Positions 1-47,358 of a DNA stretch of 47,358 bases are shown here, one piece after another. The notes beneath the pieces are model-generated. The model did not search any database. It was not told the origin of the DNA and saw nothing but the letters and a program-made list of their open reading frames with translations. A program made the position numbers and the translations under genes. How positions within the stretch are numbered: the stretch's first letter is position 1; each line of letters opens with the position of its first letter. The stretch comes from an uncultured Saprospiraceae bacterium. GTDB lineage: Bacteria; Bacteroidota; Bacteroidia; Chitinophagales; Saprospiraceae. The DNA is taken from positions 1 through 47,358 of the forward strand of contig CALBWK010000055.1 of NCBI GenBank assembly GCA_937969415.1. Reading direction: 5' to 3'.

Positions 1-392
1 TGTAGCTCGTGATAAGGTACCCAGAGGATTTTACTATCCTCAAATCTTGTCGACCTGAGTTTAGATTTTAGAATGTCGTCATTATAGTTCTTGATCCTCA
101 CGGCTTTTTCATAATCCGAGATGCCTAGAGTTGTTCTGATACTTGTACCATTATACTGGTAGATGATAACTGGGAGCTTGTATTCTGCTCCTTTGATAAG
201 GTTGTCCTCTTTGTCAAGCTTATTGAGTTTGAGAAACTGGTCTCTATTGCATTGGTCATCAGAGAGCTGATACCTCCTTAGGAGAGAGTATATACCATCT
301 CCGTTTTTGGCTTTGACACTATGGAAGTAAGATTCGAAAGCTGAGAGACTGCCTGATATCAACAGGCAGGATAGTACAACTAATGATCGCAT
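1..392 (-). CDS. Exported LysM-like protein, 5' part only (possible cell-wall amidase)
   Basis: An open reading frame starts at an ATG at 392-390 and runs without a stop off the left edge, giving about 130 residues. The first 18 or so residues form a signal peptide (MRSLVVLSCLL, then SGSLSAFES). The next stretch (about residues 25-75) resembles a LysM-like unit: VKAKNGDGIYSLLRRY, then QFLKLNKL, then a closing GAEYKLPV. In Bacteroidota this arrangement often heads N-acetylmuramoyl-L-alanine amidases, but the catalytic part would lie outside the window, so the enzyme call is inference. It is divergent from ccmB. Confidence 0.6.
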   Translation of the reverse strand, partial: MRSLVVLSCLLISGSLSAFESYFHSVKAKNGDGIYSLLRRYQLSDDQCNRDQFLKLNKLDKEDNLIKGAEYKLPVIIYQYNGTSIRTTLGISDYEKAVRIKNYNDDILKSKLRSTRFEDSKILWVPYHEL

Positions 393-525
393 ATTCGGCT
401 TTTGGTTTTGAGTAGAATAGAATCCGCTATACGAACTTATGATAATTAGATAATACACGCAATATTAAGCTGTTATATATTACATAAATTAGTCATATGA
501 ATTATTTGTTTTACAGATCAACACG

Positions 526-552
526 TTGGCAATAGGGGAATTGTTAGCTTTG
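526..552 (+). promoter_or_regulatory. Bacteroidota-type promoter of ccmB
   Basis: TTG at 526-528 and TAGCTTTG at 545-552 match the Bacteroidota -33/-7 pattern (TTG, then TAnnTTTG), with a 16-base spacer that is slightly short. The -7 element ends six bases before the GTG start of ccmB, so the transcript would be leaderless or nearly so. Confidence 0.5.
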
Positions 553-558
553 TAGCAC

Positions 559-1212
559 GTGCTTAATCGTATATATCATATCATCCGAAAGGACTTTTTA
601 GTAGGAAAACGGGAAAGACAGGCTTTTCTTGCCTCACTGCTCTACCTAGTGGCCATTACGTTTGTCGTCTTTAAGGTCTTTGGTACGTTAGAAGGACCTA
701 CTCGTATGGGGGTCTTTTGGATAATTATGGTTTTTATTAGCATCAATTTGGTAGGGTATAGCTTTAGCTTGGTCAGTGATCGGCGAAGACTCAATTATTA
801 CCAGCTTTACGATCCAGTAGAGTTTCTAATAGCTAAGCTGCTGGCCAATATCTTCAAGCTCATTGTCGCTGGGATTTTATTGATTGGATTGTTTATGCTC
901 TTTAGTGCTCAAGGCCTAAAGAATGCTTGGCTGTTTACACAGATATATCTATTAGCTTCCTTTGGCTTAGTCGGGGTATTGACCTTCATCTCTTCGATTG
1001 CAGTTTATTCTTCCAATCAAATGTCGATGGTCACAATACTCTCGCTTCCGCTCTTGATTCCCGTTATGATGATCGGTATGCGGGTCTCCTTAGTGTCGGA
1101 AAGAATGTTTTTCGATACTTCAACTGGTAATAGTTTGTTGATGTTATTTGGAATAGATTTATTGATGGTTGTTTTGTCTGTGCTTTTCATTTCTTTTACG
1201 TGGAAACCTTAA
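559..1212 (+). CDS. ccmB: Haem exporter membrane protein CcmB
   Basis: A 217-residue, almost entirely hydrophobic protein with about six membrane segments, close to the usual CcmB length of about 220. It opens with a short cytoplasmic stretch (HIIRKDFLVGKRER) typical of CcmB and has a central RRLNYYQLYDP segment between membrane spans. CcmB is the permease partner of the CcmA ATPase in cytochrome c maturation System I. The start is a GTG at 559, directly downstream of a TAnnTTTG element. ccmC follows after three bases, so the two are one operon. No ccmA lies in the window. Confidence 0.85.
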   Translation: MLNRIYHIIRKDFLVGKRERQAFLASLLYLVAITFVVFKVFGTLEGPTRMGVFWIIMVFISINLVGYSFSLVSDRRRLNYYQLYDPVEFLIAKLLANIFKLIVAGILLIGLFMLFSAQGLKNAWLFTQIYLLASFGLVGVLTFISSIAVYSSNQMSMVTILSLPLLIPVMMIGMRVSLVSERMFFDTSTGNSLLMLFGIDLLMVVLSVLFISFTWKP

Positions 1213-1215
1213 CCT

Positions 1216-2256
1216 ATGAAATTAGCTTGGTGGAAATTATTGGCGATTCCGATGATGTTATACGTCATACTAGCCGGCACCCTCATACCTCTCAAGCCGG
1301 GTATATACACTTATAGTCCTACGCGTATAACAGCTTATGAAGACGAAGCTATAAAGATTCAGGGTTACAATACACATTTCGAAGCGGGAGAAACCAAGGT
1401 GTGGGTCAAACTGGTCAATGATCGTATGGTTCCTGCACATAGAGTGAATGTGATCAGCGAGACTGATTTAGTGGCTCATTTTAAATTTACAAAAGATTTT
1501 GTTCGAGAAGATCCTGCATTTGCAGACGCAACCCTCATTGTAGATACGCCTACTGATGGCTATAGTATAGCCCCTAATCTCAGGCTCAAAGCCTCTGATG
1601 TACCAAATCGATTTGGCGTCTTTATGGATACTTATCCGCTGACCCGTCTGACACAAGTCGATGACTTTAGATTGCCGTTTAGGCAGATTTTGCATGAGAC
1701 TATAAGAAATACCTTTTTTCACGTAGCCATTTGGATGGCAATGTTTCTATTATTATTGGTCTCTTGCTATCATAGCATTCAATATCTGAGGAAAGGAGAT
1801 TTAGTAGCGGATAGGAAATCTGCCAGTCTGACTTCTGTAGGACTGTTCTTTGGTATTGCGGGCTTACTGACAGGTTCTATGTGGGCTAAGTATACTTGGG
1901 GCACCTTCTGGACCAATGATATCAAGCTTAATATGAGTGCTATTGCAATGCTGATTTACTTTGCTTACTGGTTACTCAGAAATTCTATATCGGATATAGA
2001 TAGCAGAGCAAGGACCTCATCAGTATATAACCTCTTTGCTTTTGCTTCGCTTATGATATTGGTAATGGTTATTCCTAGATTTTCTGATAGTCTACATCCA
2101 GGTAATGGCGGGAATCCAGCCTTTGCAGGAGAAGACTTAGACAATACATTGAGAGCTGTATTCTATCCTGCGATAATCGCTTATACTCTTTTTGGATTTT
2201 GGATGGCACAGCTACACAATAGGTATTTGGATTTATTGTACAAATACAATGATTAG
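1216..2256 (+). CDS. ccmC: Haem-handling protein CcmC with a large periplasmic insertion
   Basis: 346 residues, against about 220-250 for typical CcmC. The C-terminal two thirds is the CcmC core: FFHVAIWMAMF with the first haem-ligand-type His at 169, the tryptophan-rich periplasmic motif WAKYTWGTFW at 223-232, and a second conserved His at 294 in SDSLHPGNGG. CcmC delivers haem to CcmE during cytochrome c maturation. Between the first membrane segment (about 8-25) and the second (about 167-186) lies a roughly 135-residue soluble stretch that resembles an Ig-like/IPT fold (SPTRITAYEDEAIKIQGYN). That resemblance is inference. It follows ccmB by three bases. Confidence 0.85.
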   Translation: MKLAWWKLLAIPMMLYVILAGTLIPLKPGIYTYSPTRITAYEDEAIKIQGYNTHFEAGETKVWVKLVNDRMVPAHRVNVISETDLVAHFKFTKDFVREDPAFADATLIVDTPTDGYSIAPNLRLKASDVPNRFGVFMDTYPLTRLTQVDDFRLPFRQILHETIRNTFFHVAIWMAMFLLLLVSCYHSIQYLRKGDLVADRKSASLTSVGLFFGIAGLLTGSMWAKYTWGTFWTNDIKLNMSAIAMLIYFAYWLLRNSISDIDSRARTSSVYNLFAFASLMILVMVIPRFSDSLHPGNGGNPAFAGEDLDNTLRAVFYPAIIAYTLFGFWMAQLHNRYLDLLYKYND

Positions 2257-2319
2257 CGACATTTTATTTGCTTAAACATATTGTAAGAGAAAAAAAATAG
2301 CGAGTTTTATCCACATTAT

Positions 2320-2529
2320 ATGAAAGCACATTTACTAGCAACGATTAGTCTTTTACTGCTAACAACTTTCCCTTTACTAGCACAGTCTCCGATGGATGAT
2401 TTCTTTAGATCTACAGGTAAGATCTATACCGTGTTAGGTGTGATGGTCATATTGTTCGTAGTATTCATTGTCTTTCTAGTAAGGCTTGAAGGCAAGATTA
2501 AAAGATTGGAAAAACAAATTAAAAAATGA
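2320..2529 (+). CDS. ccmD: Small membrane protein CcmD-like
   Basis: 69 residues: an N-terminal signal-like segment ending near LLAQSP, a second membrane span (VLGVMVILFVVFIVFLV) and a basic tail (EGKIKRLEKQIKK). This layout, and the position right behind ccmC, match the CcmD family, which stabilises the CcmABC haem export complex. Sequence conservation in CcmD is low, so the call rests mostly on context and topology. Its stop codon overlaps the ATG of the glutamate dehydrogenase gene by four bases. Confidence 0.75.
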   Translation: MKAHLLATISLLLLTTFPLLAQSPMDDFFRSTGKIYTVLGVMVILFVVFIVFLVRLEGKIKRLEKQIKK

Positions 2530-3944
2530 GTGACAAGCAAGCTAGCTTCTACAAAAGTGTCGAGCGCAATTTTGACAAAGCAGCACAGCTAACGAGCCAC
2601 CCTAAAGGTCTCTTGGCACAAATTAAGGCGTGCAACGCCATCTATCAGATGAATTTCCCTGTTAAGATCGGGAAGAATTATGAAGTGATTGAAGCCTACC
2701 GGGTTCAGCATAGTCAGCATAGATTGCCGACCAAGGGTGGAATCCGATTCAGCCATCTGGTTAACCAAGAAGAGGTGATGGCTTTAGCTACGTTGATGAC
2801 ATACAAGTGTGCCTTAGTAGATGTTCCTTTTGGAGGAGCCAAGGGTGGTGTCAAGGTCAGTACTAGAGAATATAATGCCGAGCAACTTGAGAAAATTACA
2901 AGAAGGTATGCTGTCGAGTTGGTTAGAAAAAACTTTATCGGTCCAGGTATAGATGTACCAGCGCCAGATTACGGAACAGGCTCTAGGGAGATGGCTTGGA
3001 TACTAGATACCTACCAACAACTCAATAATGGTGAGCTAGATTCAGCAGCTTGTGTTACCGGAAAACCAGTTAATCAAAACGGGATCAGGGGCAGAACAGA
3101 GGCAACAGGTAGAGGCGTATTCTACGGACTTCGTGAGATGTTGAGTAATGAAGCTGATTGCAAAGAGTGGGGAATCAGTCCAGGTATCGCAGGAAAGACT
3201 ATGGTCATCCAAGGACTTGGAAACGTAGGGTCTTACACTGGTACGATCTCTATAGAAGAGGGTGATGTCAAAGTCATTTGTGTTTCTGAAATTGAAGGGT
3301 CTATCTATAGCGATAAAGGAATAGATATCAAAAAGCTGCTAAAATATAGAAAGCAGAAAGGTAGTATCCTAGGCTTCCCAGGTACCAAGCGTCTTAAAGA
3401 TAGAGGTGACTGGGTAGGTGTTGAGTGTGATATACTCGTCCCAGCTGCGCTAGAAAGTCAGATCAACAAAAGCAATGCAAAGATGGTCAAAGCTAAGATC
3501 ATCGCTGAGGCTGCTAACGGTCCAGTGACGGCTGATGCAGAGAAGATACTACTCAAGAAAGGTGTTATTATCGCACCAGATATGTTCTTGAATGCAGGTG
3601 GTGTGACGGTGTCTTATTTTGAGTGGCTTAAGAATCTATCGCACGTCCGATATGGAAGGATAGAAAAGAGATTTGACCAAAATGCATATACAAATATTGT
3701 CAACTTGGTTGAGGATTTGACTGGTAAGACTATCTCTGATAAGCGTAAGAGCTTCATAACGAGAGGAGCGGATGAGGTAGATCTTGTGCGATCGGGACTA
3801 GAAGAGACAATGATTACTGCTTATGGCAGCATTAGAGATACATACAAGAGAAAGAAAAAGGTGCAAGATCTAAGAACTGCAGCCTTTATAACCGCTATCG
3901 ACAAGATCGCGAATGATTATCTGACTATGGGAGTCTTTCCTTAA
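2526..3944 (+). CDS. Glu/Leu/Phe/Val dehydrogenase (glutamate dehydrogenase)
   Basis: 472 residues, somewhat longer than the usual 415-450. The substrate-binding domain carries KGGIRFS (70-76), the catalytic-type lysine in VPFGGAKGGV (Lys106) and the catalytic aspartate in VPAPDYGT (Asp147). The Rossmann dinucleotide loop GLGNVG is at about 229-234. An acidic residue at the end of the second strand (CVSEIEG) fits NAD preference, which is inference. It interconverts glutamate and 2-oxoglutarate plus ammonia. The ATG at 2526 overlaps the ccmD stop in ATGA, suggesting translational coupling. A terminator at 4020-4055 closes the unit, and an Lrp-type regulator follows. Confidence 0.9.
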   Translation: MSDKQASFYKSVERNFDKAAQLTSHPKGLLAQIKACNAIYQMNFPVKIGKNYEVIEAYRVQHSQHRLPTKGGIRFSHLVNQEEVMALATLMTYKCALVDVPFGGAKGGVKVSTREYNAEQLEKITRRYAVELVRKNFIGPGIDVPAPDYGTGSREMAWILDTYQQLNNGELDSAACVTGKPVNQNGIRGRTEATGRGVFYGLREMLSNEADCKEWGISPGIAGKTMVIQGLGNVGSYTGTISIEEGDVKVICVSEIEGSIYSDKGIDIKKLLKYRKQKGSILGFPGTKRLKDRGDWVGVECDILVPAALESQINKSNAKMVKAKIIAEAANGPVTADAEKILLKKGVIIAPDMFLNAGGVTVSYFEWLKNLSHVRYGRIEKRFDQNAYTNIVNLVEDLTGKTISDKRKSFITRGADEVDLVRSGLEETMITAYGSIRDTYKRKKKVQDLRTAAFITAIDKIANDYLTMGVFP

Positions 3945-4019
3945 TGGAAGGTCTTTACATACTAAATTGAACTTCAAGTTCGTTTTAGTCTCAGTAAAGA
4001 GTTTTTTCATAGTTGGTTT

Positions 4020-4055
4020 AATAGCCTTGGTGTCAACCAGGGCTATTCTTGTTTT
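4020..4055 (+). terminator. Rho-independent terminator after glutamate dehydrogenase
   Basis: A 12-base stem (AATAGCCTTGGT at 4020-4031 with ACCAGGGCTATT at 4036-4047, one G-U pair) has a four-base loop and is followed by CTTGTTTT. It closes the ccm-gdh transcript. Confidence 0.8.
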
Positions 4056-4165
4056 AGAACAATAATGGGTATTTTTTACAAACTGGAAAATTAACAGTAT
4101 AAATACTAGCCCCCAATAAAATATTATTCTAAATTGGTGCTTTTTTAAAGGTATAAAGTTGAAAA

Positions 4166-4642
4166 ATGGCTGCAGAGAAATTAGATAAAATAGATCTTAA
4201 GATATTACAGATACTACAGAAGAACAGTAAGATTACGAATCTTGATTTATCCAAGAAAATAGGATTGTCTCCTGCCCCCACTTTGGAACGTGTAAAAAAG
4301 CTCGAATCTATTAATGTTATAGAGAGTTATCACGCCAAGGTAAGTGCAGAGAAAATAGGATTGAACGTAAGTACTTTTGTTTTGGTGACTTTGGCGTGGA
4401 ATAAAGAGAATGCCCTCGAAAACTTTATTGAAAAGCTCAATAAGATAGATGAGGTAACAGAAGCTTATATCATAACCGGTGATGGAGATTTTCTTCTCAA
4501 GATCATCACGAAGGATATTCCAAGTTACGAGCAGTTACTGTTTAAGAAATTATCGCAGATTGACGAGGTAGAGCGATTAAAGACTTTTATGACCCTGTCT
4601 AAAGTCAAAAAGTCGAAAATGCTTCCTTTCGACTACGAATAA
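4166..4642 (+). CDS. Lrp/AsnC family transcriptional regulator
   Basis: 158 residues, the standard Lrp length. The N-terminal helix-turn-helix spans about residues 6-50 (LDKIDLKILQILQ, then LSKKIGLSPAPTLERVKKLE). The C-terminal RAM ligand/oligomerisation domain spans about 68-145, with the GDGDFLLKI strand typical of the family. Such proteins sense amino acids and control nitrogen and amino-acid genes. Its position right behind glutamate dehydrogenase suggests that gene as a target, which is inference. It stands alone between two terminators (4020-4055 and 4667-4706). Confidence 0.9.
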   Translation: MAAEKLDKIDLKILQILQKNSKITNLDLSKKIGLSPAPTLERVKKLESINVIESYHAKVSAEKIGLNVSTFVLVTLAWNKENALENFIEKLNKIDEVTEAYIITGDGDFLLKIITKDIPSYEQLLFKKLSQIDEVERLKTFMTLSKVKKSKMLPFDYE

Positions 4643-4666
4643 GATGAATTTTTACCTCCAAGTAAG

Positions 4667-4706
4667 TGGCTGTTTCTTCGATTGGAGAAGCAGCCATTTT
4701 CTATTT
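4667..4706 (+). terminator. Rho-independent terminator after the Lrp gene
   Basis: An 11-base stem (TGGCTGTTTCT at 4667-4677 with AGAAGCAGCCA at 4686-4696, one G-U pair) is followed by TTTTCTATTT. A possible TTG start for the next gene at 4682 lies inside the hairpin, which argues for the ATG at 4718 instead. Confidence 0.75.
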
Positions 4707-4717
4707 ATAATAAACCT

Positions 4718-5500
4718 ATGATCGCTAAGTCATTGTTATGGAGGATTAGAAAGGATGATCTTCCAAGTTCTTATCTTTTTGGTACGATGCATGTCAAGGA
4801 TGATGTCGCATTTGCCCATATCGACAAAGCGATTACTGCATTATATGCGTGCCGAGGCTTTATGACTGAGATAGATTTGTCCAAGGCACAGACAGTTATT
4901 CAACCTATGGATTACTGTATCCCTAATGGCGGTAAGATATCTGAGTTATTAGGTTTCAAGAAATTCAATAAAGCCTCAGCAATACTTAGAAAGGCCTTCG
5001 ATTTTGACCTCAGTACTGTAGATCGATTATGGCCAATTTTTGTGATAAATAAATTAACTGAGAGTTTGTTGAATGAGGACAATTCTCTTCCGCTGGATGC
5101 ATATCTCTGGGAACAAGCCAATCGGCTCAATATGAATTGCACAGGCCTCGAAGAACCAGAAGATCAGATAAAAGTGCTTAATGCCCTAGACCTCGATACG
5201 CAACTTAAAATGCTGAAGGATACTGTAAAGAAAGTTTCCAAGTTTAAGACTTCGATAAATAGCCTTATAAAAGGTTATGCAGACGAGGACATTCAATTAT
5301 TATTTAAGAAGTCTAGTAAGAGTCTAGGAGCATTTAGAAACTTACTTTTGTTTGAGCGCAATATCAATATGGTTGATAAGATAGAAAGTCATAATGCAAC
5401 AGCCACTTTTTATGCACTTGGTGCCGCACACTTGGCTGGGCAAAAAGGAATCCTCAATCTATTAAAGAAAAGGGGTTATACCCTTAAACCAATTTATTAA
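4718..5500 (+). CDS. TraB/GumN family protein
   Basis: 260 residues from the ATG at 4718. The family hallmarks are present: SYLFGTMHV near the N-terminus (about 17-25), an acidic TEIDL strand, and GAAHLAGQKGILNLLKKRGY near the C-terminus. These correspond to the two GxxH-type motifs of the TraB/Tiki fold, which includes metal-dependent proteases; enzymatic activity here is unproven. Unlike many GumN-type homologues it has no signal peptide from this start, so it is probably cytoplasmic. gldC follows after 11 bases, so the two are likely co-transcribed. Confidence 0.8.
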   Translation: MIAKSLLWRIRKDDLPSSYLFGTMHVKDDVAFAHIDKAITALYACRGFMTEIDLSKAQTVIQPMDYCIPNGGKISELLGFKKFNKASAILRKAFDFDLSTVDRLWPIFVINKLTESLLNEDNSLPLDAYLWEQANRLNMNCTGLEEPEDQIKVLNALDLDTQLKMLKDTVKKVSKFKTSINSLIKGYADEDIQLLFKKSSKSLGAFRNLLLFERNINMVDKIESHNATATFYALGAAHLAGQKGILNLLKKRGYTLKPIY

Positions 5501-5511
5501 TCAAAAGAACT

Positions 5512-5850
5512 ATGAGAGAATCTGATATAAAAATTACAGTCACACTCAATGATAAGAATCAGCCAGTGGAGATGAAGTGGACAGCTGAAGCCCAGGAGGG
5601 TGAAGAGACAAGGCAGTCTAAAGCTATGCTGCTATCGCTATTTGACAAGGAAACCATGGAAACATTTAAAATCGATCTCTGGACTATGGATATGCAAGTA
5701 GGGGAGATGGATAGATTAATGTTTCATACGCTGAGAGCACTGACAGAAACCTACCATAAAGCCACCAAAAATGATGAGTTAGCCAGTCAAATGAAAAGCT
5801 TTGTGGACCATTTTGGTAAATACACCAAGATTATTCCTGAGGTGGAATAA
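5512..5850 (+). CDS. gldC: Gliding motility protein GldC
   Basis: 112 residues, the usual GldC length, with the family's opening DIKITVTLNDKNQPVEMKW and the central SKAMLLSLFDKETMETFKID. It ends in MKSFVDHFGKYTKIIPEVE. GldC is a small cytoplasmic protein that accompanies gliding motility in Bacteroidota; its exact biochemical role is not settled. It follows the TraB-like gene by 11 bases. No other gld gene is nearby. The 180 bases downstream are AT-rich and hold the promoter and operator of the next gene. Confidence 0.9.
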   Translation: MRESDIKITVTLNDKNQPVEMKWTAEAQEGEETRQSKAMLLSLFDKETMETFKIDLWTMDMQVGEMDRLMFHTLRALTETYHKATKNDELASQMKSFVDHFGKYTKIIPEVE

Positions 5851-6002
5851 CGTCATATAGGATATTTTTTAATATACACATTAATATTGTTGGTAAGTTG
5901 TTTATGGTTGTTAAGTCATTGATAATAAGCATTTTATGAGTGAAATTCTAGTTTGTTAACTTGTTAGTTACATATTATAGTTTTTATATATATAATATTT
6001 TC

Positions 6003-6010
6003 TATATTTG
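6003..6010 (+). promoter_or_regulatory. -7 promoter element of the S24 repressor operon
   Basis: TATATTTG at 6003-6010 is an exact TAnnTTTG match, 21 bases before the chosen ATG at 6032. No TTG at the expected -33 spacing is visible, which would fit a regulated promoter. It abuts a palindrome at 6011-6023. Confidence 0.55.
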
Positions 6011-6023
6011 TTCTGTAACAGAA
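6011..6023 (+). promoter_or_regulatory. Candidate operator, perfect 6-1-6 palindrome
   Basis: TTCTGTAACAGAA is a perfect palindrome with one central base. It starts directly after the -7 element and so covers the expected transcription start. A dimeric repressor bound here would block the promoter. The first gene of the operon encodes such a repressor, so autoregulation is a reasonable inference. Confidence 0.5.
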
Positions 6024-6031
6024 TAGACCTC

Positions 6032-6898
6032 ATGCAGAACCAACTAAACGAGCGATTCAAGCAGTCCTTGAATCACCTTAAGACTAATGGCTATTTCCCC
6101 TCAGTAAGACAGTTTTCTAAGACTATCGAGGTGCACCCTCAATGTATAAGTGATATTACAACTGGTAAGCGAGAAGTCAATTTAGACATCTTGAATAAAG
6201 CTATTCAGGCGTATGATCTCAATCCTGAGTACATCTTCTTTGGCGAAGGCCCGATATTAAAGTCTGAAATAAATCAAGTCGAAGAAAATATAGACTCCCC
6301 CATATTGGCTGTTGTAACAGAGCAGTCAGGTAGAGAGCTCATCGTTCATGTCCCTTATGCTGCACAAGCAGGTTATATAGACCAGATGCATGATCAGGAG
6401 TATCTTGGTGAACTACCTAGCTTTAGTTTGCCCGATGCTCGGTTTCAGTATGGGACACATCGCTGCTTTGATGTCGCTGGTGATAGTATGGAGCCAGTAT
6501 TATTTAATGGAGAGCAAGTCATCTGCGAGTTTGTAGAACCTGATGCTTGGCAGAATATTAAAAGTAATTACGTCTACGTTGTAGCGACCACTTCTGGCTT
6601 AGTGGTCAAGCGTATTGAAAATAGAATTAAGAGCGATGGATCGATCATACTTCGATCTGATAACAGCTTTTATGAAGGGGTGAGTCTCGACATAGCTCAG
6701 GTTAAAGAAATCTGGAGAGTCACCTACAAGTTGTCTCCATTCTTAGGCTCACCTAGCAACTTGCGTAATGGATTAAACCAAGAAATGGATAGCCTCCGAA
6801 ATACAATTGCAGGTCAAGGCGAAATGATCCAAAGCCTCAACTCCACAATAGAAAAACTTCTGAGACAAAGTAGAAAGGAAGTTTATTCTGCTAGGTAG
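6032..6898 (+). CDS. LexA/CI-like repressor with S24 self-cleavage domain
   Basis: 288 residues from the ATG at 6032; an upstream in-frame TTG at 6008 overlaps the promoter and was not used. An N-terminal XRE-type helix-turn-helix covers about residues 15-72 (VRQFSKTIEVHPQCISDITT). An S24 domain follows at about 90-232, with an Ala-Gly pair at 113-114 (AQAGY) in the position of the LexA cleavage site, the nucleophile Ser152 in GDSMEP, and the general-base Lys193 in VVKRIENR. A predicted coiled coil fills about 248-285. This architecture fits a repressor that cleaves itself on stress. It leads an operon with two further genes and has a palindromic site at its promoter. Confidence 0.85.
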   Translation: MQNQLNERFKQSLNHLKTNGYFPSVRQFSKTIEVHPQCISDITTGKREVNLDILNKAIQAYDLNPEYIFFGEGPILKSEINQVEENIDSPILAVVTEQSGRELIVHVPYAAQAGYIDQMHDQEYLGELPSFSLPDARFQYGTHRCFDVAGDSMEPVLFNGEQVICEFVEPDAWQNIKSNYVYVVATTSGLVVKRIENRIKSDGSIILRSDNSFYEGVSLDIAQVKEIWRVTYKLSPFLGSPSNLRNGLNQEMDSLRNTIAGQGEMIQSLNSTIEKLLRQSRKEVYSAR

Positions 6899-6904
6899 AT
6901 CAAT

Positions 6905-7129
6905 ATGGTAGTTAAAGTAAACGGTAAAGTCGATTATATAGAACTGGAAGGTGGATTTTGGGGGGTCAAAACAAATAGTGAAAACTATGCACCGATTGAC
7001 TTGCCTGAGCAGCTACAACAAAGTGGAAAGACAATCAACTGTACTGTAGTAGTCCTAGACATAATGACGACACATAACTGGGGTATTCCTTGTAAAATAT
7101 TTTCTTTCACAACTCTAGATGCAGAATAG
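6905..7129 (+). CDS. Small protein of unknown function, probable beta-barrel
   Basis: 74 residues, not assigned to a named family. The sequence alternates short strands (VVKVNGKVDYIELEGGFWGV, then NCTVVVLD, then NWGIPCKIFSF), with a glycine/aromatic turn GGFWG and a PIDLPEQLQQSGK turn. This looks like a small OB-like barrel, a fold seen in widespread short proteins with a similar IELEGGFWG signature; that is memory-based inference. It lies six bases after the S24 repressor gene and overlaps the next gene, so it is part of the operon. Confidence 0.65.
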   Translation: MVVKVNGKVDYIELEGGFWGVKTNSENYAPIDLPEQLQQSGKTINCTVVVLDIMTTHNWGIPCKIFSFTTLDAE

Positions 7130-7730
7130 TATGGAATTTTTAGTGGATATTAATTCAGTAAATAATTCTCACGTTCAGTTTCAGGTGTCTCCTGGAGAAA
7201 TGGTTTACTGTCTTTCTAATGATAACTGTTCTTCAGTTTTGAATGGCCTAGTAAGGAAAGAAGACAATAAGGTTTCTGGCTCTGTTTTGGGCTATGACCT
7301 TAAGGATAAAAGCCCAAAGCAACTAAGAGATCTGAGAGGAGAAATTGGCTTTGTTGATGATGATTTGTATTTGTCAAAAGAGAATACTGTCCTAGAAAAT
7401 TTCGAACTATATTCAGCTGGATTCAGAGAACAGGCAAAGATGCTCAATAGTTTCAATAGACATCTGAGACATTTCGGCATTGACAAATCAGCTCTGGTTG
7501 CTGCCCTTAATCCTCGAGAGATATTTTTCACTAAATTGTCTCTATGTCTAGCTAAAGATCCTCGACTTGTAGTTGTACCCAAGGCCTTTACTTTTTCAAG
7601 TCAATTAGTTTTCAAGCAACAAATGAGTTATATCTATGAGCTCATTATGGATGGCGGCTTGACTTACATTGCAGCAATAAGCAACGAATCCTTGACAGAG
7701 AACTTTCCGGGTCGGGTTGTTACTTTGTAG
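7119..7730 (+). CDS. Degenerate FtsE-like ABC protein (pseudo-ATPase)
   Basis: 203 residues that follow the FtsE/LolD layout but lack catalytic motifs. After the PGEMVYCL strand the Walker A site is SNDNCSSV (33-40), without the GKS/T core. The Q-loop region reads [10 protein letters not shown] (77-86), with no glutamine. TVLENFELY matches the FtsE helix after it. The LSGGQ signature is replaced by [23 protein letters not shown] (142-157) aligns with the Walker B strand but lacks Asp-Glu. The H-loop is AAISNES. The frame is intact, so this is a conserved non-hydrolysing paralogue rather than a fresh pseudogene, by inference. An alternative ATG at 7131 follows the upstream stop directly. The last 11 bases overlap the convergent gene. 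Confidence 0.65.
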
Positions 7731-9834
7731 GCTGGGCTAGGGCTAAGGCCTCTTTTGCATTTTCTACAGGTATTTTACAGACCTTGTTCTGACACACATA
7801 TATCATTGTTGCCCCTTCTACAGATTTATCTTTAAGTAGCGCTAAATTTTCTTCTTTAGTCGTGCCCAGAAAAAGAGAATTACCAAGATAATTGGCCGCT
7901 AGGGCATCACGCTTGCTCATTGCCTCTGCTCCGACAATAGCAATCTCATAAGGACTATAGATTTTATCCAAAAGTAGTTGCAGCCAGTTACTATAGAAAC
8001 TCAGATACTCTGCTTTTTGTAATTGTGGTAACATATTATTGAGCATTTGCTCAGATTTGTCTAAGTAGTCTTTATTGTAGGTTAGTGTCCCTAGCGTAAA
8101 TAGACTTCTAGCCATAGAGGAGTTGGATGCTGGTATCACATTGTCATTGTACTCTGCTTTTTTAGCGACAAGTGGAGGGTCCAACTTGGATGTATAGTCA
8201 AACATTTTGGTTTCACTGTTGTAAAACTGCTCCACACAATAACTGGCTAAGCGCTCTGCTTTCTCTATCCATTGGTGATCTAGTGTTGCTTGATATATTT
8301 TTAGAAATGCGTGAATTGTCAGCGCATAATCATCTAGGAAACCATTGATGCTGGCTTTCCCATTTTTATGATTTCGAAATACTTGGCCATCTTTTTTTAT
8401 TTGATTAGACCATATAAAGTTGGCATTGCTCAGTGCCCTGTCTAAATAAGCTTGCTGACCTAAGGCATCATAAGCATCAAGATAACCAGCCAGCATTAAG
8501 GCATTCCAACTTGTGAGTATTTTATCGTCAGTACCGGGCCTTTCTCTATTGGCTCTATTATTAAAAAGTACTTGCTTTCCATCAGCCAGTATTTGTGTTA
8601 TGTCCTCCTTACTAAGGCTATGTTTTTTGGCAAGTGCTTCTACTGTCTGTACTTGATTGAGTATGGTGACATGTTCCCAGTTTCCAGATTTTTTTACATC
8701 ATAATATTCCTTGAATATATTTTGATGATTTTCATTCGTAATAAGAGATTCAATTTCTTCTTCTGACCATACATAGAATTTTCCTTCTTCTCCTTCACTA
8801 TCGGCATCTAGAGAAGAGTAGAAGCCACTTAGCTTAGACATCAATTCTCTTTCGACAAATTCTATAGTCTCTGTGACTACGTTTTTATACAATGGATTTT
8901 TTGTCAACTTATAGGCCTGTGCATAAATGCTGACCATCTGGCCGTTATCGTACAACATCTTCTCGAAGTGAGGTACTAGCCACTTAGCATCTGTTGAGTA
9001 ACGTGCAAAGCCACCCCCAAGATGATCGTAGATACCACCCATTGCCATCTTATCCAATGCTGTCAAGGTTGTCGATAATGAAGCTTCATCTCCTGTCAAC
9101 CAATGATATTTCATCAGAAATTCATAACTATTGGGCATCGGAAACTTAGGCGCACCTGTACGACCTCCATATTCGGGGTCATATTTAGTAAGGCATTTCC
9201 GTACTATAGACTGCATATCTTCTTTCTTGGCAGAGAATGGATTGGCATTGACTGCTATTAGGTTTGATTCTACAATGCCATCAGTAAGCTGAGCTGCTGA
9301 TTCAGTAAGTTTGTTTGGTTCATCTCTTTTGATTTGAATGAATTGCTCTAAGATTTTCAACCACTGCTCCCTTGGATAATAAGTGCCTGCATATAATGGT
9401 CTACCATCGGGTAGAGCTATAGCATTCAATGGCCACCCTCCATGGCCGCTAATAAGCTGGGCTGCAGTCATATAGACATCATCGACATCAGGTCGCTCTT
9501 CTCTATCCACTTTTATTGGAACAAAATGTTCATTCATTATCTGAGCAACTGTGGAATCTTCAAATGACTCATGCTCCATCACATGGCACCAGTGACAAGC
9601 TGAATAACCTACAGAAATGATCAGCAATTTGTCTTCTTTCTGGGCCTTTTCTAGGGCCTCTTGGCCCCACGGATACCAGTCTACAGGATTATAAGCGTGT
9701 TGCAGTAAATATGGACTGGACTCGTTAATCAATCGATTCGACTTCTTTCCAGCGTGTAAGGTGTTGGATGTTTTTTGGTCGCAACCTGATAGGATTAAGA
9801 TAATTAAGGCGGTAAAAAAGGTGTAAATTTTCAT
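7720..9834 (-). CDS. DUF255/thioredoxin-domain lipoprotein (YyaL/SSP411 family)
   Basis: About 704 residues from the ATG at 9834 (an ATG at 9849 is also in frame). The signal peptide ends in a lipobox, ILSGC, so the protein is probably an exported lipoprotein; most relatives are cytoplasmic. The N-terminal thioredoxin-like domain has the family signature [10 protein letters not shown] with a CxxC-type pair, preceded by [10 protein letters not shown] long (alpha/alpha) barrel follows, with [15 protein letters not shown] and [12 protein letters not shown]. The biochemical role of this family is unsettled. It is convergent with the pseudo-ABC gene, with an 11-base overlap at the 3' ends. Confidence 0.85.
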
Positions 9835-9859
9835 ATTTCTACAATTCATACAAGGAGGG

Positions 9860-9867
9860 CAAATATA
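9860..9867 (-). promoter_or_regulatory. -7 promoter element of the DUF255 lipoprotein gene
   Basis: Read on the minus strand, 9867-9860 is TATATTTG, an exact TAnnTTTG match 10 bases before the ATG at 9849 and 25 before the ATG at 9834. No clear -33 TTG is visible. Confidence 0.4.
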
Positions 9868-9946
9868 CTCTTATGCTCTTCACTCTTAACTATAGATTAT
9901 CAGAAAGGCTTCATTATCAGATATTTAAGCTATTTTCAGACGTAAT

Positions 9947-10435
9947 ATGCACGATGGATTTACTTTTAACTGGAGAAGACTTAACGGGGACAAGATCGAA
10001 GGCTCTATCGTCGACAGAGTTAGTGAGACTTTAGAGTCCGAGAAACTTAAAGGATATAAGATTAAAGTGTGTATAGGCTCAGATTCTCTTCAGCGTTCCA
10101 AGGTTATAGATTTTGCTACTGTCATCGTTTTTCTAAGGGAAAATAAAGGCGGTTTTATGTTTATAAGTAATGATAAGGTTTTTCAGGAGATGTCCTTGAA
10201 GGAGAGAATGGTCTCTGAAGTCGCTAGATCTGTCGATATAGCTTATAGATTGTGTGATATATTTGACAAATTTGGCGTAGAATTAGAAGTGCATGCTGAT
10301 ATCAACACAGATCCTAATTTTAAGTCTCATATCGCCTTAAAGGAAGCTATGGGATATATTAGATCAATGGGATTTGTATTTAAGGCCAAACCAGAGGCTT
10401 TTGCAAGTTCCTCTTGTGCTGATAAATGCATTTGA
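9947..10435 (+). CDS. RNase H-like YkuK family protein (DUF458)
   Basis: 162 residues, the usual length of the YkuK/DUF458 family. Recognisable parts are the KVCIGSDSLQ strand with an acidic residue in the first core strand, FATVIVFL, and VELEVHADINTDPNFKSH. The acidic residues in these strands resemble the RNase H-fold active site; substrate and role are unknown. It starts at the ATG at 9947, divergent from the DUF255 gene, and is followed after 32 bases by the M16 peptidase gene, so it may lead that operon. Confidence 0.75.
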   Translation: MHDGFTFNWRRLNGDKIEGSIVDRVSETLESEKLKGYKIKVCIGSDSLQRSKVIDFATVIVFLRENKGGFMFISNDKVFQEMSLKERMVSEVARSVDIAYRLCDIFDKFGVELEVHADINTDPNFKSHIALKEAMGYIRSMGFVFKAKPEAFASSSCADKCI

Positions 10436-10467
10436 TTATCATTGAGTACATTTTACAAAACACCTGT

Positions 10468-11790
10468 ATGAGACAAATAATAAGCTTATTACTACTGTTT
10501 ATGGCTGGCAGCCTATTCAGTCAGATGAACAAAATTGACTATGTCGAGTATGATCTTGATAATGGTCTACACGTTATCCTACATCAAGATGCTTCTACAC
10601 CAATTGTAGCAGTATCAGTTATGTATCACGTAGGATCCAAAAACGAAAATCCAGATAGAACTGGATTTGCCCATTTCTTTGAGCATTTACTTTTTGAAGG
10701 ATCAGAAAACATCGGACGAGGAGAGTATGACTCCTATGTCGAGAGTGCTGGTGGAACGCTTAATGCAAACACGAGTAATGATAGGACATTTTATTATGAG
10801 ATTCTGCCTTCTAATCAGCTTGAGCTAGGCTTGTGGCTTGAGTCTGAAAGAATGCTTCATGCCAAGGTAGATATCAATGGTGTAGAGACCCAAAGAGAAG
10901 TTGTCAAAGAAGAAAGGAGACAAAGGATAGATAATCAACCTTATGGTTCAGTAGTACAAGAATCTATGAAGAGGATCTACAAGAAGCATCCTTATAGATG
11001 GCCTGTAATAGGATCTATGGAGCATCTCAATGCTGCTGTAGAAGCAGATTATAAGCAGTTTTATAAAGACTTTTATGTTCCTAATAATGCAGTACTTAGT
11101 CTTGCTGGTGATTTGGACATCAATCAAGCTAAGATATGGGTCGAAAAATATTTTGGTTCTATACCTAAATCAACAAAGGAAATCTATAGACCCAATGTCG
11201 TAGAAGAACCATTAGGTGGAGAGGTTAGGGATACTATATATGATAATATCCAATTGCCAGCAGTTATCCAGACATACAGAATCCCTGCTCAAGGAACTCC
11301 AGAATTCTATGCTGTTTCTATGATGGCGACCTTGTTATCTCAAGGTAATTCTTCTCGATTGACTAAGTCTCTTGTAGATGATCAGCAAAAGGCACTTTTT
11401 GTAGGAGCCTTTCCTTTTAATCTAGAAGATCCAGGTGTAACTATTGCTTTTGCTATTTGCAATGCAGGAATAGAGCCTAATGATGTAGAGGCTTCTATAG
11501 ATGCAGAAATCCAAAAGGTAAAAACGGAGCTTATAAGTGATGAGGAATATGAAAAATTGAGAAATCAGATTGAAAATGATTTTGTCAGTTCAAATTCGAG
11601 AGTTGCTGGTATCGCTGAGAGTTTAGCTAATTACCATATGTATTACGGAGATGCTAGTCTTATAAATACGGAAATAGACAGATACCTAGCCGTAACTAAA
11701 GAAGATATCATGGCCGCTGCCCAAAAGTTCTTTACTAAGGATAACAGAGTCGTCTTATATTATATGCCTAAGCCTGTAGAACAACCATAA
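10468..11790 (+). CDS. M16 family zinc peptidase, catalytic member
   Basis: 440 residues from the ATG at 10468, which opens with a signal peptide (MRQIISLLLLFMAGSLFSQ); an in-frame ATG at 10426 would bury this signal and overlap the previous gene. The inverted zinc motif HFFEH is at about 69-73, and the downstream glutamate cluster VVKEERRQR supplies the third ligand region. It is a pitrilysin-fold peptidase of the M16B two-subunit type, presumably periplasmic. The next gene, 15 bases on, encodes its non-catalytic partner. Confidence 0.9.
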   Translation: MRQIISLLLLFMAGSLFSQMNKIDYVEYDLDNGLHVILHQDASTPIVAVSVMYHVGSKNENPDRTGFAHFFEHLLFEGSENIGRGEYDSYVESAGGTLNANTSNDRTFYYEILPSNQLELGLWLESERMLHAKVDINGVETQREVVKEERRQRIDNQPYGSVVQESMKRIYKKHPYRWPVIGSMEHLNAAVEADYKQFYKDFYVPNNAVLSLAGDLDINQAKIWVEKYFGSIPKSTKEIYRPNVVEEPLGGEVRDTIYDNIQLPAVIQTYRIPAQGTPEFYAVSMMATLLSQGNSSRLTKSLVDDQQKALFVGAFPFNLEDPGVTIAFAICNAGIEPNDVEASIDAEIQKVKTELISDEEYEKLRNQIENDFVSSNSRVAGIAESLANYHMYYGDASLINTEIDRYLAVTKEDIMAAAQKFFTKDNRVVLYYMPKPVEQP

Positions 11791-11805
11791 TTAAAACTGA
11801 GAATA

Positions 11806-13959
11806 ATGAAATTTATAAACATATATATTTTTGTACTTGCTGGATTACTATTTTGGCAATGTACACCTAAGGTCGCAGAAGTAATTGACGTTCCTGTAGA
11901 GCAGGAGCCTATGGTTAAAAATGTGCAAGCTTGGCGATCTGCAGTCCCCGAAGCAGGAGAAGCTAGAAAAATTGAAATGGGCGAGTACAATGTATTCACT
12001 ATGGATAACGGTATGAAAGTTATCGTGGTTGAAAATCATAAACTGCCAAGAGTATCTTACTCTATTTCTCTTAATTCTGATCCTATTGTAGAGGGTGATA
12101 AAGCTGGGTACGTTAGTGCCGCAGGAGATTTGATGGGTAGAGGTACTAAAACGAGAACCAAAGCTGAAATAGATAAATCCATTGATCAAATAGGGGCGAG
12201 TCTATCTACTTTTTCTACAGGAATGTTTGGTAGTTCATTGACTAAGCATCAACACACCATGCTTGATATTTACTCTGATGTATTATTAAATCCTTCTTTT
12301 CCCAAAGAGGAATTTGATAAGATAAAAACACAGACGCTATCTGGATTGCAATCTTCCAAGGATGATCCTAATTCTATAGCCTCTAATGTTGCAGGTATTG
12401 TGAATTATGGAGAAGGGCACCCTTACTCAGAAGTTGTGACAGAAGAGACTGTTAATAAGATTGATTTGGCGAGTTGTAAGAAGTATTATGCGGATCATTT
12501 CAAACCTAATAATGCTTACTTGACAATAGTAGGTGATATTACTTTGGCAGAGGCAAAAGCAAATGCCAATAAATATTTTGGCAGTTGGAAGAAAGGTACT
12601 GTGCCAACCGCAAGTTATCAACTTCCTGCACGACCAGATAAAACTTCTGTTGCATTTGCCCATAAAGAAGGAGCTGTACAATCAGTTATAAATGTCACTT
12701 ATCCAGTAGATATGGCACCGGGAAGTGATGATGAATTAAGATCCTCATTAATGAATGCGATACTGGGTGGTGGTGTATTCTTAGGGAGATTAATGCAAAA
12801 CTTAAGAGAGGATAAAGCTTATACTTATGGAGCTCGTTCTTCTATAAGTTCTGACAAATTAGTGGGAAGGTTTAATGCTGGAGCTAGTGTACGTAATGAA
12901 GTTACAGATAGCTCTATTGTAGAATTCATCTACGAAATGGACAGGATAGTCAACGAGCCAGTTTCGGCTAAAGATTTGCAGCTAGCTAAAAACTCTATGG
13001 CTGGTTCTTTTGCGAGATCATTAGAATCACCTCAGAGCTTAGCCAGATATGCACGTAATATTGTTAGATATAATCTTCCTGAAGATCATTACACGACTTA
13101 TCTAGAGAGATTGGATGCCGTTACTGCAAGCCAAGTACAAGCAACAGCGAGAAAATATATTACTTCAGGAAATGCCAATATAGTAGTTGTAGGAAATCAA
13201 GATGAAATTGCTGATAAGCTAGTGCGATTTGATGGCGATGGTGTAATTGACTTTTATGACGCTTTCGGTAATAAGATAGAAATAGATAACTCTGTTATTC
13301 CTGATGGTATCACTGCAGAGTCTGTCATAGCTAAATTCATTGATAGGTCAGGAGGAAAAGATAAGTTAGAAGGACTTAAGTCTCTAGAGACCCATTATAC
13401 AATGAATGCAATGGGTATGGATCTCAATGTCGATACCTATAAGATGGCGCCTAATAAAGTTCAAATGAAAATCACTACAGGTGGTCAAGTCTTCCAAGAG
13501 CAGACTTTTGATGGCGTGAAAGGATATCGTGGTGGTATGGGAAGCGGTGGTGTTGTTACAGAAGGCGCAGGCTTTGATGAACTCAAGAAAATGGCCATAA
13601 TGTTTGAGCATCTTAATTATCTTAAAGACGATTACAAACTTGAGCTCAAAGGCCTAGATAATGTAAATGGAGAATCTTGCTACAAGATTGCCATTACAGA
13701 TCCTAGTGGACAGAAGTCAACAGAGTATTATGGCGCAAAGTCAGGTTATCTGCTAAGAACGCTAGCTGTGAATACTCCAGAAGGACGTGATCCAGTAACT
13801 ATGGTTACAGATTTCTCTGATTATCAGGAAGTTAATGGTATAAGTCAACCTGGAACAGTTTCAGTAAGTGGCGTAGGACCTGCACCAATGAAAATGGTGC
13901 TTAAAGAATTTAAGGTCAATGAAAATATTGATGCTTCAATTTTTGAGATTAAGGAATAA
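11806..13959 (+). CDS. M16 family non-catalytic lipoprotein fused to a LolA-like domain
   Basis: 717 residues. The signal peptide ends in a lipobox-like LLFWQC, so the protein is a probable lipoprotein. Residues about 55-470 form an M16 unit in which the zinc motif HxxEH is absent (the equivalent stretch reads SAAGDLMGRGT), as in M16B partner subunits. The family's R/Y-type C-terminal motif region (NLREDKAYTYGARSS) is retained. Residues about 490-717 are an added domain resembling LolA-type lipoprotein-sorting proteins (AKFIDRSGGKDKLEGLKSL, then TYKMAPNKVQMKI). It forms a pair with the catalytic gene upstream and ends at a strong terminator. Confidence 0.85.
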   Translation: MKFINIYIFVLAGLLFWQCTPKVAEVIDVPVEQEPMVKNVQAWRSAVPEAGEARKIEMGEYNVFTMDNGMKVIVVENHKLPRVSYSISLNSDPIVEGDKAGYVSAAGDLMGRGTKTRTKAEIDKSIDQIGASLSTFSTGMFGSSLTKHQHTMLDIYSDVLLNPSFPKEEFDKIKTQTLSGLQSSKDDPNSIASNVAGIVNYGEGHPYSEVVTEETVNKIDLASCKKYYADHFKPNNAYLTIVGDITLAEAKANANKYFGSWKKGTVPTASYQLPARPDKTSVAFAHKEGAVQSVINVTYPVDMAPGSDDELRSSLMNAILGGGVFLGRLMQNLREDKAYTYGARSSISSDKLVGRFNAGASVRNEVTDSSIVEFIYEMDRIVNEPVSAKDLQLAKNSMAGSFARSLESPQSLARYARNIVRYNLPEDHYTTYLERLDAVTASQVQATARKYITSGNANIVVVGNQDEIADKLVRFDGDGVIDFYDAFGNKIEIDNSVIPDGITAESVIAKFIDRSGGKDKLEGLKSLETHYTMNAMGMDLNVDTYKMAPNKVQMKITTGGQVFQEQTFDGVKGYRGGMGSGGVVTEGAGFDELKKMAIMFEHLNYLKDDYKLELKGLDNVNGESCYKIAITDPSGQKSTEYYGAKSGYLLRTLAVNTPEGRDPVTMVTDFSDYQEVNGISQPGTVSVSGVGPAPMKMVLKEFKVNENIDASIFEIKE

Positions 13960-13988
13960 CAACCAACTTTTTTAAGTAACTAACTATA

Positions 13989-14026
13989 GAGGATAGCACT
14001 AGACTTAGTGTTATCCTCTTCTTTTT
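13989..14026 (+). terminator. Rho-independent terminator after the M16 pair
   Basis: A 13-base stem (GAGGATAGCACTA at 13989-14001 with TAGTGTTATCCTC at 14006-14018, one G-U pair) has loop GACT and is followed by TTCTTTTT. It separates the M16 operon from the menaquinone operon. Confidence 0.85.
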
Positions 14027-14063
14027 GGTGAACACTAAGCACCGAACTCATATTTATATTAGT

Positions 14064-15098
14064 GTGAAGGCAAGATTCAAACCTTACAGATTAGACTTTA
14101 AGCGACCTAGTGGTACGTCAAGAGGTGTACTCAAGACAAAGGATAGTTGGGTGCTCATATTAGAAGATATGGAGGCAAGAGGTTATGGCGAATGCTCTGT
14201 CATAAGAGGGCTCAGTCCAGATTTGAATTACGATATTACAGAGAGGATCGCATTGCTGTGTGAAATTATCAATTCTGTAGGTCCGCCATCTTTAGAAGAT
14301 CCTGTTTTCGCTAATATGCCAGCACTTAAGTTTTGTTATGAGATGGCTTTGAGAGATTTGAAGACGGGGGGACAGCGCAATCTTTTTGAGACTGACTTTT
14401 TAAAAGGGAAGGGAATACATATTAATGGTCTAGTATGGATGGGTGAGCCGCAGTATATGATAGACCAAATCAAGGATAAGATTGAGCAAGGATATTCTTG
14501 TATTAAGATAAAAGTTGCTGCAATAGAATTCCACGATGAATGTGAGGTGCTAAAGCATATCCGACGTGAATATGATCCTCGTGATATTGAAATTCGCTTG
14601 GATGCTAATGGAGGTTTCGCAATTGATGACGCAAAGGAGAAGTTAAAGCGTTTAGCTGAATTCAACATACACTCTATAGAGCAGCCAATTGCAGTCCAAC
14701 AATGGGATCAAATGTCTGATTTGTGTGAAGCACAAATTATAGATATTGCACTTGATGAGGAATTAATTGGTGTCACCACAAAGAATAAAGCCGAGTTGTT
14801 AGAGATTATTCGACCTCAGTATATCATATTGAAACCTAGTCTACTAGGTGGGTTTTCGCAGAGCCAGGAGTGGATAGATCTCGCTAATAAAGTAAAGATA
14901 GGTTGGTGGGTAACATCTGCCCTAGAGTCTAATATCGGACTCAATGCCATTGCACAATGGACGGCTACTTTAAATTCTGATAGGCCTCAAGGTCTAGGAA
15001 CTGGACAGTTATTTACAAATAATATAGATGCTCCCCTCTATATCAAAGAAGGTCACCTATTCTATGGTGATGGTGCCTGGAGCCTCAATCCGATATAA
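14064..15098 (+). CDS. menC: o-Succinylbenzoate synthase MenC
   Basis: 344 residues from the GTG at 14064. An in-frame TTG at 14025 lies in the terminator's T-run, and the conserved family N-terminus begins at KARFKPYRLDFKRPSGTSRG. Enolase-superfamily residues are visible: the KIKVAA lysine pair, DANGGF, the EQP metal-ligand strand, LDEEL and KPSLLGG. It dehydrates SHCHC to o-succinylbenzoate in menaquinone synthesis. It leads the tightly packed menC-menE-menF-menD operon; menE starts at the next base after the stop codon. Confidence 0.9.
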   Translation: MKARFKPYRLDFKRPSGTSRGVLKTKDSWVLILEDMEARGYGECSVIRGLSPDLNYDITERIALLCEIINSVGPPSLEDPVFANMPALKFCYEMALRDLKTGGQRNLFETDFLKGKGIHINGLVWMGEPQYMIDQIKDKIEQGYSCIKIKVAAIEFHDECEVLKHIRREYDPRDIEIRLDANGGFAIDDAKEKLKRLAEFNIHSIEQPIAVQQWDQMSDLCEAQIIDIALDEELIGVTTKNKAELLEIIRPQYIILKPSLLGGFSQSQEWIDLANKVKIGWWVTSALESNIGLNAIAQWTATLNSDRPQGLGTGQLFTNNIDAPLYIKEGHLFYGDGAWSLNPI

Positions 15099-16145
15099 AT
15101 GCCTTTACTTATAGATGACAACTTAATAGAGTTTGATAATCTTGATTTGATTGACAAACTTGCGGTAGCTCATAAGGAGTTGAGGGGTGTTGCAGAATTT
15201 TTGCAACTCTGGTGGAGTGATATGGATTCTATTGATGTGAAAACTTCAGGCTCTACTGGTAAACCTAAAGTTATAGCCTTACCCAAAGAAGCTATGATTA
15301 AGAGTGCGCTAAAGACAGCTGAATATTTTCAATACAAAGCGGGTGATACAGTGCTTAACAGTCTGCCAATAGAGTTTATTGCAGGTAAGATGATGATCGT
15401 CCGAGCGATTGTCAGCAAGCTCAACTTAATCGTTGTATCTCCGACGAGTGTGCCTCTAGATGGATTAGGGGATTATGAGTTGGCCTTTGTACCGATGACA
15501 CCATATCAATTGCAAAAGACAATCAGCCAAAACTCTAAAGAATTAGGACAAGTGAGAAAGATCTTGCTTGGGGGCGGACCTGTGGCAGATTCCTTGATAA
15601 ACAATATCTCTCTACTAGCGCCAGAAATCTATCACGGTTATGGTATGACAGAAACGATAACACATATTGCGGTTAGAAATCTGTCTAAGGGTGCAATAGC
15701 ATTTAGCTTATTACCTGGTATTGAAGTAGTTATTGGAGGTCAAGGCGAGCTAGTAATAGAAGCTGATCACTTACCGGAGCACATTGTCACGACTGATATT
15801 GGAGAGTTATATGGAGATAATGGATTCCTATGGCTAGGCAGACTCGACAATGTCATTAACACTGGAGGGGTCAAGGTGCATCCAGAGGCTATTGAGAAGG
15901 TGCTCAAGCCTCTATTGCCTTGTGACTGCATCATCATAGGTCAGGAGGATAGAGTATTAGGACAGCGAGTAGTGTGTGTGCTGGAAGCTCATAAGCTACC
16001 GCAAGACTTATTCAATCTATTTGATAAGCACCTTGATAAATTTCAGAGACCCAAAGCGGTTTTTTTATTACCGTCATTTATCAGAACTTCAACTCAAAAA
16101 ATTCAAAGGAAACCTACCTTCAAAGCTGCTCTTGACAACCTTTGA
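15099..16145 (+). CDS. menE: o-Succinylbenzoate-CoA ligase MenE, short form
   Basis: 348 residues, about 100 fewer than typical MenE. The missing part is the N-terminal region ahead of the phosphate loop. Retained adenylation motifs are TSGSTGKPKVI (P-loop), YHGYGMTET, the TTDIGELYGDNGFLWLGRLD hinge, GGVKVHPEAIE, and a C-terminal catalytic lysine region KIQRKPTFK. It activates o-succinylbenzoate to its CoA thioester. It starts immediately after the menC stop and is followed by menF after 29 bases. Confidence 0.85.
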   Translation: MPLLIDDNLIEFDNLDLIDKLAVAHKELRGVAEFLQLWWSDMDSIDVKTSGSTGKPKVIALPKEAMIKSALKTAEYFQYKAGDTVLNSLPIEFIAGKMMIVRAIVSKLNLIVVSPTSVPLDGLGDYELAFVPMTPYQLQKTISQNSKELGQVRKILLGGGPVADSLINNISLLAPEIYHGYGMTETITHIAVRNLSKGAIAFSLLPGIEVVIGGQGELVIEADHLPEHIVTTDIGELYGDNGFLWLGRLDNVINTGGVKVHPEAIEKVLKPLLPCDCIIIGQEDRVLGQRVVCVLEAHKLPQDLFNLFDKHLDKFQRPKAVFLLPSFIRTSTQKIQRKPTFKAALDNL

Positions 16146-16174
16146 TGTACTATATTGTTTGATTTTTGTTAGCT

Positions 16175-17188
16175 ATGGACGATAACTCACTAATCGCGTA
16201 CTCTTTACCTGGAACTAAGGAGTTTCTTGTAGGAACTATTAAAGACTGTTTCACAAAGAGACCTAGTGACTTGGCTGATATAGATTTCGTGATGGCGCCT
16301 TTCGATAAGTCGATAGATACAACTTACTGGTTTAGGTTCTCCAGTATCAGTGGTGGTAGAGTTTTTTCTTCTCCTCATAACTTTTCTGAGATCGAAGGCA
16401 GTTCCACTTCTCGCGAAGCTTACAACAAGGCATTTAAAGAGATACAAGATAGTTTTGATAACCAGAGGACTGCAAAAGTTGTCTTATCTAGAAGAATCAT
16501 TGTCCCTAGGCAAGAGCAAGACTTGTATACAATGTTTGTAAAGTTGAAGAATCGCTATCCTGATGCTTTTACCTACTTGGTATCTACACCGGAGACAGGG
16601 ACTTGGATGGGAGCCTCACCTGAGCTTGTTTTGTCAAATCAATCAGGAAGAATCACTACTACCGCTATTGCTGGCACACAAGCTTTGGGTAATTCGACAG
16701 TCTCTAATCTAAGTTGGGGTCAAAAGGAAATTCAGGAACATAGATATATTGAAGACTTCTTGAAGGAAGTGCTGTCGAAGAATAAAATTGATTTTACTAT
16801 ATCAGAGAAGAGTACAATTCAGGCTGGTGATCTGTGTCATATCCATTCAAGAATTGATATTGATTCTGAGGTATCTCTACCGGCACTGGTTGATCTTATA
16901 CATCCAGGACCAGCATTGAGTGGGTACCCTGTTCCAGATGCCCTTTCCTTACTGGATAAAGTAGAATCTACTTCTAGAGAGTTTTATTGTGGATATCTTG
17001 GCCCCGTTAACAATAATAACATTGATTGGTTTGCGAATATCCGCTGTATGCAAGTACACAATGAGCACTTTACACTATATGTGGGCGGGGGTCTGACTTC
17101 TGACTCTAACTTAGATGCAGAATGGGATGAGACCAATATGAAATCTAGAACTTTGTTAGATGTTCTCGAACCTGCTACGGCTCTATGA
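16175..17188 (+). CDS. menF: Isochorismate synthase MenF
   Basis: 337 residues from the ATG at 16175; the in-frame TTG at 16166 is less likely. It is a chorismate-binding enzyme with the late conserved blocks TTTAIAGTQALGNS, EHRYIEDF, LCHIHSRI, LIHPGPALSGYP and WFANIRCMQ, and the terminal YVGGGLTSDSNLDAEWDET typical of isochorismate synthases. It converts chorismate to isochorismate, the first committed step. Isochorismate synthases for siderophores share the fold, but the operon makes menaquinone the clear role. It overlaps menD by four bases (ATGA). Confidence 0.9.
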   Translation: MDDNSLIAYSLPGTKEFLVGTIKDCFTKRPSDLADIDFVMAPFDKSIDTTYWFRFSSISGGRVFSSPHNFSEIEGSSTSREAYNKAFKEIQDSFDNQRTAKVVLSRRIIVPRQEQDLYTMFVKLKNRYPDAFTYLVSTPETGTWMGASPELVLSNQSGRITTTAIAGTQALGNSTVSNLSWGQKEIQEHRYIEDFLKEVLSKNKIDFTISEKSTIQAGDLCHIHSRIDIDSEVSLPALVDLIHPGPALSGYPVPDALSLLDKVESTSREFYCGYLGPVNNNNIDWFANIRCMQVHNEHFTLYVGGGLTSDSNLDAEWDETNMKSRTLLDVLEPATAL

Positions 17189-18870
17189 CAACAGATAAAT
17201 TAAGTATACAGGCCTTAGTACAGGTTTGCTACCAGCAAGGAATAAGAAAAGTTATTTTCTCTCCGGGTTCGCGGAATGCTCCATTGGTTATAGCTTTCTC
17301 AGAGCATAAAGGATTTGACACTCTGGTTATCCCAGATGAGAGAGTGGCAGCTTTCCATGCGTTAGGTCAAGGCATAGCCACCGGAATACCAACAGTAATC
17401 TGTTGTACATCAGGCACTGCAGCCCTCAATTATGGACCTGCAATCGCTGAGGCATATTATCAACAAGTACCTATGCTCATATTGACTGCCGACAGACCTG
17501 TAGAGTGGATAGATATGGGTATTGGTCAATCTATGAGACAAGAAGCTGTCTTTGCCAATTATGTCAAGAAAAGTTTTCAGTTTGCTCAAGAAGCGGAGCA
17601 TCCAGATGACTTATGGTATAATGAGCGCTTAGCTAATCAGGCTATTAATGAGACTACCTCAGATTCTCCTGGACCTGTACATATCAATCTGCCCTTCAGA
17701 GAATCACTGTACGGCCGAGCAAAGCAAAAACCATTACGACATCCAGTCCTTCAAATTTCTGAAGCTAGTTATGCATTGTCTGAAGAGGATAAGGTGGAGC
17801 TCAAAAACCTATGGTCCAATTCAAAAAAACGACTTATTATAGTCGGGCAGGGAAGATTAAAACTTGATGAAAGTGCCCTGATCAATTCATTGATCAAAAA
17901 AGGTGGCGTTGTCGTTATGACGGAGACGACTTCTAATGTAAGAGCGGATAAGCTTATAGCCTGTATAGATCGAGTGTTGCCTTTAGTAGAAGATGAGGCC
18001 AAGTATCAACCCGATCTTGTTATTTCTATGGGTGGAGCAATTGTGTCTAAAAGGATTAAGTCATTTTTAAAAATGTCAAGTCCGATACACCATATCGAGA
18101 TTGGTGTCGGTACACCTAAGGACACCTATCAAAGATTGAGTCATCATTATAGGATGCATCCAAAGACTGTCTTAGAAGAGCTTGTACAACTCGAAGTGAA
18201 GAGTACTGCCTTTGCACAGCATTGGAGTCAAGTTAACAAAAGAGCAAAAGAACTACACGACCAGTTCTTATTAGAAACACCTTATTGCGACTTGAAAGTC
18301 TTTGAAACTCTACTCAAGGAGATTCCGAAGTCTGCAACAATTCATTTTGCTAGTAGTACACCCATACGGTATAGTCAGCTGTATAGTGAGTACCAATCTA
18401 ATAATGTGGTAGAATGCAATAGGGGTGTTAGCGGCATTGATGGTAGTACGTCTACGGCTCTTGGATATGCTGGTTGTTCTGAGCATCTTAATATCCTCAT
18501 AACGGGAGATATCTCTTTTTTTTATGACAGCAATGCATTCTGGCTTCGAGATCGACCAGTTAATCTGAAAGTTATTTTAGTCAATAATGGAGGTGGAAAT
18601 ATATTCAAGTACATTCCAGGGCCTGAGTCTACTGCTCAACTCAATGTGTTTGAAGCAGATCATCAACTGAATGCGCGGCCTGTTGCTCAGCTTTATGGAC
18701 TATCATATTCTCGTGTTTCTGCATATGAGGACTTAGTGTCAGCACTTCCTAGGTTTTATAATAAGGAGGAAGAAAAGATTTCAATATTGGAAATCAATAC
18801 CAAATCTTGTAGCAATGCAGAAACGCTAAGAAGTTACTTTGAGTTTTTGGGCAATAATGAGTTAGGCTAA
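17185..18870 (+). CDS. menD: SEPHCHC synthase MenD
   Basis: 561 residues, the normal length for this thiamine-diphosphate enzyme. Visible blocks are the N-terminal FSPGSRNAPLVIAF, the ThDP glutamate region CCTSGTAALNYGPA, the LTADRPVEW strand, GPVHINLPFREPL-like residues near 170, and the ThDP/Mg site from GDISFFYDSNAFW to VNNGGGNIF. It condenses isochorismate with 2-oxoglutarate. The ATG overlaps the menF stop. Its TAA stop overlaps the stop of the convergent desaturase gene, leaving no room for an intergenic terminator. Confidence 0.93.
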   Translation: MTTDKLSIQALVQVCYQQGIRKVIFSPGSRNAPLVIAFSEHKGFDTLVIPDERVAAFHALGQGIATGIPTVICCTSGTAALNYGPAIAEAYYQQVPMLILTADRPVEWIDMGIGQSMRQEAVFANYVKKSFQFAQEAEHPDDLWYNERLANQAINETTSDSPGPVHINLPFRESLYGRAKQKPLRHPVLQISEASYALSEEDKVELKNLWSNSKKRLIIVGQGRLKLDESALINSLIKKGGVVVMTETTSNVRADKLIACIDRVLPLVEDEAKYQPDLVISMGGAIVSKRIKSFLKMSSPIHHIEIGVGTPKDTYQRLSHHYRMHPKTVLEELVQLEVKSTAFAQHWSQVNKRAKELHDQFLLETPYCDLKVFETLLKEIPKSATIHFASSTPIRYSQLYSEYQSNNVVECNRGVSGIDGSTSTALGYAGCSEHLNILITGDISFFYDSNAFWLRDRPVNLKVILVNNGGGNIFKYIPGPESTAQLNVFEADHQLNARPVAQLYGLSYSRVSAYEDLVSALPRFYNKEEEKISILEINTKSCSNAETLRSYFEFLGNNELG

Positions 18871-19922
18871 GCCAGTCTCATTTTTTCTAGTTGATAGAAT
18901 TCCCTAAAAGATATCATTCTATTGCGTTGTTCATCCCACAACTTCTTGTTAATGCACTTGAGACTCTCCTTGAAAGTCAAGATGTTGGCATACTTATTAA
19001 ATATAGGATGCTCTTTAGCACATCGCTCTAGATTATAGTTTGGAATTCTACTGCTAAGGTGATGTATGTGATGGATTCCAATGTTGCCAGTTAACCACTG
19101 AAATACCTTAGGCAACTTGTAGTAGCTCGAACCTCGTATGGAAGCTATAAGGAAATCCCAGTTTTCTCTCCAAGAGTGATAGCTTGTCTCGTGTGTATGT
19201 TGCACATAGAAGAACCAGAATGCGATCACAGAAAAGAAACAAATTATTGACAATTGTATAATCAAGAAATGCTTGATGCCGAGGAGATAGGCGAGAGTTC
19301 CATAGACAAAAAAGATGGCTAAGTTGTTTTTGAGTTGGGCTATTTTGATTCGTTTGACCATACCTTTGAAGTCTTTGATCATCGGAAGTCTATTGGATAT
19401 TGTAAAGTAGAATATGGGTACAACAATGAATAAGGTAAGAGGGTGCCTGAAGAATCTATACTTGAATCGCCCCCACTTATTTCTTGCTCTAAATTCTGCA
19501 ACTGTAAGGAAGTTTATGTCCCCTATGTCTCGCTCTTCTAGCTGACCAGTATGCCCGTGATGGTGGTTGTGGATTTTTGCCCAATACTTGTAGGGTATAG
19601 AACTAAAGAAGCTACAACAAGTGCCTATGATGTTATTAGCTTTCTTTGACTTGGTAAAGGACTGATGTCCACAATCGTGCTGGATAATAAATATCCTAAC
19701 CAAAAAGAATGAGTTCAAAGCTGCTATAGCTAGTGTTAAGCTTAAGGAAATGTCAATTGTGAAATACATTATAATCCACAGCGCGACATAAGGTAGGAAG
19801 CTGTTAAGGAGTTGTCTGGCAGCAATTTTTGTATTGGGCACTTGATACTCGCTAATGATCTTTTTCCAATTAGCAAGTTTTGTTTTGATCTCTTTTTCTA
19901 TCTCTAATTCTCTAATCTCCAT
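18867..19922 (-). CDS. Membrane fatty acid desaturase
   Basis: 351 residues with the histidine boxes of membrane di-iron desaturases: HDCGH (82-86), HNHHHGH (118-124), a QHTHE box and a final IHHIHHLSSRIP. Hydrophobic segments surround them (about 43-80, 165-180, 205-240). It introduces double bonds into membrane acyl chains; regiospecificity cannot be read from the sequence. It follows ppk1 on the same strand after 47 bases. Its 3' end overlaps the menD stop by four bases. Confidence 0.85.
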   Translation of the reverse strand: MEIRELEIEKEIKTKLANWKKIISEYQVPNTKIAARQLLNSFLPYVALWIIMYFTIDISLSLTLAIAALNSFFLVRIFIIQHDCGHQSFTKSKKANNIIGTCCSFFSSIPYKYWAKIHNHHHGHTGQLEERDIGDINFLTVAEFRARNKWGRFKYRFFRHPLTLFIVVPIFYFTISNRLPMIKDFKGMVKRIKIAQLKNNLAIFFVYGTLAYLLGIKHFLIIQLSIICFFSVIAFWFFYVQHTHETSYHSWRENWDFLIASIRGSSYYKLPKVFQWLTGNIGIHHIHHLSSRIPNYNLERCAKEHPIFNKYANILTFKESLKCINKKLWDEQRNRMISFREFYQLEKMRLA

Positions 19923-19969
19923 AGCTAATCTTACACTGAATTTTGATGCGTAATTATAGTAAAACTATT

Positions 19970-22027
19970 TTAATCTACCTTTTCTAACCTCCTTTTGATG
20001 AAGTAGTAAATGTCGTATTGAGACCTAACGGGCATTCCATCGTTTTTAGCATATTTGTTATGATTCTTATGGTCGTGAATCCTTGCTTTAACGTTATCTG
20101 ATAATTGAATTTTAATAATGCTCTTAATGATATACTGAAGGTGTTTGTCAAAGATCGGAAACATCGTTTCTACTCTATGATTTAGATTTCTAACCATAAG
20201 GTCAGCTGACGATAAATAGACCAACTCTTCGCCTTTATTGTGAAAGATAAATACCCTCGCATGTTCTAGGTATTTGTCTACTATACTAACTGCTCTGATG
20301 TTGTCGCTGATGCCTTTGATGCCAGGAGCAAGACAACAGATGCCCCTAACTATAAGTCTTACCTTAACGCCGGCTTGAGAGGCTAAGTAGAGTAGGTTTA
20401 TCATGTCAGGATCTTGAAGACTGTTCATCTTCATTGTTATAACCGCCTTCTTGCCATTTTTAGCCGCGCTGATTTCGGCCTTGATAAGTTGCTTTACTTT
20501 TTGCTTTAAATTGAAAGGCCCTGCACCGAGATACTTAAAGTCTTTTTCAGGTTTGTTTTTCGTTTCGAGATAATAGAATATGCGCCTTGCTTCTGTAACT
20601 AATTTTGGGTTAGCCGTAAATAAGCCAAAGTCAGTATAAAGCTTTGCTGTACCTTCATGGAAATTACCCGTGCTCATATAGGAGTAAAATTCCTCTTCAC
20701 CATTTACCACTCGTCTAATCATTGCCATTTTAGAGTGTACTTTTAGTCCGGGCATACTGTAATGGACTTTGACACCACATTTTTCTAATGTTTCTCCCCA
20801 GTATAGATTCGCCTCTTCGTCAAATCTCGCCTTTACTTCAATAAAGGCTGTGACTTGTTTCCCGTTCTTGGTAGCCTTAATTAAGGCGTCCATTATTTTA
20901 GATTTCTTAGCAACACGATATTGTATGATGTTGATATGCGTGACCCTATCATCTACTGCTGCATCTTGGAAAAACTTAACTACTGGCTTATAAGAGTGGT
21001 AGGGAAAATACAAAAGATGATCCCTTTCCTTAATGGCTTTGAATATATTGGTCTTGTCATCAATCTGATTATAATCTAAGTGAGGTAGTGCAATGTCTTT
21101 AAGTTGCATTTTGTTAAAGTCAGGCAGCGTAATTAAATCAAAATTATTGTGGTACCTGCCTTCTGGTAGCAGATCGCTATCCTCGATTTCAAAGACTGGC
21201 TTGAGATAGTTCAATAAGTGATCTGGCATAGATCTATCATAGACCAGTCTAGAGGCAGGCCCTATGTCTCTTTTCTTAAGGCTTTTCTTTATTTTTTGAA
21301 TAAGGTCGCCGCTGTATTCATCATCTATATATAGCTCAGCATCTCTGGTGAGTTTTATAGAGTAGGAATCGACTATCTTAAATCCTGGAAATATCGAAGG
21401 TATGATCTCTCTTACCAAGTCGTCGAGATAGATAATATGATGCTCCTCTTTACTAGGTAGTGTAATGAATCTAGGTGTTATATCGGAGGGGACCTTTACT
21501 AGAGCATAGTGCTTTTTGTCACTCTTACCTTTGTCTTTCATATAGATAGCTAGGTAGAGTGCTCCATTTTGCAAGAATGGTTTTACCTTATCCTCCTTCA
21601 GTAAAATAGGTTGTATATACGGAACGAGATTATCGTTAAAATAAGCCAGTATAAATGTGCTTTGTTCAGTATTCAGTTCACTGCTCTTGAGCAGTCTGAT
21701 TCCTTCTTTTTTGAGAGCTGGTTTGATCTGATTCTCAAAGATTTTACTGAACTCTTTTTGTTGGTGTGTAACGATCTTGATGATTTCATTCAAGATTTTC
21801 TTAGGCTCAAATTCAAGATTCTTTAGGTTTTTCTTCCCTATCCTCACTATGTTTTTGAGATTGGAGACTCTGACACGAAAGAATTCTCCTAGGTTAGACG
21901 AGTAGATAGATAGAAATTTTATCCTCTCATATAGTGGGACGTTTTCGTCCATAGCTTCTTGCAACACTCTATAGTTGAAAGCTAACCAGCTTATGTCTCG
22001 GTGTATGTATGGATTGGGATTTTTCAA
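19970..22027 (-). CDS. ppk1: Polyphosphate kinase 1
   Basis: 685 residues, the normal PPK1 length. The N-terminal domain opens with YIHRDISWLAFNYRVLQEA and IYSSNLGEFFRVRV. The catalytic histidine lies in GLKVHSKM, and the second PLD-like motif region contains VYLSSADLMVRNLNHRVE. YMSTGNFHEGTA is the nucleotide-site block. It makes polyphosphate from ATP reversibly. The start codon is TTG at 22027-22025; no ATG lies upstream in frame and the next Met is inside the conserved region. It is divergent from tpiA. Confidence 0.93.
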   Translation of the reverse strand: MKNPNPYIHRDISWLAFNYRVLQEAMDENVPLYERIKFLSIYSSNLGEFFRVRVSNLKNIVRIGKKNLKNLEFEPKKILNEIIKIVTHQQKEFSKIFENQIKPALKKEGIRLLKSSELNTEQSTFILAYFNDNLVPYIQPILLKEDKVKPFLQNGALYLAIYMKDKGKSDKKHYALVKVPSDITPRFITLPSKEEHHIIYLDDLVREIIPSIFPGFKIVDSYSIKLTRDAELYIDDEYSGDLIQKIKKSLKKRDIGPASRLVYDRSMPDHLLNYLKPVFEIEDSDLLPEGRYHNNFDLITLPDFNKMQLKDIALPHLDYNQIDDKTNIFKAIKERDHLLYFPYHSYKPVVKFFQDAAVDDRVTHINIIQYRVAKKSKIMDALIKATKNGKQVTAFIEVKARFDEEANLYWGETLEKCGVKVHYSMPGLKVHSKMAMIRRVVNGEEEFYSYMSTGNFHEGTAKLYTDFGLFTANPKLVTEARRIFYYLETKNKPEKDFKYLGAGPFNLKQKVKQLIKAEISAAKNGKKAVITMKMNSLQDPDMINLLYLASQAGVKVRLIVRGICCLAPGIKGISDNIRAVSIVDKYLEHARVFIFHNKGEELVYLSSADLMVRNLNHRVETMFPIFDKHLQYIIKSIIKIQLSDNVKARIHDHKNHNKYAKNDGMPVRSQYDIYYFIKRRLEKVD

Positions 22028-22113
22028 TTGTACAGTTTTATGACCAGGATTCTATGATTTATAACTAATATAGCTGACTATTAGACTCGCTAACAATAAA
22101 ATAAGGCAATATA

Positions 22114-22863
22114 ATGAGAAGGAAGATAGCAGCAGGTAACTGGAAAATGAATTTGGATTTTTCTGAAGCTAGAGAATTATGCTCAGCTATAAACAATGTA
22201 AAGATTCCTAGAGGTACGGAAGTCATTATGGCTGTACCTGCCCCTTATCTTTATGTACTCAATGCGATTGCGACTAATAACTCAGTGTCTATTGCAGCTC
22301 AAAACTTACATACTAAGGATAGTGGTGCCTTTACTGGAGAAACTTCGCATAGGATGCTATCATCTATTGGTATCGACTATGTCTTAGTTGGGCATTCTGA
22401 GAGACGTCAATACAACAAAGAATCTAATGCTGAGCTAAAAGCAAAAGTCGATATAGCTTTGGCTAACAACTTTTCAGTCATATTTTGTTGTGGTGAGCCT
22501 TTAAGCATAAGGAAGAAAAAGACCCAAGACGCATATGTAGCCAGACAACTGAAAGAAAGCTTATTCCATCTCTCTGCAGAGCAATTGAAGAGTGTGATTA
22601 TAGCTTATGAACCAATTTGGGCAATAGGTACTGGTGTAACGGCCAGTCCAGCTCAAGCTCAGCAGATGCATAAGTCCATAAGAAGCCTTGTAAGTAAAAA
22701 CTACTCATCCAAGGTCGCAACCCAATTGCCAATTTTATATGGTGGAAGCGTCAAGCCTGCTAATGCTAAAGACTTGTTCTCAAGAGCTGACGTTGATGGC
22801 GGATTGGTAGGAGGGGCTTCTCTCGATATTGCGAGTTTTACTGCTATTATCAAGTCTTTCTGA
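22114..22863 (+). CDS. tpiA: Triosephosphate isomerase
   Basis: 249 residues. All catalytic blocks are present: AAGNWKMN with the lysine, VGHSERRQ with the electrophilic histidine, AYEPIWAIGTG with the catalytic glutamate, and the phosphate-binding LYGGSVKPANA and GGLVGGASL. It interconverts dihydroxyacetone phosphate and glyceraldehyde 3-phosphate in glycolysis. It stands alone, divergent from ppk1. Its last 84 bases are overlapped on the other strand by the SRPBCC gene. Confidence 0.96.
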   Translation: MRRKIAAGNWKMNLDFSEARELCSAINNVKIPRGTEVIMAVPAPYLYVLNAIATNNSVSIAAQNLHTKDSGAFTGETSHRMLSSIGIDYVLVGHSERRQYNKESNAELKAKVDIALANNFSVIFCCGEPLSIRKKKTQDAYVARQLKESLFHLSAEQLKSVIIAYEPIWAIGTGVTASPAQAQQMHKSIRSLVSKNYSSKVATQLPILYGGSVKPANAKDLFSRADVDGGLVGGASLDIASFTAIIKSF

Positions 22864-23322
22864 TTTATTGAAGATCTTATCTACCTGTTCATATCTATAG
22901 TCAAAAATCTCTTTCAGCCTATTCTCAACATATATCGAATGGGCTAGACTGCCTATAGGACCCATTGGCAAAGCATATTCTAGGTCATCGATCATATTGA
23001 TACCTTGGCTTGTCTCCTTAAATATGTGCTTGTGACGCCATAGTTTGTAGGGGCCCTTTCTCTGCTCATCTATGAAGCTTTTATTTTTCTCTACAGAGGT
23101 AATCTCTGTTCTCCAAAAAATGGGTAGGTTAAATACTGGTCTTACAGTATATTCTATGATCTGACCTTGATACATTTTGGGTAAGGGTTTTGGTGTTTTT
23201 ATCTCAAAACCCATATTCTTTGGTGTCAGAATGTCTAAGTTTTCTGGAGAAGAGAAAAAATCCCATACTGTTTCTATATCACCTTTTAGGAGCTGCTCTC
23301 TGTATAGTTTGTACTTCTTCAT
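22780..23322 (-). CDS. SRPBCC family ligand-binding protein
   Basis: 180 residues. Residues 1-150 are a START/SRPBCC helix-grip domain: an opening strand YREQLLKGDIETVWDFFS, then PENLDILTPKNMGFEI, PIFWRTEI and LPMGPIGSLAH. The ligand is unknown; many bacterial members sit beside epimerase or photolyase genes, which is not the case here. The last 28 or so residues (NNSSKTRNIERSPSYQ and beyond) lie antisense over the tpiA 3' end and look like a non-conserved tail acquired by stop-codon loss, by inference. Confidence 0.75.
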   Translation of the reverse strand: MKKYKLYREQLLKGDIETVWDFFSSPENLDILTPKNMGFEIKTPKPLPKMYQGQIIEYTVRPVFNLPIFWRTEITSVEKNKSFIDEQRKGPYKLWRHKHIFKETSQGINMIDDLEYALPMGPIGSLAHSIYVENRLKEIFDYRYEQVDKIFNKSERLDNSSKTRNIERSPSYQSAINVSS

Positions 23323-23485
23323 ACAATATAAACAGCATCAGCTCTAGTTAGTTTAATTATTTTTCTCCGCCTATCACATTGATAGTGTGTCGATTATAGA
23401 ACTAAAAATATTTATATAAGAAAAATTGCTCATATGAGTAGGGGACATATGATTATTTATTGTCTTATAAGTAAGGGTGTTATAT

Positions 23486-23524
23486 ACAAAAAATAGGTTG
23501 CCTCAAATGATGGGGCAGCCTATT
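23486..23524 (-). terminator. Rho-independent terminator of the outer-membrane protein gene
   Basis: On the minus strand, a 14-base stem with G-U pairs (23524-23511 with 23505-23492) is followed by TTTTTTG at 23491-23485. It lies about 30 bases past the stop of the gene ending at 23553. The rest of 23323-23485 shows only a short palindrome, CTCATATGAG at 23429-23438. Confidence 0.75.
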
Positions 23525-23552
23525 TTCATTTTAAGTTAAGCCTTGAGTTCTG

Positions 23553-24266
23553 TTAGAACCAGATAAATTTAGATCTTTCTCCACATCTCGCTTGTCCAAC
23601 ACCACCTATACCCCAATTGAGTTCAAAGACTACTCCTGCAAAAATCGGATTAGTAGGTGCTGAATCTCCAGAATAATTAACCGGCTGTCTTGTTTCTAAG
23701 ACCTTTCCAGCGTCATTTGTTAAGTCCTGGAACCCATATTCGAATCTTAATCCGAAAATTCCACTGAATCTACCATCTTCTGGCCCTAAGATATAAGTAC
23801 CAAATCCTAGCACTCCTCCGAGGTTATTAGACTCATATAAGTCATTTAAGTTTGGCGTACCATCATTATCTCTGATGTCTCCAATAAATGAGTAGCGTGG
23901 TCCTAGTTCAAAGTATCCTTTGTTTCTGGCACTTCTAAAGAGAACATATAGGTCCGTAGCATTTACACTGATCTCTCTATCTGGACCGGTGGTCGTGCCT
24001 ATGTCTTGAAATGTTCCTCTCGTCTTACCTGTCATTATGTCGAATGATACACCGACGTAATTAAAGTTTAATCCGAGTTTGACACCGTATTTAGTACCTG
24101 TAGCTAGAGTGTTGTCCCACTCTCCACCTTCAGTGGCATTGGCATTATATAAGGCTGTAAATCCTGTTTGTACTTTTAATCCTGCGTCCAGCCAAAAATC
24201 CATTTTTTGAGCTGATAGTTGCATAGTGCAGAAGATAGCAACTAGAAGAAGTAATGTATTTTTCAT
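23553..24266 (-). CDS. Probable outer-membrane beta-barrel protein
   Basis: 237 residues with a clear signal peptide (MKNTLLLLVAIFCTMQLSAQ). The mature part is a series of alternating amphipathic strands with aromatic ends (VKLGLNFNYVGVSFDIMTG, then DLYVLFRSA, GYFELGPRYSFIG, GLRFEYGFQD), typical of small porin-like barrels in Bacteroidota. No specific family is recognised. It is followed by its own terminator and preceded by the rhodanese lipoprotein gene 24 bases upstream on the same strand, so the two may be co-transcribed. Confidence 0.7.
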   Translation of the reverse strand: MKNTLLLLVAIFCTMQLSAQKMDFWLDAGLKVQTGFTALYNANATEGGEWDNTLATGTKYGVKLGLNFNYVGVSFDIMTGKTRGTFQDIGTTTGPDREISVNATDLYVLFRSARNKGYFELGPRYSFIGDIRDNDGTPNLNDLYESNNLGGVLGFGTYILGPEDGRFSGIFGLRFEYGFQDLTNDAGKVLETRQPVNYSGDSAPTNPIFAGVVFELNWGIGGVGQARCGERSKFIWF

Positions 24267-24290
24267 ATCAATTTTTTTCTGTGATTGTAT

Positions 24291-24689
24291 TTAGTTTTCA
24301 CTAGACCAAGCGGTATATCCACCATCTAGATCATAGGTTTGTTTGAAGTTCAATTTTTTCATCAGTTTAGCACTTCTTGCGCTTCTGCCACCTGATCTGC
24401 AATAGATGAGGTAAGCCTTAGATTTATCGAGTTTATTTATTTTTTCTTTGAAGCCAGCCGCCTTGTAATCAATTTCCAATGCACCTTGGATTTTACCTTC
24501 ACTAATTTCTTCAGGGGTTCTTACATCTAAGGCTATGACATCACCTTTTGCTAGTAAGCTTTTGGCTTGAGCAACATTAACGAGGGTAGAGTTGGTTTCT
24601 ACCTGGGAGTTCGATTGAGCCCCTTGATTTTGACAAGAGACTAATATTCCTAATTGGGAAATTAAAAGGACAAGCAATAATCTGTTCAT
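24291..24689 (-). CDS. Rhodanese-domain lipoprotein
   Basis: 132 residues. The signal peptide ends in the lipobox LVSC (Cys19). A single rhodanese domain covers about 36-130, with VIALDVRTPEE, the active-site loop YCRSGGRSARS (Cys97 as sulfur acceptor) and LDGGYTAW at the end. It could carry persulfide sulfur or act as a thiol/sulfur carrier in the periplasm; the substrate is unknown. It lies 24 bases upstream of the beta-barrel gene on the same strand. Confidence 0.88.
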   Translation of the reverse strand: MNRLLLVLLISQLGILVSCQNQGAQSNSQVETNSTLVNVAQAKSLLAKGDVIALDVRTPEEISEGKIQGALEIDYKAAGFKEKINKLDKSKAYLIYCRSGGRSARSAKLMKKLNFKQTYDLDGGYTAWSSEN

Positions 24690-24826
24690 AACGGATGCTA
24701 AAATAATAGTTATTTATTAGAAGATTATCTCATATGAACTTTTAGAGAAAAGAATGAATCACCAATTATTGATTACAGAGTCCACATATTTAACACATTA
24801 TGCATATAGAAAACCACACATATGAC

Positions 24827-24857
24827 TTGTTACGGGCCTTTAGATGTAATAAATTTG
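24827..24857 (+). promoter_or_regulatory. Full consensus promoter inside a gene-poor stretch
   Basis: TTG at 24827-24829 and TAAATTTG at 24850-24857 have a 20-base spacer, a close match to the Bacteroidota TTG/TAnnTTTG pattern. It points into 24858-25175, where the only plus-strand candidate is a 38-codon ORF. Confidence 0.55.
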
Positions 24858-24980
24858 TATTCCGGGGCTAAAAAAGGGTAAACCAGTTGTCTAATTGTTA
24901 AATAATTTTCAGAGAGCCAACCTTTTTGAAGTTTCGGACGTCTAATACAGTATACAACAGCAAATTATAAAACAGTACCT

Positions 24981-25097
24981 ATGACCTATTTTTTAACCTT
25001 GTTTCAGAGGTTCTTCAAAAAATCCCCTAAGAAGAATACTGAACCTACAATGAGACTTCTCAAGAACGAGGAGTATGAATCTTGGTTAGGGATATAA
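24981..25097 (+). CDS. Candidate small protein, 38 residues
   Basis: An ATG at 24981 opens 38 codons ending at TAA 25095-25097. The product is an N-terminal hydrophobic/aromatic helix (MTYFLTLFQRFFKK) followed by a basic, then an acidic region (LLKNEEYESWLGI). It looks like a small amphipathic membrane-associated peptide. It is not assigned to a family. Support comes from its setting: a full consensus promoter about 120 bases upstream and a hairpin with a T-rich tail 48 bases downstream, all on the plus strand, in a 486-base gap (24690-25175) with no other gene. The transcript could instead be a regulatory RNA. Confidence 0.45.
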   Translation: MTYFLTLFQRFFKKSPKKNTEPTMRLLKNEEYESWLGI

Positions 25098-25145
25098 CCA
25101 GAGATTTATTTTTATTGACAACTTCTATTGGATAGAAACAGTCTT

Positions 25146-25177
25146 GGCTTGCCTTTGAGCAAGCCTTACTTGTTTTT
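25146..25177 (+). terminator. Probable terminator of the small plus-strand unit
   Basis: A perfect seven-base stem, GGCTTGC (25146-25152) with GCAAGCC (25159-25165), has a six-base loop and is followed by TTACTTGTTTTT. The T-rich side is on the plus strand, so it does not serve the minus-strand ferredoxin gene well. Confidence 0.5.
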
Positions 25178-25523
25178 AGAGGTGTAGTCTTTCCTTTTTT
25201 GCAAGGAGTTGCTCTATTGTCTCAACTCTGTCTTCATCTGGAACACAACAGTCTACGGGACATACAGCCGCACATTGAGGCTCTTCATGAAATCCTTGGC
25301 ACTCTGTACATTTATCAGGAGAAATATAATAGTAATCATCTTCAATAGGCTCCTGCGCTGCACCGGCATCTACTTTCTTACCACTTTCTAGCAGATAGTC
25401 GCCTGTCAAGGTTGTTCCATCCGCAATAGCCCATTCTACGCCGCCTTCATATATAGCATTATTGGGGCACTCAGGCTCGCAGGCGCCACAGTTAATGCAT
25501 TCATCAGTAATTATTATTGCCAT
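25176..25523 (-). CDS. Ferredoxin with two 4Fe-4S clusters
   Basis: 115 residues. The first cluster motif is CINCGACEPECP (Cys9, 12, 15, 19). The second is CTECQGFHEEPQCAAVCP, in which the spacing after CxxC is expanded to eight residues, as in the 7-8Fe ferredoxins of the Allochromatium type. A roughly 40-residue insertion separates the two motifs. It is a cytoplasmic electron carrier with an unknown partner. It overlaps the 3' end of pssA by 10 bases on the same strand, so it is co-transcribed with it. Confidence 0.9.
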   Translation of the reverse strand: MAIIITDECINCGACEPECPNNAIYEGGVEWAIADGTTLTGDYLLESGKKVDAGAAQEPIEDDYYYISPDKCTECQGFHEEPQCAAVCPVDCCVPDEDRVETIEQLLAKKERLHL

Positions 25524-26221
25524 TTGGTATCCTTGTCCTCTTTTACTTTGATACTGTATGCTATTGATAGTATGACATAGATGATAACACCAATTGGCAT
25601 AGACAGTTTATAGTTGACAAAAGTAAGGCAAGCGAAGGTCAATATACAGACCAGAATGAAAATGTTGAAGTTGAGATCTGATCCCATTTGCTTGAAAGAG
25701 AACATTTTAAGTTTACTCAGATTAAGCATCATCAATAAAAATGGAATTAATGCATATATAGATGGGTAGTCTATCAGTGCATTCATTATCTCACTATCGA
25801 ATTTTACACCAATAAAAAGACCTGCCAAAAAGAAGGTGCTTGCTGGTGTGGGTAGGCCTAAAAAGTACTTAGTAGGCGGCCTCAGATTGAATATGGCCAA
25901 TCGAATAGCACTCCCGATTAGAATAAAGAATGAGGGGATGTACATCACCCAATGGTCTACAGGCGATATCAGGGTATATAAATAGGCTGGTGCTACACCA
26001 AAGCTGACCAAGTCTGCCAAGGAGTCAAGTTCTTTTCCAAATTGACTCTGGACCTTAAGTAATCGTGCAACAAGACCGTCTATAACATCGAAGAACATAC
26101 CTAATAACAGAAGCATTGTGCTGATGTGTAGGTCAGCAACGAGAATAGCCGTAAATCCACACAAGAGGTTAAGCAAGGTGAAAAACGATGGAATCTTTGT
26201 TTTTAGGTTTAACTTTAGCAT
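25514..26221 (-). CDS. pssA: CDP-diacylglycerol-serine O-phosphatidyltransferase
   Basis: 235 residues, an integral membrane protein with about six to eight spans. The CDP-alcohol phosphotransferase signature is complete: DVIDGLVARLL followed by GKELDSLAD (pattern D-x2-DG-x2-AR-x8-G-x3-D-x3-D). The early PSFFTLLNLLCGF is typical of PssA. It makes phosphatidylserine, the precursor of phosphatidylethanolamine. A near-consensus -7 element (TATATTTA) lies just upstream on the minus strand. It overlaps the ferredoxin gene by 10 bases. Confidence 0.9.
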   Translation of the reverse strand: MLKLNLKTKIPSFFTLLNLLCGFTAILVADLHISTMLLLLGMFFDVIDGLVARLLKVQSQFGKELDSLADLVSFGVAPAYLYTLISPVDHWVMYIPSFFILIGSAIRLAIFNLRPPTKYFLGLPTPASTFFLAGLFIGVKFDSEIMNALIDYPSIYALIPFLLMMLNLSKLKMFSFKQMGSDLNFNIFILVCILTFACLTFVNYKLSMPIGVIIYVILSIAYSIKVKEDKDTKWQ

Positions 26222-26349
26222 TTAGTTAGGATAAATATAGCTTATTAATGAAACTATATTCACATATCTATTCTTGATGGAATAAGAACGTCCCAGTTCC
26301 GATAACTATTTGCAATTCTAAGATTATTGAACCCAATATTGTTCATTAT

Positions 26350-27996
26350 ATGAAACGTATTATCTATTTCGGATTGTCCATATTGGCATCCACACTTATT
26401 TTTTACGCTTGCTCTCGGAACCCTGTAACAGGTAAGAAGGAGCTTTCTCTTATGTCTCAAGCCCAAGAACAACAGGCAGGAGATCAAGCTGACCCTAGTA
26501 TCCAAGCAGCTTATGGCATGTATGATGATGCTCAACTACAAGCTTTTATCAATGAAAAAGGAAAAGCTATGGGTAAAATTTCACACTTGCCAGAGCAAGA
26601 ATACAATTTTAGACTCCTAGATAGCCCAGTTGTTAACGCCTTCGCTGTGCCTGGAGGTTACGTCTACTTTACTAGAGGTATTATGGCGCACTTCAACAAT
26701 GAAGCTGAGTTTGCTGGAGTATTGGGTCACGAAATAGGTCATATTACTGCCAGACACAGTGCTAAGCAACAAACTCAGCAGACCCTTGGGCAGCTCGGCT
26801 TTATGGTAGGCGTTATTGCTTCTGAGAAGTTTAGAGTCTTTGCAAACGAAGCAGGTCAAGGTCTTGGCCTCCTATTTTTGAAATTTGGTAGAGATCATGA
26901 AAGTCAGTCTGACGAATTGGGAGTGCGGTATAGTAGTCTTATAGGGTATGATTCGCACGAGATGGCAGACTTTTTTCAGACACTAAATCGACTGTCATCC
27001 AAATCGGGTCAAAGTATTCCTGATTTCTTGTCAACTCACCCTAATCCGGTAAACAGATATGCTAAGGTGCACCAGATGTCTGATGAGATTCAGAGTGAGC
27101 TAGGACTTAGAAATCTGAAAGTTAATAGAAATGAATATCTAAGGAGAATTGATGGTCTTGTGTATGGAGAGGACCCAAGACAGGGATATCAAGAAGATGG
27201 TTATTTCTTCCATCCTAGCCTAAAGTTCGCCTTCCCTGTTCCTTATAATTGGCAATTGGTCAATAGCCCGCAACAGGTTCAGATGGCACCCGAAGATGGT
27301 AAGGCCCTGATGGTATTCACCTTGTCTCCTGAAAAGACACTAGATGCTGCAGCCCAAGCAGCAGTTAAACAGTTTAATCTTTCTGTAGTAGAACAACAAA
27401 GAACTACTATCAATGGATATAATGCTCTAGTCGTCGTATCAGATCAACTACCTCAACAAACCCAACAAACACAGCAGCAAGCTGCACCTACGACACGTCT
27501 CGTTAGTTATTTTATTCAAAAGGACAATTTTATCTACATCTTCCACGGTGTATCTGCGCAGGCAGATTTCAATAACTATATAGACTCCTTTAGAAGAACA
27601 GCTACGGGCTTTGAAAACCTTACAGAAACTTCCAGACTGAATGTGGAACCTATTAGGATCAAAGTACAATCTGTTAGAAATGGTGGTACCTTATCTCAAG
27701 CATTAACTACGTTGGGCGCAGCTAATATTGATTTGGAAGAGCTGGCTATTGTTAATGGTATGGAGATGGGAGATAGAGTGGAGACTGGTATGTTGTTAAA
27801 GACGTTTTCTAGCACCTATACTAAGCAACAATCCGCTCGACCTGCTGGTACAGATTCTAGGTCTACTAATGATACACGTGCTACTACTGACTCTCGGAAT
27901 ACCAATACCAATACGAATACCAACACTCAACAGCAACCAAAAAACACTTCAAGACCAGCAGGTAGAAAAACAATAAAAAGGAAGGGCGGAGAATAG
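26350..27996 (+). CDS. M48 family metalloprotease lipoprotein with LysM-like domain
   Basis: 548 residues. The signal peptide ends in a lipobox-like FYAC, followed by NPVTGKKELSLMS, the typical start of LoiP/BepA-type proteases. The zinc motif is HEIGHITARH at about 126-135, with the third ligand in the SQSDELG block. After a middle domain, residues about 435-490 resemble a LysM-like unit (GGTLSQALTTLG, then EELAIVNGMEMGD). The tail is Thr/Asn/Gln-rich, encoded by a hexanucleotide repeat. It probably acts in outer-membrane protein quality control. It ends at a bidirectional terminator. Confidence 0.88.
   Translation: MKRIIYFGLSILASTLIFYACSRNPVTGKKELSLMSQAQEQQAGDQADPSIQAAYGMYDDAQLQAFINEKGKAMGKISHLPEQEYNFRLLDSPVVNAFAVPGGYVYFTRGIMAHFNNEAEFAGVLGHEIGHITARHSAKQQTQQTLGQLGFMVGVIASEKFRVFANEAGQGLGLLFLKFGRDHESQSDELGVRYSSLIGYDSHEMADFFQTLNRLSSKSGQSIPDFLSTHPNPVNRYAKVHQMSDEIQSELGLRNLKVNRNEYLRRIDGLVYGEDPRQGYQEDGYFFHPSLKFAFPVPYNWQLVNSPQQVQMAPEDGKALMVFTLSPEKTLDAAAQAAVKQFNLSVVEQQRTTINGYNALVVVSDQLPQQTQQTQQQAAPTTRLVSYFIQKDNFIYIFHGVSAQADFNNYIDSFRRTATGFENLTETSRLNVEPIRIKVQSVRNGGTLSQALTTLGAANIDLEELAIVNGMEMGDRVETGMLLKTFSSTYTKQQSARPAGTDSRSTNDTRATTDSRNTNTNTNTNTQQQPKNTSRPAGRKTIKRKGGE
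27898..27927 (+). repeat. Hexanucleotide repeat (AATACC) within the M48 gene
   Basis: About four and a half near-perfect copies of AATACC (one copy AATACG, the last AACACT) encode an Asn-Thr run in the C-terminal tail of the protease. Copy-number change here would keep the frame. Confidence 0.6.
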
Positions 27997-28013
27997 AGAT
28001 ACTCTATAATTCA

Positions 28014-28052
28014 TAAAAAAAGAGCTTGAAGATAACTTCAAGCTCTTTTTTT
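28014..28052. terminator. Bidirectional terminator between M48 gene and ytxJ
   Basis: GAGCTTGAAG (28022-28031) pairs perfectly with CTTCAAGCTC (28036-28045) around the loop ATAA, flanked by an A-run on the left and a T-run on the right. It serves the plus-strand protease gene and the convergent minus-strand ytxJ gene. Confidence 0.9.
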
Positions 28053-28071
28053 ATAGTTGCATAAATGGTCA

Positions 28072-28398
28072 TTAAGCGGTCACCATCTCTGCTGCTATGT
28101 CAGAATGAGATGCATGTGTATTGACTTCTCCCTTATTGATCACAAGGAGTTGCGGTGACTCATGTCTGACATTAAATTTCTTCTCTATTTCATTAGAAAT
28201 ATGCCTGTAGCTGAAGATGTCTAAATAATAGTATTCAACATCGGATGTATCTATTTCGGATAGACCTTTCTCGAATCTTTTGAGCATCATAGAGCTAATC
28301 GGACAAGCGACGCTGTGCTTGAATATTACTTGTGTCTTATCCGATGTCTCAGCGATTTCTTTAAGCTGTTCTATGTCTACTAGATCTTTTCTTTTCAT
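28072..28398 (-). CDS. ytxJ: Bacillithiol system redox-active protein YtxJ
   Basis: 108 residues with a thioredoxin-like fold. The family signature VIFKHSVACPISSMM carries the single redox cysteine (Cys32), and RHESPQLLVINKGE contains the conserved SPQ with the cis-proline. YtxJ-type proteins are monothiol bacilliredoxins that reduce bacillithiol-mixed disulfides, so bacillithiol use by this organism is implied. It is a single-gene unit that ends at the shared terminator. Confidence 0.9.
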   Translation of the reverse strand: MKRKDLVDIEQLKEIAETSDKTQVIFKHSVACPISSMMLKRFEKGLSEIDTSDVEYYYLDIFSYRHISNEIEKKFNVRHESPQLLVINKGEVNTHASHSDIAAEMVTA

Positions 28399-28617
28399 GT
28401 TTAGTTGTTTGCTACAATAGGTAACAAAATATTGATCTAGGAGTTCACAAATACTTGGTTAAGGTCGTTAACACAGATATTGTCAATAAAAGAGGAGTAA
28501 TGCAATCGTGCGGACAAATTATATTTGAGAATTTTAGTAAGAATTTACGTACTAGAGGTTGTCATTATATCTACTTTTATGGCTTTATACATTCGACTTC
28601 AACAAATATTTTCAATT

Positions 28618-31536
28618 ATGAGACTTTTGAAAATTGTATTTCTATGTGTCAGCCTGTTCAGTTCTGGTTTAGCCGTTACTCAGGAACACTCTATCGCTAG
28701 GGAGTGGAATGAGCAGTTACTTAATGGTATTAGAAACGATTTTGCTCGCCCTACTGTACATGCGAGAAACCTCTGGCATAGCAGTATATTGATGTATGAC
28801 ATCTGGGCACTCGTCAATGAAGATATAGCTAACACTTACTTGATGGGTAAGACTGTTCGTGGATTTGAATGTCCATTTGATGTTCTGCCTACTTATACTC
28901 AAGACAGGGAAGAGGTACTTAGGATAGCGATAAGTTATGGAATGTATACACTAATGGATTCCCGGTTTGAGAATGCTGCTAGAAATTTTGTCATCAGAGA
29001 TAGTCTTGAAGATTTTATGCTAAGGCAAGGTCTGGATAGAAACTATACCTCTGAAGAATATAGCAATGGTAATCCAGCCGCACTAGGTGTGTATGTCGCT
29101 AATCAAATATTGGCCTTCGGTGCTCAGGATAATTCCAATGAAGTGAATGATTATAATAATCGTGTCTATAGTCCTGTAAATGCACCTTTGGTAATGTTAT
29201 CAGATGACGATGTTGTAATGGATGATCCTAATAGGTGGCAGCCTTTGACATTGGATGTATTTATAGATCAGGCTGGAAATCCTATTCCATTTAATACGCC
29301 TGATTTTTTGAGTCCAGAGTGGGGTGCCGTTACACCATTTGCTCTAGATGATGGAGATAAGACAATTTACAATAGAGACAATTTTGACTACAATGTCTTT
29401 CATGATCCAGGTGCACCACCATATGTGGACTTAGATGAAAAAACGGAAATGTCAGAAGAGTTCCTCTGGGGTTTTGCCTTGGTATCTGTTTGGGGCAGTC
29501 ATTTAGATCCTAGTGACGGTGTGATGTGGGATATTTCTCCTGGATCCATTGGGAACATTCCTGAGTTGCCATCTACAATAGCTCAGTATAGAGATTTCTA
29601 TGACTTGATAGATGGTGGCGACCCAAGCCTAGGGCACGATGTCAATCCTAGGACTGGTCAACCTTATGCTCCTAATATGGTGCCTAGAGCAGATTATGCT
29701 AGAGTACTTGCTGAGTTTTGGGCAGATGGGCCAGACTCAGAAACGCCTCCAGGACACTGGTTTAGTATTTTGAATTACGTATCTGACCATCCTGATTTTG
29801 TGAGAAGTTATAAAGGTGTGACAGATGAACTATCTCCGCTAGAATGGGACGTAAAGTCTTATTTTATGATGGGATCAGCGATGCACGATTGTGCTGTGAC
29901 TGCCTGGGGAATCAAGGGGTGGTATGATTATCTCAGACCAGTATCTGCAATAAGAGCGATGGCCGCAAGAGGTCAATCTAGTATAGAAAATTTTCCCAAC
30001 TATCATCCCGCTGGCATCCCGCTGATCGATGATTATATAGAAATTGTTTCTGTTGGAGATCCACTTGCCGGGGCCAACGGAGAAAACCTTGGAAAAATAA
30101 AGTTGTACACTTGGAGAGGTCCAGATTTTATAGATGATCCAGAAGTTGATATTGCTGGTGTCGGCTGGATATTGGCGCAAAACTGGTGGCCATACCAAAG
30201 ACCTTCTTTTGTTACTCCTCCCTTTGCTGGATTTGTTTCTGGGCACTCTACATTCTCTAGAGCTGCTGCGGAGGTGTTGACGTACATCACTGGAGACCCT
30301 TTTTTTCCAGGAGGGATGGCAGAATTTAGTGCCAGTGCGAATGAGTTTCTCGTCTTTGAGAAAGGACCAAGTGTTGATGTTACACTACAGTGGGCGACCT
30401 ATAGAGATGCTTCAGATCAGACTAGTTTGTCCAGAATTTGGGGTGGAATTCACCCACCTGCCGACGACATACCAGGAAGAATTATAGGGCAGAAGATAGC
30501 AGCAGATGTAGTTGAATTAGCAGAGACGATCTTCTTTTTTGATAATGATAATGATGGATACTATAGTTATATGGATTGTGATGACTCTGATCCAAGTATC
30601 AACCCTGCAGGTACTGAAATATGTGATGGAAGAGATAATAATTGTTCAGGAGCGATTGATGAGGGCTTACAACTGTTTACTTATTATAGAGATGTAGATG
30701 GCGATGGATATGGCGATCCTTTTAGTTCTGTGGACACCTGTAGAGTAAATCCCATCCTGGGCTATGTTAGAGATTTCTCTGATTGTGATGATGAGAATGC
30801 TTCCATCAATTCTGCCCAATCAGAAATTTGCGATGGTATCGACAACAACTGTTCAGGCCTCATAGATGAGGATTTGTTCTTGTATAGATATTATCTAGAT
30901 TTTGATAATGATGGTTATGGTGATGCTAATCTGCCTTATGATACTTGTCAAGCAACAGTGATAACAGGTTTTGCAATTAATGCCTTGGATTGTGATGATA
31001 GTAATCCTAATATCCATCCAGGTGCCATAGAGGTATGCGATGCCATAGACAATGACTGTACTGGAAGAGCAGATGATGGACTAGTAACGACAAGGTATTA
31101 CAGAGATTTTGATGAGGATGGATATGGTAACGTAGATGTCTATGTAGATACCTGTATTACTTATAATCCTGTTGGCTATATAGAAAATAATACGGATTGC
31201 GATGATTCCAATGCGCAGATCAGTCCTAGTGGTAATGATATAGCAGATAATGGGATTGACGAGGACTGCAGTGGGTTTGATCTATATGTAGAGTCTAAAT
31301 TTTTTCCTAATCCATTTACACAGAATGTAGAAATTCACTATGCCACAGATGCGGTTGTCAGACTGCTTCTCTATGATCGAGCGGGCCAGATCGTTCTAGA
31401 TGATAGAATGCCAGTGGATCAAAATTTCTTTACTCTTGAGTTGGGTGATCTAGCAGCAGGAGTCTATTTGTTCAAGATTGTTAACGAGAAGCTAGAAGAT
31501 CTATATGTGGAGACTGTAATAAAGGTGAGCAACTGA
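28618..31536 (+). CDS. Secreted haloperoxidase-like PAP2 protein with MopE-type repeats and Por sorting tail
   Basis: 972 residues from the ATG at 28618, which begins a signal peptide (MRLLKIVFLCVSLFSSGLA); upstream in-frame ATGs at 28525 and 28579 would bury it. Residues about 20-635 form a vanadium-haloperoxidase/PAP2 domain: WYDYLRPVSAIRAM, then AGFVSGHSTFSRAAAE, then SRIWGGIHPPADD, the R-P, SGH and R-x3-G-x-H-x3-D signature. Residues about 642-888 hold four Asp-rich MopE-type metal-binding repeats. The last 80 residues are a type A T9SS sorting domain (FFPNPFTQNVEIHY to AAGVYLFKI). The substrate, halide or phosphate ester, is unresolved. It is predicted to be secreted or surface-attached. 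Confidence 0.85.
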   Translation: MRLLKIVFLCVSLFSSGLAVTQEHSIAREWNEQLLNGIRNDFARPTVHARNLWHSSILMYDIWALVNEDIANTYLMGKTVRGFECPFDVLPTYTQDREEVLRIAISYGMYTLMDSRFENAARNFVIRDSLEDFMLRQGLDRNYTSEEYSNGNPAALGVYVANQILAFGAQDNSNEVNDYNNRVYSPVNAPLVMLSDDDVVMDDPNRWQPLTLDVFIDQAGNPIPFNTPDFLSPEWGAVTPFALDDGDKTIYNRDNFDYNVFHDPGAPPYVDLDEKTEMSEEFLWGFALVSVWGSHLDPSDGVMWDISPGSIGNIPELPSTIAQYRDFYDLIDGGDPSLGHDVNPRTGQPYAPNMVPRADYARVLAEFWADGPDSETPPGHWFSILNYVSDHPDFVRSYKGVTDELSPLEWDVKSYFMMGSAMHDCAVTAWGIKGWYDYLRPVSAIRAMAARGQSSIENFPNYHPAGIPLIDDYIEIVSVGDPLAGANGENLGKIKLYTWRGPDFIDDPEVDIAGVGWILAQNWWPYQRPSFVTPPFAGFVSGHSTFSRAAAEVLTYITGDPFFPGGMAEFSASANEFLVFEKGPSVDVTLQWATYRDASDQTSLSRIWGGIHPPADDIPGRIIGQKIAADVVELAETIFFFDNDNDGYYSYMDCDDSDPSINPAGTEICDGRDNNCSGAIDEGLQLFTYYRDVDGDGYGDPFSSVDTCRVNPILGYVRDFSDCDDENASINSAQSEICDGIDNNCSGLIDEDLFLYRYYLDFDNDGYGDANLPYDTCQATVITGFAINALDCDDSNPNIHPGAIEVCDAIDNDCTGRADDGLVTTRYYRDFDEDGYGNVDVYVDTCITYNPVGYIENNTDCDDSNAQISPSGNDIADNGIDEDCSGFDLYVESKFFPNPFTQNVEIHYATDAVVRLLLYDRAGQIVLDDRMPVDQNFFTLELGDLAAGVYLFKIVNEKLEDLYVETVIKVSN
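30541..31281 (+). repeat. Four MopE-type protein repeats within the haloperoxidase gene
   Basis: Each unit of about 60 residues runs from DxDxDGYG to DCDDxxxxI, then EICDGxDNNCSGxIDEG. The first copy is short at its N-side. The last copy lacks one Cys-containing half (NDIADNGIDEDCSGF). The acidic loops suggest calcium binding, and relatives include copper-binding MopE. The copies are diverged in DNA, so this is an old duplication. Confidence 0.8.
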
Positions 31537-31544
31537 TACCTTTG
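31537..31544 (+). promoter_or_regulatory. -7 promoter element of the diacylglycerol kinase-like gene
   Basis: TACCTTTG is an exact TAnnTTTG match right after the stop codon of the haloperoxidase-like gene and 28 bases before the ATG at 31573. It suggests that the kinase gene has its own transcript. Confidence 0.45.
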
Positions 31545-31569
31545 TGTTGTCGATACGGTTGACAACACA
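31543..31569 (+). promoter_or_regulatory. Perfect 9-base inverted repeat at the promoter
   Basis: TGTGTTGTC (31543-31551) and GACAACACA (31561-31569) are perfect reverse complements around a nine-base spacer. The left arm overlaps the end of the -7 element and the right arm ends three bases before the ATG. No T-run follows on either strand, so an operator or a 5'-end hairpin fits better than a terminator. Confidence 0.5.
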
Positions 31570-31572
31570 TAT

Positions 31573-32478
31573 ATGAAAACAAAGAAAAGCATACAATTTA
31601 TCATTAATCCAATTTCAGGGATTAAGAAAAATGCAAACCTGGCTACTCTCATTGAGAATAACTTAGATCATAGCAGATTTGAATATTCATATTCGTTTAC
31701 AAAAGCTAGAGGCCACGCCACACAACTTGCTAAGAAAGCTGTAGATAATAAAATAGATATTGTTGTCGCCTGCGGAGGTGACGGGACAGTAAACGAAGTC
31801 TCAGAAGCACTTGTACATACTCAATCATCATTGGCGATTATACCTGCTGGTTCTGGAAATGGCTTTGCAATGCACATAGGTATGGGACGCGATGCTCAAA
31901 AAGCTATTCATAAGATTAATGACAGCACAAAGCTGTGTATAGATACTTGTACTGTTAATGGAACCTATTTCCTTAATCTTGCAGGAGTGGGCTTCGATGC
32001 TTTGATCGCCTACAAAGCTGAACACGGAGGTACAAAGCGAGGCTTCCAGATGTATGCACAGATGGTGAGAAAAGAACTGTTAAAATTTAAAGCGATGCAG
32101 TATGAGCTGCGACTAGATGACGAGATCATTAGAGGTAAGTACAGCCTTGTAGCGATAGCTAATGCAGCTATGTACGGGTATAACTTCAATATAGCACCGG
32201 GAGCGAAGTTAACAGATGGACTTCTAGATATCGTATTAATTAAAGATGCGCCGTTACTTAGAAGCCTTTTGTCCTCTTGGCGAATGCTCAACAAAACCAT
32301 CTACAAGAGTTCATTGGTGGATGTTAAAAGGAGTAAAGAAGTAGTTATCAAGCTAGATACGCCTTATTACTATCATATAGACGGTGAGAGCCACACTTTT
32401 GATGAAGAACTGCACTTCAAAATAGTACCCCAATCACTATATCTTCAGTTGCCCAAAGAAAGGGCAAAGACCATATAG
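31573..32478 (+). CDS. Diacylglycerol/lipid kinase family protein
   Basis: 301 residues with the DAGK catalytic fold. Visible motifs are the opening FIINPISGIKK, the nucleotide-binding VVACGGDGTVNEV (about 62-74), IPAGSGNGFA (about 91-100), AGVGFDA and the C-terminal HIDGE. It phosphorylates diacylglycerol or a related lipid (or sphingoid base) in the cytoplasm at the membrane; the substrate cannot be told. It has its own -7 element with an inverted repeat over the transcription start. Confidence 0.88.
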   Translation: MKTKKSIQFIINPISGIKKNANLATLIENNLDHSRFEYSYSFTKARGHATQLAKKAVDNKIDIVVACGGDGTVNEVSEALVHTQSSLAIIPAGSGNGFAMHIGMGRDAQKAIHKINDSTKLCIDTCTVNGTYFLNLAGVGFDALIAYKAEHGGTKRGFQMYAQMVRKELLKFKAMQYELRLDDEIIRGKYSLVAIANAAMYGYNFNIAPGAKLTDGLLDIVLIKDAPLLRSLLSSWRMLNKTIYKSSLVDVKRSKEVVIKLDTPYYYHIDGESHTFDEELHFKIVPQSLYLQLPKERAKTI

Positions 32479-32545
32479 ATAGTACCCAATTGAAATCTAA
32501 TATTTAGGAATATCAGGTTATATTGCGAGGACATAACCGACGACT

Positions 32546-35500
32546 ATGAGAATTTTGTGTTTTGCTATACTGAGCTATTCTTTTTTGTTTATTCTTGGTT
32601 GTTCTGATATTGATTCTTCTTCTAAATCTGTCGTTACAGAAGCAAAAAACAGTAGTCAGATTAAGATTTTTGATGAAATAGAACCCACCCATTCAGGAGT
32701 TAATTTTACTAATCAAATCTCTGAAAATCAGACATTAAACTCACTCACATTCGATGGGATGTTGCAAGGTGCAGGTGTGGCGATTCTAGATGCCAATAAT
32801 GATGATCTCCCTGATGTCTATTTCGCCTCCAATATGAGTAGTGACAAATTGTACATCAATAAAGGCGATTTTAAGTTTGAAGATGTAACCTCTAAGAGTG
32901 GAATCAAAGCGCTTAATTGGTCTACAGGTGTGGCCATAGTGGACATTAATAATGATGGGTATGATGATGTGTATGTCTGCAAGTTTTTATACGATGAACC
33001 TGGTAGGAGAGCCAATGTATTTTATATCAATAATGGAGATGGCACCTTTACGGACAGAGCTAAGGACTTAGGTGTTGCAGATACAGGATACTCCATAATG
33101 GCTAATTTTTTTGATTATGATAGAGATGGAGATTTAGATCTCTATATTGCTAATCAACCTCCTAACTCACTTCAACAAAAGGAACAACTAAAGAAAAAGA
33201 TCAATTACCAATTTACTGATAAGTTATACAGAAACGATGGAGGTCGTTTTTCTGATGTCACCCAACAAAGTGGCATTACCAATTATAGTTACAGCCTAAG
33301 TGCTACAACGATAGATTACAATAAAGATGGTTGGCCTGATCTCTATGTTGCTTGTGACTATGACGAAGCAGATTTCTTCTATAAGAATAATGGTAATGGA
33401 ACCTTTACCAATGTATCCCATACTGTATTAAAGCATATGAGCAACTTCAGTATGGGTGCAGATGTCGCAGACATCAATAATGATGGTCATCTAGATATCT
33501 ATATAGCGGATATGGTTGCGGAAGATAATTTCCGTCAAAAAACCAATATGAGCGGAATGAATCCAGATCGATTTTATGCTCTCGCTCAGGCTGGTTACCA
33601 TTACCAATACATGTTTAATTCTCTTCAGCTCAATAACGGAGATGGTTCCTTTAGCGAGATAGCGCAGATGTCTGGAGTATCCAATACGGATTGGAGCTGG
33701 ACACCGCTCTTTGTCGATTTCGATCAAGATGGTTACAAGGACCTTTTTGTGACAAATGGCTTTATGAGAGAGATGCGTAATAAAGACTATGAGAAATGGC
33801 GTAAAGAATTTATTAAAAGCAAGCTCAAAGAAGCTGAAGTTAAGGGTGGGCAGTTGTTTGTAAATCCAATGGAAATAGTCAATAAGGCGCCTAGTGTCAA
33901 AATTGCTAATTATGTTTTTAAGAATAATGGCGAGCTTGGTTTTGAAAAGATGAATTCAAATTGGGGTTTTGAGAAAAAGACCTGGTCGCAAGGTGCTGCG
34001 TATGCGGATTTTGACAGAGATGGCGATCTTGATTTGGTTATCAACAATATGAATATGCCTGCTCAAATCTATAAGAACTCGGCAATTGAAAATGGGCTAA
34101 ATAATCACATCAACATTAAGTTAGTTGGGCCTAGTAATAATCTTGCAGCAACAAATGCAACTATAGAAATCGAATCAGAATCAGGCATACAAATTTACGA
34201 GTATACACCGTATAGAGGTTATATGTCTACATCTGAAAGGGTGGCGCATTTTGGGTTAGGCTTAGATAATCAGGTCAAGCAGATAAGGATAAAGTGGTTT
34301 GATAATAAAATGAATGTTATCCAAAATGTAGAAGTCAATCAAACTTTGACAATAAATTATACTGAAGCTACTAGTCAAACCAACAGAGGCTTAAAGTCAG
34401 ACGGACTCTTCACACCATTGGCAAGTACTCCTATTGTGCATACTGAAAATGAATTCGATGATTACGAACAACAAGTACTGCTGCCTTATCGTACTTCTAC
34501 CTTAGGTCCTGTATTGACGAAAGGAGACTTTAATGGTGATGGCACTGAAGATTTGTTTGTTGGAGGATCTACTGGCTCACCGTCTAGCCTATATATCAAC
34601 AATAATGGTGTGCTTGAGCCAGGCCCGGCTATTAAGGGAACTGCTTATGAGGATGGGGGCGCCGCTACTTTTGATGCCGATGGAGATGGTGATCTCGACT
34701 TAGTCGTGTCGAGTGGTGGGAGTGAATTTCCTATAGGGCATAAGAATTACACTAATCGACTCTACATCAACCAGGGGTCTACTTTCCAAGAACAGAAACT
34801 TCCTGGAGAGCAATTGAGTTCTTCTGTTGTGTTACCTCTTGATTATGATGGTGATGGAGACCAAGACGTTTTTATAGGTGGCCGTCAAATTCCTGGACAT
34901 TATGGAAAACCCACATCGAGCCAATTGCTGAGAAATGATAAAGGTAAATTTACAGATGTCACAAAGACCATCGCTATGGAGTTTAAGGATATGGGTATGG
35001 TTACATCAGCAAAGCTCGGCGATGTTAATGGAGATAATAAGCCAGAGTTGATTCTAGCGGGGGAGTGGATGGCTATAAGAGTTTTTTCTCTAGGAGACAA
35101 GTTATCAGAAATTACAGCTTCACTAGGTTTAGAAAATACAAAAGGGTGGTGGAATACTATTGAGCTGGCTGATATTGATGGAGATGGAGATAAGGATATA
35201 CTAGCAGGCAATCTTGGCCACAATATCAAGTATAAAGCTTCTGTATCAGAGCCATTCAAAGTATATGTCGATGACTTTGATAAAAATGGCACCAACGATG
35301 TCTATCTCGGCTACTATGAAGATGGACAATGTTACCCTGTGAGAGGAAAGCAGTGTTCTACTGAGCAGATGCCCTTTGTGAGTGAGAAGTTTCCTACATA
35401 TAAGCAGTTTGGACTGGCTACAATAGACCAAGTACTCGAAGACCGTATAGCTCCATCTACTGTAGTACACGAAGCACAAACGTTTTCTAATACACTATTT

Positions 35501-35842
35501 AGAAATGAAGGGGGTAAGTTCACAGCCATTCCTTTGCCTATGCAAGCGCAGATGTCACCTATCTATGGTATAGCTGTTGATGACTTTGATGGTGATGGGA
35601 AGGTAGATGCCTTTCTTGCTGGTAATATGTATCAGAGAGAAGTGGAGACCACTAGAAGCGATGCTGGAAAAGGTGTCTTGCTCAGCTTTGTCGGAGAGGA
35701 TATCCTAGTCAAATCTACAAAAGACACCGGCATCTCCGCAGACCGAGACGTACGAGCAGTGAGCACGTTGAAAGGCGGAAGTAAAAAAATGTTGCTTATT
35801 GCGAATAACAATGATGCGCTACAGATGTATAGTTATGAGTAG
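32546..35842 (+). CDS. FG-GAP/VCBS repeat lipoprotein with ASPIC/UnbV domain
   Basis: 1098 residues. The signal peptide ends in the lipobox FILGC. Two beta-propeller-like blocks of FG-GAP repeats (about 65-500 and 650-1090) carry many calcium-type loops such as DINNDGYDDVYV, DYDRDGDLDLYIAN and DADGDGDLDLVVS. Between them lies the ASPIC/UnbV domain (YRGYMSTSERVAHFGLGLD, then IRIKWFDNK), as in CRTAC1-like proteins. It is probably a surface-exposed, calcium-stabilised binding lipoprotein. Members in Bacteroidota often accompany SusC/SusD pairs, but none is found here. It stands alone on the plus strand. Confidence 0.85.
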   Translation: MRILCFAILSYSFLFILGCSDIDSSSKSVVTEAKNSSQIKIFDEIEPTHSGVNFTNQISENQTLNSLTFDGMLQGAGVAILDANNDDLPDVYFASNMSSDKLYINKGDFKFEDVTSKSGIKALNWSTGVAIVDINNDGYDDVYVCKFLYDEPGRRANVFYINNGDGTFTDRAKDLGVADTGYSIMANFFDYDRDGDLDLYIANQPPNSLQQKEQLKKKINYQFTDKLYRNDGGRFSDVTQQSGITNYSYSLSATTIDYNKDGWPDLYVACDYDEADFFYKNNGNGTFTNVSHTVLKHMSNFSMGADVADINNDGHLDIYIADMVAEDNFRQKTNMSGMNPDRFYALAQAGYHYQYMFNSLQLNNGDGSFSEIAQMSGVSNTDWSWTPLFVDFDQDGYKDLFVTNGFMREMRNKDYEKWRKEFIKSKLKEAEVKGGQLFVNPMEIVNKAPSVKIANYVFKNNGELGFEKMNSNWGFEKKTWSQGAAYADFDRDGDLDLVINNMNMPAQIYKNSAIENGLNNHINIKLVGPSNNLAATNATIEIESESGIQIYEYTPYRGYMSTSERVAHFGLGLDNQVKQIRIKWFDNKMNVIQNVEVNQTLTINYTEATSQTNRGLKSDGLFTPLASTPIVHTENEFDDYEQQVLLPYRTSTLGPVLTKGDFNGDGTEDLFVGGSTGSPSSLYINNNGVLEPGPAIKGTAYEDGGAATFDADGDGDLDLVVSSGGSEFPIGHKNYTNRLYINQGSTFQEQKLPGEQLSSSVVLPLDYDGDGDQDVFIGGRQIPGHYGKPTSSQLLRNDKGKFTDVTKTIAMEFKDMGMVTSAKLGDVNGDNKPELILAGEWMAIRVFSLGDKLSEITASLGLENTKGWWNTIELADIDGDGDKDILAGNLGHNIKYKASVSEPFKVYVDDFDKNGTNDVYLGYYEDGQCYPVRGKQCSTEQMPFVSEKFPTYKQFGLATIDQVLEDRIAPSTVVHEAQTFSNTLFRNEGGKFTAIPLPMQAQMSPIYGIAVDDFDGDGKVDAFLAGNMYQREVETTRSDAGKGVLLSFVGEDILVKSTKDTGISADRDVRAVSTLKGGSKKMLLIANNNDALQMYSYE

Positions 35843-35923
35843 GCTATGTTTTTTTATCTAAGCACTTATACTTATTGGATATTAGATTAGATCAGAAGAA
35901 ATAGAACTAGCAGATTTCTTCCT

Positions 35924-36760
35924 TTATGGAAACTTAGGAAACTTATCCCAATTAGGCTTTCTCTTTTCTAGAAATGCATTTCTACCCTCATTGGCTTCTT
36001 CTGTCATATATCCGAGTCTCGTAGCTTCTCCTGCAAATATCTGCTGACCCACCAAACCATCATCTATAAGATTAAAAGCAAACTTGAGCATCTTGATTGC
36101 CATTGGACTTTTACCTAATATCTCTTGGGCCCATTCATAAGCCGTGTCCTCAAGCTCAGCATGGGGGATGACACCGTTGATCATACCCATATCAAAAGCC
36201 TCCTGTGCAGAATAATTTCTCCCTAAGAAGAAAATTTCTCTCGCTCGCTTTTGCCCAACCTGCCTTGCAAGATATGCTGATCCATAGCCTGCATCGTAGC
36301 TAGCAACATCTGCATCAGTCTGTTTGAAGATCGCGTGCTCTTCGCTGGCCAAAGTTAAGTCACAGACCACATGGAGACTATGCCCACCACCAACTGCCCA
36401 TCCTGGCACTACAGCAATGACAGCCTTGTTCATAAACCTGATAAGTCTCTGCACCTCTAGAATATTCAATCGGGCAATACCGTCTTCACCTTTGTACCCT
36501 GTCTTATCACGTACTCGCTGATCACCTCCAGAACAGAAAGCATAAATACCGTCCTTGGGTGATGGCCCTTCGCCAGATAATAAGACAACACCAATACTTC
36601 TGTCTTCTCTGGCGTCTACGAACGCCTCGTATAATTCAAACACAGTTTTAGGCCTAAAGGCATTTCGCACTTCGGGTCTATTGAAAGCTATACGGGCAAC
36701 ACCGTTAGATTTCTTATAGGTGATATCCTCATACTCTTTGGCTACTTTCCAGTCTATCAT
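35924..36760 (-). CDS. menB: 1,4-Dihydroxy-2-naphthoyl-CoA synthase MenB
   Basis: 278 residues, a crotonase-fold enzyme. MenB-specific blocks are IAFNRPEVRNAFRPKT, FCSGGDQRVR (oxyanion hole), GWAVGGGHSLHVVCDLTLA, QTDADVASYDAGYGSAYLAR with the active-site aspartate, and the C-terminal GRNAFLEKRKPNWDKFPKFP. It closes the second ring of the naphthoquinone. It is 17 kb from menC-menE-menF-menD and is the last gene of a minus-strand operon, three bases behind the methyltransferase gene. The 81 bases up to the FG-GAP gene hold only a weak eight-base inverted repeat. Confidence 0.95.
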   Translation of the reverse strand: MIDWKVAKEYEDITYKKSNGVARIAFNRPEVRNAFRPKTVFELYEAFVDAREDRSIGVVLLSGEGPSPKDGIYAFCSGGDQRVRDKTGYKGEDGIARLNILEVQRLIRFMNKAVIAVVPGWAVGGGHSLHVVCDLTLASEEHAIFKQTDADVASYDAGYGSAYLARQVGQKRAREIFFLGRNYSAQEAFDMGMINGVIPHAELEDTAYEWAQEILGKSPMAIKMLKFAFNLIDDGLVGQQIFAGEATRLGYMTEEANEGRNAFLEKRKPNWDKFPKFP

Positions 36761-36763
36761 GGT

Positions 36764-37918
36764 CTAATCGTTTTTTAATATTCTTTCTATATAATGTTCT
36801 TTGACACCAAAGGTTGACTTCAGTTCATTTATACTTTTAAGATATTTGTTATCGCTTGATTTAGGGTGTCTCTTTTCTGCAATGATGAGAAGGTTTTTTG
36901 GTGTATGTTCACCAGATATAAATTCTACGATTTTCGTTTTGTATCCATAATGATTTAACATTAATGTTCTGATACTATCTGTGACAATCTCTGCTTGACG
37001 TTCTACAAGTATTCCATAACTACTTATGCCTAACAAGCTTGTGGGCATCGTCATAGATTTTCGAACCTGTTTATGACAGCAAGGCGAACAAACGATGAGT
37101 TGAGCCTCCGATAATATACCCTTGATGAGTACATCATCTGTTGCAGTATCACAAGCGTGTAGAGCAATAAGGATATCTAGCTGTCCACTGTGTGCATCAA
37201 TTTTTCCTTGTTCAAAGCTAAGTCCTGAGTAGTTAGATTCCTTGCTTATGAGATTACAGGAATTCATAAGTTCTTCTCGCTGATCGACACCTTTCATTTC
37301 TACCTGATGATTCAATGTATTTGTCAGATAGTCATAGAGTGCAAAAGTGAGATAACCTTTTCCACAACCCATGTCTACAACTTTGTAAGTAGACTCTGTT
37401 TGTATAGTATGTAGATGTGGTTGTAGAATTTCTATAAACTTATTTATCTGTCTATATTTAGCTTCCTTTCCCTTGAGTAAGTGGCCTGCTTTACTCGTGA
37501 TGCCAAGGTCGTAGAAGAATTTTGACTTAGGGGAGATTAATGTTTTCTTCTCTTTGTTGTGGGATAAGGATCTTTGCTTTTTGTTCTGATTTTTTGATGA
37601 GTTAATTCTATTTTTCTTTAAGTCCAGCTGGTGTATTTTATCTAGAGTCACTACCGAAAGAAAATAGAAATTATCTTGCAAATTTTTAGATAGTAATTCT
37701 AAGGCTTCTTCTTTACTATAATTTTTCGTGATGTCATTAGTTTGATGTCTATAGGTAAACTGGAGACGAAGTGAATTTTTAATCTGAATCGGTCTAATAA
37801 TGATCTCTTTGAGAGTCTTTTCTGCAGTTGCTCTCAGTCCAGTCATTCTTAATTTGGCCAGTGTCGAATCGTCTAATGATTTTCCGATTATCTCCTTTAT
37901 TTTGTTTAGTTGACTCAA
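36764..37918 (-). CDS. SAM-dependent methyltransferase, METTL25/GSTCD-like
   Basis: 384 residues. The N-terminal 130 residues are a basic, poorly conserved region with a Lys/Asn/Ser-rich linker. The C-terminal Rossmann domain has the SAM loop VVDMGCGKGYLTFALYDYL (about 184-202). It also carries the LIALHACDTATDD and CSPCCHKQ motifs shared with eukaryotic METTL25/GSTCD-type proteins (Methyltransf_32), whose substrates are mostly RNA or unknown. The start appears to be a TTG at 37918-37916, overlapping the upstream SulP stop in TTGA. The substrate here is unknown. Confidence 0.8.
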   Translation of the reverse strand: MSQLNKIKEIIGKSLDDSTLAKLRMTGLRATAEKTLKEIIIRPIQIKNSLRLQFTYRHQTNDITKNYSKEEALELLSKNLQDNFYFLSVVTLDKIHQLDLKKNRINSSKNQNKKQRSLSHNKEKKTLISPKSKFFYDLGITSKAGHLLKGKEAKYRQINKFIEILQPHLHTIQTESTYKVVDMGCGKGYLTFALYDYLTNTLNHQVEMKGVDQREELMNSCNLISKESNYSGLSFEQGKIDAHSGQLDILIALHACDTATDDVLIKGILSEAQLIVCSPCCHKQVRKSMTMPTSLLGISSYGILVERQAEIVTDSIRTLMLNHYGYKTKIVEFISGEHTPKNLLIIAEKRHPKSSDNKYLKSINELKSTFGVKEHYIERILKND

Positions 37919-39642
37919 TTAATATTCGTTTGTAGTGGATCTATTGAATTATCAGAATGTTGCAATTCATTTTTCTGAATCCAAAGAACTGCATCAGTAA
38001 GATTAACATGGTGTTTGTCTATCTCATTCAGTAGTCCAGAAACGTATAGGCGGTCTCTTACAGGCCCTGAAGCCCCAGAAATATGTAGCTCTATACCCTT
38101 TGAGTCTAAGTCGGTTACAAGATCTTTTAGCATATGCATCCCTGTACTGTCTATATCATTTATGTGACTTGCATCTAAGAGTACATATTCTATCTCTCGA
38201 TCAGTTTCATCTAAGATATTATACAATTGCTCTTTAAAGAAGGCAGCGTTACCGAAGTACAATTGATGATCAAATCTAAAAATTGTTATTAGGTCTATTA
38301 GTTGTGCTGAGCTAAATCTCTTAGGGTCTTTAAAATATTCTGTTCCAGTAACTTGACCAAGTTCTACAACATAAGGTTTAGAACTTCTGTAAAGAACCAA
38401 CATAATGGATAGTGCCACTCCAGACATCACCCCAGCTTCTATGCCCAGAAGTATAGTTAAGACAAACGTAGCGAGCATAAGAGCCAAATCTCTCTTGTTC
38501 GTCTTCCATAGGTACAACGCTTCTTTGTAGTCAAATAAACTTAAGACGGCAAGTAATATTATAGCTGCTAATACCGCTTTGGGTAAGTAATAAAAGGTTG
38601 TTGTTAGAAACAGTAAGGCTACTAAAACAAGCATTGCTGATATGAGAGATGATACTGTTGTTTTCCCTCCTGTATTACTGTTTATAGCTGAACGAGAAAA
38701 ACTACCGGAGGTCGGAATAGCTTGAAAAAAAGAACCGCCGACCTTAGCAAGGCCTAGAGCCAAAAGTTCTTGGTCAGGGTCGAGATTGTGATCTTTATGT
38801 TTTGATTCTAGTGCTTTGGCAATACCGATGCTCTCCACTATACCTATGATTGTCACTGCCAGCACAGTTGTTGTTAAGATGTTGATTGTCTCCAAATCAA
38901 AATAAGGTATGGAGGGTGTAGGCAAGCCAGCTGGCACCTCACGGATAATATCTATCCCATAACTTTCAAAACTAAATAGGTAACTGGAGACAGTCGCAAT
39001 GACTAGTGCTAACAAGGCTCCAGGTATTTTAGAACTTATTTTCTTAGCTAATAGAATAAAGGCTAGAGAAACAATCGTAACTGTAAGTGTGGGTAGGTGT
39101 ATGTCCCCAATATTTTTGAGGAAACCCCACATATTGGCTAGTGTGCTTTCATATTGTTCTAAGTCTAGCCCTAGAGCATCTTTGAGTTGGGAAAGGACAA
39201 TAATAATTGCAGCCGCTGAAGTAAAACCGGCGATAACTGGATGCGACAAAAAGTTGGCTAGAAATCCAAATCTACAGATGCCAATTATAATCTGAACAAT
39301 ACCGACTAATAAGCCTAGAGTAATGACTAAACTGATATACTGCTCAGAACTGGGAGCCGCAATTTTACTTACTCCTGAAAACACGAGCAGTGCACTTACC
39401 GCTACAGGACCTACAGATAATTTTGTGGAACTAGCATATAAAGCATAGATGATCAGAGGTACTAGTCCAGCGTATAGACCATAGATTGGCGGAACACCTG
39501 CAAGAGAAGCATAGGCCAGTCCTTGTGGTATGAGTATAGTCCCTACAGTCAAGCCAGCTAATAGGTCATCTTTAAGATCTTTACGTTTGTATGATCTTAT
39601 CGTATCTAAAAATGGGAAATGTCTTGTTCTGGAATTTTTCAT
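37915..39642 (-). CDS. SulP family anion transporter with STAS domain
   Basis: 575 residues. About 12 membrane spans fill residues 25-430, with the SulP signature near the N-terminus (LTVGTILIPQGLAYASLAGV, then PPIYGLYAG) and IPTSGSFSRSAINSNTG further on. A cytoplasmic STAS domain follows at about 450-560 (EYVLLDASHINDIDSTGMHM). It imports an inorganic anion such as sulfate or bicarbonate; the substrate is not determinable. Its ATG overlaps the stop of the SnoaL-like gene (ATGA), and its stop overlaps the methyltransferase start, so it is the second gene of a four-gene operon ending in menB. Confidence 0.92.
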   Translation of the reverse strand: MKNSRTRHFPFLDTIRSYKRKDLKDDLLAGLTVGTILIPQGLAYASLAGVPPIYGLYAGLVPLIIYALYASSTKLSVGPVAVSALLVFSGVSKIAAPSSEQYISLVITLGLLVGIVQIIIGICRFGFLANFLSHPVIAGFTSAAAIIIVLSQLKDALGLDLEQYESTLANMWGFLKNIGDIHLPTLTVTIVSLAFILLAKKISSKIPGALLALVIATVSSYLFSFESYGIDIIREVPAGLPTPSIPYFDLETINILTTTVLAVTIIGIVESIGIAKALESKHKDHNLDPDQELLALGLAKVGGSFFQAIPTSGSFSRSAINSNTGGKTTVSSLISAMLVLVALLFLTTTFYYLPKAVLAAIILLAVLSLFDYKEALYLWKTNKRDLALMLATFVLTILLGIEAGVMSGVALSIMLVLYRSSKPYVVELGQVTGTEYFKDPKRFSSAQLIDLITIFRFDHQLYFGNAAFFKEQLYNILDETDREIEYVLLDASHINDIDSTGMHMLKDLVTDLDSKGIELHISGASGPVRDRLYVSGLLNEIDKHHVNLTDAVLWIQKNELQHSDNSIDPLQTNIN

Positions 39643-40079
39643 CCACCAGTATGATCAGAGGTAATTACCCAGCGACCATTTTTATTTTGCCATATAAGAT
39701 TGAAATAACCTGATGGTTCATCTTGGGATCGAAACAAAGTGTATTTGCCTATCATATATGCCGACTCGGGCCCTAAAGGTCTTAACTCGATAATTTCAAA
39801 TGCTAACCTTCCCATAGTCTGTTTATCTGGATAGCTTTTAACATAGTTATCGAAGGTCTGCTGCCACCCTTTAGTTACACCTCTACTTCCTACAAACGTC
39901 AAATTTGGACTGTTCCAATAGTGGTGCATAAAGTTTTCTATAGAGCCCTCATTCCAAGCTGCTTCTTGCGATTTCATATTAGCCCTGATTTGCTGCAAAT
40001 CACTAGAACTGGCTATTTGGGAGGTTTTACAACCAGTTATTGCTAACAGACTGACAATAAGTAATATTCTATAAGGCAC
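39639..40079 (-). CDS. SnoaL/NTF2-like (DUF4440-type) lipoprotein
   Basis: 146 residues from a GTG at 40079-40077. The signal peptide ends in the lipobox LAITGC. The remainder is a single cone-shaped NTF2-like domain: an opening helix QEAAWNEGSIENFMHHYW, then LTFVGSRGVTKGWQQTFDNY, and strands YMIGKYTLF and GYFNLIWQNKNGRWVITSDH. The ligand or activity is unknown. It is the first gene of the operon with SulP, methyltransferase and menB. A near-consensus -7 element (TATATTTA) lies upstream on the minus strand. Confidence 0.8.
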   Translation of the reverse strand: MPYRILLIVSLLAITGCKTSQIASSSDLQQIRANMKSQEAAWNEGSIENFMHHYWNSPNLTFVGSRGVTKGWQQTFDNYVKSYPDKQTMGRLAFEIIELRPLGPESAYMIGKYTLFRSQDEPSGYFNLIWQNKNGRWVITSDHTGG

Positions 40080-40292
40080 TGATTATCTGATGTTTAAATA
40101 TAGAAATTTAGTGTATTAGAACGAAGATACAAACATCGTATCAAAAGCAGGTTAATCCTTAATCTTGGTGGATTCATAAATGTCGCAGTAGGAGCTTAAA
40201 GAGTTATCGTTAACCGTATAATTTTAAACTAATTCATAAACGGTTATATTTAACTAGCCTTATAGTTAATTAAAACGAATCCTAGTCTATTT

Positions 40293-42656
40293 ATGATATC
40301 TACAGCTTCGAAGCAGATAATTGCCATAACCTTTGTCATTGTTTGCTTTTGCTTCTCAGAGGCTGTCGCAAGACATATTGTGGGAGGAGATGTTACTTAC
40401 CAATTTGTTAGGTATAATGCGGATTCCACTCTTGTTACCTACGATATCATTTTCAATATTTATAGGGATTCTGAATCAGGTGGAGCTCCGTTTGATGACG
40501 ACGCGAGATTCGGTGTATATCAGCAGCAAGCTGATGGTTCTTGGGAACATATATTTACTACGGATAGACTTGATCACGGACCTATAGATCAGATTCCAGT
40601 TATTGACGACCCGTGTAGAAGAGAACCTGATGATGTTGGGGTACAAGCGACCTTCTATGATTTTAGAATTACTCTCGAGGTTAGTGAATTTGATTATATG
40701 GTTGTCTATCAGCGTTGTTGTAGAAATAACAACATTGCTAATCTGATAGAACCCGAAGCAACGGGGGTTGCCTTTAATGTGGTTATCAGCGCAGCAGCCC
40801 AGCGACTTGGTAACAGCAGCCCTGTATTCGAAGAATATCCTCCCATCTTTGTATGCGCAGGTTTTCCATTAGATGTTGATGTGTCTGGTTCAGATATAGA
40901 TGGTGATTTTTTGAGATATAGCTTTTGCCTGCCGTCTGCTGCAGGTGGCAGAGGAGGGCAGGGATGCGATGCAAGTACCTCGCCCAATCCTGATTTTTGT
41001 CCACCGCCTTATGATTCTGTTGTCTTTAGTGCTCCTTACACAACGGAGGTCCCTATGGGTGGTGATCCCGTAGTATCGATTAATCCGTTCACAGGGTTGA
41101 TAACCGGAATACCTGATATGCAAGGTCAGTTTGTATTAGGGATGTGTATAGAAGAATTTAGAGATGGTGAGCTGATAGGGAGTGTGAGTAGAGATTTTCA
41201 ATTCAATGTATTGGAATGTACTAAGGAACTAACTGCCTCACTAAAAGCAGATGGAACGGTAGTAGGGACGGCCAATGGTGCCAATCAATTGGTTAATGTT
41301 ATTAAGGCTTGCGGCGATAGTACAGTGTTTTTCGAAAACCAAAGCTTCGGAGCACAATTGAGAGATTTTACGTGGGAGATACGAGATTCTCTTGATAACA
41401 TAGTTTTCACACGATTTGATGTAACGCAAAGCAACTTTAGTTTTGATTTCCCTGAGCTGGGTTTTTATACAGGAACCTTGATCGCCAATGAAGGTACAGA
41501 ATGTCCTGACACAGCTTTCTTCCGAATAGAGCGATTGCCAGAGATGCGTACAGAATTTGAGTATGACACCAGTTTTATGTGTTACCTAGGGCCAGTACAG
41601 TTTACAGATATGACTTTTGCAGCTCAAGCCGATGTAGTAGAGTGGAATTGGGATTTTGCTGATGAAGGTAGGTCTGATTTACAAAATCCCGAATTTGAGT
41701 TTGATGATCGTGGTTTCAAATTGGTAACGTTGATATCAAAAGATACTAACGGATGCATAGATACGATGGAAATAGTTGTTAATTATAATCCACCACACGA
41801 TAGTATTTTGACCGAGAATATTGAGTTGGAGTTTTGTTTTGGTGAGCAGTATGATTGGTATGGTGATACTATAACTACTGATGTGATGATGGATCAAATT
41901 ATAACCTATTCTGCAACGGGTTGTGATTCAGTCAATACAAATATTGTTACAAGATTTAGTACAGAGCCACAGGATGTATTTGTCAATCCAGTGCTTTGCC
42001 CAGGTGAGGTTTTTTCATATTTAGGTCAAGACTACGCTATACCAGGTGAGTATACAGATGTGACTGCTTCTCAGCGATTTGATTGCGATAGCCTGTTTCA
42101 TTTTATCAATTTGCAATTCGATACCTTACCTATCATAGAATTCGATAGTTCATATATTTTTATAGAGGCTTTTGAGGATTTCAGAATTCCAGTCTCTATA
42201 GATAGACCATTTGCTCAAGCTTCTTGGTCACCTGCTTTCGGCTTAGATTGCACAGATTGTCCTTCGCCTACTGTCAACCACAATATAGATGGGCTGTATA
42301 CTCTAGAACTTGTTACAGATGTAGATTGTGTTACAACCCGTGAGGTCTTTCTAGATTTTGTAGCTATCCCTGATCAGTATTATTTTCCTACAGTCGTGAG
42401 CAACAATGCGCTCAGCGGGCTTAATGATAAGTTTTTTGTTCAGACTGTGGATTGGGCAGGAGAGGTCTTATACGATATAGATATTTACGATAGATGGGGT
42501 GGCCTTATGCACACAAGAAGAGATATCCCAGTAAATGATCCTTCTCAAGCGTGGGAGGTTCGTGATATGACGCCAGGTGCTTATGCTTACACTGTTACGA
42601 TAAAGGAGTTTTTTGAGTCACAGTTTTATACCGGTACGATAACCGTGGTAAAATAA
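40293..42656 (+). CDS. Secreted protein with PKD-like repeat and gliding-type C-terminal domain
   Basis: 787 residues with a signal peptide (about 1-26, ending SEAVARH). The N-terminal 340 residues are a beta-rich, cysteine-containing region common to gliding-associated surface proteins (YQRCCRNNNIANL). A PKD-type domain follows at about 425-500 (VEWNWDFADEGRSDLQNPEF). The final 85 residues are a type B T9SS/gliding-associated domain (YYFPTVVSNNALSGLNDKF, then IDIYDRWGGLMH and GAYAYTVTIKE). It is a probable cell-surface or secreted cargo of type IX secretion. The 213 bases upstream (40080-40292) hold no gene; they contain a spaced TAACCGT/ACGGTTA pair of uncertain meaning. Confidence 0.85.
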   Translation: MISTASKQIIAITFVIVCFCFSEAVARHIVGGDVTYQFVRYNADSTLVTYDIIFNIYRDSESGGAPFDDDARFGVYQQQADGSWEHIFTTDRLDHGPIDQIPVIDDPCRREPDDVGVQATFYDFRITLEVSEFDYMVVYQRCCRNNNIANLIEPEATGVAFNVVISAAAQRLGNSSPVFEEYPPIFVCAGFPLDVDVSGSDIDGDFLRYSFCLPSAAGGRGGQGCDASTSPNPDFCPPPYDSVVFSAPYTTEVPMGGDPVVSINPFTGLITGIPDMQGQFVLGMCIEEFRDGELIGSVSRDFQFNVLECTKELTASLKADGTVVGTANGANQLVNVIKACGDSTVFFENQSFGAQLRDFTWEIRDSLDNIVFTRFDVTQSNFSFDFPELGFYTGTLIANEGTECPDTAFFRIERLPEMRTEFEYDTSFMCYLGPVQFTDMTFAAQADVVEWNWDFADEGRSDLQNPEFEFDDRGFKLVTLISKDTNGCIDTMEIVVNYNPPHDSILTENIELEFCFGEQYDWYGDTITTDVMMDQIITYSATGCDSVNTNIVTRFSTEPQDVFVNPVLCPGEVFSYLGQDYAIPGEYTDVTASQRFDCDSLFHFINLQFDTLPIIEFDSSYIFIEAFEDFRIPVSIDRPFAQASWSPAFGLDCTDCPSPTVNHNIDGLYTLELVTDVDCVTTREVFLDFVAIPDQYYFPTVVSNNALSGLNDKFFVQTVDWAGEVLYDIDIYDRWGGLMHTRRDIPVNDPSQAWEVRDMTPGAYAYTVTIKEFFESQFYTGTITVVK

Positions 42657-42714
42657 ATTATTCCCTAAGGTTCTGCTTATATCTTCTTAGCTTGGATGTT
42701 CATTACGATGCCCT

Positions 42715-43596
42715 GTGGATGATATAGCCCTCAATTTTAACCAGTCTAGTCTTGTAGTAATGAATGTCACCTTGGCGTTCATAATGTTTGGTATTGCCTT
42801 AGATTTATCTTTTGAGAAGTTTAGAGGTGTGCTGAAGACACCTCGAAAAATAATAGCAGGTCTTATAGGTCAGCTTATTCTTCTGCCTCTATTGACTTAT
42901 GTATTGGTTATAATGCTCCGACCTGAGCCGAGTCTAGCCTTGGGAATGTTTCTTGTTGCTGCTTGCCCCGGTGGTAATATTTCAAATTTCATCTCTTCCT
43001 TAGCCAAGGCCAATGTTGCACTCTCTATCTCCTTGACAAGTATAACTAGTCTACTTGCTGTAGTGGCTACACCACTAAATTTCGGCTTTTACGGTAATCT
43101 CTATGAACCCACTCATCTTATAATGCGTGAGATAAGCTTGGATTGGATAGAAGTCATCAAGACAATCTGTATGATTATCCTAGTGCCAATCGTAGTAGGG
43201 TTGACGGTCAAGACGAAGTTTCCCAAGCTGGCATCTAAACTGGCTAAACCTCTAGAAGTCATTTCTATGGTCTTATTTATGTTGATAGTATTGGGTGCTC
43301 TTATCTCTAACCTAGAGCAATTTGTAGCGTGTATAGGTGGCATATTTTTGTTCGTATTAGCTCATAATGCTTTAGCCCTATTAACTGGCTATACTATGGG
43401 GTCTATAGTCAGCACTGAATTCAATGATCGGAAAGCTCTAGCAATAGAAACAGGGATCCAAAATTCTGGATTAGGACTATTGATTATTTTTGCATTTTTC
43501 GAAGGACTAGGTGGTATGGCCATCATTGCTGCTTGGTGGGGCATATGGCATATGGTATCTGGCTTTACACTAGCCTATATATGGAGAAAACGATAA
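42715..43596 (+). CDS. Bile acid:sodium symporter (BASS) family transporter
   Basis: 293 residues with about nine membrane spans. Family blocks are LAFIMFGIALDLSFEKF near the start, AACPGGNISNFISSLAKANVALS, and a late AIETGIQNSGLGLLIIF. Such carriers move organic anions with sodium; the substrate is unknown, and bile acids are unlikely as the natural one. The start is the GTG at 42715, because the frame is closed immediately upstream. The last 16 bases overlap the acyltransferase gene. Confidence 0.88.
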   Translation: MDDIALNFNQSSLVVMNVTLAFIMFGIALDLSFEKFRGVLKTPRKIIAGLIGQLILLPLLTYVLVIMLRPEPSLALGMFLVAACPGGNISNFISSLAKANVALSISLTSITSLLAVVATPLNFGFYGNLYEPTHLIMREISLDWIEVIKTICMIILVPIVVGLTVKTKFPKLASKLAKPLEVISMVLFMLIVLGALISNLEQFVACIGGIFLFVLAHNALALLTGYTMGSIVSTEFNDRKALAIETGIQNSGLGLLIIFAFFEGLGGMAIIAAWWGIWHMVSGFTLAYIWRKR

Positions 43597-44630
43597 AATC
43601 ACTTATTTACATAACCCTCAAGAATATAGCACGCTTTGGTGTGTATTTATATTTCCGAGGCACTGAAAAGAATGGAGTACATCATCTACCCAAAGAAGGC
43701 CCAGTCATATATGCTGTTAATCACCAGAATGCCTTTTTAGATGCGGTTATCCTAGGAGCGCTCTCCCCATTTCCTACATATTTCATGACAAGATCTGACG
43801 TCTTTAAGCCACCTTTCGATTGGTTTTTAGATGCATTGAAGATGATGCCTATCTATAGAATTCGAGATGGTTATTCTTCATTAACTAAGAATGATGACAT
43901 CTTTGATAATTGTTCTAGGTTATTAAAAGCCAAGCAAGGCTTACTGATTTTTCCAGAAGGTAATCACGGTCTAAATTATTATCTGAGACCATTGACAAAG
44001 GGTATGGCTAGGATAGCTCTACAATCCCAAACCCAGATCGATGAACCCATCATAATAATTCCAACGGGTCTTAACTACTTTGACCATTTCAATTCTGGTA
44101 ATAAACTTGTGATAAATTATGGCAATCCCATTAAAGTCACCGACTATATGGAACGCTACAATGACCACCCGCAAAAAGGATTACGTAGCATAACAAAGGA
44201 TGTAAGTGCCGCAATGCAAAAAACCTTAATTATTCCAACAGAGGAAGAGAATTATGAAGTCCAAAAATATATCTTCTCAAGGCGCAATGAGCATCTCAAT
44301 TCTGAACAATTGCATCAAGGCAGGAATGATATAACGCTAACACAATCGGATAAAACTTATCCAATACTTGGATTCATAGGACGTCTGTTTGGTGTTCTCA
44401 ATTTTCCGGTTCTCTTACTTTGCCATTGGATATTAAAGACGAAGGTTAGTCAAAAAATATTTACCAGCTCAATAAAGATTGCTATGGTCATCATAGTCTT
44501 TCCTATTTGGTTAATGCTGTGTTTTTTGGCAGTTGGTTTTGCAGTAAGTTGGACCTGGGCTATTATTTTTCTCTTGCTCCAAATAGTAACATTGATTATC
44601 AGACAAGAACTTGTAAGACTTAGTAGATAA
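43581..44630 (+). CDS. PlsC-like glycerolipid acyltransferase
   Basis: 349 residues from the ATG at 43581, which overlaps the transporter gene by 16 bases; an in-frame ATG at 43533 would overlap much further. The acyltransferase motifs are NHQNAFLDA (His48, Asp54), a central YRIRDG, LLIFPEGNHG and a PIIIIPTGLNYFD block. Two hydrophobic segments at about 292-345 anchor it in the membrane. It belongs to the lysophosphatidate/glycerophosphate acyltransferase superfamily; the exact acceptor is unknown. Its stop overlaps the next start by one base (TAATG). Confidence 0.85.
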   Translation: MEKTIKSLIYITLKNIARFGVYLYFRGTEKNGVHHLPKEGPVIYAVNHQNAFLDAVILGALSPFPTYFMTRSDVFKPPFDWFLDALKMMPIYRIRDGYSSLTKNDDIFDNCSRLLKAKQGLLIFPEGNHGLNYYLRPLTKGMARIALQSQTQIDEPIIIIPTGLNYFDHFNSGNKLVINYGNPIKVTDYMERYNDHPQKGLRSITKDVSAAMQKTLIIPTEEENYEVQKYIFSRRNEHLNSEQLHQGRNDITLTQSDKTYPILGFIGRLFGVLNFPVLLLCHWILKTKVSQKIFTSSIKIAMVIIVFPIWLMLCFLAVGFAVSWTWAIIFLLLQIVTLIIRQELVRLSR

Positions 44631-46027
44631 TGGAAAAATTAATTACTGAATTTGTAGACCTGTTGGGAAGTGATAGAGTACTGTCAGGGAGTAGATTAGC
44701 TGAGTCCTATAATCATATCTGGACGATGGATAAGCCGCTTGTAGCTAAGGCGCTTTTGTTGCCTATGAGTACCATTGAGATTTCTGAGATTATGAAAATT
44801 TGCTTTCGACATAATCAACCTGTTATGGTCTTCGGTGGACGTACTAATCTTGTAGGTGGTACTGAAACTAAGGGGGAAGAAGTTGTCATTTCTATGGAAA
44901 AACTCAATCAGATTACAGAATTGGATACTGTAAGTAGAACAGTGACAGCGGAAGCAGGTGTGATTTTAGAAACCTTACATAAGAGAGTAGGAGAGTCAGG
45001 TCTTATGTTTCCTCTCAATTTTGGAGCTAAAGGCTCTGCTCAGATTGGTGGTATTATTGCTTCTAATGCGGGAGGACTTAGAGTATTTCGCTATGGAATG
45101 ACGAGAAATTTGGTTTTAGGTTTAGAGGCAGTATTGGCAGATGGAACTATCGTATCTTCTCTTAAGAAATTGATTAAGGATAACTCAGGTTATGATCTCA
45201 AGCAACACTTTATTGGCTCGGAAGGGACATTGGGTATTGTCACGAAAGTTGTATTCCGTCTTTATGAACAACCCCAAAGTCGAAACTCGGCACTGTTAGC
45301 TGTCAATGATTATAGTAAGGTTGTCCAGCTATTGAAATTTATGGATGGCGGCCTTGCGGGTACTCTAAGTGGCTTCGAGTTAATGTGGCCAGAATTCTAT
45401 AGTGCCGGTACATCTCCACCCGCTGATCCCAAGCCTCCTTTGCCACAGAGTTATGCTTATTACGTTTTGATGGAGTCCTTGGGTAGCGATATTACTACTG
45501 ATCGTGAACGCTTAGAAAGTTTGCTTGCACAAGCTCTAGAAGAGAATTTGATGGAAGATGCCGTCATTGCTGACACACAGAGTGACTTAGACTGGTTCTG
45601 GAAAATAAGAGAGGATGTCCACGCTTGCGTTTCTAGATCCGATTATGATCAACACTTTGATATCAGTTTACCTATCGATCAGATAGGACAGCAGATTGGA
45701 CAAATAAGATCGCAATTGTTGGAACTAGAAGGTGTAAATGAAGTCTATGTATTTGGACATGTTGCTGATGGTAATATTCATCTCATAGTAGATAAGACTA
45801 ATGACTCAGATAGACTAAAAGAGCAGATCAATCAGATTGTCTATAATCCCTTGAAAGCTATCGGTGGCTCAGTATCTGCTGAGCACGGTATAGGGTTGCA
45901 TAAGAAAGCTTACTTACAACTTTGCCGTACGCCTCAGGAAATTGCTCTTATGCAATCTCTCAAGAAGACCTTTGACCCCAAAGGTATTTTGAATAGAGAC
46001 AAGATTATTGACTTCCCCACTTCCTAA
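44630..46027 (+). CDS. FAD-binding oxidoreductase, GlcD / D-2-hydroxyacid dehydrogenase type
   Basis: 465 residues, the usual length for GlcD-like proteins. The PCMH-type FAD domain has VFGGRTNLVGGTE, IGGIIASNAGGLRVFRYGM and HFIGSEGTLGIVTKVV. The C-terminal FAD-oxidase domain has VYVFGHVADGNIHL and the closing SAEHGIGLHKKAYL with FDPKGILN. It oxidises a D-2-hydroxy acid such as D-lactate, glycolate or 2-hydroxyglutarate; which one cannot be told. It is the third gene of the transporter-acyltransferase-oxidase run. Confidence 0.88.
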   Translation: MEKLITEFVDLLGSDRVLSGSRLAESYNHIWTMDKPLVAKALLLPMSTIEISEIMKICFRHNQPVMVFGGRTNLVGGTETKGEEVVISMEKLNQITELDTVSRTVTAEAGVILETLHKRVGESGLMFPLNFGAKGSAQIGGIIASNAGGLRVFRYGMTRNLVLGLEAVLADGTIVSSLKKLIKDNSGYDLKQHFIGSEGTLGIVTKVVFRLYEQPQSRNSALLAVNDYSKVVQLLKFMDGGLAGTLSGFELMWPEFYSAGTSPPADPKPPLPQSYAYYVLMESLGSDITTDRERLESLLAQALEENLMEDAVIADTQSDLDWFWKIREDVHACVSRSDYDQHFDISLPIDQIGQQIGQIRSQLLELEGVNEVYVFGHVADGNIHLIVDKTNDSDRLKEQINQIVYNPLKAIGGSVSAEHGIGLHKKAYLQLCRTPQEIALMQSLKKTFDPKGILNRDKIIDFPTS

Positions 46028-46041
46028 AAGCACTATTTTTG
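46008..46041 (+). promoter_or_regulatory. Promoter of the amidinotransferase-fold gene
   Basis: TTG at 46008-46010 and TATTTTTG at 46034-46041 form a TTG/TAnnTTTG pair with a 23-base spacer. The -7 element ends four bases before the ATG at 46046, so the message would be leaderless. The -33 half lies inside the end of the previous gene. Confidence 0.45.
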
Positions 46042-46045
46042 CGCT

Positions 46046-47035
46046 ATGATAGATGGTTTGATAGATATTAATGTAAAGGACGAAACAGCGCCGTTAGAAG
46101 CTGTTATCTTAGGAACAGCACGAGATCTAGGGACGCCTTTTCTCAATTTTGTCAACCCTGATATGTGGGAAGGTGATTATGCTCCTAAGGCAGATATGAT
46201 TACAGATCCTAAGTCTCGAGAGCATCTGATGAAGGGCTCTTATCCGATAGAGGCGGATTTAAGAAGAGAAAATGATCACTTTGCTCGTGTTCTTGCTAAG
46301 CACAATGTAAGAGTATACCAACCGCAAACACTTCCTCGAACCAATCAGGTATTTACAAGAGACATCGGATTTGTTATTGACGACATCTTTATCAAATCTA
46401 ATATGGGTACAATAGAACGTCAATCAGAGTTCTTTGCTATACGAGATATTGTCAGCAGAGTAGCACAAGAAGTTTTTTTTCCGCCTAGCACTGTGAAGGT
46501 AGAAGGTGGGGATGTGATGTTGGGCAAAGACAGAATATTTGTTGGGCAGCCAGCTAGGGGTAGCGAACGACTCAGATGTAATCGTACCAATGAGGCGGCC
46601 ATAACTTACCTGCAAGCGAAGTTTCCAGATCGCGAAGTGATATCTGTACCGCTTCATAAATCAGATAAGTATGCTAAGCAAAATTGCCTTCATTTGGATT
46701 GTGCTTTTCAGCCTATTGGCGGTGGCAATGGTTGCATCATATTTGAAGATGGCTTTGAAAGTAGATCGCAAGCACGTGAGCTAATGGAAATGTTTGGTGG
46801 TGAAAAAAATGCCATCAAGATCGATGCTCAGCAGATGTACCATATGAACAGTAATATTTTTTCTATCTCGCCTGAGGTCATTGTTACTGGAGACAATGAA
46901 GAGGAGTTTGGCGATGTCAATGCACAGCTCGAAGCACAAGGTTATACCTTGGAAAAAATACCTTATTCTGAAACGGCTAAGATGGAAGGATTATTAAGAT
47001 GTAGCACACTTCCGCTTAGGAGGACTTACGGATAG
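46046..47035 (+). CDS. Arginine deiminase/amidinotransferase-fold hydrolase
   Basis: 329 residues of the pentein superfamily. Catalytic blocks are visible: TNQVFTRDIGFV, the acidic VEGGDVML, the histidine block CLHLDCAFQPIGGG and the C-terminal nucleophile cysteine in GLLRCSTLPLRRTYG. Members hydrolyse or transfer the guanidino group of arginine or methylated arginine (dimethylarginine hydrolase, arginine deiminase, amidinotransferase); the substrate is not resolved. The start is the ATG at 46046, very close to a -7 element. The 199 bases after it up to 47234 show no gene. Confidence 0.85.
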   Translation: MIDGLIDINVKDETAPLEAVILGTARDLGTPFLNFVNPDMWEGDYAPKADMITDPKSREHLMKGSYPIEADLRRENDHFARVLAKHNVRVYQPQTLPRTNQVFTRDIGFVIDDIFIKSNMGTIERQSEFFAIRDIVSRVAQEVFFPPSTVKVEGGDVMLGKDRIFVGQPARGSERLRCNRTNEAAITYLQAKFPDREVISVPLHKSDKYAKQNCLHLDCAFQPIGGGNGCIIFEDGFESRSQARELMEMFGGEKNAIKIDAQQMYHMNSNIFSISPEVIVTGDNEEEFGDVNAQLEAQGYTLEKIPYSETAKMEGLLRCSTLPLRRTYG

Positions 47036-47234
47036 TTTAGATAAGAATCTACTCTTTCGGAATATGTTAATTCTAGATTAGGCTAAGAACTCAGTTAGAG
47101 ATTAAGAACTAAGAGGCTTTTTGTACTTCTTATAATCACAATGGATTGTTTAGTGCAGATTTAGATCTATTACGAAGTTATTGATCCTCAGTGGTTGGAA
47201 ACTTGATACAAGTTGGAAGAGTAGAGTGTTCCCT

Positions 47235-47272
47235 AAAAAAAAGCGTCCCCACATCGACGAAAATGTGAGGAC
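47235..47272 (-). terminator. Rho-independent terminator of tRNA-Glu
   Basis: On the minus strand a 10-base stem (47272-47263 with 47254-47245, one G-U pair) with an eight-base loop is followed by GC and eight T residues (47242-47235). It lies 18 bases past the tRNA 3' end. Confidence 0.85.
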
Positions 47273-47290
47273 AATGCCTTATTCAAAGAG

Positions 47291-47358
47291 TAGCCCGTAC
47301 GGGATTCGAACCCGTGCTACCAGGATGAAAACCTGGCGTCCTAACCCCTAGACGAACG
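47291..47358 (-). tRNA. tRNA-Glu (anticodon UUC), 5' end cut by the window edge
   Basis: Read on the minus strand, the T arm (ACGGG-TTCGAAT-CCCGT, 47315-47299), the anticodon arm (CCAGG-TTTTCAT-CCTGG, 47336-47320) with TTC at 47329-47327, and the D arm with GGGGTTAGGAC are all present. The 3' acceptor strand is ACGGGCT plus discriminator A at 47291. The first four or so bases of the 5' acceptor strand fall outside the window. The CCA end is not encoded. Confidence 0.95.

Follow-up and report, generated by a model that had tools for sequence, protein, structure and literature searches.

In the current view of the type VII ABC complex FtsEX, hydrolysis of ATP by FtsE drives the transmission of a signal (PMC11627006). 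In Escherichia coli, a second study describes FtsE variants, K41A and D162A, that are still found at mid-cell and still act on septal synthesis, and reports that activation of hydrolysis requires the FtsE ATPase (PMC10269673). Published accounts also hold points that count against any ATP-free reading of FtsE, namely that inactivating changes in Streptococcus pneumoniae FtsE are not tolerated and that hydrolysis is not restored with E. coli FtsE D162N. A literature search by title, made mostly without subscription papers, found no natural ATPase-dead FtsE. A paper on Liberibacter (PMC3885570) reportedly contains the words 'lack ftsE'.

The locus described here lies in a stretch of 47,358 nucleotides (the window) from an uncultured Saprospiraceae bacterium. 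A preliminary description of this DNA had pointed to three packed genes, for an S24 repressor, a small barrel protein and an ABC protein of FtsE type. The gene order from 5512 to 9849 is GldC-like, HTH-S24 repressor, small protein, ABC protein (the gene is termed ftsE* below) and convergent DUF255, and the features are as follows.

5512..5850, + strand: gldC-like gene, the upstream neighbour (Pfam GldC-like, E 5.7e-27)
5970..5992, + strand: operator-like element ACATATTA-N6-TTTATATATA, of which ACATATTA is recurrent in S24 upstream regions
6003..6010, + strand: -7-like promoter element TATATTTG, with TAnnTTTG in 24 of 29 S24 upstream regions
6011..6023, strand '.': palindrome TTCTGTaACAGAA, the site singled out earlier, present in 2 of 12 genus genomes
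6032..6898, + strand: HTH-S24 repressor gene, 288 amino acids (Pfam Peptidase_S24)
6905..7129, + strand: small OB-like barrel protein gene, its family present in 153 of 298 family genomes
7119..7730, + strand: ftsE*, very probable FtsE ortholog without catalytic motifs, start at 7119 or 7131
7720..9849, - strand: DUF255 (Thioredox_DsbH) gene, convergent (Pfam E 2.5e-66), a neighbour of canonical ftsE in three other genera

The packing of the three genes and the six-base gap between the S24 and small genes were confirmed; the 11-base overlap of the small and ABC genes exists only if ATG 7119 is used, and ATG 7131, one base past the small-gene stop, is an alternative start. The S24 frame is open from TTG 6008, and the common start in relatives is ATG 6032.

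In the window ABC protein, the Walker A motif, the signature, the Walker B Glu, the D-loop and the switch His were not recognisable. Pfam ABC_tran (E 0.016) was matched below its cut-off, as was NCBIfam FtsE (E 7.7e-6); the curated cut-off of NCBIfam TIGR02673 was missed at 25.7 of 264.85 bits, as it was by three canonical relatives (221–250 bits). The gene was found in 11 of the 14 genomes of the window's genus (G000, G001, G003, G005, G006, G007, G008, G009, G010, G011 and G013), and all eleven frames, of about 200 codons, are free of stops, that of G007 being cut by the contig end. Ten of the dead proteins were aligned with 12 canonical FtsE and scored at positions conserved in at least 11 of the 12; with cells that are not independent, 43 of 280 (15%) were kept at the catalytic positions (Walker A, signature, Walker B, D-loop and switch His) and 90 of 270 (33%) at the other conserved positions. 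An AlphaFold2 model of the window's ftsE* product had a mean pLDDT of 80.7, residues 1–16 being poor. The motif alignment, together with the searches that place FtsE nearest, thus bears out the earlier recognition of an FtsE-type ABC protein stripped of its catalytic motifs, and as judged from its sequence the ftsE* product almost certainly cannot hydrolyse ATP.

The ORF at 7119–7730 is very probably the FtsE ortholog of the window's genus, which has no second FtsE copy as far as the searches show. Of the 26 relatives outside the genus, 21 scored 282–400 bits with a search profile of 12 canonical Bacteroidota FtsE, and the other five (G017, G019, G021, G037 and G038) had no canonical FtsE at that level. 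The 14 genus genomes, of which seven are 90% complete or better, yielded no canonical FtsE: their best matches were at 174 bits or less, and the highest other listed match to the profile was 184 bits. Among the relatives outside the genus, G017 (98% complete) and G019 (100%) yielded neither canonical FtsE nor full-length FtsX; other members of G019's genus do have FtsE. When the family was sampled, canonical FtsE passed E 1e-62 in 225 of the 298 genomes, corresponding to 95 of 112 genera, and in none of the six genus members included. The intact FtsE-like ATPases of the window's own genome are MacB/LolD-type (L021 and L022) or MlaF-like (L023), and a further one, L024, scored 152.6 bits for FtsE and 149.3 bits for LolD and adjoins its own permease-like gene. 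It had been suggested that the ABC protein is an extra mimic acting as a brake beside a working FtsE; with no canonical FtsE turning up in any of the 14 genus genomes, that suggestion was rejected.

A reciprocal profile, built from 11 dead proteins, had its best match at the place of canonical ftsE in 100 of the 101 genomes listed in both searches, the comparison covering the best 150 and best 145 matches outside the genus and so favouring the best-scoring genomes. Against PDB sequences, the four best distinct matches of this profile were FtsE (S. pneumoniae and Pseudomonas aeruginosa) and the fifth was BceA, and a Foldseek search of the PDB returned FtsE of FtsEX as its top two, narrowly ahead of MetN, YbbA and LolD. 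NCBIfam FtsE was matched by 8 of the 11 ftsE* members, more than any other family; counting against this, the single strongest NCBIfam match among them by E-value was to DevA (5.3e-16, versus 7.4e-13 for FtsE). A tree was built from 37 proteins, omitting one planned paralogue for which no frame was obtained. A 100/100 branch separated the 14 paralogues in it from the FtsE set of 13 canonical, 8 dead and 2 half-dead proteins; the tree carried long-branch warnings, and the canonical FtsE rows did not form one clade. The tree and the sequence searches place the ABC protein nearer FtsE than LolD, and on the strength of the 100/100 split and the PDB sequence search a grouping with LolD/MacB ATPases, and with it the proposed link to a Lol-type exporter, was discarded. 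With the canonical profile G013 reached only 27.5 bits and G009 was not significantly matched, so orthology in these two genomes depends on position and on a profile of which they are themselves members.

The genomic neighbourhood was also compared. In G023 a convergent DUF255 homologue lies directly against canonical ftsE, on a contig with only the C-terminal part of that homologue; in G064 and G223 the two genes also converge and stand about 1 kb apart. These are three genomes out of 61 ftsE loci, with some genomes entering twice and most loci having only 1.5 kb of flank. The commoner neighbours of canonical ftsE, CcmE (by Pfam) and a gene product that we take to be CcmF, are not shared by ftsE*. 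The original observation is confirmed and its interpretation replaced: this gene most probably encodes an FtsE ortholog that occurs naturally in a catalytically dead form.

FtsX was found by profile in eight genus genomes (G000, G001, G004, G005, G006, G009, G012 and G013), in each case in the order ftsX-DUF3098-uppP-truB, the labels being those given by Pfam for the window's own genome, where FtsX_ECD passes the Pfam cut-off (28.6 of 23.5 bits). The uppP gene was found in 9 of the 14 genomes, and FtsX or an FtsX-position protein was present in 9 of the 9 genus genomes in which the ftsX locus was found, the ninth, G002, by position only. The protein at the ftsX position in G002 (L290, 323–1153) is membrane-like, has 276 residues and gave no Pfam FtsX match. 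Neither FtsX nor uppP was found in G003, G007, G008, G010 and G011 (78–89% complete), the locus being missing from these assemblies. In three FtsX-docking regions of the dead FtsE, mapped by eye from PMC7468199, 49 of 190 cells (26%), again not independent, were kept versus 33% at the other conserved positions, so special conservation of the docking face was not seen. A C-terminal motif was kept in 15 of 20 cells.

The S24 protein matched Pfam Peptidase_S24 (E 1.8e-9), HTH_3 below the cut-off (E 0.0011) and the repressors of PHROG 4 (E 3.1e-19). The Ala-Gly cleavage site, the Ser and the Lys reported earlier were all seen in the window protein, together with an HTH, as in self-cleaving repressors, and AG, Ser and Lys are retained in 30 of the 32 S24 proteins examined. 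The S24 repressors of G010 (L188) and G012 (L193) have neither the Ala-Gly site nor the serine motif GDSM. Neighbourhoods were counted at 29 S24 loci from named genomes: gldC, counted within 700 bases upstream, was present in 17, the small gene in 8 and ftsE* in 8, all eight of the latter within the window's genus. Conversely, S24 lay directly upstream in 26 of 30 small-gene loci fetched. S24 and the OB-like small protein are the older pair, which ftsE* joined only in the window's genus; the fixed three-gene module that had been envisaged gives way, S24 and the small gene being common without ftsE* and several partial sets occurring inside the genus.

The small OB-like family (window 6905–7129) is uncharacterised, with its usual place behind S24. 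No Pfam or NCBIfam match up to E 1 was found for the small gene, and neither it nor the ABC gene had a PADLOC or PHROGs match up to E 0.01, so that an origin from phages or defence systems was rejected for both. The model of the small protein had a pLDDT of 86.8, and its fold search gave OB-type matches (best E 2.5e-3), with no PDB match under E 0.001.

Upstream of S24, the palindrome TTCTGTaACAGAA (6011–6023) starts immediately after TATATTTG (6003–6010) and is the single site in the window with up to 1 mismatch (0.19 expected). The perfect palindrome behind the -7 element is therefore present in the window as first described; a role as a conserved operator was rejected, since, of 12 genus genomes examined, just two have it, the window's own and that of its nearest relative. 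A different element, ACATATTA, was found in 19 of 29 S24 upstream regions versus 0.99 expected and at most 4 in 300 resamplings, the regions being related sequences and so not independent. The promoter-like TAnnTTTG occurred in 24 of these regions versus 3.3 expected, and ACATATTA starts 31–33 bases ahead of it in 15 of its 19 regions. On balance, the likeliest role of S24 is repression of its own promoter through the predicted ACATATTA site. The exact longer form of this candidate operator has one occurrence in the window's own genome, which would speak against a regulon such as that of LexA in the SOS response, and control of the operon by damage is unlikely.

The rate of change of ftsE* was compared with those of FtsX and UppP. 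Identity among genus ftsE* is 18–30% (seven genomes versus the window), and canonical FtsE of four other genera share 48–57%; the values within the genus and between other genera are 21–28% versus 28–35% for FtsX and 55–66% versus 55% for UppP. By this comparison ftsE* is the protein that sped up, FtsX being fast everywhere, in agreement with the solved FtsX (17–39% identity, versus 42–64% for FtsE) in PMC11627006. Such divergence could mark a vestige being lost, with ftsE* temporary and FtsX working alone or losing its role. The same reading would suit G002 (98% complete) and G012 (53%), where S24 and the small gene are present and no ftsE* was found at the locus, and the lack of a Pfam FtsX match at the FtsX position of G002; in these two genomes ftsE* may be dispensable, or may lie elsewhere unseen. 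Against decay stand the eleven open frames, the fold model (mean pLDDT 80.7), and a dN/dS for ftsE* of 0.049 between G000 and G001, similar to that of ftsX (0.072), S24 (0.036), the small gene (0.102) and DUF255 (0.037). These values come from one pair, the two nearest species, with pS about 0.57–0.71 and dS near saturation, so that the low ratio speaks only roughly against a decaying pseudogene; between these two near species ftsE* is, as far as sequence comparison goes, under purifying selection, and we regard progressive loss as rather unlikely.

It is less probable still that ftsE* has left the divisome and been taken over as a partner of S24, for example as a co-repressor or sensor. Its position directly behind S24, or behind S24 and the small gene, in 10 of 11 genomes would fit such a partnership, as would the fact that S24 and ftsE* stay together in four genus genomes from which the barrel gene is gone (G006, G009, G011 and G013). 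However, G008 has ftsE* with neither S24 nor the small gene, the rest of the family has S24 without ftsE*, and FtsX is retained. The reading put forward in the preliminary description, of an additional pseudo-ATPase that S24 cleavage would induce on damage and that would brake FtsEX or a Lol exporter, draws on the widely kept S24 residues, but it has to contend with 14 of 14 genus genomes in which no competing FtsE was found, with an operator-like pattern that occurs once in the genome, and with the S24 motifs missing in G010 and G012; we consider it very improbable.

The explanation preferred here, and thought reasonably probable as a whole, is that ftsE* encodes an ATP-free FtsE ortholog that is a scaffold for FtsX and the divisome and is set by the S24 regulator. 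In outline, an ftsE gene, convergent with DUF255 in some relatives too, would have landed downstream of the older gldC-S24-small-barrel cluster, with loss of the residues that bind and hydrolyse ATP. Its product, presumably keeping the FtsE fold and working free of nucleotide, would dock on the cytoplasmic side of FtsX and tie FtsX to the divisome, which is the ATP-independent part of the work of FtsE. Control of wall hydrolases through FtsX would then take place without an ATP cycle, or be lost, and the amount of ftsE* product would be set by the S24 regulator, autorepressing via the conserved ACATATTA element. Given the ATP-independent roles of E. coli FtsE, it is simplest to suppose that ftsE* has retained the scaffold role, which taken by itself is plausible at slightly short of even chances. 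A strong version of the scaffold is weakened because the docking residues are no better kept and because G002 and G012, without ftsE* at the locus, have FtsX or a protein at its position. The data hint that the division complex of the genus may run without ATP. A more tentative extension, which is somewhat doubtful, is that the whole genus has an ATP-free FtsEX-type complex, with a nucleotide-free scaffold FtsE, an autorepressed S24 operon and an adapted FtsX, and that the family genus g37 stands half way.

Were the preferred explanation true, it would show the scaffolding and energy roles of FtsE separated in nature. The states seen form a ladder, from intact FtsE, through Walker A only (g37) and no motif (the window's genus), to FtsX with no ftsE* seen (G012 and G002). 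There is also a warning here, as profile cut-offs would call such genomes FtsE-less.

The locus can be set beside several known systems. The S24 protein resembles the HTH-S24 (CI/LexA-like) repressors of PHROG 4 in its HTH and S24 domain and in AG, Ser and Lys; in contrast to them it is chromosomal, often linked to gldC, and has a conserved C-terminal extension, and its operator-like pattern is not repeated elsewhere in the genome. With the FtsE of the type VII complex FtsEX, ftsE* has in common that this protein gives its best sequence and fold matches, that DUF255 is convergent in three other genera and that the genus has FtsX at its own locus, whereas the catalytic motifs of ftsE* are gone. 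The half-dead FtsE of g37 (L231, 1983–2693, in G154 and L232, 1836–2546, in G306) are FtsE by profile and tree and have lost the Q-loop Gln, the signature, the catalytic Glu and the switch His; they differ from ftsE* in an intact Walker A and belong to another genus and another locus. The engineered ATPase-dead E. coli FtsE, K41A and D162A, would likewise have no ATP cycle and still reach mid-cell (PMC10269673), while ftsE* differs from them in being natural and genus-wide, with all of the motifs gone.
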